A stretch of 64,000 bases of DNA from Spiroplasma taiwanense CT-1. Lineage in GTDB: Bacteria > Bacillota_I > Bacilli_A > Mycoplasmatales > Mycoplasmataceae. Position 1 is the stretch's first letter; the number at the start of each line of letters is the position of its first letter. The stretch is from positions 124,001 to 188,000 of the forward strand of contig NC_021846.1 in NCBI RefSeq assembly GCF_000439435.1. The letters are read 5' to 3'. Both the position numbers and the translations under genes were made by a program. Below the pieces are notes generated by a model. The model was not told the origin of the DNA. It saw only the letters and a list, made by a program, of their open reading frames with translations, and made no database searches. This document shows, piece by piece, positions 1-64,000 of this stretch.

Positions 1-2
1 TA

Positions 3-2042
3 TCTCTTAATTTAAAAGATAAATCAAAAGATAAATCAAAAGGTAATAAAAAAGAATTAAGAAATTATTTTGTTCTTTATGGAATAAATTTAAATTTAAC
101 TTTTAAAAATGTTGGTGTTGTATTAAGTGGGTTGCTCTTTTTATTAATGGCAATTATATTTTTTTCATTGGAAACTTTTTCGGCAGTTAAACAAAATAAT
201 TTAAAAAATTATTCACTATATAAAAATCTTAGTTATATTTTTTTAAGTGGAACCATTATTTTTCAAGTTTTATTAACTTCTTTATATTTATTTAAAAGAC
301 AATTTAAAAATGGTATAACCGCTATTGAATTAAGAGCTGGTTATAAAGCTTGAAAATCTTTTACAATTAGAATATTAATTGAATTAACTGTATTATGAGT
401 TTATGTAACAATTGCATTAGTTATTGTGGTGTTTTTAAATTTAATTTCTGGTGCAAATATGGAAATTTTTGCCAGTTTACTTTATGCGCAAATTTTTTAT
501 TTATATTTTCTGTCTTTAATTTCTATTTTAATAATTTCTGCTTTAATGATATTTTTTTCTACAGCAATATCAACTAGTTTAGGAATGGTTTTTATATGTT
601 TAGTTTCACTTAGTCCGGTTTTTGGGTCTTTAAAATATATTATTTCATCTTCTGGTCAAACAAATTATTTAGCAAATATAAAATTAAAAGCAGGGTATGA
701 TTTTTATAATAATTTTAAATATGACCAAAATTTATTTGATGATAATGCAGAAAAAAGTGAAACTGATTTATATGAAAAATCAAAGACGTTATCAAATATA
801 AGTGAAAATATTGAAAAAATAATTAATCCATTGGTAGATACAGGAGAATTTAATTTTTCAAATTTCTTTTCTTATTTTGACAACAAATCTTATTTATCAA
901 AAGTACCATTACATTTAGATTCTTATGATATTGGAAATGAAACACTTAATTTAGTTAGAATTCAAAATATATTAACAAAAAATTTAACAGCTGGACAAAT
1001 ATTATACAATTACAATTTATATAATCATTCTTCAAACGATCCAATTTATATTTTTGAAGGTAATCCAATTTGAGATTTTTTATATAAAATAAATAATGAA
1101 ATTTTTGAAAATATGAATAATTATAGCAGTTATAATGAAACTAAATTACCCGATATTTTTTCATATACTAATTATTCAAATCAAAATAAATTAAGAGAAT
1201 TTTTAAATATTAAAGAAATTATTGAGCAATTAAGTGCAAAAATTCCTGAGTATAAGGATTTATTAAAGTACATTGAAAACTTTTATAAAGAATATTCATT
1301 AATATTAGCTTCATCTACAAGAAATAATAATTTTTATAATTCAGCATGATCTTTAAATTCATTATTAGACATTTTTTCATTGCAATTAGATAGTAATAAT
1401 TCTAGATATTTTAATTGAAAAGATAGTTTTTTTAGAAATAATTATTATATTGATGACTATATGTGTGAAAAAATTATTGTGAATGAAAATGGTGAAAAGA
1501 TAGTTGAAAATATTTGTAATGAAGAAGTTATTGATAAAAACGATAAAATTTCTAAAATGTATAGAAAATTTCCAGAACTAGCAATTATTAATGTACTTGC
1601 AATTAATCTTTGAAAAGAAGCTATGGTATTTGATATTCCAAATTTCAATATAGTAAATAACGTAAATGATATAAATGAAGGTTTATATAATTACTTTAAT
1701 GAGGGTGAAACATCAAATACATTAACAACTGATATTTTCAGACATTTTAGTGTTATGTCTTCGGGTGTATTTACATCTCCTTTAATTAATGATAGTTATA
1801 ATTCACAAAGTTCATTAATTTTTCAAGGACAAACCATTAAAATTAAAAATATTTTCAATTTTGAAAATCAAGCACCAATTAATAAAAAAGAATTTCAAGC
1901 ACTAGAACCAGTATATAAGGATAAAAAATTTGAATATAAAAATGCATTTATTATTCCACTTGCATATTTTATATATTTATTATTAGTAAGTCCTTTAAGT
2001 TATTTATCATATTTTACTTTTAATAGAAAGTCTAAATTGTAG
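3..2042 (+). CDS. ABC transporter permease with large extracellular domain (5' partial)
   Basis: The reading frame is open from the window edge to a TAG, giving at least 679 residues; the start lies upstream. In-frame TGA codons (for example at 351) are read as Trp. About residues 30-240 hold several hydrophobic segments; then comes a hydrophilic region of roughly 400 residues rich in Asn and Tyr, and a last membrane segment at about 645-670 followed by a basic tail. This plan fits ABC exporter permeases carrying a big outside loop. A short stretch after the second membrane segment (RQFKNGITAIELRAGYKAW, then KSF) is clearly related to one in the downstream permease (KQMLDGIQHIETRSGIPMW, then KSF), so the two are paralogues. 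The ATPase gene follows after 12 bases, so all three probably form one transporter. The substrate is unknown. Confidence 0.8.
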
Positions 2043-2054
2043 GAGGTTTACAAA

Positions 2055-2810
2055 ATGATTGAATTAAAAAAAATTACACGTGATCTTGGAGGTTTTGTTT
2101 TAAATCAAGTTAGTTTTAAAATTAAAAAGGGATCAGTTGTAGCATTTGTGGGTGATAATGGTGCTGGTAAAACAACAACAATTAAGGCATTATTTGGAGA
2201 ATTAAGATTGGAACAAGGTAAAATTTTAATTGAGGGTGAAAGTTTATTTGAAAATGAAAATCTAAAGAGAATTGCTTTTTTTCCAGATTCAAACAATGTT
2301 CCTTTAAATATGAAATTAAAAGATTATGTTTCATATTTATGTGCAGTTAATGGTATGTCAAAACAAGAAGCAAAAGCTAAATCAGAAGCTGTTTTTAAAA
2401 TGCTGGGTTTAGAAAAATATATTAATAAAAAGATGAAAAGTTTAAGTGCTGGTTGAAAAAAAAGAGCAATTATGGCAAGTGTTTTGGTAAGATCACCAGA
2501 ATATATAGTTTTTGATGAACCAACAGCAAATGTTGATGTTGAGGCAAAGTTATCTTTTATGAATATTTTGCATGAATTATCAAGAATTGGTGTAACAATT
2601 TTAATTACAAGTCATATTCTTGAAGAGTTGCAAGAAGTTGCAAATTATTTAGTTTTAATTAGAGATGGCGAAATAGTATATGAAGATGATTTTGATAATA
2701 AAAAACAAAAAATTGCAGATGTTTATTCTAAGGTAATGGCTGAAAAAATTAATAATATAAAAATTTTGAAAGAATTATATAAAAATTCTGCTTTAGAAAA
2801 GGAGGAGTAG
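2055..2810 (+). CDS. ABC transporter ATP-binding protein
   Basis: This 251-residue protein is a typical ABC nucleotide-binding domain. Walker A reads GDNGAGKTTT near residue 33, the signature is LSAGW near residue 130 (its Trp is encoded by TGA at 2454), and Walker B is YIVFDEPTANVD. A switch His follows in TSHILEE. The ATG sits behind a perfect AGGAGG at 2041-2046 that overlaps the stop of the upstream permease. The protein would power the paralogous permeases on both sides of it. The variant signature (LSAGW instead of LSGGQ) is common in ABC-2-like exporters. Assignment to the family is firm; the substrate is not known. Confidence 0.92.
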
Positions 2811-2814
2811 GAAA

Positions 2815-4761
2815 ATGAATAATATAGAAATAAATCAAAATGAATCAAAAATTAACTTAAATGCAGAAATAAAATTACAGAAAAAAAATGGTATAAGAAT
2901 TTTGTATTTAATTAATTTAAAAAGAATAATTTCAAATAAGGGAATTATTGCGACTTCTTTAGTTTTTTTAATCATTGCCTTAATATTTAATATTATTTGT
3001 TCAAGTTTTTTAAAAAGAAATGATACTGTAGAAATTGGTATTATTGTATTATCAATTGGTTTCTTTTTTGAATTATTTACATTTGTAATTTTTTTAACAA
3101 TAGCATCTGTGGATTTAATTAAAAAACAAATGTTAGATGGAATTCAACATATTGAAACACGTTCAGGAATTCCAATGTGAAAATCTTTTTTATTAAGATA
3201 TCTAGTTTTTTTAACAATCACAGAAGGTATTGCATTTTTAAATTTATTTATTAGTGTAATTGTCAATTCAGCATTTATTTGAAAATTTAATTTAATTTCA
3301 ACTATAACTTGAAGTAAATTATTTTTCTATATTTTATTTATTTTAATTTGAACACCAATTGTGTTTCTAGTAACTACCATTTGTTCAATTTCAGGTAGCG
3401 TTATTTTAAATATATTTTTGGGCATTATTATAATTATGTCTTCATTTTTCTCTTCAATGGTTAGTTCACTATTTTCACCAGACGAAATGCAAAATAGTAT
3501 TTATGTTATGAAAAAAAACCTGAAGCTTGATATAACAAATAGTTTTTATAATTCTTTAAAAAATGACCAAAATATTAATGAAATATTTAATGATGTTGGC
3601 GTAAATGAGAAGTCTTTAATTTTTAATAAATTAAATGATAAATTTATAGCATTAAATTTAACAAATTTTAATTTATCAGAATTAAGTTATTTATCAGTAA
3701 AAAGTAACCTTAACGATACAAATTTTCAAAGTAAAAAAACACTTATAAAATATAGTTTATATGGTGGAATGCCAAATATTTCTCTAAATCCATATATTGA
3801 ATATTTAGAAGAAAACACAAATCTTGCGGCAAGGATGGAAAATGAAACTTTTCTTCTTGAAGGAATACCAATATTTAATATTTTAAATGACATATACAAT
3901 ACTGTTAATGCAAATATGAAATCAGATAACAATAAACCTCCAGTTAATAAACCGGGTTATATTGGTGGAGTAATAATTCAAAAAAATCAATATGAAAGTA
4001 AAGCTACTCTTCATGATTTAAAACCAATCATAGAATGATTAACTGAACAAGAAACTACTTCAAAGTATTCTTTATTACTTGATTGAGTTCTAAAAGCATA
4101 TAATACTTATGCAGATTCTCTAAGTTTGGAAGGAACAAAATATTCTTCCTCTGATGAAGAATCTATATTTCCAATATTTTTCGCAGAAAATTTTGATTGA
4201 AAGAAAACTTTTCCAGAAGAAATAAATATTGAAAATGATTATAATAATCAACTTTCAAAAGTTTATAAAAGATATCCTGAGCTTTTAATTTTAAATTGAT
4301 TTACAACGCAATCTTGATTGAATACTATGACTTCAATGGCTTCATTAAAAAAAATTTCTTGATCACAGGAAAATAATTATGCAAATGAAGAAGAAACATA
4401 TAGAAATTATCAAATTCTTGCTAATAATTCAATTTTAAAAAATAATATAAATATTTTTCAATATTTTGGAACACTTTACTTAAATTTATTTGGATCAGGC
4501 TTTAAAAGAGATTATTTGCTTTCAAATTCTCCAATAATGTATAGCGGATTAACATCGGGTTATAAAAATTATTTAGATTTAGCAAAAGTAGATTTGAGAA
4601 AAAATCAAAATAATAATCCGTTAACTCCAATTTTCAATGAAATAAGTTTAAAAAGAAAATTTGGATCTTCTCCTTGATTGGCATACTTGTCTTATTTTAT
4701 ATTTTCAATTATATTAATTTGATTGGCATATTTAGCTTATAAAAGAAAATCTAGAATTTAA
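2815..4761 (+). CDS. ABC transporter permease, paralogue of the upstream one
   Basis: This 648-residue membrane protein starts four bases after the ATPase stop, with GGAGGAG as ribosome binding site inside the ATPase 3' end. It has an N-terminal cytoplasmic stretch, several membrane segments up to about residue 220, a hydrophilic region of roughly 380 residues, and a final membrane segment ending in KRKSRI. The upstream permease ends in the closely similar NRKSKL. Six or more Trp residues are encoded by TGA. Shared motifs with the upstream permease show a duplication followed by divergence, and a heterodimeric channel is the simplest reading. The large outside region could bind or process a substrate; nothing in it lets me name one. 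Confidence 0.85.
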
Positions 4762-4769
4762 TATATTTT

Positions 4770-4797
4770 CTCCATATTTTAAATATGGAGTTTTTAT
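4770..4797 (+). terminator. intrinsic terminator after the ABC operon
   Basis: The arms CTCCATATTT and AAATATGGAG form a 10-bp stem directly followed by TTTTTATTT. It closes the ABC transporter operon and separates it from ptsI. Confidence 0.8.
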
Positions 4798-4848
4798 TTC
4801 AAAAATTATGAAAAATTATTTCAATAAAATTTGTTAGTTATCTCACAA

Positions 4849-4877
4849 TTAATAATAGGAATTATTTTGTGTATAAT
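4849..4877 (+). promoter_or_regulatory. probable ptsI promoter
   Basis: A perfect TATAAT at 4872-4877 has a weak -35 (TTAATA, 4849-4854) 17 bases upstream. It lies between the preceding terminator and the AGGAGG ribosome site of ptsI, 28 bases before the start codon. Confidence 0.6.
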
Positions 4878-4904
4878 ATAATTGATTGTAGGAGGAATAT
4901 ACTA

Positions 4905-6620
4905 ATGTCTAAAAAATTATCAGGAATAGGTGCAAGCAATGGAATATCAATTGCAAAAGTTTATATTTTAAATGAACAACCAATTGTTATTTCAAACTCA
5001 AACGTATCAGATGTTCAAAAAGAACTTGAAATAATTGAAAATTCAATTATAAAAGCAAAAAAAGATTTAGAGGGATTACAAAAAATTGCGTTGGAAAAAT
5101 TAGGGGAAGAAAAAGCTGCAATTTTTGAAGCTCATGCCTCTATTTTAGAAGACCCAGCAATGGCAGAAGAATTTACAGCTTTGGTTAAAGATAAAAAATA
5201 TAATGCTGCAAAAGCTATTAAAGAAGTTGCAGATAAATATATAGTTATGTTTCAATCAATGGATGATGCTTATTTTCAAGAAAGAGCAGCAGACGTAAAA
5301 GATGTAACAGAAAGATTAATTAGATATATTTTAAATTTACCTGTGGCAGATCTTGCAACAATTAATGAAGAAGTAATTATTGTTGCAGAAGACTTAACAC
5401 CATCTCAAACTGCACAATTAAACCCAAAATTCGTTAAAGGGTTTGCATGTAATATTGGGGGAAGAACTAGTCATGCTGCAATTATGGCAAGAAGTTTGGA
5501 AATTCCAGCAGTTTTAGGATTAAAAACAATACTAAATTCTGTAAAAGAAAATGATATTTTAGCAATTGATGGAGAATCAGGAGAAGTTGAAGTAAATCCA
5601 AAAAATAAGGAAGACTGAGATAAACTTGCTCAAAATTTTGCAAAAGAAAAAGAAGAACTAAAAACATTTAAAGATAAGCCAACTTTAACAAAAGATGGAT
5701 TTGATGGTTTTCTTTTGGAAGGAAATATTGGTAGTCCAAAAGATATAGAATCTGTTTTGGAAAATGGTGGAGAAGGAATTGGTTTATTTAGAAGTGAATT
5801 TCTATATATGGATAATGATCACTTTCCAACTGAAGAAGAACAGTTTATTGCATATAAACAAGTTGTTGAAGGAATGCAAGGTAAACTTGTAATAATAAGA
5901 ACTTTAGATATTGGTGGAGATAAAAAACTATCATATTTTAAATTTCCAGAAGAAATGAATCCTTTTTTAGGATATAGAGCCATAAGATTTACTATGGATA
6001 GAAAAGATATTTTTAAAGATCAAATAAGAGCTTTATTAAGAGCAAGTGCTTTTGGACCGGTTGGAATTATGTTTCCAATGATTGCAACAGTTGATGAATT
6101 TTTAGCTGCAAAAAAATTTACACTAGACTGTAAAGCAGATTTAGAAAAAGATGGTCATAAAATAGGAAAAGATTTAGAAATTGGGATGATGGTTGAAATT
6201 CCAGCAGCAGCAGTTAATGCAGAAAATTTTGCAAAACATGCTGACTTCTTTTCTGTAGGTACAAATGATTTAATTCAATATACAATGGCTGCAGATAGAA
6301 TGAGTGAAAATGTTACTTATTTATACCAACCTTACAATCCTTCAATTTTAAAATTACTAAAAATGACAATTGATGGAGCACATAAGCATGGGAAATGAGC
6401 AGGAATGTGTGGAGAAATGGCAGGTGAACCTCAGGCAATTCCATTATTAATGGGATTAGGTTTAGATGCATATTCAATGTCTGCAACAAGCATATTGAAG
6501 GCAAGAAGCATAATGTCAAAATTAACTATGTCTGAAACACAAGAACTTGCAAAAAATGCACTTGATTGTGAAACCGCAGAGCAAGTTTTAGAACTTGTGA
6601 GCAATTTATTAAATAAATAA
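4905..6620 (+). CDS. ptsI: PTS enzyme I (phosphoenolpyruvate-protein phosphotransferase)
   Basis: This 571-residue protein has the usual enzyme I length. It transfers phosphate from PEP to HPr in the cytoplasm, feeding all PTS sugar permeases. The phosphorylated His is H190 in [13 protein letters not shown], very close to the usual position 189. The PEP-binding half shows [33 protein letters not shown] and the C-terminal active Cys motif MCGEMAGEP. Trp codons TGA occur at 5616 and 6396. I chose the ATG at 4905 because AGGAGG lies eight bases before it; an in-frame GTG further upstream has no ribosome site. crr follows in the same direction after 82 bases. Confidence 0.98.
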
Positions 6621-6702
6621 AATTATTTTTCTTTACATAAATAAAATTATCTATTATTAAAAACTATTGTAAAATATATTTGGAAAGAAGGTATTATTTT
6701 TT

Positions 6703-7179
6703 ATGGGATTGTTTACAAAAAATAAGAGTTTAGAAGTTTATGCACCAGTTGATGGTGAAATTATTGAACTTTCAAAAGTTCAAGATGAAGTATTTGCAGA
6801 AAAAATGTTGGGAGATGGATTTGCACTTGTTCCTGAAAATGGAATCTTTCATGCTCCAATTGATGGTAAGTTAGTTACTGTTTTTCCAACAGGACATGCA
6901 TATGGAATATTGAATAAAAATGGAGTAGAAATATTATTACATATTGGTCTAGATACTGTTTCATTAAATGGTGAAGGTTTTGATATAAAAGTTAAACAGG
7001 ATCAATCTATTTCACAAGGTGATTTATTAGTAAATGTGGATATTGATAATGTTTCTAAAAAAGTCCCTTCAATGCAAACACCACTAATTTTTACATCAGA
7101 TTCAATGGAAGGAAAAAGTTTTGAACTTGTAAAAACAGGAAAAGTTAAACAGGGTGAATTAATAGCATTAGTAAAATAG
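6703..7179 (+). CDS. crr: PTS glucose-type EIIA protein
   Basis: This 158-residue soluble protein is a complete EIIA of the glucose family. The phosphorylated His is H80 in VEILLHIGLDTV, and the partner His is H65 in PTGHAYG. It accepts phosphate from HPr and passes it to EIIB/EIIC sugar permeases. The N-terminal APVDG and the GDGFALVP motifs are typical. The gene directly follows ptsI, as in several related Mollicutes, and has its own ribosome site (GAAAGAAGG). No HPr gene is seen nearby. A free-standing EIIA suggests one or more permeases elsewhere that lack their own A domain. Confidence 0.96.
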   Translation: MGLFTKNKSLEVYAPVDGEIIELSKVQDEVFAEKMLGDGFALVPENGIFHAPIDGKLVTVFPTGHAYGILNKNGVEILLHIGLDTVSLNGEGFDIKVKQDQSISQGDLLVNVDIDNVSKKVPSMQTPLIFTSDSMEGKSFELVKTGKVKQGELIALVK

Positions 7180-7183
7180 TTTG

Positions 7184-7245
7184 AAAAACATCAAGAAATA
7201 TATTAATAATTCATTTATTATAATCTACTTGATGTTTTTATTTTC
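7184..7245 (+). terminator. intrinsic terminator after crr
   Basis: AAAAACATCAAG (7184-7195) pairs with CTTGATGTTTTT (7228-7239) to give a 12-bp stem around a 32-base AT-rich loop, followed by more T residues. It ends ptsI-crr transcription. Confidence 0.65.
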
Positions 7246-7341
7246 CAATATTAAGTTTTAATTGATATTGATTATTTTATATGGGACAATCTAGTTATTA
7301 AAAATAGTTTTTAATAGAGCTAATTTATGGGAGTTAATTTA

Positions 7342-8319
7342 ATGAAAAATAAAAATGTTAAAATAAATGATTTTAGAAATAAGTATTTCAGTTTAAGTGT
7401 AGAAACAGAGTTTAAGTTTAATTCATTAAACTATAAAGCGGACGGATTAATTTTTCTTACAACAGTACTAATTATTCCTTTAGCAATTTCAATTATAGCT
7501 ACTTTATTTTTTAATTTAAAACAAACAAATTCTTGATTTAATTACGTAAATATTATTTCAATTGCAGTAGGTTTAATTTTTCTTGTTGTAAGAAATCCAA
7601 CAGGGTTATTTAAAAATGGTTATACTTGATATTATTTTTTAGCATTGGGACCAAATATTATAGGTATTTTTGTTAGCCTATTTGCTTCTTTTATAAAAGT
7701 AGAAGACTCAAATACTTTTTTATCTTTTTTATCAATTTTTATACAATTAATAACAGAGATAATTATTTTATTATTAGTTTTTTTGTATGATAGAAGAATT
7801 TTAAAAAGAATTAAAGAGTCATTTAAATTTAAAAAAATTTCAATTTTAATAATTTCAGTTGTAGGTCTAGTCTTACTAATTTTAATTTCTACTTTATTTT
7901 TCTCAACTTTCATTGAAGGTTTTCTTTTAAAGGCAAATGAAAGTAACAATCAGGGAAATTTGGTTGGTATTTTAAATAATTCCAATGTATCTACAATCAT
8001 AAAAGTATTTTATTCAATATTGTTATTTTTTCTTGTGATTTTAGTTGCTCCTCTTTGTGAAGAAATAGCAATGAGAGATTCTGTATTTTTGAATTGTTCA
8101 AACCAATGATTAGGTTTTTTTACTAGTTCATTATTATTTGGTTTTATACATTATGGTTCTACAGGGGATTATGAGCATTTTCTTAGTTATACAAGTTCTG
8201 GTTTTATTTTATCTGCAATATTTTTTTTTACAAAAGGGAATTTAACATATACATGAATGGTTCATCTTGGAAATAATATTGTATCTTTTATTTTATTGTT
8301 TGTTGGGGTATTTTCATAA
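7342..8319 (+). CDS. CPBP family intramembrane metalloprotease
   Basis: This 325-residue membrane protein carries the three CPBP (CAAX protease/bacteriocin-processing, Abi) motifs near the C-terminus: CEEIAMRDS (EExxxR), FGFIHYG (FxxxH) and HLGNN (HxxxN). These residues bind the catalytic metal in this family. About eight membrane segments precede and include them. I prefer the ATG at 7342 with GGGAG eight bases upstream; an ATG at 7327 in the same frame would add five residues. Trp codons TGA lie at 7534 and 8107. The stop TAA overlaps the start of the pseudouridine synthase by one base, so translation is probably coupled. The natural substrate cannot be told from sequence. Confidence 0.88.
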
Positions 8320-9212
8320 TGACAATTTTAAAAGTAAATCAAAATGATGTTAATCAAACTATATTTAATTTTGTTAAAAAAAATTTTAAATCAACAAAGT
8401 TATCAATAATTTATAAATTATTTAGAAAAGGAAAAATTAAAATAAATGATTCAAAAGTTAAAGATATGAAGTTAAAAATTCAAATTAATGATATTATTAA
8501 AATTTTTGATTCAACAGAATCAGTTAAAAGAGATTTATTTGAAAAAGTTAATTTTGATGACTTAGATATTATTTATGAAGATCAAAATATTCTTATAGTG
8601 GATAAAAATTCAAATATAGAAATTCATTCGCATGTAAATATTTCAGTAGATCAAAAAGTAAAAAGTTACCTAAGAGAAAAAAGTGAATATGTACCAGAAA
8701 AAGAAAATAGTTTTGTTGTAAGTCATGTTCATAGACTTGATAAATTAACAAAAGGATTAGTTATCTATGCAAAAAATAAAATGACATTAGATTCATTATT
8801 ATTTGAAATAAATAATAAAAATAAAATTGAAAAATTTTATTTAGTTAAGCTTCCAAATTTAAATTTACCAGAAGGAAAAATATCAGGATATATTAAATAT
8901 GACAGTGAATTGCAAAAATCAATTTTTAAGGAAAAAGAATTTAAAAATTCCAAAATTGTTTTTCAAGAAAATACAATTATTGACGAAAAAAATTGTATTT
9001 ATGAAATAAAGCTTTTAACAGGAAGAAAACATCAAATTAGAGCAGTTTGCTCGTATTTTAAATCTCCTATTGAAAAGGATTTTAGATATGGGTCAATTAA
9101 AACTAAGGAAAAAGTAATTGAACTAATTGCATATAAATTAGTATTTAATAATTTTGATAATCATCTTAGTTATTTGAACAAATGTGAATTCAAATCAAAA
9201 TATTGCTTTTAA
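8319..9212 (+). CDS. RluC/RluD-family RNA pseudouridine synthase
   Basis: This 297-residue protein has an N-terminal S4-like RNA-binding region (about residues 10-65) and a pseudouridine synthase domain. The catalytic motif is VHRLDKLTKGL with Asp141; TGRKHQIRAV follows near residue 230. Enzymes of this group convert specific uridines in 23S rRNA, or sometimes tRNA, to pseudouridine. The ATG overlaps the stop codon of the upstream protease gene. Family membership is firm, but which uridine is modified, and hence the choice among rluC, rluD and relatives, cannot be decided here. Confidence 0.92.
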   Translation: MTILKVNQNDVNQTIFNFVKKNFKSTKLSIIYKLFRKGKIKINDSKVKDMKLKIQINDIIKIFDSTESVKRDLFEKVNFDDLDIIYEDQNILIVDKNSNIEIHSHVNISVDQKVKSYLREKSEYVPEKENSFVVSHVHRLDKLTKGLVIYAKNKMTLDSLLFEINNKNKIEKFYLVKLPNLNLPEGKISGYIKYDSELQKSIFKEKEFKNSKIVFQENTIIDEKNCIYEIKLLTGRKHQIRAVCSYFKSPIEKDFRYGSIKTKEKVIELIAYKLVFNNFDNHLSYLNKCEFKSKYCF

Positions 9213-9245
9213 TGATAAAATATAAATATTTAAAGGAGGAATAGT

Positions 9246-11162
9246 GTGTTATCGACAAGACAAGGTATATTAAGTGTAATAATCGGAACAACTATTTCCC
9301 TTTTTAACGCTATTATTCAATTTTTAACTATTTATTGAGTTTTAAATGCTTATGGAACAGAGTTTAATGGGTATATTAGATTAGTTAGTTCATTTTCTAC
9401 AATAATATCAGTAGCAGAAGGTTCCTTAGGAGTAGCTGCTACAATTCTTTTAGTGAAACCATTAGTACAAAATGATTGAATTAGTGCAAATGAAATTTAT
9501 TCAACAGCTAAAAAATATTTTAAAAAATCTGCTCTTATAAGTTTATTTATGGTTTTAATAATATCTCTTGGTTATCCATTATACGTTGGCATTTCGGCAA
9601 ATTCCACTGGTACAATTTTAAATCCAAAAAATTGAAATGATATTGGTTTAAATCTTTCAAATCAGGGAGAAAAAATTGGTTTTGCAAGTTATTATATTTT
9701 AGTTTTAATTTCTTTAATTTTTGGAACAAAAAATTTTGTTTCTGCTTATTGATTTTCAGTTTATGAAACAATTATTATTGCAGATAATAAAAATTCAGTA
9801 AGAAGAATTGTAATTTTATTTGCAGATATTTTTATTAGTGGAATTACTTTTTATTTATTATCAATAAAAGGAATAAATCCAATAATCCCTTTTTTGCCAA
9901 CAATATTATATTCACCAATAAAGGGTTTTATGATTTATTTTTATGTAAAGAAAAAGTATTTATGATTAAAATACTATAAAGATTTTAATAGTTTTAAATT
10001 AAATACTACAAGCAACAAAATTTTTTTTTCAACAATAGGACCGACTCTTTTATTAAATACTGATATAGCAATTGCTGCAATATTACTTGGACTTAATGTT
10101 TCATCATCTCTTTCTCTATATTTAGTTGTAGCTTTGAATACAAAACTTATTATGACAAATTTCATTGTTTCATTTAGAGAATTTTTTGTGACTCTTGTTA
10201 CAAAAAGAGGAAGAATCCATTGGGAGAGTTATGCTAAATATGAATTATATACTTATTTAGTGGCAGCATTTACTTTTATAAATATGTCAATTCTTGCTCC
10301 CTATTTTGTTAGTTCTTTATATGGAGAACTTGCAAGCTCTTCAATTTCAAATGATGATTTTGCTAGTATTAATGCTTTAGATTTTATGTTTTATACTTCT
10401 AAATTTTCAATTCTTTACGCAAGTATTGCATTATTAGCAATATTATGTGATGCACAAATGACTTTAATTCATGCAAAGGGTAGATATGGAGAAGTTTCAA
10501 AATTTCAAAATATTGTTGGAGTTTTATATTTATTGACGGCTATATTTATAACATTTCTTATTGTTACTCTAAAAATTGGAGGAGAGCAAAATTATTTAGT
10601 TACAGGAATTATTGTTTTGTTTTCTTTAAAACTTCTTTTTATGTTTATTAGATATATTTATTTATGAATTTATGTTTGAAAATATGCAACTTATAACTCG
10701 AACAAAAAATATATCTTTAATAATTTTTTAATTTTATTTTTACCAGTAATTTTAACTATATTATTAAATGTGCTTGTAATAAATAAAAAATTAGATATTA
10801 GAGAATCCACATCTGCCTCCGCTTCAATTGCACCATTAATTGCTTTATTTTTTGGAGCAATAATTTTATCACTAATAATTTTAGTTATTTTTGCATATAT
10901 ATGTGCACCAAAAATAATGAATGAAATTATGCAAAGACTACCATTAATTAATAAAATATTTTTAAAAAAATCAGTAGAAGCAAGAAAAAAAAGACTTAAA
11001 AAATACGGAATTGAAGCAGAGGATATTGTTGACAATAGCAATAAAATAACTCATTTAATGATTGATATTGATGAAGTAGAACCAATTATTGAATTAGGGA
11101 CAGAATTAAAATTAGATATAAATTCTCAAAATGAAAATATTTATATTGTAAAAGGAAAATAA
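9246..11162 (+). CDS. MOP-superfamily flippase-like membrane protein
   Basis: This 638-residue protein starts at GTG behind AAAGGAGGA. The N-terminus (residues 1-80) resembles polysaccharide flippases of the Wzx/RfbX kind: a first membrane helix, then YGTEFNGYIRLVSSFSTI. Some 12-14 hydrophobic segments run to about residue 545, then a cytoplasmic tail of about 80 residues that is highly charged and acidic near the end. Trp codons TGA are frequent. It lies 33 bases after the pseudouridine synthase gene. Such proteins move lipid-linked sugars or other amphipathic substrates across the membrane; in a wall-less organism a capsule or glycolipid substrate would be expected, but this is inference. 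Confidence 0.7.
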
Positions 11163-11240
11163 TAAAATCATAGAGCACAGTTTTCAATACAGTTTTTTAT
11201 TTTATATTATTGATAGAATATTTAAGATACGGAAAGAAGT

Positions 11241-14200
11241 ATGAATAAAATGGATGTAAAATTTTATTTAGATTTAAATTATCCAATTAGTAAAATGGAT
11301 GTTTTTTCCACACAGGGAAAACTAAAAATTAGAAAAAATAAAAATTCAAAGTTAAAGATAACTTTGAAATAAATTTTAAAAAAACTAATTTAAAGGGAAA
11401 TATTGATAATTTCATTATTGAATTAAATAACGATTTACAAAATTTTTCAAAATTAGAAATTGCAAATTTAGATTTAATTACCTTAAAAAAAGAAAATATA
11501 AGAAATTTTTTTGAATGAATGAGAAATTCGAAAAAATTTAATTTTAACAAATACTGCTTTTATTTTTAAGTTCTATGAAAAATTTCAAAACGAAATAATT
11601 AGTAAATATAATTCAAATTCTATTGTACTATTTACTGATTTAATGAAAAATGAAGATAGATACTACTATTTGGTTAAAAGGATTGAATTTATTAATTTTT
11701 CAAATAATATACTAAAAAATAATGAAATAATTAGTATTAAAACCATTTTAAAAAAAGTGTTGAAAGCGTAACTTTTTCAAATGATTTAGTTGATTTTTCA
11801 AATGATTTTAATAGTATAAAGAATTCATATTTAACTTTTTTAAATGTTTTATTTACTCATATTGAGCCAATTACAGATATATTTACTGTAAAAGAGCAAG
11901 AGTTCAATTTTTCTAAACTTTCAAATTTTGTTGAATTATTTAATAAATTTCTGGAAAACAAAAAAAGATTTTAAATATTTTTTTAAAATAATTAACTTGA
12001 ATGATTTATTAGAAGTAAAAGTTGATAACCCCAATATAAATTATAATAATTTATTGTTAATATCAGACAAAGAAGTATTTGGTTTTGAATCAAAATTAAT
12101 AGTTTTTTCGCCAAAAGATGAATGAAATAAAAGAACTTTTGAAGTAAATTCAAGTACCTTAATTAAAATTACTGATAAAGTAAAATTAATAGAAAAAGAA
12201 AAAATAGTTCTAGCATTTGAGTTAAGAAATGATGACCTTTTAAGACAAATAGATGATTTAAAAATTCAATTAAATTCAATTGAACAAAAAATTCAATTAA
12301 ATAAAATTGACTTAGAGAATACTTCAAGAAATATTGAAAAAATAAATAATGCTATTTTTAAAATTTGAAAATTTGGAAAACAAAATAATTAGTAATAACA
12401 ATAAAAAAATATTAATATTATTGAAGACACTTTAATTAATTTAAAAGAAGTAGAGAATGAATATTAGGAGTTAATACAAAAAAGTACTTCACTGATAAAT
12501 TTAAATAAAATAAAAAACGAAAGTTTAGATAAAAGTTCTATATTGAATCGTTCTTTAAATGAATATGAAAATATAAAAGTGGAATTAAAAAATAAATTGA
12601 AAAAAAATTTAAAGGAATATGAAAATAATAATACAAACTTAAATAAATTAAAAACTTGAATGAAAGATACTATAATAATTTTAGATAAATTAAAAGAAAA
12701 ATTTATTTTTAAATGCTACAAATTTTGATATGGGCTTAAAAACAAAATACAATAGATTTAGCAGAGCATTATATAATTTTAAAAAAGGTAATTATAGAAA
12801 CCCTTATTTGGCTTTAGCATTGACTAAACCTGAAATAGTAACTATTGGTGATAATTTTAATGATTTTGAATTATTAAAAATAAATGATCAACAAAAATAA
12901 GCTGTATATAATGCATTAAATACAAATGCAATTTCTTATCTTCAAGGTCCACCAGGTACTGGAAAAACTCAAACTATAACAAAATTAGCAGAATTAGTAT
13001 CTACTGATCTTGGTGAAAATATTTTAATAACATCTCAAACAAATGAAGCTATTCATAATGCTTTTGATAGAATAAGGGAATTTAATGATCAAAATCCTAA
13101 TATTTTTTATTACAAACCTTTAAAAAAGGAAACAAAAAAAGAAATATTTCAAAAAAATGAATATGAAATTGAAAATATGTACAAAATGTTTATTTATACA
13201 ATTTGTAATATTTATTTAAAAAAATCAAAAAATAATATTTATAAAGATTTTAAAAATATTTCAAAAAAAGATTTTTTACTTTGTCTATATATAGCTTGAA
13301 TGAATAATATGAATGCTGATATAGAATTAACTATGGCAAATTATGTTATTGAATATTTTTTAAATACAAATGTTGAAACAATAATTAATGACTCAAATGA
13401 AAATAATGAAGAAATAATAAAATTTATTATTAAAACAGAAAGGAGAAAGTATTATAATAAAAATTTAAAAAACCATTTAGATACTTTTTTGAAAACAAAT
13501 GAAAAAATTTTAAATTTATTTGGAAAAAACTTTATTGATATAATAGGGACTATAATAAATTAATGGATTTATATAGTGAAATTTATATAAAAAGAAAAAA
13601 TGAAAAAGTGTTATTTAAAAATTTATTGCATGATATATATGAAAAATTTAAAAAAGATTACTCAAGAAATATTTTTGATGAAGATATTAAATTATTTTCA
13701 AAAAAATTATTTGAAAATAATTTAATAAATATTTTAGGTTTAACAACAACTGCAAAACAGAAAATAAATTTTAATGAATTCAAAAAAGAATTATTTATTG
13801 ATTATCCAATTAATTATCAAATCATGGATGAAGTTTCAAAATCATCAACTATTGATGTAATAAATACTGTATTACTTAGTCATAAAATAATGTTGGCTGG
13901 TGATTATAAACAATTAACTCTGATTTATGAATTAAATAGAAAAAAATATTAAGGCATTTTATTAGAATTTAATGAATGACTTGAAATTAATGTTGATCAA
14001 AGTAAAAAAAATTTCAAAATAACAGAAATAGAAAATTTATTTACTTATCTTTTTTTTGCAGAGCATGCAAAAAATTAAAAAATTTTGATATAGAATTAAC
14101 TTCGTACAATTTTTTAAAAGTACAACATAGATTTACAGAAGATATTATGAAAATTGTAAATGAAGTTTATGATAAAAATGAAAAATTAAAAGTACCAAAC

Positions 14201-14889
14201 AATTATAATGAAAAAAAATTTCGAAAGTATAATTTAAATTACAATAATGATGTTATCTTTTTAGATACTTCTTTTATAAGCAAAAATTTTTATGACTTTT
14301 GAAATAAAAATAAAGTAAAAAGTAATTTACTTTTTAAACCAAATGATAAATCATTTGATCAATTAAAATCTTTATTTAATTTTACTCCTTTTGGTTCAAA
14401 AAGGTTTAATGAATTAAATGCATTTCATATAGTAAAAATTATTGAAAAATTAATTGAATCTAATGATTTTGCAATAGATAAATTAGATTTGGAAGTTATA
14501 TGTATGACAACTTCTCAAAAAGCAATTATAAAACAATTTCTTAAAATATTTAAAATTAGTGAAAAAATAATAAACAAAATAAAAATAGATACAGTAGATA
14601 ATTTTCAGGGAAGAGAAAAAAGAATAATTATTGTAGATTTAATAAAAGCTAAAAATTCTTTAAAGGAAAAAGGAGAATTATAAACTCTAAAAGAAAACTA
14701 AATTTTTATAAAAAAATTGAAAGATTAAATGTTGCAGTTTCGAGAGCACAAGAAAAGTTAATTATTGTTGGAGCAGTAGAAAATTATTTACGACATGAAA
14801 TCATTATTAATAATACAAAAAAAATTCTAAATATTTGGTTTAAAATAATAAATAATAATATGGGGGTAATAAGAACATGAGAGATATAA
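11241..14889 (+). pseudogene. decayed UPF1/DNA2-like SF1 helicase (cassette copy 1, gene A)
   Basis: This is a ruined relative of the intact helicase at 56289-60131. Helicase motifs survive in changing frames: Walker A GPPGTGKTQ (12946), IMDEVSKSS in place of IDEASK (about 13830), AGDYKQL (13900), VDNFQGRE (14599) and RLNVAVSRAQEKL (14727). The frame is lost by stops and shifts near 11370, 11570, 11770, 11970, 12390, 13560, 13950 and others; a nonsense TAA at 12898 sits in the helicase Q motif where the intact copy has a sense codon. The GDYRQLPP motif has lost its prolines. A start ATG with GGAAAGAAG upstream is still present. The N-terminal third resembles the intact copy only loosely. No functional enzyme can be made from it. 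Confidence 0.88.
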
Positions 14890-16648
14890 ATATTAGTATT
14901 GATTATCCAATTCCATATACATTAAATAAATTAAAATATGAAGTTTCAAGTTATATACCATTAAAACTAATTCAATCAATTTTTTTATCAATAATTATTT
15001 GTGAAAGTGAATTTAGAGATGATTTAAAAATATTTGATAAAGTTTCTGAAGTTATTGAAAAAATATTAAAAATTAAAAGTAAAAACCTTCTTTTAATTAG
15101 GGAGGAACTTCAAGAACTCTTGGATACTTCTACTGTTATTAATAAATCAAATGAAAAAATATTTTAAATTGCATTTTTTCAAATTTAACAATAAATAGTA
15201 AACTTGCTGAAAATATAAAAAATAAAAAATTTTACATGTTTCAAAAGAAAAAGCATGAAAAATCAATTATTTTTTTTAAACCCTTTTTTCCTAGTTTTGA
15301 AATAAAAGATAAATTATTACTATTAAATTCAAATGAATTAAAAACTAAATATATAAAAAAAATAAATTTAATAAATTCAAATGAATTAACAGCAATTATT
15401 GATGGTGAAAAATTTTTATATTTAAGTGAAGAAAGTGGAGTAGTAAATTCTTTACTTGAAGAAACAAAAATTGTATGATCAAATATAAAATTAAATTTTC
15501 AAGTTTTAGATAATAAAATAATTGCAAAAGATAAAATAACAGAAATAATAATTAATCATGTAAATGAAAAAAAAATTGCTTAAAAATTGTTTTGATTTAG
15601 TTGTAAATAAAATAGATGTAAATGATATTGTTTTTCATGAAACTGATTTTAATTCTGAGTTAAAAGAACTAACTTTTGATGAAATAAAGTATGAACTTAT
15701 AAATAATAAATTTTTAAATGACTTAAATTATCAAATTGTAAAATACAAATTAAGTTTTAAAAATAAAATAGAAGATTATTTTTATTATAATGGTGGTTTA
15801 TTAAAACTTGATTTAGAAAAATTTATATTTTCAAATTTAGAAAAAATTGATTTTGAACTATTTAATTTAATAAAAAATAATAATCTTTTGAAAATTTTAA
15901 AAAAACATATTATTCAAAATATGCATATAAAAAAATTTGAAGATATAATTATTAAAAATTTTGGAAAATTTAATTTATCTTATGAAGAATTTCTAAAATT
16001 GGCAAGTAAATTATCTTATGAAGATATTGAATATTATTGTTTTACTAATAAAATTATTTTTTCAAATAAAGAAAATGTTTATAAATTAATGAAAATACTT
16101 TCTTATACAGAAGAAAAAATTTACACATTAATAAAATGAACTTATGAAAATGATGAAGTTTATTTTCGACACTGAATTTTAGAAATAAACTTTTATAAGC
16201 AAAAACAAGCTTTAAATATGTTTAAAAATAAATATAATTAACTAAATATTAAGAAAAATATTTTAATTGAATTTAATAAATGAATAATTACCACCCTATA
16301 CAAGATAAAACATTAGAAAATGAAATTAAGAAAATAAATTCTATGAAATATTTAAAATCTAATTTTTCTATTGAAGAATTTATAAAACTAATAGATATAA
16401 GTTTTATAAATCTAAAAAATTTTATTTTTTCTAAATTAAATGATAAAAATTTAGATTTGGAAAAGGCAATAAAAAAATTGAATATTTCAGTAAGGGGGAA
16501 AAAGGATATATTACAAATTTGAAAACAGTTATTAAATTTTAAAAATATAAATAAAGAAAATGTATTACAAGAAAACATTCAAAAAATTATTCAAGAAGAA
16601 AAATTAATTTTTGAAAATATAGATAAACTAAAGAAAATAATTAAATAG
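14877..16648 (+). pseudogene. decayed cassette gene B (unknown function)
   Basis: It starts at an ATG behind GGGGG inside the end of the helicase remnant and corresponds in place, size and N-terminal pattern to the intact gene at 60142-62415. The open pieces are 14877-15167, about 15200-15582, 15564-16241 and 16280-16648, each in a different frame. The first piece begins with a beta-rich stretch followed by predicted helices, as in the intact copy; the later pieces are Asn/Lys/Ile-rich and helical. I recognise no enzyme motif in either copy. The multiple shifts and internal stops make it a pseudogene. Confidence 0.8.
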
Positions 16649-16660
16649 AGGTGAAATATA

Positions 16661-17655
16661 TGAGTCATACAGCAATTGTAATTGTAGGAATATGTACAAA
16701 AGTGGAAAGAATAATTTTGGAGGATTTAAACAATAATTTAGAAGAGATATTGAAAAATAAAAAAATTACAGAAAATTTAAGTATGAAAATTAATGAATTA
16801 AAATTTCAAATTCTATATTAAGTTTAGAAAAAATGGATAGTAATTTTGAAATGTTAAGTACGGAAAATGAAAATTTTACCAAAAATATAAATTTAAAAAT
16901 AGACCAAATTACAAAGAAAATAGTTAATTTAAATGAATTATTAGATTACCATAAAGTTTTTTTAATTTAATAAAAAATGAAAGTGTAGATATTTATCAAT
17001 TATTAATTTCCAATGGAATTTCTGCTAAAATTGCATATTCAAATTTACAAAATAGAAATTTCTTAATAAATTCTGAATTATTAAGAGAAGAAATATTAAA
17101 AGTGAATCAAAATTATTCAAATTTAAATTTAATAGAAAAATGTAAAAGCGAAATTTTGGAAAAACTTGCTAATGAAAAAATTTCAAATGAGTATAAATTA
17201 GCAATTGCAAATTTAGTCAATACATTCACAACAATGCAGGAAATTTCAGATTATGAAATTTATTTAAAATCACTTAAACAAAATGAAGTACGTACAAAAT
17301 TTTTAGTAGAAAATCAAATTGTTGCTTTAAAAGAAATGAAATTTGAACTTAAAAGTGTAAAGAATTTAATTATGGAGGAAAAAGGAAATCAATTAAAGCT
17401 AATTTTTAAAAAAGGTTAAGCTTTAAAAATAATAAAAATCAAAAATTGGATATTATTTTAGATCTTGGAGGGACTTTTGAATATGAAATGGGAAATTATC
17501 AAGGTCATTTGTGTTTTGAAGATTCAGATAAATTAAAAACTTTATTGATGAAAAAAGGAATACACTATAGTTCTTTAAAGATAACAAGAACAACCTCGGA
17601 GGCAAGACCTTTATTAAAAACTGCCAAAATATTGGAAAGGAAGAATAATAAATAA
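16661..17655 (+). pseudogene. decayed cassette gene C with DUF2997-like C-terminal module
   Basis: An ATG at 16661 follows GAGGTG. The frame breaks near 16800, 16970 and 17420. The pieces correspond to the intact 362-residue gene at 62417-63505: a long helical, coiled-coil-prone body and a short C-terminal module. The module here (17446-17655) reads GGTFEYEMGNYQGHLCFEDSDKL and so on in pattern: a Gly-x-Phe-x-Tyr strand, a G-x-x-C/Q turn, a D-x-x-K helix and a final GI. The intact copy has GSFIYNWEGFEGRQHDEDAK in the same place. This pattern reminds me of the small DUF2997 proteins, but I cannot confirm that. Its stop overlaps the start of the AAA+ gene by one base. Confidence 0.75.
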
Positions 17656-19439
17656 TGAAAAAATTATTAGAACAATTAAAAATAAAATTTCAACAAAAAA
17701 ATATTCTTATAGTTACAGGAAATGTTTATGATACATACATTTCAGACAAAAATGTTGAGTCGCTCATTAAAAATTTAGATGCATATATTTCAAAATATTC
17801 AATTGAGGCTGGGTATACAAGTGTATTAAAATACTCACCATCAAAAAAAATTATTCCTTTGATTGGTCATTACTCACAAGAAAATCAAGAGAATTCAGAT
17901 TATGAAATTAATAATGACTATTCAATTATTGATTTTATTGAACAAGTTTATAAGGAAATATCGGATAAAGAAAATGTTAGAAGAGTTTATATTATGGATT
18001 TTTCTAATATATATTTTAATTCAAACAATAATATTGAAATTTTAGTAAAAATTGCAGAATTATTATCTGCTCTTTTAGAAGAAAAAATTTCATCTCCTTA
18101 TGAAGTTTCAATGCTAAAAAAACAAAGTAAATTAATTTTAATTGCAAGAGATGGTGTCCATATTTTTGGTGATATAACAGAAAAAAATATTGAATATGCT
18201 TCAATTAATATTAAAAAACCTAATATTGAAGAAAGACAATGAATTTTTTCAAAATTATCAAACATTATAAATATTACTGATAGTGAAGAAATTTCAAAAC
18301 CAGGTTTTAAACAAGATGAAGCAGTTGCTTTAACAGACGAATTTTTATGTAAAGAAATTCTTCAATTAGGAAGAATAATGCAAGATAATAGTGGAACAAC
18401 TTTTAAAGAATTATATAATATTGTTCAATTCAATAAAAAGGAATCTGAATGACAAAGAATAAATTCTGAAAGTTTAAAAACATTAGAAAGTGATTTATCA
18501 AAAAGAGTTATAGGACAAGAATTTGCAATTCAAGCTGTAAGAAAAACATTAATTTCTTCTTATTTAGGATTAAATGGTGTAATGCATAGTGAAAATCTAA
18601 CAAAGCCTAAAGGAATATTATTTTTTGCCGGACCTACAGGAACAGAGAAAACAGAATTATCAAAAGCAATTGCAAAATTTATTTTTAAAGATGAAACAAA
18701 ATTAATTAGGTTTGATATGTCTGAATATTCTGCAGAACATTCAGAACCAAGATTGATTGGTGCTCCACCAGGTTATATTGGTTATGATAATGGTGGAGAA
18801 TTGACAAATTCTGTTAAGGAAAAATTTTTTTCAATTTTATTATTTGATAAAGTTGAAAAGGCGAATGCAAAAATTTTAGATAAATTTTTTACAAATACTT
18901 GAAGATGGAAGGTTAACCTCATCCAAAGGAGAATTAATTGATTTTTCCGAGACATTCATAATTTTTACATCCAATATTGGTTATTCTATGGTTTCTTCTT
19001 CAAATAATCAAGAAATAACTAGAAAAAACTTTATAAGAGCAGTAGAAGATCATTTTACAAATAATTTAAAAAGACCAGAATTATTAAATAGAATAGGTAT
19101 AAAAAATATAGTCCCATTTAATTTTATTAATGATAAAAAAATAATAAAAAAAATAACTTTAAATAAATTAGATAGATTATTTGATTATATTTATAAAAAA
19201 CATAATATAAAAGTTATACTTTCCAATGAAGAATTGATTATGGAACTTATTTCAGCGTATTATGATTCAAAAATGGAAGAAGGGGTATTGTAAATAGTAT
19301 TGATGATATTATTGTAACTTCAATATCTAATTTTATTTTTGAAAATATTGATTTAATAAATAAAAATAGAGTTGAAGACAAAATTACAAATATTACATCT
19401 ATTATTACAGGCCAATCTATTACTTGAAAATTAATGTAA
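17655..19439 (+). pseudogene. decayed Clp-like AAA+ ATPase (cassette copy 1, gene D)
   Basis: The frame is open from 17655 to about 18895, then shifts by one and again near 19290. The N-terminal 220 residues begin with NILIVTGNVYDTYI, matching AIIVEGNIDDIYEY of the intact copy. They look like a degenerate ATPase fold, with a predicted strand YIMDFSNIYF and a sensor-like LILIARDGVHIFGD. Residues from about 290 are ClpA/ClpB second-domain type: VIGQEFAIQAV, RFDMSEYSAEH, LIGAPPGYIGYD and FTSNIGYS, ending in the C-terminal Clp lid domain. Walker A is GPTGTEKTE instead of GPTGTGKTE, and Walker B is LLFDKVEKA instead of FDEIEKA. Both catalytic positions and the frame are therefore lost. Confidence 0.88.
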
Positions 19440-19447
19440 ACAGATAG

Positions 19448-19476
19448 AAAAAATCATTATTTTAATGATTTTTTTA
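19448..19476 (+). terminator. intrinsic terminator after decayed cassette
   Basis: AAAAAATCATTA and TAATGATTTTTT form a 12-bp stem with a three-base loop and a T run. It still marks the end of the former operon. Confidence 0.8.
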
Positions 19477-19525
19477 TTTAGGAAATGCATTTAAATCCAA
19501 TGATATAATAAAAAAGGTGATAAAA

Positions 19526-21145
19526 ATGACAAGTATTTCAATAATTGTACCCATTGCAGTATGTGCATTATATTTATTTACATTCTATACATCTGGATCA
19601 ATTTTAATTGAACTTTTTAAATTTAAAATTAAAAATTCTTTTGTAGCAATTGCTACAGGTTTTTTTACTTTTTTTACTTTTATCTCAATTTGTACATTTC
19701 CTTTACAATTAATTCCAGGATTACCATATGTTTTTTATATATATTATATTTTTGCAATTTCTATAATTTATTTAGTTTTTTCTTTTATTTTTATGAGATT
19801 TTGATTAAATACAAATTTTTTTAAATTGGATGCATTATTTTATTTTTTTGTTTTATTAATATTTTTGGTAATAAATTATTTTTCTTATAAGTATATTAGT
19901 AATGAAAACTTTAATCGTCATAAAAATGCTTTATCAATTCTTTTTTGATTAAAAGATAATCCAGTTTCATTTTTTGATAATTCGACATTATTCAACTTTT
20001 TAGGTTTCAAACCTTTTCAAGGATGATATTCATTTCAATTATCTCTTTTAATAATGGTGGGTGCAGAAACTTATCAATATCAAAATATGTTGGTGCCTTT
20101 TATGTTAATTATTGATGCATTTTTAGCAGCTTCAATTTTTTTAACTATCATGGAATCTTTATCAAATATAAAATTTGTAAAAAATAAAGCGTTTTTATTT
20201 TTTACAAGTTTAGTATTCTTTTCTGCTACAAGAATTATTTTATGATATTACAATTATTCAATTTGAGAAGGTCAAGTTATATTTATATATTTAATATTCT
20301 ATTCTATGATTTGGATATTAAGATATACAACTTTAAATTATAGAGAAAGATATAGCACTTTATTTATTGGGCTTGTAATTGGGGGTTATATTTCATTTCT
20401 TTGAGAAGGGTCATATCAAGTTTTATTTCTAATTTATACTTTTCTATTTACAATTCAGCGAAGATATAATAATAATTTCACAAAGGATATTTTGAAAATT
20501 GGATTATTTCCATTAATTGATTTTCTATTTTATAATATTATTTTACAGTTATATTTTCAAGTAATCTTGTTTGGAGCATTACTTCTTTTTATGTTTTTTG
20601 TTTCTTATTTAATGAGTAAAAAATATAGTGCAATAACAAAGTTTGAATTATTTTTAGAGCAGAGAAGTATTTTTGCTATTTTAATTGTTCCAATTATTTT
20701 AATTATAATTTCAATTGCAATTGCCTTAGGTTTAAATCAGAATTTTATTTCAGAAGAATATAATACTCTAAATTTTTTATATATTTGGTACTCTTTTATA
20801 AAAAATGAAATAGCAAGGCAATGAATTTCTTTTATTCTTTCTATGATAATTTTAGCACTAGCTTTTGCCTGGGTAATTTTTAGAAAAAATTTAAGGTCAA
20901 ATATACTTACAAGTGCAGTGGATTTAACATTAATTAGTTATTTAACTTTTTATAATCCAATTGTAATGAATTTTATTAGATATATATATTCAAATATGAT
21001 AGTTTCAAACGAACTTGCTATAATTAGTCTTGTTATTTGCTTAACAAATTCACTACCTTTTTATATTTTTAATAAAATTGATAATAAAAAAGTTAACCCA
21101 TTGGAAATAAAAATTATAAAAAAATATTCAAGATTGAAAATTTAG
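19526..21145 (+). CDS. polytopic membrane protein of unknown function
   Basis: This 539-residue protein is almost wholly hydrophobic, with about 12 predicted membrane segments and short charged loops. I do not recognise a family; no ABC, MFS or MATE signature is visible. Many Trp residues are encoded by TGA. The ATG at 19526 has AAGG eight bases upstream. A loop near residues 195-230 carries several aromatic residues (YNYSIWEG region). ligA starts ten bases after its stop, so the two are probably co-transcribed, although no functional link follows from that. A lipid- or sugar-handling membrane enzyme would be compatible with the topology, but this is only a guess. Confidence 0.8.
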
Positions 21146-21154
21146 GAGAAAAAT

Positions 21155-23149
<1,995 letters not shown>

Positions 23150-23150
23150 T

Positions 23151-23441
23151 ATGAAAATAAATATTGAATTAATTAAAGCTCTTGAACAAGATGCAATGCT
23201 AGATTTATCAGATGAAGAATTAAATAAGATTTTAAAATTTGAAAATGATATTTTAGAAAAATTTGAAAAAGTTTTTTCAATTAATACTGATAATGTAAAA
23301 GAACTTTATTATCCTTTTGAAATTTATAATACTTATTTAAGAGAAGATGACAATACAAGCGTTATTTCAAAAGAGGCAATCTTATCAAATGCAATTGATA
23401 GTGATGAGGATTTTATTGTTATAGCAAAGGTGGTTAAATAG
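23151..23441 (+). CDS. gatC: Asp-tRNA(Asn)/Glu-tRNA(Gln) amidotransferase subunit C
   Basis: This 96-residue protein lies directly before gatA and gatB. GatC stabilises the GatA-GatB amidotransferase that converts Glu-tRNA(Gln) to Gln-tRNA(Gln). Sequence identity is low, as usual for GatC: an N-terminal helix (ALEQDAMLDLSDEELNKI) and a later LREDD motif are recognisable. The ATG at 23151 overlaps the ligA ribosome context, and GGAG lies six bases upstream. The stop TAG is one base before the gatA start. Confidence 0.88.
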   Translation: MKINIELIKALEQDAMLDLSDEELNKILKFENDILEKFEKVFSINTDNVKELYYPFEIYNTYLREDDNTSVISKEAILSNAIDSDEDFIVIAKVVK

Positions 23442-23442
23442 A

Positions 23443-24906
23443 ATGAATTTTAAAAATATTACAATTAGAGAGCTGCATGATAAATTAGTTAATAAAGAAA
23501 TATCACCAAAAGAACTTATAAAATCTACAATTGAAAATGCAAAAAAACATTTGGGTAGTAATTTTTTAATTACATTATGTGAAAAAGAAGCAATTGAAAA
23601 TGTAGAGAAATTTTCAAGTAAAATTGATGAAAAAAATTTTTTATGATCAATTCCTTATGTTTCAAAAGATAATATTGCAACAAAAGGAATATTGACTACA
23701 TCAGGTTCTAAAATACTATCAAATTATTATCCACCATTTGATGCAACAATTACTGAAATTTTAAATGAAAAAAATTCTGTAATGATTGGAAAAACTGCTC
23801 TTGATGAATTAGGAATGGGGGGAACAGGTTTATTTAGCTTTAATGGAGAAGTTAGAAATCCTTATGACAATGAGAGATTAATTGGGGGAAGTTCAAGTGG
23901 AAGTACTTATGCTGTTTGTGAAGGAATTGTGCCTTTTTCAATTGGAACAGATACAGGAGACTCAATAAGAAAACCTGCAAGCTTCGCAGGAATTGTTGGG
24001 TTTAAACCTACATATGGTTCAATTTCAAGATATGGTGTAGCACCATATGCTCCAAGTCTAGATCATGTCGGATTTTTTACAAATAATATTGAGGATATGG
24101 CTGTAATTTGTGATAGTACTTTTAAATATGATTTAAAGGATTTTACTTCAATTGATAATAGTATAAAATTTTTAGATAATTTGAATAATAAGAAAAAAGT
24201 AAAATTTGGTTTTATTAAACATGTTGAAAAATTTATGGAAGGTAAAGTAAAAAGAAGTTATGAAAAATTTTTCAATTATTTAAAAAAAGATGGACATAAA
24301 GTAATTAAAGTAGATTTTGATAAAAAATTATTAGATGCAATACCTGCAATTTATATGATGATTTCTTTTGCAGAAGGAGTTTCAACGAATGCAAATTTAG
24401 ATGGGATTAAATTTGGACTTAGACAACCTGGAGAAGATTACAAACAAATAATAACTAATTCAAGAACTAAGGGATTTGGAGATACAGTAAAAAGAAGATT
24501 TATCATTGGAAGTTACCAATTAAAATCTGAAAATCAAGAACTTTTACTTGCTAAATCAAAAAAAGTAAGAAGATTGATTGTTAATGAATTAAATAAAATT
24601 TATGAACAAATAGATATTTTGATATTTCCTCCTTCTTTAAAACCTGCTCCTTTAGTTAAAAATGTTTTGGGGACTGATGTTGAGGAAAGAGAAGATAATG
24701 ATGCTGCATTTCTAGATGACTTATTGATACTTTCAAACTTAAATGGTATGCCATCAATTACCTTACCTTTTATTAAAGAAAATGAATTACCAATTGGTAT
24801 AAATTTAAATGCAAAACCAAAAGAGGATTTATTTCTTTTACAAATATCAAAATATGTTGAAGATCTAATTAATAAATTAAATAAAGGTGGTGAATTTGAT
24901 GAATAA
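23443..24906 (+). CDS. gatA: aspartyl/glutamyl-tRNA amidotransferase subunit A
   Basis: This 487-residue protein is an amidase-signature enzyme. It hydrolyses glutamine and delivers ammonia to GatB. The catalytic Lys lies in YVSKDNIATKG near residue 75. The Ser region reads GGSSSGSTYAVCEG, and the nucleophile motif is GTDTGDSIRKPAS, in which Asp takes a position that is usually Gly but is variable in the family pattern. A Trp at 23644 is encoded by TGA. The gene overlaps gatB by eight bases, so the subunits are translationally coupled. Confidence 0.97.
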
Positions 24907-26335
24907 TTTTGAAGTAATTATTGGAATTGAAAATCATGTTGAATTAAAAACAAAGTCAAAAATGTTTGGAATGGGACCAGTTTCATTTGGAAAAGAACCA
25001 AATACTCAAGTATCAGAAGTAGACATGGGATATCCTGGTGCTATGCCTTCAGTAAATAAAGAAGGTGTGAGGCTTGCATTATTAGCATGTAATGCTTTAA
25101 AAATGAAAATTGACTCATTACTTAGATTTGACAGAAAAAATTATTTTTATCCTGATCTTGTTAAGGGCTTTCAAATTACACAACAATACCACCCAATAGG
25201 AAGAGATGGGTATATCAAAATAAACACAGAAAGTGGAAGTTATAAAAATATTGAAATTGAAAGATTACATATTGAAGAAGATACTGCAAAACAAACCCAT
25301 AAAGGGAATTTTACTTATATTGATTATAATAGAAGTGGAGTTGGACTAATAGAAATAGTTACAAAACCAGTTTTACGAAATGCAAATGAAGCAATGGAAT
25401 ATGTAACTAATCTTAAAGAAATATTATTATTTTTAGGAGTAAGTGATGTCAAAATGAATGAAGGTTCATTGAGATGTGATATAAATATTTCATTAAGACC
25501 TTATGGGTTTAATGGCTATGGCTCAAAAGTAGAAATAAAAAATTTAAATTCAATAAATAATATTAAAAAATCAATTGAATTTGAAATAAAAAGACAATCT
25601 GCAATACTTCTTTCTGGTAATAAAGTGGATCAAGAAACAAGAAGATTTGATGAAAATTTGCAAGAAACAATTTTAATGAGAAAAAAAACTGATGCAATTG
25701 ATTATAAATATTTTAGAGAGCCAAATTTATTTCCAATTCAGCTTGATAAAAAATGAATAAATGAAGTAATTGAAAATGCACCTGAATTAGCAAGTGAAAA
25801 AAGAGAAAAATATATTAATATTTACGGTTTAAATCTAGATGATGCAAATTATATTTTATCAGATTTATTATTAACAAAATTTTTTGAAGATACAGTATCA
25901 CTAATTAATGAACCACAAAAAATTGCAAATTATTTAATAACAGATGTAAAGACTTTACTCAATAAAACTAATATTGAAATTTCTGAATCAACGCTAACAC
26001 CAGAAAAAATTAAGGATATTATAATTTTTTTAGAAAAGGGAATAATATCTTCAAAACATGTTAAAACAATTTTACCAATTGTTTTTGAAACAAATAAATC
26101 TATTCAATCAATAATTGATGAAAATAATTTAAAATTAATTTCTGATGTTAAAGAAATTACAAAAATTTTAGAACCAATTATTAAAAATAATATTAATTTA
26201 ATTAATGAAAATATTGAAACTAGACCAGAAAGAGTTGAAAAAACTGTAATGGGTTTATTGATGAAGGAAACAGGGGGAAATGTAAATCCAACTGTAGGAA
26301 CAGAAGTATTATTTAAATTAATTAAAAAAAGCTAA
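24899..26335 (+). CDS. gatB: aspartyl/glutamyl-tRNA amidotransferase subunit B
   Basis: At 478 residues this is full-length GatB, the kinase/transamidase subunit that binds the misacylated tRNA. Characteristic motifs are IGIENHVELKTKSKMF, RFDRKNYFYPDLVKGFQITQ, RLHIEEDTAK, GLIEIVT and KVEIKNLNS. The C-terminal third is the tRNA-binding YqeY-like domain, ending in NPTVGTEVLFKLIKKS. ATG at 24899 is preceded by AAAGGTGG inside gatA. The last codons overlap the stem of the terminator shared with the convergent ktrA. Confidence 0.97.
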
Positions 26336-26352
26336 CATGTTAGCTTTTTTAA
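26323..26352. terminator. bidirectional terminator between gatB and ktrA
   Basis: AAAAAAGCTAAC and GTTAGCTTTTTT form a near-perfect palindrome covering the gatB stop and reaching the ktrA stop on the other strand. A runs on one side and T runs on the other let it work in both directions. Confidence 0.85.
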
Positions 26353-27044
26353 TATTCAATTTCTTGTTCTCCTCTTACTTTTAATATTAAGTCATTTACA
26401 ATATTATTTTTAGCAAATACTACTAAAATATCGCCTTTTTTTAAAATGGTATATTCATCGGGCAATATTATTTTTCCATTTCTTTTTACTTGAATTATAA
26501 TAAAATCTTTATTTGAATTTAAACCAGCATCAAAAATTGATTTATCAAATATTTCTTCTTCTTCAACTTGAATGCTTGTAAAAACATATTCTCCATCTGC
26601 TGTTTGGACTTCACTTTCAATATCAAAAAGTGCCTTTGTTGCAACCATTTTTCCTGTGGTAACATCAGGAATAATTACTTGATCTTCTTCTAAACCAAGA
26701 GCTAGTAATATTCTTTTGTGTCTTTCATCTCTTGCTTTAACAATTATATTTTCTACGCCTAAGTCTATTAAATTTAAAACAGTTAGTATACTCGATTCCA
26801 TATTTCCACCAAAACATACAATAACACCATCAAATTGTGTAATTCCATTTTTTTCTAATGCATTTTTATTTGTAGCATCTAGAATTATTCCTTCCACAGA
26901 TTCAAATTCATTAATATGTAAATTTATTTTTTCTTCATCATAATCAAAAATTTTGATTAGTTGTTTTTTTTCATCTAAAGTTTGTGCAACAGATAACCCA
27001 AAATAATTTGCTCCAAATATTGCAAAACTTTTTTTTCTAGCCAT
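26349..27044 (-). CDS. ktrA: KtrA/TrkA-type potassium uptake regulatory subunit
   Basis: This 231-residue cytoplasmic protein has an N-terminal RCK nucleotide-binding domain (FAIFGANYFG, a GxxxxG Rossmann turn, then an acidic DYDEEK strand end) and a C-terminal TrkA_C domain from about residue 140. Such proteins form rings that gate the KtrB channel in response to ATP/ADP or NAD(H), and their C domain can bind cyclic di-AMP. I chose the ATG at 27044 because GAGGA lies just upstream; an in-frame ATG 36 bases earlier lacks a site. It is divergent from ktrB. Confidence 0.93.
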   Translation of the reverse strand: MARKKSFAIFGANYFGLSVAQTLDEKKQLIKIFDYDEEKINLHINEFESVEGIILDATNKNALEKNGITQFDGVIVCFGGNMESSILTVLNLIDLGVENIIVKARDERHKRILLALGLEEDQVIIPDVTTGKMVATKALFDIESEVQTADGEYVFTSIQVEEEEIFDKSIFDAGLNSNKDFIIIQVKRNGKIILPDEYTILKKGDILVVFAKNNIVNDLILKVRGEQEIEY

Positions 27045-27072
27045 ATAGTTCCTCAACTTTCTAACTTTTAAA

Positions 27073-27104
27073 TTATACAACTCTTTTATTGTTTGTTGTA
27101 TAAT
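27073..27104. promoter_or_regulatory. divergent promoters for ktrA and ktrB
   Basis: Two TATAAT boxes face apart: one on the plus strand at 27099-27104 and one on the minus strand at 27073-27078, each within the 93-base gap between the divergent starts. The matching -35 boxes are weak. The close spacing would allow joint control. Confidence 0.55.
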
Positions 27105-27137
27105 TTAATATAGATTTAAATAAGAGGTTTGTAATTC

Positions 27138-28802
27138 ATGGATAATAGTTCAAAAAAACCTAATAAATTAATTAAAGAAAAACAAACGAAAAAAAAGGAA
27201 AGAAAATCTCTTGATAAGGAGAATAACTTTTTTTCAAAACTTAAAAATTGATGGCCATTTTCAAGAATTAGTGGAAGAATAATTTCTATTTACTTAATTT
27301 CTATTTTAATTGGTGGTTTTTTGCTTTCAATTCCTGGAGTTGTTTTAACTGAACAAAATTATTGACAATTTATTACAGGTATGTTTACTGCTTCAAGCGC
27401 AATATCAGATACAGGTATAACAATATTGCAAACTAATACAAATTATTCTTTTATTGGTGAACTTTTAATTATAATAATGTGTCAAATTGGTGGAATAGGT
27501 ATTTTAACGGTTAAAATTGTTTTAATGGTAATGCTAGGCAGAAAAATATCCTTGGATGACCAAAGTGTTGCTCAAACAGAAAGAGGAAATAGTGCACTTT
27601 CAAATACAGTGGAAATGATACGTGATGCGTTTATCTTTTTACTTTGATTGGAAATAATAGGAGTTTTTTTTCTATTTTTTGGTTTTTATTTTACGCCAAT
27701 GGATTTAGGGACAGTTTATAATGAAAAATTTCAACCTTTAGAAAATTTAATTAATGAAAATAGTGTAACAAATCCATATCATGATTTTTCAAAATCTCTT
27801 TGAGCTGCAATTTTTCACTCTATTAGTGCTACAAATAATGCAGGGTTTGATATTGTAAGTGGAAATTCACTTTTACCATACAATCAAGGAAATTCACATG
27901 CTTATTTATTACAAGTTACTTTTTTATTTCAATGAGTAATTGGTGGTTTAGGTTATCCAACTTATCATGACATAAAAAGGAAAATTAAAGCAAAAAGAGA
28001 AGGTAAAACAGTTAGATTTTCATTGTTTACAAAATTAAATTTTATAATGTATTCTATATTATTTATTTTGGGACCATTGCTAGTATTTATGACAGAGCAC
28101 TTTACAGTAGAAGAAAGCAAAATTTTACTAGATGGAAAATATATTAAAGATACAGAGGGTAATATAAACTGAGTGACAACAGGAGAATGAAAGAAAACTC
28201 ACATATGAATAATGGATTTACTTTTTAATGTTTCTTCAACTAGAAATGCAGGTTTTGCAACTGTTGATGTTAATGAATTTACAGCAGGAAGTAAATTTGT
28301 AATGTCAGTTTGAATGTTTATAGGTGCAGCACCTTCATCAACTGCGGGGGGAATTAGAACAACAACATTTGCAATTTGTATTCTTGCAATTTATTCAATT
28401 ATGAGAAATAAAAAATCAGTAGAAGCATTTAAGAAGAAAATTCCTGATGATACAGTAAAAAGAGCTTTTGCAGTGGTGTTCCTTTCATTTTTTATTGTTG
28501 TTACAAGTATTTTTGTAGTTTATTTAGATAGTAATAAAATGTTATATGCAACAGATACGACAAAACATACAGAATCAACAATTATTAAATTAATTATGTA
28601 TGTTTGCAGTGCTTTTGGAACTGTAGGTTTTCAACCATTTTCAAATGAACAAATAATTCAATTAGGAGTTATAAGTAAATTAATGCTTGTTATTACAATG
28701 TTTGTTGGTCAACTTGGTATTTCAAATACGCTTCTTGCCTTTGTGAAACCAAGAAATAAACAAAATTTTGGATATTTAGAAGAGGAAGTAGTTATTGGAT
28801 AA
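27138..28802 (+). CDS. ktrB: KtrB/TrkH-type potassium transporter
   Basis: This 554-residue membrane protein has the four pore repeats of the SKT family. The filter turns are visible as SAISDTGIT, SATNNAGFD, SSTRNAGFA and SAFGTVGF. The conserved Gly lines the K+ pathway in each. A gating-loop region rich in Gly/Ser/Thr (APSSTAGGIRTTT) follows the third filter. The N-terminal 40 residues are very basic and cytoplasmic, longer than in Bacillus KtrB. ATG at 27138 follows AAGAGG by ten bases. Paired with the divergent KtrA it forms the Na+-dependent or proton-coupled potassium uptake system. Confidence 0.94.
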
Positions 28803-28835
28803 TTTTTATTAAAAAAATTAACTTAATTTTTTATT

Positions 28836-28919
28836 TATAATTAGTTAATAAAAAGGGGCGCTTATATGTAAACATTTACATTTTCTAAAAATTGACAAAA
28901 AAAATTAAAAGAATATACT
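28836..28919 (+). promoter_or_regulatory. promoter and operator-like palindrome before broken cation ATPase
   Basis: TTGACA (28892-28897) and TATACT (28914-28919) are 16 bases apart, one of the best promoters in the window. A palindrome TGTAAACATTTACA (28867-28880) lies 11 bases upstream of the -35. A further TATAAT at 28836-28841 could start a longer transcript that carries an SD-like AAGGGG and a bare AUG-UAA start-stop pair (28866-28871). A hairpin (GAAGA/TCTTC, 28931-28945) lies between the promoter and the ribosome site. Confidence 0.6.
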
Positions 28920-28955
28920 AGTATTATTGAAGAGTTAATCTTCCGAGGTGAAATA

Positions 28956-31697
28956 ATGAATCTTAATGAACAAGCACAGGAATTAAGTGATTCCCAAGTT
29001 GAAAGTGACATAAAAGAATGATATAAATTATCTAATAAAGAAATATGTGGTATTTTAGAAACAAATCAACATACAGGGCTTTCATTAAAAGAAGTTGAAA
29101 AAGACTTGAAAAATATGGAAGAAATACATTACCTAAAGCAAAAAAACCAAACTGATTTACTATTTTTATTAAAACTTTTTTAGACACTTTAAGTGCAATA
29201 ATGTTATTTGCAGGATTATTACAAATTATAGTTTTTTCAATAGCAAAGGAAATAACTGCACCAGATATTGCAGGAGTAGTTATTATATGTTTGATTGTTT
29301 TAACTAATTCAATTATTGCAACAATTCAAGAAGTAAAATCTATAAATCAGATTTCTTCATTAAATGAAAATAAACAATACGCAATTGTTTTAAGAAATTC
29401 TGAAAAAATGGAAATTGATATTGAGAAATTAGTTCCAGGTGATATAGTTTTTTTTAATTCTGGTGGATTTGTTCCAGCAGATATTAGAATTATTCAAAAT
29501 CAAGTTTTTAAAATTGATGAGTCAGCACTAACAGGTGAAAATGAGCCAGTAAAAAAAGTTTCAGACCCTCTTTTTGAAAAAAGTTTAATGCTTGGGGATC
29601 AAAAAAACATTGCTTTTATGTCAACTTTAGTAATTGGAGGAAAATTGATTGGTGTTGTTTTTGGCACAGGAAATAATTCAGAAATTGGAAAAATTGCTTC
29701 AAAAATTACAAAAAATAACACAATTAAAACTCCTTTAAAAAAAGTAATAAAATTAACAGCAGTTATTGGATTAACTTCAATATTTCTTGGTTTAATTCTA
29801 TTTTTAACTTCATGATTTTCAATGGATAAATTAGCAGAAAATCTACAAGGTTGAAATAAATTACTATTAATTGCAGTTTCAGCTGCAATTAGTGTAATTC
29901 CGGAGTCTTTAACTATTATTGTTAAAATTTGTTTAATGGTAGCCACTAAAAAAATGGCAGCAAAAAAGGTTATAATTAAAAATCCAAAATCAATTGAAAC
30001 ATTAGGTAATGTTAATGTTATTTGTACTGATAAAACTGGAACTCTAACAGAAAATAAGATGTTAGTAGATAAAATTTTTTTAAATTTTAGTGAATTAGAA
30101 CTTAAGGATTTTAATCCAAAAATATCTGAAACATTAATAAATTGTATTTCTTTGTGTAGTGATGCTGTTGTTGAAAATGAGAAAATAGGTAGTGCCATAG
30201 AAATTGCCACGCTAGATTTTATAAAGAAGTTTGATATTAATTATATTTCATTAAGAAAAAATATAAAAGACTTGATGAAATACCTTTTGATTCAAAAAGA
30301 AAAATGATGACTACTGTTAATGAAGTTAATGGTGAAAAAATTGTTTATACAAAAGGTGCAGTGGATTATCTTTTAAAAAAATGTAAATACAAATTAATAG
30401 ATAATAAAGTAAGTGAATTAACAATTGATGATAAGAAAAAAATTGAAGAGCACTTATATTATTTTGCGAAAAAAGGTCTAAGAGTTTTAGGATTTGCTCA
30501 GAAAAAATGTGAAGATAGAAAGTCTAATTATGAATCCAATTTAACTTTTTTAGGTTGCGTAGCAATTATTGATCCACCTCGTCAACATGTAAAAGAATCA
30601 ATAGAAGTTGCAAAAGAAGGTGGGATTAGAGTTATTATGATTACGGGAGATCATAAGATAACTGCTTTTGAGATTGCAACAAGACTTGGAATTGCTGATG
30701 AAAAATTTGATAGTGTAATTAGTGGTTCTGAAATTGAAGAATTAAGTAGAGAACAATTAAAAAATCGATTAAGAACAACAAATGTTTTGGCAAGAGTTAA
30801 TCCATAACATAAAGCATTAATAGTTGATTTATTACAAGAAGATCATAATATTGTTGCAATGACTGGAGATGGGGTTAATGATTCACCAAGTTTAGTTAAA
30901 GCAGATGTTGGAATTTCAATGGGTATTACAGAAACAGAAGTCGCAAAAGAAGTTAGTGATGTTATATTAGCTGATGATAATTTTAAAAGTATTATTTCAG
31001 GAGTTAATTCAGGAAGAAATGTTTATGAGAAAATAAAATATTTCATTTCATTTTTAGTTGCAGCTAATTTAAGCCAAGTTTTAACTTTATTAATGATTCT
31101 TGCTTTTTATCAGGATCTTGCTTTAAATTCTGTGAATATTTTATTTCATATTTTCGTTGTAGAAACCATTGTTGCAATTCCAATTGGAATGCAAAGAGAA
31201 AAAAAGGAGTAATGCAAAATTTACCGCCTCTAAATAAAAAAGAAAGTTTACTTAAAGGAATAATTGTGCAAATAATAATTACAAAAATATTTAATACATT
31301 ATTTGCAGTATTTAACTATCAAATTTCACTTTGATATTTACCAGATAATATAGATTTAGCAAAAGAATTTGGAAAAACAGGAACATATATTGCAATTATG
31401 TTAGCACCTATTTTTTATGCAATTTTATATAATAATTTCTTTTTACCAATAAAATCAAATAAAAAAATGAAGGGATTAGATAAATTTAAACCAAATAAGT
31501 GATTACTAATATTAATGTTTGTTGCTCTAGTATTAACTGTAATTACTTTAGTTTCAGTAGACTCAATAAATTTATTTTTTGATTTTAAGACAAAAAATAT
31601 ACCTGCTGGATTAGTTAGTATTTTTATTATTAATGCAATTTTACCTACTTTATTTATATTTGCTTTTTATAAACTTAATAATATTATTTTTAAATAA
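28956..31697 (+). pseudogene. broken P2-type cation-transporting ATPase
   Basis: This was a P-type ATPase of the calcium/PMA-like P2 class: DESALTGENEPV, CTDKTGTLTEN with the phosphorylated Asp at 30029, and TGDGVNDSPSLVKADVGISMG are all present. It is broken in at least four places. A one-base loss in an A run near 29100 (EVEK then RLEKYGRNTLP in another frame), a second near 30257, a third near 31203, and a nonsense TAA at 30805 in RVNP-x-HKAL, where Glu or Gln is usual. The promoter and GAGGTG ribosome site remain. The gene at 50940 is a different, intact P-type ATPase class. Sequencing error could explain the A-run losses, but not the nonsense codon easily. Confidence 0.88.
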
Positions 31698-31703
31698 TTG
31701 AAG

Positions 31704-31811
31704 TATAATTTAACTATGAAAAGAACGAGGGGGTTTTAAAAGATTATAGGCATTAATTTGATATTAATAAAAAAATGTACTGATTCTTTTAGACGTCAAT
31801 TTAAAAAATAA
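31704..31811 (+). promoter_or_regulatory. promoter and possible short leader ORF before ABC exporter
   Basis: TATAAT lies at 31704-31709. Downstream a strong SD-like GAGGGGG (31727-31733) precedes no ATG at useful distance; a 22-codon frame starts nine bases later only at ATT (31743) and ends with TAA at 31811. A seven-codon ATG frame (31716-31739) overlaps the SD. The orphan SD suggests a regulatory mini-ORF, but no start is convincing. Confidence 0.35.
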
Positions 31812-31856
31812 TACAATAAAATTCTTATTTCATCTTTTTAGAAAAGGGGTTTTATT

Positions 31857-33692
31857 ATGAAAGAAGATAAATTTAAAAGTGAAGGTGCCTTTTTAAAGAC
31901 ACTTTTTTACTATTATAAACAAGAATGAAAATTAACATTATTTATGTTATTAATTTGTATGATTATTGTATTATCTGCAATAATGCTGCCATTATTAACA
32001 CTACAAATGACAATGGCAATTAGTTACTCTTTGGGAGATGCAAGTGCTATTGATTCATCCGGGCTAATTAAATACTGAGGACTAAGTTGAATTCAGTTAA
32101 TTTATATTGCTGTGGGTATTGTTTTATTTTATTGTATAATTTCATTTTTATTTGATTATATTGCATATATAATGGGTAGAAAAATTGAAATAAGTTTACG
32201 TAATAGATGTTTAGAAAATTTGGTAAGACAAGATATTTCATATTATTCTAATAAAAAAATAGGAGAAATATTAACTAAAATTGTTTCTGATACACAAATT
32301 GTAGGAGATCAAGCAGTTCAAATACCGCTGCAATTGGGTATTTCTTTCTTTGAAATGATTGGTTCTACTTTACTAATGATTTTACTAGCATGAAAACTTG
32401 CATTTGTAACATTAGGAACATTTGCTTTTATAATGTTGACAATGTTATTTTGTTTTGTAGTTACAAGAAAAAAAGTTTCAAAAGTTCGTGAAAGTATAAC
32501 TGAAATAAATGGAAATGTTACAGATAGAGTTGCAACAGTTAGACTTATAAAATCAACAGGTAGTGAAAATTATGAGACTGATAGATTTAAAGAAGTTCAT
32601 AAAGATTATTATAAAAAGTCAAAAAAAGTTGGAGTAAGTCACTCTCTAATGTTAACAACAATGTGAGGTGGTATCTTTGCATTACAATTTTTAACAATAA
32701 TTGGAGCAATGTTAATTTATGGAAATGTAGCAAACCCAGAAAATGGATTGATTTTTTTTAAAACAACTTTTACTTCATATACTCTTGCACAAGGAATGAT
32801 GATAGGGCCATTATTTCAAGTTATGAATGCTTTATTTGGGTTGGCTCAAGCATCTGTTGCTTCTCAAAGAGTCCAAAATACAATTAAAAGCAAGTCAATA
32901 ATGAATCCACATTTCTGAGATGGAGAAATTGTAAGTTCAATCAAAGGTAATATAGAATTTAGAGAAGTGGAGTTTGCTTACCCAGAAAAACCAGAAAAAA
33001 TTATTTTACCAAAATTTAATTTTATTTTTGAAGAATCAAAAAGTTATGCGTTTGTTGGAGAAACAGGAAGTGGTAAGTCAACAATTGCAAAATTATTACT
33101 TAGATTTTATGACCCAACTAAAGGGAAAGTAATTATAAATAAAAATTTAAATTTAAAAGATGCAAAATTATCAAGTTATTTAAATCATGTTGGGTATGTA
33201 GAACAAGACCCCCAAATATTATTTGGTGATGTTTTTGAAAATGTTAAATACGGAAAATTTGATGCTACAAATGAAGAAGTAATAGAAGCATGTCAAAAAG
33301 CAGAACTTCATGAATTAGTCATGACTTGACCTGAACAATATAATACAATTCTTGGAGAAAGAGGTTTTATGTTAAGTGGAGGTCAAAAACAGAGATTAAT
33401 TATTGCAAGAATGTTTTTAAAAAATCCACAAATTTTAATTTTAGATGAAGCTACTAGTGCTTTAGATAATATTGTTGAAAAAGAAATTCAAAAAAAATTA
33501 GATTTACTGATGAAGGGAAGAACAACAATTACTATTGCACATAGATTAAGCACTATTAAGAATGTTGATGAAATAATAGTTTTAGGAGCAAATGGAAAAG
33601 GAATTGTTCAAAGGGGAAAATTTAATGAATTAAAAAATGAACCTGGACATTTTCAAAAACTTTATAATGCAGGGTTATTAGAATCAAACTAA
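31857..33692 (+). CDS. ABC exporter, fused membrane and ATPase domains
   Basis: This 611-residue half-transporter has six membrane segments (about residues 20-340) followed by an ATPase domain. Walker A is GETGSGKST at residues 401-409, the signature LSGGQKQRL, Walker B ILILDEATSALD and the switch His IAHRLST. It belongs to the MsbA/LmrA-like type that works as a homodimer and exports lipids, drugs or peptides. The ATG at 31857 is preceded by AAAAGGGG. Several Trp residues are encoded by TGA. It is transcribed alone, from the promoter at 31704, and ends at a strong terminator. No neighbouring gene points to a substrate. Confidence 0.93.
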
Positions 33693-33697
33693 AGATT

Positions 33698-33735
33698 AAG
33701 CTTTTTGAGTTAAATATTCAAAAAGCTTTTTTTTA
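33698..33735 (+). terminator. intrinsic terminator after ABC exporter
   Basis: AAGCTTTTTGA (33698-33708) pairs with TCAAAAAGCTT (33718-33728), an 11-bp stem, followed by T7. Confidence 0.9.
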
Positions 33736-33813
33736 GTTTTATAACTTTTATATATTTGTTATAGAATAATTAATGTCGTTAAATAAAAAAATAAAGAAAA
33801 TATTAAAAAAATA

Positions 33814-33843
33814 TTGATTTTAAATAAATAAATATGCTATTAT
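33814..33843 (+). promoter_or_regulatory. promoter of the Asn-Glu-Val-Thr tRNA cluster
   Basis: TTGATT (33814-33819) and TATTAT (33838-33843) are 18 bases apart, with TGC directly before the -10 as an extended element. The first tRNA starts 25 bases downstream. Confidence 0.65.
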
Positions 33844-33868
33844 GAATAAGTAGATTTTCTCTATCTAT

Positions 33869-33944
33869 GGCTTTTTAGCTCAGTTGGTAGAGCAACCGGC
33901 TGTTAACCGGTTGGTCGCAGGTTCGAGTCCTGCAAAAGCCGCCA
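33869..33944 (+). tRNA. tRNA-Asn (GTT)
   Basis: Complete cloverleaf of 76 bases with encoded CCA. The anticodon loop reads CTGTTAA, giving GTT. First gene of a four-tRNA cluster. Confidence 0.97.
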
Positions 33945-33951
33945 TTTTTAT

Positions 33952-34027
33952 GGCCTGTTGGTGAAGTGGTTAACACACACGGTTTTCATCCGTGCACACA
34001 CGGGTTCGAACCCCGTACAGGCTACCA
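33952..34027 (+). tRNA. tRNA-Glu (TTC)
   Basis: Complete cloverleaf of 76 bases with encoded CCA; acceptor GGCCTGT pairs with ACAGGCT, and the loop gives anticodon TTC. GatCAB likely also uses Glu-charged tRNA(Gln), which is not in this window. Confidence 0.96.
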
Positions 34028-34044
34028 ATATTTTTTATTTTTTT

Positions 34045-34120
34045 GGAGTGTTAGCTCAGTTGGGAGAGCTCCTGCCTTACAAGCAGGCGGTCGGCGGTTC
34101 GAACCCGTCACACTCCACCA
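34045..34120 (+). tRNA. tRNA-Val (TAC)
   Basis: Complete cloverleaf of 76 bases with encoded CCA; acceptor GGAGTGT pairs with ACACTCC, anticodon TAC. Confidence 0.97.
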
Positions 34121-34128
34121 TTTTCTTC

Positions 34129-34204
34129 GCTGATGTGGCTCAATTGGCAGAGCAACTGACTTGTAATCAGTAGGTTGTAGGTTCAAGTCCTATCATCAGC
34201 ACCA
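34129..34204 (+). tRNA. tRNA-Thr (TGT)
   Basis: Complete cloverleaf of 76 bases with encoded CCA; acceptor GCTGATG pairs with CATCAGC, anticodon TGT. Confidence 0.97.
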
Positions 34205-34219
34205 GTTATGAATTTTAAC

Positions 34220-34241
34220 CAACCTCAAAGGTTGTTTTTTT
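34220..34241 (+). terminator. intrinsic terminator after tRNA-Thr
   Basis: CAACCT and AGGTTG form a 6-bp stem with a CAA loop, followed by T7. Confidence 0.8.
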
Positions 34242-34273
34242 ATGTAATAAAATTGTTATAAGGAGAAAAAAAT

Positions 34274-34654
34274 ATGAAAAAAAGTTTAGCTATTATTTCA
34301 TATATTCTACTATCAATATTATTATTAAATAATTTGTTAACTTTTATTTTTATACAAGAAATTTCATTAAAAACAAATAATGAGAGTTTGGAATTAATTT
34401 CATCAGGACTAATTATTGTATATATTTTTGAAACTATTACTTTTATTTGATTAGTTATTCTATTATTATTTTTAATAATTAACAGAATTAAAACTTCATT
34501 TATTAGTTCAATTATGATGATTATAATCGGTGTAATATTTTTATTTTCATTTATTTTAGTCACTTGAATATTTGGAACAATAAATATTATTTGTGGAATT
34601 GGTATAATTACTACTGCTTCAATTCATTTAAAAAATCACAGAAATAGTTTATAA
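34274..34654 (+). CDS. small membrane protein of unknown function
   Basis: This 126-residue protein sits between two tRNA groups. It starts at ATG 34274 behind AAGGAG (12 bases upstream, slightly long spacing). Four hydrophobic segments fill most of the chain, with two in-frame TGA Trp codons at 34448 and 34565 and a basic C-terminus (HLKNHRNSL). I recognise no family. The frame is open and well initiated, and both TGA codons fall in hydrophobic segments where Trp is plausible, so it is probably real. Confidence 0.7.
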
Positions 34655-34706
34655 AAAATTTATTTTTATCTTTAAAAAATGTTATTATAAATGTGTTATT
34701 TTTATT

Positions 34707-34782
<76 letters not shown>

Positions 34783-34786
34783 TTTC

Positions 34787-34871
34787 CCGGGATTGGCGGA
34801 ATTGGCAGACGCACCAGACTTAGGATCTGGCGTGGTAACACGTGGGGGTTCAAGTCCCTTATCCCGGACCA
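34787..34871 (+). tRNA. tRNA-Leu (TAG)
   Basis: Class II tRNA of 85 bases with a long variable arm and encoded CCA; acceptor CCGGGAT pairs with ATCCCGG, anticodon TAG. Confidence 0.96.
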
Positions 34872-34883
34872 ATCTGAAATAGG

Positions 34884-34910
34884 ATCATCCATTAAGATGA
34901 TTTTTTTTAT
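34884..34910 (+). terminator. intrinsic terminator after tRNA-Leu
   Basis: ATCATC and GATGAT pair around CATTAA, followed by a run of T. Confidence 0.75.
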
Positions 34911-34936
34911 TTTTTTATAAAAAATGCAAAATTATA

Positions 34937-34944
34937 TGTATAAT
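34937..34944 (+). promoter_or_regulatory. -10 box of the uracil permease leader transcript
   Basis: TATAAT at 34939-34944 with TG directly upstream. It lies 26 bases before the leader peptide start, so the leader is at the extreme 5' end of the transcript. Confidence 0.55.
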
Positions 34945-34969
34945 AATTTTTAAGAAAAGTGAGGAAATT

Positions 34970-35071
34970 ATGCAAAAAAGCATTTCTATAAAATCATTAA
35001 ATAAAATAAGTGTAATGTTTTTAGAACCTCTTTTTTTCAATTTATATTTTTATAAAATTATAATTATTTAA
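34970..35071 (+). CDS. putative leader peptide upstream of uracil permease
   Basis: A 33-codon frame begins at ATG behind GAGGAAATT and ends with TAA two bases before an intrinsic terminator hairpin. The peptide starts MQKSISIKSLNKISVMF, then LEPLFFNLYF, and ends in KIIII. The SD, the position right after the promoter, and the terminator placed between it and the permease make it a candidate attenuator leader rather than a functional protein. No known homologue is recognised. The only evidence for translation is the SD and the start codon. Confidence 0.55.
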   Translation: MQKSISIKSLNKISVMFLEPLFFNLYFYKIIII

Positions 35072-35072
35072 G

Positions 35073-35100
35073 CAATCATTTTTATGATTGATTTTTTTTT
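35073..35100 (+). terminator. attenuator-like terminator between leader and uracil permease
   Basis: CAATCAT and ATGATTG form a 7-bp stem with a four-base T loop, followed by A and nine T. It lies between the leader stop codon and the permease ribosome site, where it would cut transcription unless bypassed. No other promoter for the permease is evident. Confidence 0.8.
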
Positions 35101-35121
35101 GTAATTTAGAAGGAGAAAATT

Positions 35122-36516
35122 ATGGAAAATGAAAATAATATAAAATTAATTTTACAACCCCATGAAAGACCAAAAAATTATGGGCAGTGAATGATTTTAT
35201 CACTTCAACATGTTTTTGCAATGTTTGGAGCAACAGTTTTAGTACCTATGATAATAAATCAAACTGCAAATGAAGAAGTTATAAATATTTCAATGGTACT
35301 TTTTTGTTCTGGGATAGGAACTTTAATCTATATTGCATTAACTTCTGCAAAAGTGCCAATTTATTTAGGAAGTAGTTTTGCATATATGAGTGTAATGGGG
35401 ATTGGTTATAGTCAATGACATAATTCAATTTTTATAGCTGTTTTTATTATTGGAGTAGTTTATATATTTATGGGATTTCTAATTCACTGAACTGGAATAA
35501 AATGAATTAAAAAAACATTTTCTCCAGTTGTAATTGGTCCAATTGTAATTACTATAGGCTTAAGTTCTGTTAAAAGTGCATTACAGAATGTTGGATTTAT
35601 TTGAAATCAAGAATCATTATCTCAAAATTTATACTACCCACAATGGCTTGCAATTTTAATTGGTATGGGAACTTTTTTAATAGCAGCAATATTTATGTTA
35701 AAAGCAAAATCATTTTTAAAAGTCATACCAATTCTTGCAGCTTTAGCTTTTGGGTATTTTATTTGTATAATATTGCACTTTTCATTAAAAGCAGTTGGGT
35801 ACAATATAATGGATACATCTCTTATAACTGATACTAGTTCATGACAATGATATCCAAGTTTTAAAGCTATTTGAAATGTTGAACCCTCAACAATTGGGCC
35901 AGCAATTATTGCAATTGTACCAATTTCATTAGTAACAATGACAGAACATTTAGGTGATCATATAAATATAGGAACTTTAACAAATAAAGATTTTATTAAA
36001 GAACCAGGGATAAGCAGAACATTAATTGCAGATGGTGTTGCAATGAGTTTTGCAGGTTTAATTGGAGGACCTGCAAATGCAACATATTCTGAAAATACAA
36101 GTGTTGTTGGAATTACAAAAGTGGCAAGTGTTTGAGTAACTGGGCTTGCAGCAATATTTGCAATAATAATGAGTTTCATTGCACCAATAAATCAATTAAT
36201 AGTAATGATTCCAAAACCTGTAATGGGAGGTATAAGTCTAATGCTATTTGGAATGATAAGTTCTAATGGTATTAAAATTATGCTTGATAATAAAGTTGAT
36301 TTTAAAAATGCAAGAAATATAATTATAGTTTCTGTTGTACTTGCGGTTGGGGTAGGAATGGCAATTACAGGAAGTGATATTCAAATAGGAAATAGTTTTA
36401 AAATAACAGGAATGTTTTTAGCCACAATGTTAGGAATTTTATTAAATTTACTATTACCTGAACATAATAATTTAGGTATTTTTCAAAAATTAAAAATAAA
36501 GAAAGAAAATAAATAA
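35122..36516 (+). CDS. uraA: uracil/xanthine-type NCS2 permease (UraA-like)
   Basis: This 464-residue protein has the UraA/PyrP plan: 14 membrane segments, the substrate-site motif MTEHLGDH near residue 275 (Glu and His contact the base) and GGPANATYSENTSVVGITK. N-terminal HERPKNYGQW is typical of uracil permeases. It takes up uracil by proton symport for pyrimidine salvage. ATG at 35122 follows AGAAGGAG. Nine or more TGA Trp codons lie in frame. The leader peptide and terminator upstream suggest regulated expression. Choice of uracil over other bases is by overall resemblance. Confidence 0.9.
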
Positions 36517-36541
36517 AACCAAGTTAAAATATAAATGTAAT

Positions 36542-36614
36542 TACTAGCGTTTATATAAACCAGCATATTGGGTTGGTGTTTCTACGATAGACCTATCTAT
36601 CACTATAAGTTAGT
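36542..36614 (+). ncRNA. purine riboswitch aptamer, guanine type
   Basis: The aptamer shows a P2 stem (ACCAGC/GTTGGT) with loop ATATTGG, the canonical J2/3 GTTTCTAC, a P3 stem (GATAG/CTATC), and J3/1 ACTAT. The last has C at the position that pairs with the ligand, which indicates guanine or hypoxanthine rather than adenine. The outer arms ACTA and TAGT close P1. The U in TTTCTAC argues against the 2'-deoxyguanosine variant known in Mesoplasma. The downstream gene is a purine permease, as expected. Confidence 0.85.
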
Positions 36615-36624
36615 ATTTAAACTT

Positions 36625-36695
36625 TTAATTAAGCCTATTAATTACGTATTTAAAACGCAAATAGTAGACTTAATTAATTTTATGTTTTCTTATTT
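36625..36695 (+). terminator. riboswitch expression platform terminator
   Basis: TTAATTAAG with CCTATT (from 36626) pairs with AATAGTAG and CTTAATTAA (to 36679), followed by TTTTATGTTTT. The long stem starts right after the aptamer's P1, so ligand binding would favour it and switch the permease off. Confidence 0.6.
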
Positions 36696-36716
36696 TGCAA
36701 AAAAATAGGAATTAAA

Positions 36717-38175
36717 ATGAAAGAAAAAAAAGAATTAAAAGCAGAAAAGAGCTTATATAATAAACAAGCTTCAAATTCAAAAATTGGAAAGTTTTTTGGT
36801 TTTGGAAATTTTAATACTACTTTTAAAAAAGAAATTATTGGTGGTGTAAGTACTTTTTTATCTATGATTTATATTTTATCTGTGGAACCTGCAATTTTGG
36901 GTCAAGCACAAAGCATAGAAAATTCTCAAGAATTAATGAATAGCGGTAGAGTTTTTGTTGCAACAGCAGTTGCTTCGTTCTTAGCGACTTTTATTATGGG
37001 AATAAGTGCAAACGTTCCTATAGGTTTGGCGCCAAGTATGGGTTTAAATGCAATGTTTTCATTTAATATTGCAAATCAAGGTGATATTGGTTATGAAGGT
37101 GCTCTTATTGCAACAACAATATCATCAATAATTTTTTGTATAATGTCTGTCACAAAATTAAGAGCTATCTTAATTAAAAGTTTACCTCATTCAATTCACT
37201 TAGCAATTGGTGTTGGTATAGGTTTTTTTATTGCATATGTTGGATTGGTAAATATGGGTTGAGTTGAAAAATCAGTCTCAAATCTTCCTGTTGCAAATTT
37301 ATCAAATTTTAAATTAATTTATCCGGCAATAATTATTGGAACTGTTGCATTATTTGGAGCAATTTTACTTTTCTATAAAAAATTTTTTGCACCAGTTATT
37401 GTAATGTTATTGGCTGGTTTTCTAATTGCCATTATTCTTGCAAATACTATAGATAATGAAGCAATTCAACATTCTTTTGGAACAGCTAAATGAGTAAAAG
37501 GACAATGGGATTATTCTGAATTTAAAGGTTTTATTACAAATATTGAAAACACTTATAAACAATTTGCAAATATAGAAATTTGAAATAAGTCAACAATGTA
37601 TATTTCTATTTTTATTTTTATAATTTTGAACTTTTTTGATGCAACTGGAACATTTAACAAGTATAAATATAGAAATTAATAGAGCATCTGGAACTAATAA
37701 TGAGATTCCACACAAAGCTTTAGTAATTGATGCTGGTGCAACAGTTGTTGGTTCTGTATTGGGTGTTTCACATATGGCTTGTTATACAGAAAGTTGTGTT
37801 GGAATTATGCAAGGAGCAAGAACGGGATTTTCAAGTATAATTACTTCTCTTGGTTTTTTACTAAGTTTGGCACTTTTTCCAATTTTTAAAATGATGCCAG
37901 ATTGTTTAAGCGGTGCTGCAACTGTATTTATAGGAACTGTTATGATGAAATCAATTACAGAAATAGAGTGAAATAAAATAGAAATTGGTTTAGGCTCATC
38001 CTTTGCAATTTTATTTATGATTGTCACATACTCAATTGCTAATGGTATTGCAATTGGAATAATTGCATATTCAATTGGAAGCATTGCAGTTAAAAAAACA
38101 AAAGAAGTTCACTTATTAGTATGGGTATTAAATGTGATATTTATACTATATTTTATTGCGTATGCATTTATGTAA
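36717..38175 (+). pseudogene. pbuG: purine permease (AzgA/PbuG-type NCS2) with one frameshift
   Basis: The protein is an adenine/guanine/hypoxanthine permease of the AzgA group: STFLSMIYILSVEPAILGQ, SANVPIGLAPSMGLNAMF and NFFDATGT. Frame one is open from 36717 to a TAA about 37680. The expected continuation, from LTSINIEINRASG through to YAFM at 38175, lies one frame over. The shift is a single extra T in ACATTTAAC near 37652, just after FFDATGT. Without it the protein has about 485 residues. A sequencing error, a recent mutation or phase-like variation are all possible. The riboswitch and ribosome site upstream are intact, so the lesion is probably recent or not real. Confidence 0.85.
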
Positions 38176-38186
38176 AAAATTTTTTA

Positions 38187-38218
38187 ATAAAAGTGCTTAA
38201 GCAAGCACTTTTATTTTA
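38187..38218 (+). terminator. intrinsic terminator after purine permease
   Basis: ATAAAAGTGCTT and AAGCACTTTTAT form a perfect 12-bp stem with a four-base loop, followed by TTTATT. Confidence 0.85.
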
Positions 38219-38227
38219 TTTATAAAG

Positions 38228-38255
38228 TTTACATTTAATTTATTTAATTTATAAT
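38228..38255 (+). promoter_or_regulatory. promoter of the HAD-trxA-HAD operon
   Basis: TTTACA (38228-38233) and TATAAT (38250-38255) are 16 bases apart, 25 bases before the start codon of the first gene. Confidence 0.65.
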
Positions 38256-38280
38256 CATTAAAAGTAAAGAGAGGTAAGTA

Positions 38281-39129
38281 ATGAAATTAAAAAAAAATGT
38301 TTTAATTTTTTGTGACCTTGATGGAACAGCTTTAGCAAGCGATCATACATTTAGTCAAATAACAAAAGAAGTAGTTAAGAAAGTTTATGGTAAAAATTAT
38401 TATTTTATTCCAGTAACAGCGAGGTCAACAAAAGATGCAATTGATTTTCAATCAATACATCTTGAATTAGATAAACTTGGTGGTATTGCATCTGGGAATA
38501 ATGGAAGTCACATTTATGATTTTAAAAATAAAACTTGAATTGAAAGAGCATATGTTTCAGAAGAAAACATTAAAAAAATTTTTAATTTAACTTATGGTCA
38601 AATTGGAAAATATAAAGTTCATTTTTTTTCTGATCAAACTTGTTTTGTTTATGGTGAAGGTGAAAATTCAAAATATTGAAGTGAAATTATGCAGATGGAT
38701 TACAAAATAATTGAAAAATTAAGTGATATAAATGAAAAGATTAATCATTTAGTGGTGATTTTAGAAAAAAACCCCTCTGAACAAATTCAAAATAACTTTT
38801 TAGAGAAATTTAAAATTATATCTAATGAACTTGATATAATTAAATATACAGATAGAGTTTATGAACTTGCGGTTAAAGGAATAAATAAAGGTTCTGTAAT
38901 TAGAAAAGTTCAACAATATCTGAATTTAGATAACTCAAATACATCTGTATTTTGTTTTGGAGATAGTTTTAATGATATTGAAATGTTTAAAGAAGCAGAA
39001 TTTCCAGTTGCAATGGAAAATGCTATTGATGAGTTAAAACAAATTGCAAAATTTATAACACTTTCAAATGATAATGATGGTGTTGCAAAATTTATTGAAA
39101 AAAATATTTTAAAAGAGGAGAAAGAATAA
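38281..39129 (+). CDS. Cof-type HAD family phosphatase
   Basis: This 282-residue protein has the HAD motif I FCDLDGTALAS (first Asp nucleophile at residue 12), a Cof-type C2 cap in the middle, and the late motif CFGDSFNDIEMF. Such enzymes dephosphorylate sugar phosphates, FMN or similar small molecules; the substrate is not predictable. ATG at 38281 follows GAGAGGTAAGTA. Trp codons TGA lie at 38536 and 38677. Its stop overlaps the trxA start by one base, and a second Cof-type gene lies just beyond trxA, an arrangement that points to a single operon. Confidence 0.92.
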
Positions 39130-39434
39130 TGGCAGTAAAATTTATAGAATCAACAGATGATTTTAATAATGAAATTAAAAAGGAAGCAACAGTAGTAGAT
39201 TTTTATGCTGATTGATGTGGACCATGTAAAATGTTAGCACCAATTTACGAACAATTATCAAATGAAGTTACAAATGTAAATTTTGTAAAAGTTAACACAG
39301 ATGAACAACAAGAAATTGCAAAGAAATATAATATTATGTCAATTCCAACTTTAATATTCTTTAAAGATGGTGAAGTTGTTCGTCAAAATAGTGGATTCAT
39401 GCCAAAAGAAGTTCTAAAAGAATTTATAAAATAA
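39129..39434 (+). CDS. trxA: thioredoxin
   Basis: This 101-residue protein has the active site ADWCGPCKML with C30 and C33; the Trp before it is encoded by TGA at 39213. The cis-Pro motif SIPTLIFFKDGE and the C-terminal GF are typical of thioredoxin. It reduces disulfides in cytoplasmic proteins with electrons from thioredoxin reductase. It overlaps the upstream phosphatase gene by one base and is one base from the downstream one. Length fits the family. Confidence 0.97.
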
Positions 39435-39435
39435 A

Positions 39436-40263
39436 ATGAATTCAATTAAATTAATTGTTTTAGATATAGATGGAACTTTAGTTGGAAAAAATAAACAGGT
39501 ACCAAAAATTAATATTAATGCTATAAATGAAGCAAGAAATAACGGTATTAAAATATGTATTGCTACAGGAAGAAATTTATCTAGAGCAGAAAAAATTGCT
39601 AAATCAATTGAATTAGATAAAAATCAAGAATATTTAATTTGCTTGAATGGTGGAGCAATATATAAGTATGATGAAAATAAAAATCCAATTTTAATTGAAG
39701 AGCATCTATTTAATCAAGAAGATTTTGAATTTATTTATGAAAATGCAAAAAAAAATAATGTCAACTGTTTTAGTTATGCGCAAAATCCAGAATTTGCTTT
39801 TGTTTTAAAAAAAGATTTATTTACTTTTGTTTTAAAAAAAGTTTCAGGAAGAAAATTAATGAAATTTGAAAAAAATATAAATGAAAAATCTTATAAGATA
39901 ATTGCATTTGGAAATGAAAAGAAAATATCTTTACTTAAGAAAGCTCTAAGTATAAAAAAATATGAAATGTTTTCTTGAAGCTATATATCACATTCTTCAA
40001 ATATTGAAATAAATCCAGAAGGTGTTGATAAACTTTATTCATTACAAAAAATTGCAAATTTTTATAATATTGACAAAAAGGAAATTATTTATTTTGGTGA
40101 TGGAGATAATGATAAGAAAGCATTAGAATGAGTTGGTTATGGCGTAGCAATGGCAAATGCAGATAAACATATTAAAGAAATTTCAAATGATACAACTAAT
40201 CTTGTAAATAAAAAAGCAGGTGTGGGACAATATATTAAAGAAAAAATACTAAAACACTTTTAA
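39436..40263 (+). CDS. Cof-type HAD family phosphatase
   Basis: This 275-residue protein has HAD motif I LIVLDIDGTLVGKNK, motif II CIATGRN, and the late motif YFGDGDNDKKAL followed by GYGVAMANA, all typical of Cof-like phosphatases. It is a paralogue of the protein two genes upstream but quite different in sequence. Substrate is unknown. It starts two bases after the trxA stop, with no clear ribosome site except a weak AAGAA, so translation probably depends on coupling. The stop lies inside the operon terminator. Trp codons TGA lie at 39976 and 40129. Confidence 0.93.
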
Positions 40264-40277
40264 TAAGTGTTTTTTTG
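40251..40277 (+). terminator. intrinsic terminator after HAD-trxA-HAD operon
   Basis: AAAACACTT and AAGTGTTTT pair around TTAAT and run into T7. The loop contains the stop codon of the phosphatase gene. Confidence 0.85.
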
Positions 40278-40323
40278 TTTTTTTAATTGAAAAAATATAT
40301 AATAATGTGAATGGAGCTAAATT

Positions 40324-40797
40324 ATGAAAAAAATTTTGGAACAAATAAAAGAGAAAAAAAATAATTACAGTAAAAGATCAGATAAATTTTGACAAAATTA
40401 TTGATGTTATAAGTCAACTTTTTACTGATTCATATGGAATAAGTAAATTAATAAAAGGTTATAGATTAAATGAAAAACAACAGTTATGATTTTTAAATTT
40501 AGATGAAGATTTTAATCTTGAAGTAAAGCTGAATCAGGTTATTACAATTGAATATCAAAAGATAAAGACCTTATTTATCAGTTTAATTCACAAAAAGATT
40601 CTCAAAAAAGAGCAAAAGATGTAAAAAAACTAAAAGATTTTCCACAAGATTTTATTACATTTATTCAATTTTATGACAGATCTAGAAAAAGTAATTATAA
40701 ATTTTATGGAATTTTTACTTTTAAAAATTCAAAAGATGATTTGAATCAAATTATGATTTATGAAAAAATAAGCGATGAATTTAGTTTCAATTTTTAA
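40324..40797 (+). pseudogene. decayed small gene of unknown function
   Basis: An ATG with a weak GGAGC upstream begins a frame that is lost after about 12 codons in a run of eight A (near 40360) and again near 40555. Joining the three frames gives about 155 residues: a start KKILEQIKEK, a middle DKIIDVISQLFTDSYGISKL and an end DFPQDFITFIQFYDRSRK to FSFNF. The composition is that of coding sequence, with TGA in Trp-like places. I do not recognise the family. It is most likely a pseudogene of a short cytoplasmic protein. Confidence 0.65.
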
Positions 40798-40829
40798 TAG
40801 TTTATTTTCAAAAAATAATTGCTAAAAAA

Positions 40830-40857
40830 TTGTATATGATAAAAAAAAGTTTATAAT
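40830..40857 (+). promoter_or_regulatory. promoter of the polyamine transporter operon
   Basis: TTGTAT (40830-40835) and TATAAT (40852-40857) are 16 bases apart, about 38 bases before the leader ORF. Confidence 0.65.
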
Positions 40858-40894
40858 ATAATTTATCTAAAAATTAAAATAGGGGGGAATTATT

Positions 40895-41020
40895 ATGAGT
40901 ATTAAAAATATTATTAATATAAATCAATATTTAATTACAGAATGATTTAACGTAGTAATTACCCGTGTTCAATGTTTTGAAAAAGTTTTAGAGACTGAAA
41001 TGCTCCTCACTTTTGCGTAA
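40895..41020 (+). CDS. putative leader peptide upstream of potABCD
   Basis: A 41-codon frame starts at ATG behind AGGGGGG, one of the strongest ribosome sites in the window, and ends at TAA 53 bases before potA. One Trp is TGA. The last residues are LETEMLLTFA and use codons rare in this genome (CTC CTC, ACC CGT, GCG). The stop codon is inside a hairpin (GCGTAAT, 41015-41021, with ATTACGC, 41030-41036). The CTCCTC at 41003-41008 is the exact complement of the potA SD GAGGAG at 41059-41064. This suggests translational attenuation in which a ribosome on the leader controls potA. No protein homologue is recognised. Confidence 0.6.
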
Positions 41021-41073
41021 TAATTTAAAATTACGCGTTTAAAATTTAATATTTTTAAGAGGAGACACATATT

Positions 41074-42132
41074 ATGAAAGACAAAAATAATATTTTAGAG
41101 ATTAGAAATCTTACTAAAAGTTATGATGGGAAAGTCGTTTTAAAGGGTGTTAGTTTTAATGTTAGAGAAGGTGAGTTTATTACTTTATTAGGTCCTTCTG
41201 GGTGTGGAAAATCTACAACATTAAATTTAATTGGTGGTAGAAAAAAGCAAGATAGTGGACAATTGTTATTTGAAGGAAAAGATTTAACTCCAATTCCAAG
41301 TAATAAAAGACAAATTAACACAATTTTTCAAAATTATGCACTTTTTCCTCATTATGATGTTTATGACAATATTGCATATGGACTTAGAATTAAAAAAATG
41401 AAAGAGGATTTAGTTGCAAAGGAAGTAATGAATTATATTAAAAAATTTTCTTTAGAAGGAATGGAAAATAAAAGAGTTCATGAATTAAGTGGTGGACAAA
41501 AACAAAGAGTTGCAATAGCAAGGGCTCTTATTTTAAAACCAAGAATTTTACTTTTAGATGAACCAATGTCTGCTTTAGATGTTCAGTTAAGAAAAAGAAT
41601 GCAAGATGAACTTAAAGAACTTCAAGAGGAAATAGGCATTACGTTTATTCTGGTAACACATGATCAAGAAGAGGCTTTAACATTAAGTGATAGAATTGTT
41701 GTTATGAATGATGGAAATATCCAACAAATTGGAACACCAGAAGAAATTTATAATGAACCTGAAAATAGATGAGTTTCAAATTTTATTGGAGTTTCAAATG
41801 TAATTGATAATGGTGAATTCATAAAGGATTTAAAAGTAAAATTTGACGGTAAAGAATTTGAATGTACAGATAAAGGTTTTGGAGAGAATGAAACAAATAT
41901 TGATATCATTTTAAGACCTGAGGACATTAAAATTCAAGAACCACAAAAAGGTTATTTTGATGGATATATTGAAAATATAATTTTTAAGGGAGTTCATTAT
42001 GAAATTACTATTAAGTGTGAAAATAGAAAATATACAGCACATACAACAGAATTTCATGATTTTGACAAAAAAGTTTCAATTAAATGAGAACCAAATGATT
42101 TACATATAATGTGAAAAGAAATTGATGAATAA
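41074..42132 (+). CDS. potA: spermidine/putrescine ABC transporter ATPase PotA
   Basis: This 352-residue protein has an ABC ATPase domain (Walker A GPSGCGKST at residues 40-48, signature ELSGGQKQRVAIARA, Walker B LLLDEPMSALD, switch His THDQEEAL) and a C-terminal TOBE domain from about residue 240, as in PotA and other importers. It energises uptake of polyamines through PotB and PotC. ATG at 41074 follows AAGAGGAG. Trp residues at 41770 and others are TGA. It overlaps potB by eight bases. Assignment to polyamines rests on the PotB-PotC-PotD neighbours. Confidence 0.95.
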
Positions 42133-43132
42133 TAATTTAGATAATCAAAAAGATTTAACTGAAGCCCAAAATGCTGAAGTTGAAAAAGAATTATTTGATA
42201 TAGAAAATATTGAATCAGAAGGTTCTGAAATTGAAGTTGAAATACCAAAAATAAAATTTAAAGATAAAATAGAAGAATTTAAAGTTGTTAAAGCTTTAAA
42301 AGGGAAAGTTTGGCCAATTTTATTACCATTTATGGTAGTAATGGGCTTTTTAGTTGTGCTTCCATTATTAGGAATAATTATTTTTTCTATTGTGGAACCA
42401 ACTTCAAATAGTATTAAATTTGAGTTTGATTTTACAAACTTTGTAAAATTAATTACATCAGGTTCAATAATTTTAGTTTTAGGATTATCAATTTTATATG
42501 CTTTTGTTGCAAGTGTTGTAACTGTTATAATGGCATATCCTATTGCATTAATAATGGCAAATTTAAAAAGTAAATTTCTTGCAAAAAATATTTGAGTTTT
42601 AGTTACATTACCAATATGAATTAGTATGATACTTAAAATACTTGGTCTACAAAGCTTATTTTTATTAATTTCACCTTCAGCTTTGGGAACTCCAATTGCA
42701 ATTATAATAGGAATGGTTTATATGTTTATTCCTTTTGCAATCTCACCAATTTATAATGCATTAGAAAATCAAGATCCAAGTTATTATAATGCTGCTTTAG
42801 ATTTAAAAGCAAGTAAAACTAAAGCTTTTTGACATACTACTTTTAGACAATCACTTCCAGGAGTTTTTGCAGGATTTACATTGGTTTTAATTCAAGCAGC
42901 AACTTCACTATTAATTGTTAGATATATGGGTGATGGAAAAATAAATCTAATAACTACAATAATAGAAAATTATTTCTTTAAAGGAACAGATTTTAGTTTT
43001 GGTGCAACAGTTGCTGTTGTTTTAGCAATACTATTATTCATACTTATGGGAGTAATGAAATTGATATCAAATAAATTTGAAGTTAGGGGGTCAAAAAAAT
43101 GAAAAAATTCATCAAATCAAGTTATTTCTTAA
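42125..43132 (+). CDS. potB: spermidine/putrescine ABC transporter permease PotB
   Basis: This 335-residue protein has an unusual acidic cytoplasmic N-terminal extension of about 65 residues, then six membrane segments. The coupling (EAA) loop reads AALDLKASKTKAFWHTTFRQSLPG. Under the usual code the gene would seem to end at TGA 43100, but with TGA as Trp it runs on to TAA 43132 and so overlaps potC by 34 bases. The start ATG overlaps the end of potA. It forms the channel with PotC. Confidence 0.93.
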
Positions 43133-46100
43133 TAATGATGCTTTTCATTTATGTTCCAATTGCTGTTATGATTGTATTTTCATTTAATAACGGTAATAGT
43201 TTAAATAATTGAGAGGGATTTAGTTTTAAGTGATATGAATATTTGATAAATTATTCACCTTTTATTAAATCAATTACTGTTTCATTGTTTGTTGCAATGG
43301 TTTCAACTATTATTTCATTAATTATTGGAATAATGGCAGTAGTTGGATTATCAAAAATTAAAAGAAAAACAGCAGATAATTGAGTTAGAGTTGCAAATAT
43401 ACCATTAGTTAATGCTGATGTTATTACAGCGGTAGCTTTAATGATTTTATTTGTATTGGCAGGAGCAAAATTTGGAATTTTAACTCTAATTGCTGCTCAC
43501 GTTTCTTTTAATGTTCCTTATGTAATAATTACAGTTTTACCTTTTATGAATCGAATTGACAAAAATATATTAGAAGCTTCAAAAGATTTAGGTGGAAGCT
43601 CAAGACAAACTTTTTATAAGGTAATTTTTCCAATTTTAATGCCTTGTATAATAACAGCTGCTGCAATATGTTTTGCAATGAGTTTTGATGATTTTATAAT
43701 TTCATATTTTACAGGTGGAGATCAAACTAATGTTTCAACATTTATTTATACTGCAAAAAGAATGCAACCATATATAAATGCTTTTGGTACAATACTTGTT
43801 GCTGTTATAATTTTTGTAATTTTAGTTTGAAATATAATACAAATTTCATTGCAAAGAAGAAAAGATATAAAATTTCAAATTAAAAATGGAGATTATAAAT
43901 TAAAAAGAAGAAGTAATTTAGAAAAAGATATTGAATATTTTCAAAATTGTATTTTAAATAACTCGTCTATAAAATTAAGTAAAAATCCAAATAATTGAAT
44001 TAAATACAGATTTCTACAAATTCAATTAAAATTTTTAAATAGTAAAAATCATGACAAAAAAATAAGTAAATTAGAATGAAAAAAAGAGTTACTTTCAAAA
44101 GAAATTAAATCTGAAAAAAGAATATTTTTAATTTCAGAAAAATTAAAGATAAAGAAATCACAAATTGAAAATAAAATTAAAACAATTAAAAATGAAAAAA
44201 AATTAATAAAATTTGAGCAAATTATTAATAAACTTGATAAAAAAATAAATAATTATGAAAAAGAAATTCAATGAATTAATGAAAGAAATGAGCTAGATAA
44301 AGAAAAAGCTAGACAAATTGAAAATCAAATTTTGGATTTAAATCAAGAACTTGCAAATTTAATTAATCCAACTCAAAAAGAGCTATCATGATATAAAAAG
44401 AAAATTAATAGTTTAACTATAAAAATGAATTATTTACTTGAAGGAAGAAATAATTGAAAATTAAGAACAACAATCGAAAAACTTGCAATAATGCGTCAAA
44501 AAAATGAAGAGCAAGCTAGAGAAAAATATCTTTTATTTAAGGAAGCAGAAAAAAAAGTATATATCAATACTTCATTAGTAAAAAAATTAAATAATAAAAT
44601 TAAAAAAATGCAAGAATTAAATGAAATATCAGAGTTAGAAAAGAGTAATCTTGTGAAATTTGAAAAAAGAAGAAAGGAAAAAATTGATTGATTTAAGGAG
44701 TTTTATCAAAATAAAATTTTTCTTAAAAAAAATAAGCTAGATAAAATTTATCAGGAAATAAAATCTAAAAAAGATAAATTTTTTCCAAATGTTTTAGAAG
44801 AAGATTACATTCCAAGAAAAAATAATTGAATAAAAAGAAATTGAAAACAAATGATAATGGGTTCTTCACTATTAATTTCTTTTTCATTACTTACAACAGC
44901 ATATGCTTTGAATAATGTTTATGATCTAGTAATTGGTAATTGAGGAAGTTATATTGATCCGACTTTATTAACACAATTTGAAAATGAAAATGGAGTAAAA
45001 ATTAATTATCAGCAATACGATTCAAATGAGTCACTATATAATAAAACTTATACATTTAACTATGACATGATGGTGCCTAGTGATTATATGGTTCAAAAAA
45101 TGGCTGGTGAAGGTATGCTTCAAGAAATTGATTGATCAAAAGTTGAAAATATTAATTCTCCATTAGATTCTAATTCAGGTGGAAAAGATTTAACATATAA
45201 TGAAGGTCTAAATAATGTTCAAAAAGAATCAGTAATTATTGATTCAGAAAATGGAGAGCAAAAAGACATAAGAAATTATTCAATTCCATGATTCTGAGGA
45301 GATGTAAGAATTGTTTTTAACTTGGGATATTTAAATTCGAATGGTGAATTTGTTAGAAATCAAAAATTAGTTGATTTTTTAGAAGAAAGTAATGTATTAA
45401 AAGAAGATTTTAATCCCACTGAAAATGAATGATACCAAATTGATCCTGACAAATTATCTTGAAATATTTTATGAGAAGCAGCAAATAAAGGGTTAAATTT
45501 AGCTTTAAATGAAGATCCAAAAAATGTATTTATGTATGGTTTTGAAAAATTATATGGAAATGTAGGTACAAAAAATGATTTAACTGTTAATGATGTAAAA
45601 TTAACAAAAAAAGAACAAATTGATAATGTTGCAGAAGAAATCAATAAATTAATTTCAAAAAATAATGTTGGTTTATATGGTGATCAATTGTTAGATAAAG
45701 TTCATAATAAAGAATTTGACATAGCAGTTATGTATAATGGTGATTTACTTTGAGCAACAGATGATGAATATAGTTCAGAAGATGAAGAAGAAATTAGTAA
45801 TGAAATTACAGATTTAGATGATGAAAATTCATCTAAAGAAGAAAGTGATTTTAAATTTACAATAATTTCTGAAATTCCTAATAAATCAATTCAAAATGTT
45901 AAAGTAAATGATGTAGAGGTTAAAAATGAATCTACAAATTTATGAAGTGATAATTTAGTTATTAATAAAGCGAATAGAAACATAGATTTAACATATAAAT
46001 TTATAAATTTTATATTTAGTTATGATTCTCAAATTGCACAAGTTGAAGAAACAAGAACAACTTCAGGATTTGAAGAAATAATTCAAGAAATTAAAAATAA

Positions 46101-46224
46101 TTCAGGGGTTCAATGAGAGAAATGATACTTACCTCATCAAGAAGGACAAGCTTTTGGATTTGATGAAAAATTTGATAATTATTTAGTTGATAAATTTAAT
46201 GAAATAATTTCAACTAAACACTAA
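43099..46224 (+). CDS. potCD: PotC permease fused to coiled coil and PotD substrate-binding domain
   Basis: A single 1041-residue frame joins three parts. Residues 1-260 are the PotC permease with its EAA loop (EASKDLGGSSRQTFYKVIFP). Residues about 265-570 are a long Lys/Glu/Asn-rich helical region with coiled-coil character. A membrane helix near residue 588 is followed by a PotD-like binding domain (NWGSYIDPTLLTQFENENGVK, YDMMVPSDYM) to the end. An acidic insert of about 40 residues (SSEDEEEISNEI region) interrupts the binding domain near residue 900. Fusion of PotC and PotD is known in Mollicutes, where it anchors the binding protein without a lipoprotein. The long coiled coil lies on the inside by topology. 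Confidence 0.9.
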
Positions 46225-46260
46225 AACACTTTTTAAAAAAAGTGTTTTTTCTTTTTTTAT
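46223..46260 (+). terminator. intrinsic terminator after potCD
   Basis: AAAACACTTTTT and AAAAAGTGTTTT pair and run into T6, C and T7. The left arm overlaps the stop codon. Confidence 0.85.
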
Positions 46261-46282
46261 TAAAAAAATAGTTTATTTTTAG

Positions 46283-46288
46283 TATAAT
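46283..46288 (+). promoter_or_regulatory. -10 box of tRNA-Cys
   Basis: TATAAT lies 12 bases before the mature 5' end of tRNA-Cys. No convincing -35 is seen. Confidence 0.5.
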
Positions 46289-46300
46289 ATTTTTTGTAAT

Positions 46301-46375
46301 GGTACCATAGCCAAGAGGCTAAGGCATGGGACTGCAACTCCCTGAGCGTCGGTTCGACTCCGACTGGTACCTCCA
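46301..46375 (+). tRNA. tRNA-Cys (GCA)
   Basis: Complete cloverleaf of 75 bases with encoded CCA; anticodon loop CTGCAAC gives GCA. It has its own promoter and terminator. Confidence 0.96.
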
Positions 46376-46386
46376 TTTTGAATAAT

Positions 46387-46413
46387 AATGAACTTTTATA
46401 GTTCATTTTTTTT
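46387..46413 (+). terminator. intrinsic terminator after tRNA-Cys
   Basis: ATGAAC and GTTCAT pair around TTTTATA, followed by T8. Confidence 0.8.
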
Positions 46414-46435
46414 ATTAAAAAATAAAATTAAATAA

Positions 46436-46458
46436 AATATGTAAAAATTTTACATATT
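46436..46458. promoter_or_regulatory. perfect 23-base palindrome
   Basis: AATATGTAAAA and TTTTACATATT flank a single A, a perfect 11-bp inverted repeat. It has no T run, so it is not a terminator. It lies 14 bases upstream of an extended -10 (TGCTATAAT, 46470-46478), where it would cover the -35 region, so an operator is plausible. A related palindrome stands at 28867-28880. Confidence 0.5.
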
Positions 46459-46502
46459 GTTAAATTATTTGCTATAATAAATATTGTCAATTTTAAAAGA
46501 AA

Positions 46503-46532
46503 TTGAGAAAAAAGAAAAAAATGTAATATAAT
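46503..46532 (+). promoter_or_regulatory. promoter of the nine-tRNA cluster
   Basis: TTGAGA (46503-46508) and TATAAT (46527-46532) are 18 bases apart, 25 bases before tRNA-Arg. A second start may come from the upstream TGCTATAAT at 46470-46478. Confidence 0.6.
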
Positions 46533-46557
46533 ATTTTTGGTTGTTTTTCAGTTATAT

Positions 46558-46634
46558 GCGCCCTTAGATCAATTGGATAGATCGTTTGACTACGGATCAA
46601 AAGGTTAGGGGTTCGAGTCCCTTAGGGCGTGCCA
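46558..46634 (+). tRNA. tRNA-Arg (ACG)
   Basis: Complete cloverleaf of 77 bases with encoded CCA; anticodon loop CTACGGA gives ACG, whose A is normally edited to inosine by TadA. First of nine closely packed tRNAs. Confidence 0.96.
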
Positions 46635-46686
46635 TTTAAGAAAAATAGTCGTGAATATTATAAGAAATTAATATTCATATTTTATT

Positions 46687-46763
46687 CGGGAAGTGGCTCA
46701 GCTTGGTAGAGCATTCGGTTTGGGACCGAAGGGTCGCAGGTTCGAATCCTGTCTTCCCGACCA
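46687..46763 (+). tRNA. tRNA-Pro (TGG)
   Basis: Complete cloverleaf of 77 bases with encoded CCA; acceptor CGGGAAG pairs with CTTCCCG, anticodon TGG. Confidence 0.97.
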
Positions 46764-46785
46764 TTTTAATATTTATTTTATATAT

Positions 46786-46861
46786 GGGCCCGTAGCTCAG
46801 CTGGGAGAGCACCTGCCTTGCACGCAGGGGGTCGACGGTTCGATCCCGTTCGGGTCCACCA
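46786..46861 (+). tRNA. tRNA-Ala (TGC)
   Basis: Complete cloverleaf of 76 bases with encoded CCA; loop CTTGCAC gives TGC. Confidence 0.97.
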
Positions 46862-46866
46862 TATAT

Positions 46867-46943
46867 GGCGGGGTAGCTCAGCTGGTTAGAGCGCTCGGCT
46901 CATACCCGGGAGGTCAAGAGTTCAAGTCTCTTCCCCGCTACCA
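46867..46943 (+). tRNA. elongator tRNA-Met (CAT)
   Basis: Complete cloverleaf of 77 bases with encoded CCA and anticodon CAT. The GGCGGGG acceptor pairs fully with CCCCGCT by one wobble, so it is not the initiator. Its body resembles Bacillus elongator tRNA-Met. Confidence 0.88.
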
Positions 46944-46961
46944 TATATTTATTTTAATATT

Positions 46962-47038
46962 GGACCTTTAGCTCAGTTGGTTAGAGCATCCGGCTCATAA
47001 CCGGATGGTCATTGGTTCGAGTCCAATAAGGTCCACCA
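46962..47038 (+). tRNA. tRNA-Ile2 (CAT, lysidine type)
   Basis: Complete cloverleaf of 77 bases with encoded CCA and anticodon CAT. The 5' half (GGACCTTTAGCTCAGTTGG) is like the Bacillus tRNA-Ile that reads AUA after TilS turns the wobble C into lysidine. The other two CAT tRNAs here fit elongator and initiator Met. Confidence 0.85.
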
Positions 47039-47085
47039 TTCATGACTCTAGATATATCGCAAATTCATGAGGGCAAAAAAAATAC

Positions 47086-47178
47086 GGAAGATTACCCAAG
47101 TCTGGCTGAAGGGGTCGGTCTTGAAAACCGAGAGTCGGGGAAACCCGAGCGGGGGTTCGAATCCCTCATCTTCCGCCA
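47086..47178 (+). tRNA. tRNA-Ser (TGA)
   Basis: Class II tRNA of 93 bases with a long variable arm and encoded CCA; loop CTTGAAA gives anticodon TGA, reading UCN codons. Confidence 0.96.
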
Positions 47179-47187
47179 TTTTATTAT

Positions 47188-47263
<76 letters not shown>

Positions 47264-47267
47264 TTTT

Positions 47268-47344
47268 GGCCCCATAGCGAAGTTGGTTATCGCGCCTCCC
47301 TGTCACGGAGGAGATCACGGGTTCGAGTCCCGTTGGGGTCGCCA
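47268..47344 (+). tRNA. tRNA-Asp (GTC)
   Basis: Complete cloverleaf of 77 bases with encoded CCA; acceptor GGCCCCA pairs with TGGGGTC, anticodon GTC. Confidence 0.97.
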
Positions 47345-47351
47345 TTATTAT

Positions 47352-47427
47352 GGTTTCGTAGCTCAGTTGGTAGAGCAGTTGACTGAAGCTCAACGTGTCG
47401 GCAGTTCAATTCTGTCCGAAACCACCA
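47352..47427 (+). tRNA. tRNA-Phe (GAA)
   Basis: Complete cloverleaf of 76 bases with encoded CCA; acceptor GGTTTCG pairs with CGAAACC, anticodon GAA. Last of the nine-tRNA run. Confidence 0.97.
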
Positions 47428-47447
47428 TTAATTTGAAATTTATTCAT

Positions 47448-47474
47448 AAACACTTTTAATAAGTGTTTTTTTAT
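47448..47474 (+). terminator. intrinsic terminator after tRNA-Phe
   Basis: AAACACTT and AAGTGTTT pair around TTAAT and lead into T7. It resembles the terminators at 40251 and 46223. Confidence 0.85.
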
Positions 47475-47534
47475 TGCAGAACATAAATTAGCTTTTGTAA
47501 TAAAAAAATCTTTAAAAAAAAGAATAATAATTTA

Positions 47535-47563
47535 TTGTATTTTCATAATTAATAATCTATAAT
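47535..47563 (+). promoter_or_regulatory. promoter of tRNA-Ile (GAT)
   Basis: TTGTAT (47535-47540) and TATAAT (47558-47563) are 17 bases apart, 13 bases before the tRNA. Confidence 0.7.
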
Positions 47564-47576
47564 AAATATTGTTTTA

Positions 47577-47653
<77 letters not shown>

Positions 47654-47666
47654 TTTTGAATTAAAT

Positions 47667-47701
47667 AACACTTTTGAGTTTTTCTTAAAAGTGTTTTTTT
47701 A
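47667..47701 (+). terminator. intrinsic terminator after tRNA-Ile
   Basis: AACACTTTT and AAAAGTGTT pair and lead into T7. Confidence 0.8.
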
Positions 47702-47718
47702 TATAAGAGGTATTAAAC

Positions 47719-49476
47719 ATGGCAAAAGAGTACAAATTATTAAAAGAAGAATTAAATACAAATAATATTAACAAAAAAAATAAAGTTAAAAAACGATTTT
47801 TTGCATCAGGTCAATGATATAAAGTAACACTAACAATAATTTTATGATCAGTATTACAAGAAATAATTATGGCCTCAACAGACTTAATTGATAATATTTT
47901 TGTAAATCATCTTTTTAATTTTCAAATTAATGGTTTAGATCAATTAATTTTATCAATAAAAAGTTCAGGTTGAGAACAATTAATAACAAAAGACATTTTA
48001 CAAAATGCAAGACTTGAGAATTTATTTTCGTATGCAGGTAAAGGAATGAACTATACTGCGGGACAAATTGGAGTGAATGGTGTTGCTGCAAGTAATCAAT
48101 TATTTATAATTATGTTTTGCATGGTTTCTGGTTTTTGTTATGGTTCAGGTATATTCTCAGCACAATTTTTTGGAGCGAGTGATTATCAAAAATTAAAACA
48201 GGTAACTGCTTTAAAATTGTATTTGTGTCTATTTATATCAATTGTATTTATGTTATTTGCAATTCCTGGAATTACTTGAAATTTAATTGCTTTTACTACA
48301 AAACCATCTTTTGCTCAATTACCAGAATTAAATTTAAATACAACTAAGGATAGTATTTTAGAATGATTTAATTATTTTCAATATCAAGCTGCTAAATTAG
48401 CAACACAAGAAGGGGAAAAATTTTATAGAATTGTTTCTTCATCTTATTTTTTACTTGCAATAAATCAAGTTTCAATTACATCTCTTAGAGAAACTAGGAG
48501 ACCTTTTTATTCTTTTTTTATGGCAGCAATTGCTCTATGTTCAAATTTAGTTTGTAATACTTTTTTAACATCGCCAACTTTTTTGGGTAATTTTCAAGGA
48601 TTGGGAATTACTGGTGCAGCTGTTGGGACTGTTGTTTCAAGAATATTACAAACACTATTTATTCTTTCTTTACTATTTATTAAGAAATTTGAATTTATAC
48701 CTCATTTTAAAAATTTCATAGTAAGTAAATTTGTTTTAAGACTTGCATTAATAAAAACAATACCAATTTTAATCAATGAGACTTTATACGCTTTTGGCCA
48801 AGTTTTACAAGTAAAATTAAAAGCAATGTATTCAGTTGAGGCTTTAACAGCAAATGCAATGTTTGAAACTGTTTTAATGGCTTTTTTTTCACCAATGTAT
48901 CATGGTTTAAATGCAGGAATTTCAACTTTAGTTGGAAATGAATTAGGGGCAAATAAATTTGAAAATGCAAAATATAATTCAACTCATTTAATGAGATTAA
49001 GCTTTATAATAGGAATTTGTTTTTTTGCTATTTTTTCAGGATTATCTTTTGTTATTCCTAATACTATTTTTCCTAATACTTTACCCGAGGCAAATAGAAT
49101 AGGGGTATGAATGATTTTTATTTATTCTGTAATTTACCCAATAATTATTATAAATAATTGTAGTTATTCTATTTTAAGAGCAGGTGGTGAAGTCTATAGT
49201 GCTTTTGCAATGGATTCAGTGTTTAATTGATTAGTTCAAATCCCATTATTGGCAATTTTAATTATTTTAAATAATAATGGAACAATTCATATTGATATTG
49301 TAATGATTCATTTAATTGTATGTTTGTGTGAAGTTGTAAAAGTTATACCAGCTTTAATATTTTATTTTAGAAAAAAATGAGTAAAAAATTTAATTAAAAA
49401 TTCAGATATTTTAATTAATAATGAAGAAATTAAAATTTCAGAAAAACAAGAAATTAAAAAGGAGCAATCTGCATAG
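47719..49476 (+). CDS. MATE family efflux transporter
   Basis: This 585-residue protein has the MATE plan of two six-helix halves. Typical features are IIMASTDLIDNIFVNHL near residue 55, the GSGIFSAQFFGA motif near residue 150, GLGITGAAVGTVVSR, and ALTANAMFE with GISTLVGNELGANKF in the second half. Such proteins export drugs or metabolites in exchange for Na+ or H+. It is longer than usual (about 450) because of an N-terminal tail and an insert of about 60 residues after the first helices. ATG at 47719 follows AAGAGG. About ten Trp are TGA. It converges with glyA. Confidence 0.93.
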
Positions 49477-49495
49477 TAGATTGCTCCTTTTTAAT
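49456..49495. terminator. bidirectional terminator between MATE gene and glyA
   Basis: AAAAAGGAGCAATCT and AGATTGCTCCTTTTT form a perfect 15-bp stem around GCATAGT. It overlaps the MATE stop codon and touches the glyA stop on the other strand. Confidence 0.9.
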
Positions 49496-50732
49496 ATTTA
49501 ATATAATCATAAATAGGAAATTTTTTACAAAGCTCAATTACTTCATTTCTTAATTTACTTAAATTATCTTCAGCATGATTATTTAAAGCACTTTGAATAA
49601 TATCAGCGACTTTTATAAATTCGTCCTCTTTAAAACCTCGTGTTGTCATTGCAGGGCTACCTAACCTTATTCCCGATGCATTTACTGGTTTTTCCTTATC
49701 AAAAGGTATCATATTTTTATTTACAATAATACCCACAGTTTCTAAAATTGTTTCTGCTTGTTTTCCTGTTAATCCAATGGAATCTTTTACTTCAACAATA
49801 ACGGTATGATTTTCAGTTCCATTTGCAATTAGTCTAAAACCTTTGTTTTTCAAACTATTTGCAAGTGCTTTTGCATTTAAAATAACTTGCTTTGCATAAT
49901 CTTTAAAATCTTGAGTTAGTGCTTCACTTAAAGCTTGTACTTTACCCCCAATTTGATTTTCAAGAGGCCCTCCTTGTACTCCTGGAAAAACAACAGCATC
50001 AATTTTTTTTGCATATTCTTTTTTTGAAAGAATCATTCCACCTCGAGACCCTCGTAATGTTTTATGAGTTGTTGTTGTAACAATATCTGCATATAAAACA
50101 GGATTTGGATGAACACCACCAGCTACAAGTCCTGCAATATGAGCCATATCAACCATAAAAAAGGCCCCAATTTTATCAGCAATTTCTCTAAATTTTTTAA
50201 AATTAATTATTTTTGTATAACTACTTGCTCCTGCCAATATTAATTTAGGTTTATGTTCAAAAGCTAATCTTTCAATTTCTTCAAAATCAATTTCTTCTGT
50301 TTTTGGGTTTACTTTATAAAATATAAAATTATAAAGCTGCCCAGAAAAATTTATGTGATAGCCATGAGTTAAATGCCCCCCAGCATCAAGACTCATTGAT
50401 AAAACTTTATCACCAGGTTCTAATAATGCTTTATATGCAGCCTCATTTGCTTGACTACCAGAATGTGGTTGAATGTTTGCATGTTCTGCATTAAAAAGTT
50501 TTTTTGCAAGTTCAATTCCATAACTTTCAATTTCATCAATAAATTCACAACCTCCATAATATCTTTTTGATGGATAACCCTCTGCATATTTATTTGTTAA
50601 AATAGAACCGTTCAATTCTAAAACTGCTTTTGAAACATAATTTTCGGATGCAATTAATTCAATGTGTGTTTGTTGTCTATTTAATTCTTTTTTTAATGAA
50701 TTTAAAATTTTATTGTCAATATTTTTAATCAT
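49491..50732 (-). CDS. glyA: serine hydroxymethyltransferase
   Basis: This 413-residue protein matches the usual length. It converts serine and tetrahydrofolate to glycine and methylene-tetrahydrofolate using PLP. The Schiff-base Lys is K224 in [16 protein letters not shown]. Other motifs are [40 protein letters not shown] and [13 protein letters not shown]. The start follows AAAGGAG on the minus strand. It is divergent from the magnesium transporter leader, with 81 bases between them. It supplies one-carbon units for formyl-Met and thymidylate synthesis. Confidence 0.98.
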
Positions 50733-50781
50733 ATAACCACTCCTTTAAAAAATTTTAAACTATTTTTTTAAAAATACATAG

Positions 50782-50787
50782 TATAAT
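50782..50787 (+). promoter_or_regulatory. -10 box of the magnesium transporter leader transcript
   Basis: TATAAT at 50782-50787, 26 bases before the leader ORF; the -35 is not evident in the T/A-rich stretch upstream. Confidence 0.5.
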
Positions 50788-50813
50788 AAATATGTTTAGA
50801 AAGAGGTGGTAAT

Positions 50814-50897
50814 ATGAGTATTCCTTCCGTCAACAATTCACAAAAACTTTTAATGATCAAAAGTAGTGCTAATTTGCCACTTATTTTTGGTTTTTAA
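50814..50897 (+). CDS. putative leader peptide upstream of mgtA
   Basis: A 27-codon frame starts at ATG behind GAGGTGG and ends at TAA 42 bases before the magnesium ATPase. The peptide begins MSIPSVNNSQKLLMI and ends NLPLIFGF. It starts MSI like the potA leader, and uses several codons that are uncommon here (TCC, GTC, AAC, ATC). Part of its coding sequence (AGTGCTAATTT, 50865-50875) is the left arm of an 11-bp stem whose right arm lies just before the mgtA ribosome site. In Salmonella the analogous mgtA leader contains mgtL. That parallel in position suggests, but does not prove, Mg2+-responsive attenuation. Confidence 0.55.
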   Translation: MSIPSVNNSQKLLMIKSSANLPLIFGF

Positions 50898-50918
50898 AAT
50901 ACTTGAAAAATTAGCGCT
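50865..50918 (+). promoter_or_regulatory. stem-loop between leader and mgtA
   Basis: AGTGCTAATTT (50865-50875) pairs with AAATTAGCGCT (50908-50918) over 11 pairs with one G-U. A competing small hairpin (AGTG with CACT, 50865-50882) shares the left arm. A ribosome stopped on the leader would block the left arm. The mgtA SD AGGAGG starts ten bases downstream, at 50928. Confidence 0.5.
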
Positions 50919-50939
50919 CAATTCAATAGGAGGAAAATT

Positions 50940-53630
50940 ATGAGAGCTAATCAAAATAAAAATAATAAAAATAATAAAAATACAAGATTGATAGAATATA
51001 TAGATCTTAATCAACAACAAATTTTAAAAAAACTAGAAATTTCTCAGTTTGGTTTAACACCTGATGAGGTCATAACACAAAGAGAAAGATTTGGAGATAA
51101 TAATTTAAAAGCCCATAAAATGAATGTTTTATCGGCTTTTATTAAGTCTTTTTTTAGTCCGTTTAATTTAATTTTAATAATAATAGATACATTTAGTTTT
51201 TATACATACGCAACAGAAGGTAAAAACCCTTTTGATCTTTTTGGTGCTTTATTAGTGCTAATTATGATTTTATTAAGTGGAACAATTTATTTTGTTCAAG
51301 AAATAAGATCATTTTTGGTTATTAAAAAAATGAAATATGAAAATAAACAGATGTGTAAAGTAATTAGAGATGTAAATTTTAAAATTAATGATATTGATAA
51401 TGCTAATTCAATAAAATTAATTAAAGAGTATATTTCTCTTGAAAACTCAGAATTAGTACAAGGTGATTTAATTTATTTATCAAATGGTGATTTAATTCCT
51501 GCAGACATTAAAGTAGTTTGATCCAATAATTTATACTTAAATCAATCATCTTTAACTGGTGAGTCATTTCCAGTACAAAAAAAGATAACAAATGCAAAAG
51601 AAAATTATTTGGAATTTGAAAACATTTGTTATATGGGAACTGAAGTTGTTTCTGGGTCAGCGCTTGGGATTGTCTTATCAACTGGGCAAAATACATATTT
51701 TTCAGAAATGAATGATAAAGTAACTGAAAAACGTCCAGTAAATTCTTTTGAAAAAGGTATTAAAAGAATAACATTACTATTAATTTCTTTTATGTTGGCA
51801 ACTACACCAATTGTTTTTTTAGTGTTTGGTTTAAGAACTGATGATTTTGATCATAGATGATTAAGTGCAGCTTTATTTTCAATTTCAATTGCAGTTGGTC
51901 TTACACCTGAAATGCTTCCAATTATTGTGACGGCAAATTTATCAAGAGGTTATTCAAAAATTAAAAAAGAAAAAGTTCTTGTAAAAAATTTAAATGCAGT
52001 TCAAAATATGGGTGCAATAGATATTTTATGTACTGATAAAACTGGAACAATAACTAGTGGTGAAATTAATTTGGATAAAGTTTTTGATATAAAAAATCAA
52101 AAAAACCCTTATATTGAGGAAATACTATATTTAAATAGTTATTTTCAAACTGGTTTTCAAAATCCAATTGATCAAGCAGTTTTATTATCAAAAAATATCA
52201 AACATATTGATGTAGAAGAATATAAAAAAGAATGAGAAGTTCCCTTTGATTTTAAAAGAAAAATATTATCTGTCATTTTATCAAAAAATGAACAAAAACA
52301 AATTTTTACAAAGGGAGCTATTGAAGAAATACTAAAAATTTGTAATAGAATTTATATTAACGGAGAAATTAAAGAATTAACAAATGAATATAAAGAAAAG
52401 ATCATTAATAAGTCAAGTGAATTTAACAATGAAGGTTTTAGAGTTATAGGAATAGCACATAATAGTTTAGAAGATGAAGATATAGAAGAAGATTTAATTT
52501 TTTATGGTTTTGCAACATTTTTTGATCAACCTAAAAAAACCTCAAAAGCAATTATTAAACAGTTATTGGATAGAGGAATAACAACAAAAATTTTAACAGG
52601 AGATGATGAAGTTATTACAAGAGCTATTTGTAAAAAAGTAGATTTTAAAATTGAAAAACTTTATACAGGAAAAGAAATTGAAGCAATGGATGAGCAACAA
52701 TTGGCAAAAGCTGTAATTAGAGCAAATGTATTTGTAAAATTAAGTCCAATGCATAAATCATTAATTATTAAAACATTAAAATCACAACAACATGTTGTTG
52801 GATTTATGGGGGATGGAATAAATGATGCTCCAGTTTTAAGAGAATCAGATGTGGCAATTTCTTTTAAAGAAGCTTCAAATATTGCTCAAGAAGCAGCAGA
52901 TTTAATTTTATTAGAAGAATCATTGCTTCCGATAAGTGCAGCTGTTTATGAAGGAAGAGTTAGTTTAGCAAATATATTAAAATATATAAAAGTTACAGTG
53001 GCATCAAATTTTGGAAATGTTCTAAGTGTTTTAATTGCTTTATTTTTAACTCTTGCAGAGCCAATGCAACCATTACATTTATTGGCACAAAATTTACTAT
53101 ATGACATAGTTATGTTTGCCTTTATTTTTGATAAAGTTGATAAAAACTTTACTGATAAACCAAGACCATTAAAAACTAAAAATATTATATGGTTTACTAT
53201 TATAAATGGACCTGTAAGTTCAATATTTGATATTGTAACATTTTTAGTTTTATTATATGCATTTAGACAACAAATTGGACTGGAACCTGGAATTAGTGCA
53301 AATATTGAAATACCAAAAGAAGCAATTGCTAAATTTAATGCAAGTTGATTTGTTGTTGGATTGATGACTCAAACTGCTGTTATGCAAATGTATAGAACTG
53401 AAAAAATTCCATTTTTACAATCAAATGGATCTTGACAAGTTAATTTATCAACTGTATTTGTTTGTTTAATGGCGATTATAATTCCATTTACACCAATAAA
53501 TAAAGTTTTAGCTATGCAAACTCCACCATGAGCTTTTTTAGGTGTTGCTATAAGTTTTGTTCTTGCATATGTTTGTTTAGCACAAGTTGTCAAAATGGGA
53601 TATATTAAAATGTTTAAAGAATGATTATAG
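50940..53630 (+). CDS. mgtA: P-type Mg2+-importing ATPase (MgtA/MgtB type)
   Basis: This 896-residue protein is a complete P3B-type ATPase. D366 in CTDKTGTITSG is phosphorylated. GLTPEMLPIIVTANLSRGY, MGDGINDAPVLRESDVAIS and, above all, KVTVASNFGNVLSVL with LHLLAQNLLYD are hallmarks of MgtA/MgtB rather than calcium pumps. It moves Mg2+ into the cell at ATP cost. ATG at 50940 follows AGGAGG. About ten Trp codons are TGA. The leader ORF and stem-loop upstream point to regulated expression. Unlike the P-type gene at 28956 it has no lesion. Confidence 0.95.
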
Positions 53631-53656
53631 ATAGAGAAATGAAAAATAGTTATCGG

Positions 53657-53694
53657 AAATACTATTAATTTAAATAAATTAATAGTATTTTTTG
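53657..53694 (+). terminator. intrinsic terminator after mgtA
   Basis: AAATACTATTAATTT and AAATTAATAGTATTT form a 15-bp stem around AAAT and run into T residues. Confidence 0.85.
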
Positions 53695-53745
53695 TTTAGA
53701 TAGTTTTTAATAATGTAAAATATTATTTATAAAGAGGTATTAAAT

Positions 53746-56163
53746 ATGCAATTTTCACATAAATCAATTGAAAAAAAATGACAAAAATTTTGAGAAGAAA
53801 ACCAAACATTTAAGACAACAAATTCTAATGAAAAGAAAGCATATGTTCTAGATATGTTTCCATATCCAAGTGGTGCTGGTTTACATGTTGGACATCCAAA
53901 AGGTTATACAGCAACAGATATTTTTGCGAGAATGAAGCGAATGCAAGGTTATGATGTTCTTCACCCAATTGGGTGAGATGCATTTGGTTTACCAGCAGAA
54001 CAATATGCTTTAAAAACAGGTAATGATCCAAGAGAATTTACAGATAAAAATATTATAATTTTTAGAAATCAATTAAAAAAACTTGGATTTAGTTATGATT
54101 ATAATAAAGAAGTTAATACAAGTCATCCAAATTATTACAAAATTACTCAATGAATTTTTCAACAACTGTACAAAAAAGGGCTTGCAGAAGTGAAAGAAGT
54201 AAATGTAAATTGATGTGAAGAATTAGGTACTGTTCTTGCAAATGAAGAAGTCATTTTGTCAAATGGGAAAATGGTATCAGATATTGGTGGATTTGATGTT
54301 ATAAAAAAACCAATGAAACAATGAGTTTTAAAAATTACACAATATGCTGATAGATTATTAGATGGTTTAGAAAATTTGAACTGACCAAATTCTGTAAAGG
54401 AATTACAAAAAAATTGAATAGGAAAATCTGAAGGAGTTTTAATTAAATTTAAAATAAAAGAAAGTAATGAGGAAATTGAAGTCTTTACAACTAGACCTGA
54501 TACAATTTTTGGTGTTTCATATATAGTTCTTGCTCCAGAAAATGAAAAAGTTTTAAAAATTTGTTCTAATAATTTTCAAAATGAAATTGAAAATTATATT
54601 CAAAATACAAAAACAAAAACTGATGTTGAAAGACAAGATGATTCAAAAGAAAAAACAGGTTTATATCTTGGATGTCATGCGATTAACCCAATTACAAATG
54701 AAGAAGTTCCAATTTGAATTTCTGATTATGTCTTAAATGATTATGCAACAGGAGCAGTAATGGCAGTTCCAGCTCATGACGAAAGAGATTGAAAATTTGC
54801 CACTAAATATAATTTGTCAATAAAATTTGTTTTAGAAACAAAAGATAAATCAAAAGCTTTTGTTGGAGAATCAGAACATATAAATTCTGATTTCTTAAAT
54901 GGTTTAGATAGAAAAAATGCTATTAAATTAGTTATTGATAAATTAGAAAAGGAAAATAATGGTAAAAAGCAAATTAATTATAAATTAAGAGATTGACTTT
55001 TTTCAAGACAAAGATTTTATGGAGAGCCATTTCCAGTTATTTTTTTAGATAATGGAGATATTGCACTAATTGATGAAAAAGATTTGCCTTTAATGCTTCC
55101 AAAAACAGATTATATTAAACCATCAGGAACTGGTGAATCACCATTAGCAAATATAAAAGAATGAGTCAATATTAAATATAATGGTTTAAATGCAAAAAGA
55201 GAAACAAATACAATGCCTCAATGAGCAGGATCTTGTTGATATTATTTAGCTTATATTTTAACAACAAGCCCAAATAATTTAATAGATATTACTTCAGAAG
55301 AAGCTATGCAATTATTTAAAAAATGATTGCCAGTTGATTTATATATTGGTGGACAAGAACACGCTGTATTGCATTTACTTTATGCTAGATTTTGACATCA
55401 AGTATTATTTGATCTTAATGTAGTTCCAACACCTGAACCTTTTCAAAAGTTAATTAATCAAGGAATGATCTTAACTGATAAAGGTGAAAAAATGAGTAAA
55501 TCAAAGGGTAATGTTATTAATCCCGATGAAATAATTGAGTCACATGGTGCAGATACTTTAAGATTATATGAAGTTTTTATGGGACCACTTGAGGCATCAC
55601 TACCTTGAAGTTTTAAAGGGTTAGATGGTTCAAGAAAGTGATTGGATAGAGTTTATAGACTAATTGAAGATATTAAGCTTACTGATGAAAATAATGGAAA
55701 TTTAGATTTTATTTACAATGATGTTGTTAAAAAAACAACTCAGATGATTGAAGATTGTAAATTTAATACAGCTGTTTCCCAATTAATGGTTTTTATAAAT
55801 GCAGTATATAAGGAAAATTCTGCAATTTATAAACCATATATATTTAATTTTGTAAAGATGTTATCTCTTTATGCACCACATTTGGCAGAAGAATTATGAA
55901 GTATGCTAGGAAATAAAACAAGTGTTTGCTTGGAAAGTTGACCAGTTTTTGATGAAACAAAATTGTTACTTTCAAATGTTGTAATTGCAGTTCAAATTAA
56001 TGGTAAATTAAAATCAACTTTTGAAGTTGAAAAAGGAACTAGTATAGAAGAATTGATAAAATTGGCAAAAAATATTTTAAATGTAAAAGAAACAATACAC
56101 GGTAAAACAATTATCAAGGAAATTGCTGTTTTAGATAAAATTGTAAATATTGTTATAAAGTAA
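53746..56163 (+). CDS. leuS: leucyl-tRNA synthetase
   Basis: This 805-residue protein is a full class I synthetase. The HIGH-like motif is [10 protein letters not shown] near residue 45, and KMSKS is K582-S586. The editing domain is present (TTRPDTIFG near residue 248, later [11 protein letters not shown]), unlike in some Mollicutes whose LeuRS has lost it. The zinc-region cysteines [12 protein letters not shown] are reduced to one. It attaches leucine to tRNA(Leu), including the one at 34787. ATG at 53746 follows AAAGAGG. More than 20 Trp codons are TGA, among them those in [10 protein letters not shown] and WAGSCWYY. Confidence 0.98.
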
Positions 56164-56185
56164 ATAAAATAATTTTTAAAATATT

Positions 56186-56231
56186 GACATAGCTTTATTC
56201 TTTAATTATTGAGTAGAGATATGTCTTTTTA
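56186..56231 (+). terminator. intrinsic terminator after leuS
   Basis: GACATA with CTTTATTC pairs with GAGTAGAG and TATGTC around a ten-base loop, with one mismatch and some G-U pairs, then T5. Confidence 0.75.
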
Positions 56232-56247
56232 GTTATTAATTGTAAAA

Positions 56248-56256
56248 TGTTATAAT
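56248..56256 (+). promoter_or_regulatory. extended -10 promoter of the intact cassette
   Basis: TGTTATAAT fits an extended -10 element (TG-N-TATAAT). It lies 32 bases before the helicase start and just after the leuS terminator, so the cassette has its own transcript. Confidence 0.6.
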
Positions 56257-56288
56257 TAAAGAGCTTAATAGAAAATGAGGTAAGTTTA

Positions 56289-59200
56289 ATGGCAAATATT
56301 ATAGAAAATAATAATGGAAAAGAAATTGTTTTAGACTTCTCATTTTTACAAAATGTACAATTTAAAGAGAATATTTCAGGTTTAGATCAGATTATTGAAA
56401 AATTAGAAATTAAAGGAATTATATCCTATAATGATTTTCATAATTTTTTAAGAAACTCATTAGTAAAAAAAGCTTTTTTATGTTTAATTGATAATAAAAC
56501 TAGGCAATTAAGTAAAAAGGATAAAACTAAGGAAACTTATGATGGAATAATTAGAGTTGAACTTGATTCAAGGAATCAGAGTTTATTATTAAATGGAACT
56601 TATTTAGGTTTTTTTGTCAATATTGATTCAAAAAATGCAACACTAATTATTAGTTCAATTTTTTTGACAAGGTTAAAACCTATTGCCCAAGAATTTGAAA
56701 CTGTTCTTAATGAATGTCAAATTTTACTAATTAGAAATCAAGGACAAATAAAAGAAGAAGAAATTCTCAGAAGAAATATTTTAAATTCTTCAACAATTCA
56801 AAAAATTGGAAGGCTAATTTCCACATTTGAAGAAGAAAAAAATAACTGAAATAAGTACTTAGAATTTTCTGAGGATTTACTAAAAATTAAAAGAAAAAGA
56901 TCTTTGCCTTATTTTAATTCTATTTTAAGTACTGTACTTAGAATAGATATAAATAATTCTAATTCAGAGTTACATAATTTTGAATTACATAATTTGAAAT
57001 CTTACACCTATAAATATTTAAAGTTAGATTCAGAAAATATTTTAAAAAAATTGAATATTCAATATGATAAAAAAATAGTTGTTTGTTTGGAAATACTAGT
57101 TGATGATATAGAAAAATTAAATAAGTTAAAAAAAATGCAGGATTTATCAATTGTTCCTTTTAAATTTAATAGAAATATTTCTACAACACATGAACTTTTA
57201 AAAGACATAAAAGAAATTTTTAATTTTGATTTTGAAAAAAATCATGAAGTAAGTCAAATTGTAAATTTATCAACAATGATTGGTGTAAATGAGACGAATT
57301 TAAATTTTTGAAATTATTGAGAAAATAAAAATATAATAATAGGTTCCAAAAAAGAATTAGAAGAATTGTTAGAAACAAATTTAGAAGAATTAAAAAAATG
57401 AAAAATTTTTAAAATAAATTTTGAAATTGATGAAAATTTTAATGAAAATCTTTTTAGTGTAAAGAATAATTTGGACTTTTTAACATCTGGATATTTGGCA
57501 TATACAGGTATTGGAGAAGAAGTTTTAATTGAAAGAGGAAGACAAGTACTTAAAAGAATTTCAGAAGGAAATACAAAAAACCCATATCTTATAAATTATC
57601 TTTTTAATACAAAATTAATTGAATTATCTGAAAATTCTAATGAGTTATATTTAAAGGATTTTAATTTTAATTTAAATAAAGAACAAAAAGATGCTGTTCA
57701 GAAAGCTATAAATTCAAAAGATATTTTTTTATTACAGGGACCACCAGGAACAGGAAAAACTCAAGTTATTTGTGAAATAATATTTCAATTATCAAAGTTA
57801 AATAGAAAAATATTAATTTCAAGTCAAAATCATGAGGCAATAAAAAATGTTATTGATAGATTGCCAATTGGTCCAAATCTTAATAAAATTAGATTAACAA
57901 ATAATATAGATTTCAATTCTTCTTTAGTGAATAATTTTTCACCTGATAGAGTTTTATATAATTATTATAAATCTATAGGTAAGAAAATTTTTGATGATGT
58001 TAATAATGATGAGAATTTAATAACAGAATTTCAAGAAATTAAAAATAAATTGGAAGAATTAATTATTTCAAATAAAAGTTATCATAAAAATAATACTCAA
58101 ATTAGAAATATTCAAAAAGATATTGATGAAATAAATAGGCAAATTAATTTAATTAATGAAAAAGAGATTAATAAAATTAAAAGAAAAAATTTTATAAAAG
58201 AAAATTTATTAAATATTAATAACTTAGTAGATTCTCTTAATGAAAAAGAATTTATAAGTGTATTAAATTTTTCAGAAATCATTCAGGAATTTTTTGATAG
58301 TTCAATTAAATTTGAATTATATAATTATATTTTTAGATACTTAAAATTTAATCCAGAAGATTTTTCAAATAAAATCTCTTTACTTAAAGAAGTAGTAAAT
58401 GAAATTTTTATTAAAAATGAAATTTTTATGGAAATTAAAAATATTGAAAAAAAAGTTCTTAATTATAAAAGACAAGCTGAATTTGATTTAGCAAATGAAG
58501 AAGAAAGTAGAAAAAAAGGTTTATTACAAATATTAAACAGAGATGTAAAAATAAATGAATTAAATCAAATATTTAAAAATTTTATTAGCGAATTAACAAA
58601 TCAAAAAAATAAATTGGAAGTTGAATTAATATCTTTAAGTGAGAAAAATATATATGAAGACAGTCTTTCAAATTTAGAAATTGATAAAAATAAATTACTT
58701 GTTGTTAAAAATAATTTAATGGAAAATATTGGGGATGGAACTAGAAAATTAAGAGAATTAATTAAATTAATAAATTTTAAGTTTAATTTAGATTTGGGAA
58801 TTACGGATGTAGATTTAGAAGAAAATTTAAAAAAAGAGTTAATAATAATTGAGAAAAAATTACTAGAAAGTAAGAAAAGAAAAACCGATTTTTCAGATAT
58901 TTATAAAAATATTACAGATTATTTAAGTGAAAATTATAAAATTTCTAATAGCACATTAGAAGAATTACCTACAAGGGAATTTTCAATTCAAATGTTTAAA
59001 GAAAGTCAAAGATATATTCAAACTGTATTAGATAAATTAATTAATGTTTACTCTATGACATTAACCTCTTCAAATATTTTTAGATTTAGTAAAGATAAAA
59101 TTTCAGCTAAACTTGGTCTTGAAGAATTGAATTTAAAAACAATGGATGTAGATGTTGTAATTATTGATGAGGCTTCAAAAGCAACCTTATTAGAAATACT

Positions 59201-60131
59201 AATGCCACTTGTTTATGGAAAATCTCTTATTTTAGTTGGAGACTATCGCCAACTTCCTCCAATTTTAAAATTACAAAATGCAGACATTGAGGAAGTTAAT
59301 GAGCTTTTTAAAAAAGATTATAACTATAATGATTTTTATGAGTTATTAGATTTTTCAGTTTTTAAAAAATTAATTTCAGCAAATAATAAAAATGTAACTT
59401 CCATTTTAAAAACTCAATATAGAAGTCATGAACAAATTATGGAAATTGTTAATAAGTTTTATGACAATCAATTAAGGATGGAAACACAAGTAAGCGAACA
59501 AAAGAAACATGATTTGATTATTTCTAATTCTTTAAAAAAAGAGATAATCAATTCAAGAAGCTCGGTTTATTGAATTGATTCTTCATATAAAAAAAATAAT
59601 GAAATTAATTTTGAACAAGGAGAAGAATATTCAACTAGTTTATTTAATGATCTAGAAATAGAATTAACAAATAAAATTTTAAAAAAAATAAATGAAGTAG
59701 TCGGAGAGAAAAATTCTATGGTTAAACCAAGTTTAGCTATTATAAGTTTTTATGGATTACATGTTAGTAAACTAAAAAAATTTATAAAATTAAGTAATTT
59801 TAAAAATTTAAATATTGTTATAAATACAGTAGATGATTTTCAAGGAAAAGAAGCAGATTATGTAATAGTTAATTTAGTTAGAAACCCTAAGAAATTATCT
59901 TCAAAAACAGGAAGAGAATTTTTAAAAAAATATGAAAGAATAAATGTTGCACTTTCTAGAGCAAGAGAGTTACTTATAATTATTGGTTCTGAGAGAAGTG
60001 TTGAAGATATTACAGTTAAAATACCCACTGTAGGAAATCCAAACTTATCTAATAGTTATGAAGTTTATTCTGAAATTATAGCAAAATTGAAATTTAATAA
60101 TAGTTTTTTAATACCAATAGAAATTGATTAG
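56289..60131 (+). CDS. UPF1/DNA2-like superfamily 1 helicase (cassette copy 2, gene A)
   Basis: This 1280-residue protein is open throughout. The first ~470 residues form a domain I do not recognise. The Q motif NLNKEQKDAV precedes Walker A GPPGTGKTQ (from residue 484). Motif II is VIIDEASKA with D960-E961, motif III GDYRQLPPIL, motif IV TQYRSHEQIM, motif V VDDFQGKEADYVIV and motif VI RINVALSRARELL. A highly charged insert of about 330 residues, with coiled-coil character, separates motifs Ia and II, as the 1B/stalk insert does in UPF1-like helicases. It should unwind RNA or DNA using ATP. ATG at 56289 follows GAGG. The next gene starts ten bases after the stop. Homologous to the decayed 11241-14889. 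Confidence 0.92.
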
Positions 60132-60141
60132 GAGTAAAAAA

Positions 60142-62415
60142 ATGATTTTTGATAAATTAGAAATAATATATGATAAACAATATATTCCATTAAAAATAAA
60201 ATATTCTGAAACCAGAAAACCAACATTTATGGAATTTTTATTATTATTAATTTTAATTGATTATCCAGATAAAACTCAAATTTTAAAAGAAGCACTTAAA
60301 TCATTTTTTGATGTAGAAAATATAAGTTTATTTGAAAAAGCATTAAGAGATTTAATTAATTACAAAATTTTAGATATAAACAAAAATAAAACAGGTCTTG
60401 GGATTTTAAATATGGATAGTCCAATTGAGTATTTTGAAGTGAATGATAAAATAAAATTTAATTTTGTAAAGTCTAATTACTCTATCTCCAATGAAAATAA
60501 ATCACAGGACATAAAATATTACTATGATCCAATTTTAAATGTGGAAGAAATTTTAAAAGAAAGAACCTGAGATAAAAGAATTAAAAATGTAAAAATTTCT
60601 CATAAATTATTGGTGAATTCAAATTTTGAAAAAAATATATCACAAAGTAAAATTAACTTAATGATTAAAAAATTTATAAATATAAATAAAGATATTTTTG
60701 GAGAAGAATGTTTACTAAAGGAAATAACAATTGACGAATATAATTCACTGGAAAAATTAAATTTTTTTAATGAATATATTAAATATGATTCAGTTGCAAT
60801 AGAAATAATGATAGAAATTTTTGAAAATGAATCCTTTAAAATTAAATCTGAAAATAAGGAATTTGAAAATTATTTAAGAAATAATTCAAATATTGCAAAA
60901 GAAATTTTAATTGATATTTGTAATCAATACGAAAAAAAACTTAAAAATAAATTTAGACCTGAACAAAAAATTATGAAATTAGAAAAATACAATTCAGAAT
61001 TGGATTTAATTTCGAATATAAATATTAAAACAAATTGAAATTTATTATTAATTAATGATCAATTTATTGAATCAGATACAGAATTTTTAAAAAATAAGGA
61101 ATTAATAAGAAATATTGATATAATAATTTTTTATAATTCAAAAAGAAACAACAGAAGTTTACAAAATTTAGAAGGAAAAATAGTAGTATATTTTGATTAT
61201 ATTGAAAATGAAATATTATTAGATAATTCATTTATTTATTTAGATTCACAAAATCATATGAGTGGTTTTTTAATAGGAATAAAAAATCTAACTACTATTA
61301 ATAAAAAAATTCCTGTAGTTTATTCTTATAAGAATCCAAAAATCAATTTAAATTTAATTGAAATTTTTGAAACTAGTATTAATTCTTTACTTGAAACTTA
61401 TAAAATAAGTCTAAAAAAATTAGATTATAAAAAGGCAGCAGAAATATTTACTGTTTTAGAAAGAATTGGTTTAGAAAAAGAAGTTGAAGAGATATCATTT
61501 TCTTATATTTTAGATGATTTAGAATATGGTGAAAAATATAATTCAATAAAAGAATTTTTAATAGAAGAAGATTATAAGAATTATTTAATAATTTTAGAAA
61601 GAATAGTTACAAAATGTATTATTGAAATTTCAATGAAAAAAAATGATGATGAAATTTTTGATATAATTTCAAAATTTAATTTCTTAAATACAAAAAATAT
61701 AATAAAAATATTTAACGAAATTAATATTTCAGAATCTTTTGAAAATATACTTATATTAAATAAATATTTAAAGTCTTTAAAAATTGATGGCTGGCGTATC
61801 AATATAAGAAATTCATTGATAAAATTAACAGAGTATTTCAAAAATAATAATAGAGCAGAATTATTTAATTTGGATGATTTTAATTCAGAAACTTGAATTT
61901 TACATGCTTCAACTTTAAATAAAATTGGAAATTTAACAAAAGAGCTTTATAATGAAAATTATAATTATGTGGAAAATAATTTTGAAGAATTTTTATCTTC
62001 ATTAATTGATTTAATTAAATCTAATGTTGAAATTGAACAATACGATAAATATTTATTAAATATTTCAGAAGCTTTGATTGATTTTTACAAAAATTTTTAT
62101 AAATATAAAACAAAAACATTATCTATTGAATCTCAAGAAGTTGTAAATTATAAAATAACATTAATGGCTATGAATTATTTGAGTAAACTTGAAGAAAAAA
62201 CTAACAGCTTAATTAGTAGTAAATATTATAATATGCCAATCGAGATAAAATTAGAATGAATCAAACATATTGAAAATAAAAGAGATGAAGTAAATGAAAT
62301 TATGAATAATAATGATATAGCTTATAAAAAAGCATTAAATATTATTTTTGGAAAAAAACAAAATTATAATAGTTCTGATATTGAATACTATAAAAATTTT
62401 TTTGGAGGTAAATAA
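60142..62415 (+). CDS. cassette gene B, unknown function
   Basis: This 757-residue cytoplasmic protein starts at ATG behind AGGAG, ten bases after the helicase stop. The N-terminal 100 residues look like two strands and then a winged-helix-like region (TFMEFLLLLILIDYP to FEKALRDLINYKILDI). A middle part near residues 310-395 alternates strands and helices (DIIIFYN, IVVYFDY, FIYLDS, KIPVVYS), and the rest is helical and rich in Asn, Lys, Ile. I see no HKD, nuclease or kinase motif. The strand-rich middle resembles a degenerate PLD-like fold only in outline. It is paralogous in position to 14877-16648. One base separates its stop from gene C. Confidence 0.85.
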
Positions 62416-62416
62416 A

Positions 62417-63505
62417 ATGAGTATGTCTGCAGAGGAAATTCTAATAAATTGTGAGAAACAATTTTCTTTTTTAAAAAAAGATATTGAAGTTTTAATTTCT
62501 TATATTAACGAATTACTAGCTCAGTGTAAAAAGATAGATAATTCAAATTTTTTTCAACAACAAATAAATTATTTTTTGGAAAAATTAAAAATTGAAAATA
62601 AAGAATTAATTGAAAATGCTTTTGAAAAAGAAATTTCAAGTGATGTTCATGTGGAAATTGAAAAGTATCATGAAATACAAAGATTTGCAGAGAAAAAGCG
62701 AAATAATATTACTGACTTAAAAACAAAAATATTTCTTTTAAAAAGTGATATTATAAAAAAAGAACAAATGCAAATAAAAAAATCATTAGAAAAAAATTAT
62801 TTTTCAAATATTTTAGATTTAAAAAAACAATTAATAATGAATTATAAAGATGATCAAGATAAATTATTTATTAAAAAATTATTTGAAGATAAAGAACATC
62901 TTTTTATAAATAAAAAGAAGGATAAAATATTGAGTTATATTTTTATTGAGTTAGAAAAATACAAAACTTCAAATAAAATAATATTCGAAGAAATAATTTC
63001 AAATTCGATAGAATTATATAAAGATGATCAAGATGTATTTGCAATAGTAAAAAATGAAATGAAATTATTATCAGAAAATAAAGATAATGAGAATATAAAT
63101 GAAATTATAAGTAAGTATTTGTATAATTCATCCAAATTGGCAGAACAAGAAGTTATTAGAAAAGATAATGTTTTAAAAATTGTAAATGCAATAAGAAAAG
63201 TTGGTTATATTGTTAACCCGAATAATATAAGAAAAATTAAACAAAAAAATCTTATAATTATACATGGAGAAAAAATTACAGGCGAAACTGCAGATTTTGC
63301 TGTTAGACATGATGGTAGCTTTATCTATAACTGAGAGGGTTTTGAAGGACGCCAACATGATGAAGATGCTAAAGCTTTTATAAAAAAACTTAAAGATTTT
63401 AATATTCATGCAAGCAATGAATTTAATAAGCAATATAGAGAACCAAAATATATTGCTAAAAGAAAAAAAGTAATAACTGAAAATAATACAAAGAAGGATA
63501 AGTAG
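62417..63505 (+). CDS. cassette gene C: helical body with small C-terminal module
   Basis: This 362-residue protein begins at ATG 62417 behind GGAGGT. I rejected an in-frame start 69 bases upstream because it lies inside gene B and has no ribosome site. Residues 1-250 are strongly helical and coiled-coil-prone, rich in Lys and Glu. From about residue 255 a compact part follows: DNVLKIVNAIRKVGY, then ETADFAVRHDGSFIYNW (Trp by TGA at 63332) and GFEGRQHDEDAKAF. The same module closes the decayed copy. It recalls DUF2997-type proteins that accompany Ycf46-like AAA ATPases, although this is from memory of the pattern. The AAA+ gene follows after eight bases. Confidence 0.85.
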
Positions 63506-63513
63506 GTAAAGTA

Positions 63514-64000
63514 ATGAGTACAAAAAAAAAATTAAATCAATTAAAAAATCTTATTGGAATTAAAAAGGCAATAATTGTTGAAGGAAATATTGATGATATT
63601 TATGAATACAAAGGAAGATATATTAATATTCATGAAATTATTTTTAATATTTTTGATGAAAAAAAGTATTCTGATAAATTTATATTTGATCAAAACTCTG
63701 GATTAAGAGGTTCAAAATTTTCAAATTTACTTTTAAATGATAATCAAATTTCTAATCAACAGTCTTTAAATGATTTTGAAGAGTTATTTTCTGATAATAC
63801 TCAGTCATCTTCAGAGGACTCTATAAAATTTAAAAAACCAATTGATTTTTTTTCAATTTTAAATAAAAATTTAAATAGAATAGATAATAAAAAAATAGTT
63901 TTTTTAGCAGATTATACTAATTTTGTTTTTGCTGATAATTCATTAGAATTAGAAGATAGAATTGTATTAACGGAATTTTCAAAATCATTAAAAGAATCTG
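63514..64000 (+). CDS. cassette gene D: AAA+ ATPase, N-terminal part (3' partial)
   Basis: The frame is open from ATG 63514 to the window end (162 residues). It opens with KKLNQLKNLIGIKKAIIVEGNIDDIYEYKG, similar to NILIVTGNVYDTYI at the start of the decayed copy, and has a strand with Asp, KKIVFLADYTNFVFADNS, matching VYIMDFSNIYFNSNN there. By homology the missing part should carry a Clp-type AAA+ module. Whether its Walker motifs are intact cannot be seen here. The acidic stretch around residues 85-110 is probably a loop. Confidence 0.8.
   Translation, partial: MSTKKKLNQLKNLIGIKKAIIVEGNIDDIYEYKGRYINIHEIIFNIFDEKKYSDKFIFDQNSGLRGSKFSNLLLNDNQISNQQSLNDFEELFSDNTQSSSEDSIKFKKPIDFFSILNKNLNRIDNKKIVFLADYTNFVFADNSLELEDRIVLTEFSKSLKES

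Follow-up and report, generated by a model that had tools for sequence, protein, structure and literature searches.

A decayed type II cassette of a probable defence operon family, inserted between neighbouring core genes of Spiroplasma taiwanense

Operons in which Ycf35/DUF1257, DUF2997, AAA+ and radical-SAM genes occur together are a known type. The named system Dodola (with PDC-M37) has the AAA+ protein DolB and a partner, DolA, which we take to be DUF6414. A further named defence system, Mokosh, is listed with a NERD or PLD domain (PMC10952713). The cassette of Spiroplasma taiwanense described here belongs to a family with likenesses to Mokosh and Dodola, in which we distinguish a type I form with a radical-SAM gene from a type II form without one. 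In intact relatives, the helicase matched the PADLOC model of the Mokosh protein MkoA with E-values of 5e-66 to 9e-96. MkoB was matched by the N-terminus of an Acinetobacter PIN protein only (E 1.1e-5), with no PADLOC match among the type II proteins. Pfam scans of intact proteins of both types and of the plasmid operons showed neither a NERD nor a PLD domain, and the AAA+, coiled-coil and radical-SAM genes of the family are additional to what is found in Mokosh. The ClpB-like AAA+ protein matched DolB (E 6e-16 to 3e-21) and PDC-M37B (E 1e-28). ClpB models outscored DolB by far on this protein, and the DolB match may merely reflect the common ClpB-type AAA+ domain. None of the cassette proteins scanned against Pfam and PADLOC matched DolA. 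As neither a NERD or PLD domain nor the Dodola partner was found, the cassette was assigned to neither system. The operon had no name in the copies of PADLOC, NCBIfam and Pfam used, and no naming paper was found in the literature searched. It is probably an unnamed, RNA-targeting defence cassette that is related to Mokosh through its helicase and to Dodola through its AAA+ protein.

The locus lies in a stretch of 64,000 nucleotides, referred to below as the window, from the genome of S. taiwanense (two contigs, 1,086,278 bases in total). TGA was read as tryptophan (code 4) throughout the open reading frame and pseudogene analysis of the window; the standard code was dismissed because TGA encodes tryptophan in this genome. 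Open reading frames of at least 200 amino acids covered 25% of positions 11241–19439, as against 89% of the rest of the window without tRNA clusters. Under code 4 this segment, copy 1, consists of four collinear pseudogenes on the forward strand. The first (11241..14886) derives from an SF1 helicase of the AAA_11/AAA_12 type and carries about 12 frame changes and three in-frame stops; an open piece at 14147–14680 still matched Pfam AAA_12 (E=3e-12). It is followed by the remnants of a large protein in the putative effector slot, here called mid (14877..16648, about six frame changes and one stop), of a coiled-coil protein that starts with MSH and has a conserved C-terminal domain (16660..17655, about three frame changes and one stop), and of a ClpB-like AAA+ ATPase (17655..19439, about three frame changes), which matched Pfam AAA_2 (E=9e-27) and is open over its first 450 codons. 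In total, the four genes carry some 24 frame changes and five in-frame stops. Start codons and purine-rich ribosome sites are still present, and in the sequence TAATG at 17653–17657 the stop of the third pseudogene overlaps the start of the fourth.

Frameshift-tolerant alignment of positions 11241–19439 with the proteins of an intact four-gene cassette in another member of the genus, G001, was used with shuffled DNA as the control. All four proteins were recovered in order and nearly at full length, covering residues 82–1297 of 1300 in the helicase, 1–597 of 598 in mid, 1–341 of 341 in the coiled-coil protein and 1–600 of 600 in the AAA+ protein. The respective scores were 1334, 342, 333 and 1476 (41–121 for shuffled DNA), and the identities over aligned codons were 39%, 31%, 34% and 53%. 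Against shuffled proteins, mid and the coiled-coil protein reached z = 21.9 and 17.0, respectively. Copy 1 is hereby confirmed as a real decayed cassette, and the preliminary description was right that four genes with broken frames follow one another in the order and orientation of a second copy in the window, with their starts, ribosome sites and overlaps still recognizable. An intact reading of these frames, in which the interruptions would come from misassembly, a different code or programmed frameshifting, could draw on the 450-codon open frame of the AAA+ gene. It has next to no chance of being correct, as the frame changes are spread over all four genes and the rest of the window, including the second copy, is open under code 4.

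The second copy, copy 2, comprises an intact SF1 helicase of 1280 amino acids (56289..60131), a mid protein of 756 amino acids (60145..62415), a coiled-coil protein of 362 amino acids with a conserved C-terminal domain (62417..63505) and a ClpB-like AAA+ protein of 600 amino acids (63514..64000, continuing beyond the window), all intact and on the forward strand. The AAA+ gene overlaps a downstream fifth gene beyond the window edge (L006:10309-10905), which encodes a radical-SAM/4Fe-4S protein of 198 amino acids (Fer4_12, E=5e-34; Radical_SAM, E=6e-12). This gene is absent from copy 1 and from all its close relatives, and a tblastn search of positions 11000–19700 with the copy-2 protein gave nothing better than E 0.29, so that the two copies are not, contrary to the earlier proposal, the same cassette. 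Orthologues of the copy-2 helicase and coiled-coil protein were each listed in 20/20 genus genomes (the helicase is broken in G013), which places copy 2 in the core of the genus. In several species this cassette occupies a fixed setting, following leuS. Copy 2 is best explained as a vertically inherited core cassette of type I, that is, four slots and the radical-SAM gene.

Direct homology between the two copies was confined to the helicase and AAA+ genes. When copy-2 genes 2 and 3 were compared with the remnants, the shuffled-protein control gave z = 1.0 and 2.5, i.e. no direct homology; an apparent signal for both genes above shuffled DNA disappeared against shuffled proteins and was a composition effect. 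Profile comparison of the copy 1 type with the copy 2 type linked these slots only faintly, with a probability of 39% for the C-terminus of the coiled-coil protein and of 80% for the gene 2 N-terminus, the latter over the first 150 residues only, with no significant link across the full length of gene 2. Compared directly, the two copies hence share no homology beyond these two genes, an outcome that the earlier view had itself named as a refutation; the link appears only through profile comparison and the shared gene order. For the AAA+ protein, copy 1 was 51% identical to the proteins of G001 and G004, which are encoded at other loci, versus 39% to copy 2. In the AAA+ tree the remnant grouped with the accessory cassettes of G001 and G004 (support 89/95, the bootstrap value of 89% being below the strict mark of 95), and copy 2 fell inside the core clade. 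The earlier view was right that the copies are very diverged and that no recent duplication took place. That view had left open an old duplication or a separate acquisition, followed by loss; the AAA+ tree and an empty site in 18/19 relatives support acquisition and speak against duplication. Derivation of one copy from the other within the lineage, with later divergence and decay, would fit the occurrence of both in one genome, 37 kb apart, with identical gene order and homologous helicase and AAA+ genes. It is nevertheless very improbable, given that copy 1 has nearer relatives in other species than in copy 2 and lacks the radical-SAM gene, that genes 2 and 3 are without direct homology, and that the site is empty elsewhere.

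The flanks of copy 1 record its entry. The left flank (9246..11162, forward strand) is a genus core gene for a membrane transporter-like protein, present in 20/20 genus genomes. The right flank (19517..21145, forward strand) encodes a membrane protein and adjoins the left flank gene in 18/19 other genus genomes, where the gap is 19–104 nt; in G003 the flank genes are separated by other genes, including one for a MIP channel. Given this adjacency, copy 1 is an insertion in the S. taiwanense lineage. The stretch at 19440..19516 (forward strand), which holds a terminator and the promoter of the flanking membrane-protein gene, aligned with the sequence between the flank genes at six empty sites. 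The terminator noted after copy 1 may therefore belong to the host gene; the stretch is probably the pre-insertion intergenic region, outside the cassette, and the entry point seems to have been just before the terminator of the left gene. Alternatively, a type II cassette could have occupied this site in the ancestor of the genus and been cleanly lost in nearly all other species, and type II-like genes or fragments do occur in genus members (G001 and G004, a fragment in G005 and a partial set in G003). These lie at other loci, however, and the clean adjacency of the flanks in 18/19 species would require many precise deletions, which makes ancestral presence at this site quite unlikely.

Copy 1 shares its four genes, their order and overlaps, and the lack of a radical-SAM gene with the type II cassettes of Mollicutes. 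Such cassettes were found in G001, G004, G059, G234 and Ureaplasma diversum, with open frames apart from a broken gene 2 in G004, and in Mesomycoplasma hyorhinis, where the cassette is split into pieces as in copy 1. The core type I cassette of the genus and of other Bacilli has the same slots as copy 1, with homologous helicase and AAA+ genes; it differs in being universal in the genus, in carrying the radical-SAM gene and in having genes 2 and 3 that cannot be aligned directly. As a raw count, 4/5 type II cassettes had defence-type neighbours of the restriction-modification or abortive-infection type: AIPR, GHKL ATPase and Z1 genes in G001, HNH and fused C5/N4 DNA methyltransferase genes in G004, ResIII and N6_N4_Mtase (a type III-like restriction enzyme and methylase) in G234, and AbiEii-like AAA_21 and Fic in G059. 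No defence-gene neighbours were found at the Ureaplasma diversum cassette or at the decayed copy 1. The phage records searched contained no relative of the cassette, with two weak helicase matches only. A genome scan with the AAA+ protein as query returned mostly ClpB.

The order of five genes was not confined to the genus: other Bacilli have it, and so do plasmids of Acinetobacter, Photobacterium, Polaromonas and Moellerella, where the operon is annotated as AAA domain, PIN domain, hypothetical, AAA family ATPase and 4Fe-4S; in Moellerella it adjoins ArdA and an integrase. Compared with type II, these proteobacterial operons have the same order and an AAA+ protein that is 38–44% identical, but they include the radical-SAM gene and have a clear PIN_4 domain at the end of gene 2 (E 1e-19 to 7e-24). 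In two of the Bacilli scanned, gene 2 scored for HEPN_MAE_28990 (E 1.2e-5, just under the cut-off) or DUF4145 (E 4e-5, over the cut-off). The N-terminal ~200 residues of gene 2 are common to the PIN and HEPN-like versions (profile probability 85–96%). In the gene-2 proteins of the Mollicutes (type II and Spiroplasma type I), neither domain scans nor profile comparison detected PIN or HEPN. An R..LE...H pattern seen by eye in type II gene 2 had suggested HEPN, an assignment that was rejected because neither profile comparison nor a low-confidence model supported it. Foldseek comparison of the AlphaFold2 model of copy-2 gene 2 (pLDDT 88) with the PDB and a viral library yielded no match below E 0.001, the likeness being that of a generic helical repeat only. 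For gene 3, DUF2997 appeared at the C-terminus, in the right position, in two relatives with E 0.05–0.17, under the cut-off, and gave no match in the cassettes of Mollicute genomes; its assignment to the coiled-coil protein was dropped as below the cut-off. These cassettes are best explained as one wide operon family that joins a helicase and an effector to a coiled-coil protein and a ClpB-like AAA+, with an NrdG-like radical SAM in some.

The remnant of the AAA+ gene also bears on when copy 1 decayed. Against the G001 gene, dN was 0.37 and dS approximately 1.1, which is near saturation, giving a ratio of ~0.3; intact AAA+ pairs had ratios of 0.05–0.15. The divergence was accordingly built up mostly under selection, and decay came later. 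S. taiwanense has 65 annotated pseudogenes, versus mostly fewer than 10 in related species, and this load has been attributed to drift (PMC5726471), so the loss of copy 1 may require no special cause. The cassette may have stopped paying, or may have shared in the general gene decay of the species.

We give a probability of about 0.62 to the reading that copy 1 is an accessory type II cassette which was inserted between neighbouring core genes and then decayed, and that its family most likely serves in defence directed at nucleic acid, probably RNA. What the data establish is the set of genes and their order, the insertion, the nearer kinship with type II and the decay; the defence function, the RNA target, the switch and the cause of the loss are what we infer from them. 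The SF1 helicase would, from what is known of such domains, act as a sensor that engages or unwinds RNA or DNA that is foreign or aberrant. Gene 2 would supply an RNase of the PIN or HEPN kind, or else a derived protein occupying that position, and the coiled-coil and AAA+ proteins might assemble or remodel the complex, or possibly switch it. In type I, the radical-SAM protein could contribute an additional modifying step. A cellular machine for RNA or ribosome surveillance, in which type II, a paralogous form, was redundant and disappeared for that reason, is a less likely but serious alternative. A helicase, an RNase-type domain and a chaperone-type AAA+ protein fit surveillance too, and type I occurs throughout the genus, is vertically inherited and sits in a fixed place after leuS in several species, a core status that could equally mean housekeeping. 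The relatives, however, are patchy, plasmid-borne and located beside defence genes, and the top matches in the defence library are phage-defence helicases, which favours defence.

Taken alone, the decay of copy 1 is an ordinary event, in which an accessory locus of defence type was gained and then lost. The useful outcome is a five-slot operon common to Mollicutes, other Bacilli and proteobacterial plasmids, whose gene 2 varies in its RNase-type domain by lineage and of which one branch is core across a genus with reduced genomes. Tentatively, S. taiwanense may hold a widespread and so far unnamed modular immune operon in two states within one genome, a domesticated core branch and a mobile, dead branch, with an SF1 helicase, a swappable RNase effector, a coiled-coil adaptor, a ClpB-like AAA+ protein and an optional NrdG-like radical SAM as its parts. 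If so, the radical SAM would mark the mechanistic divide between the branches. If the family does serve immunity, type I would be a rare instance, among Mollicutes, of an innate system that is nearly universal, and what its radical-SAM enzyme does there would be directly testable.

In genome G005, a solitary AAA+ fragment of 97 residues with an internal stop (locus L074:7053-7343) was 63% identical to decayed copy 1 and is another remnant of the accessory four-gene (type II) cassette. Genome G003 carried two type II-like helicases in tandem, together with a relative of gene 2 (L124:9606-18411). AAA+ was not found with these helicases, and the cassette at this locus is incomplete or reshuffled. 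In the same genome, other genes sat between the two membrane-protein genes that flank copy 1 (L246:2695-5615), indicating that this intergenic site took insertions at least two times in the genus.

A type II-like cassette was also present in Mesomycoplasma hyorhinis (NZ_LR214949, L159:5197-12551), where it is annotated as numerous short hypothetical proteins along with AAA+ genes that are split. This probably reflects parallel decay; alternatively, the stops may be read through.

Two tandem AAA+ genes in genome G016 (606 and 634 aa, L075:7266-10965) encode distant relatives of the type II AAA+, with no adjoining helicase. On a plasmid of Aristaeella lactis, one cluster (L163:1-15681) combined a DUF4011 helicase, kinases, FHA, phosphatase, 4Fe-4S and an AAA+ relative; the AAA+/radical-SAM pair is thus found in a kinase-rich, conflict-type operon as well.

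In two five-gene (type I) cassettes, the helicase was directly preceded by a small putative DNA-binding protein (KLFERLVTKFSIKVNDLA; L151:1989-2525 and L154:2970-3512, related to each other), a possible regulator. The type I cassette, although core elsewhere, is also falling apart in the species of genome G013 (L096:1898-11423), with the helicase and gene 2 in several pieces and the radical SAM truncated.
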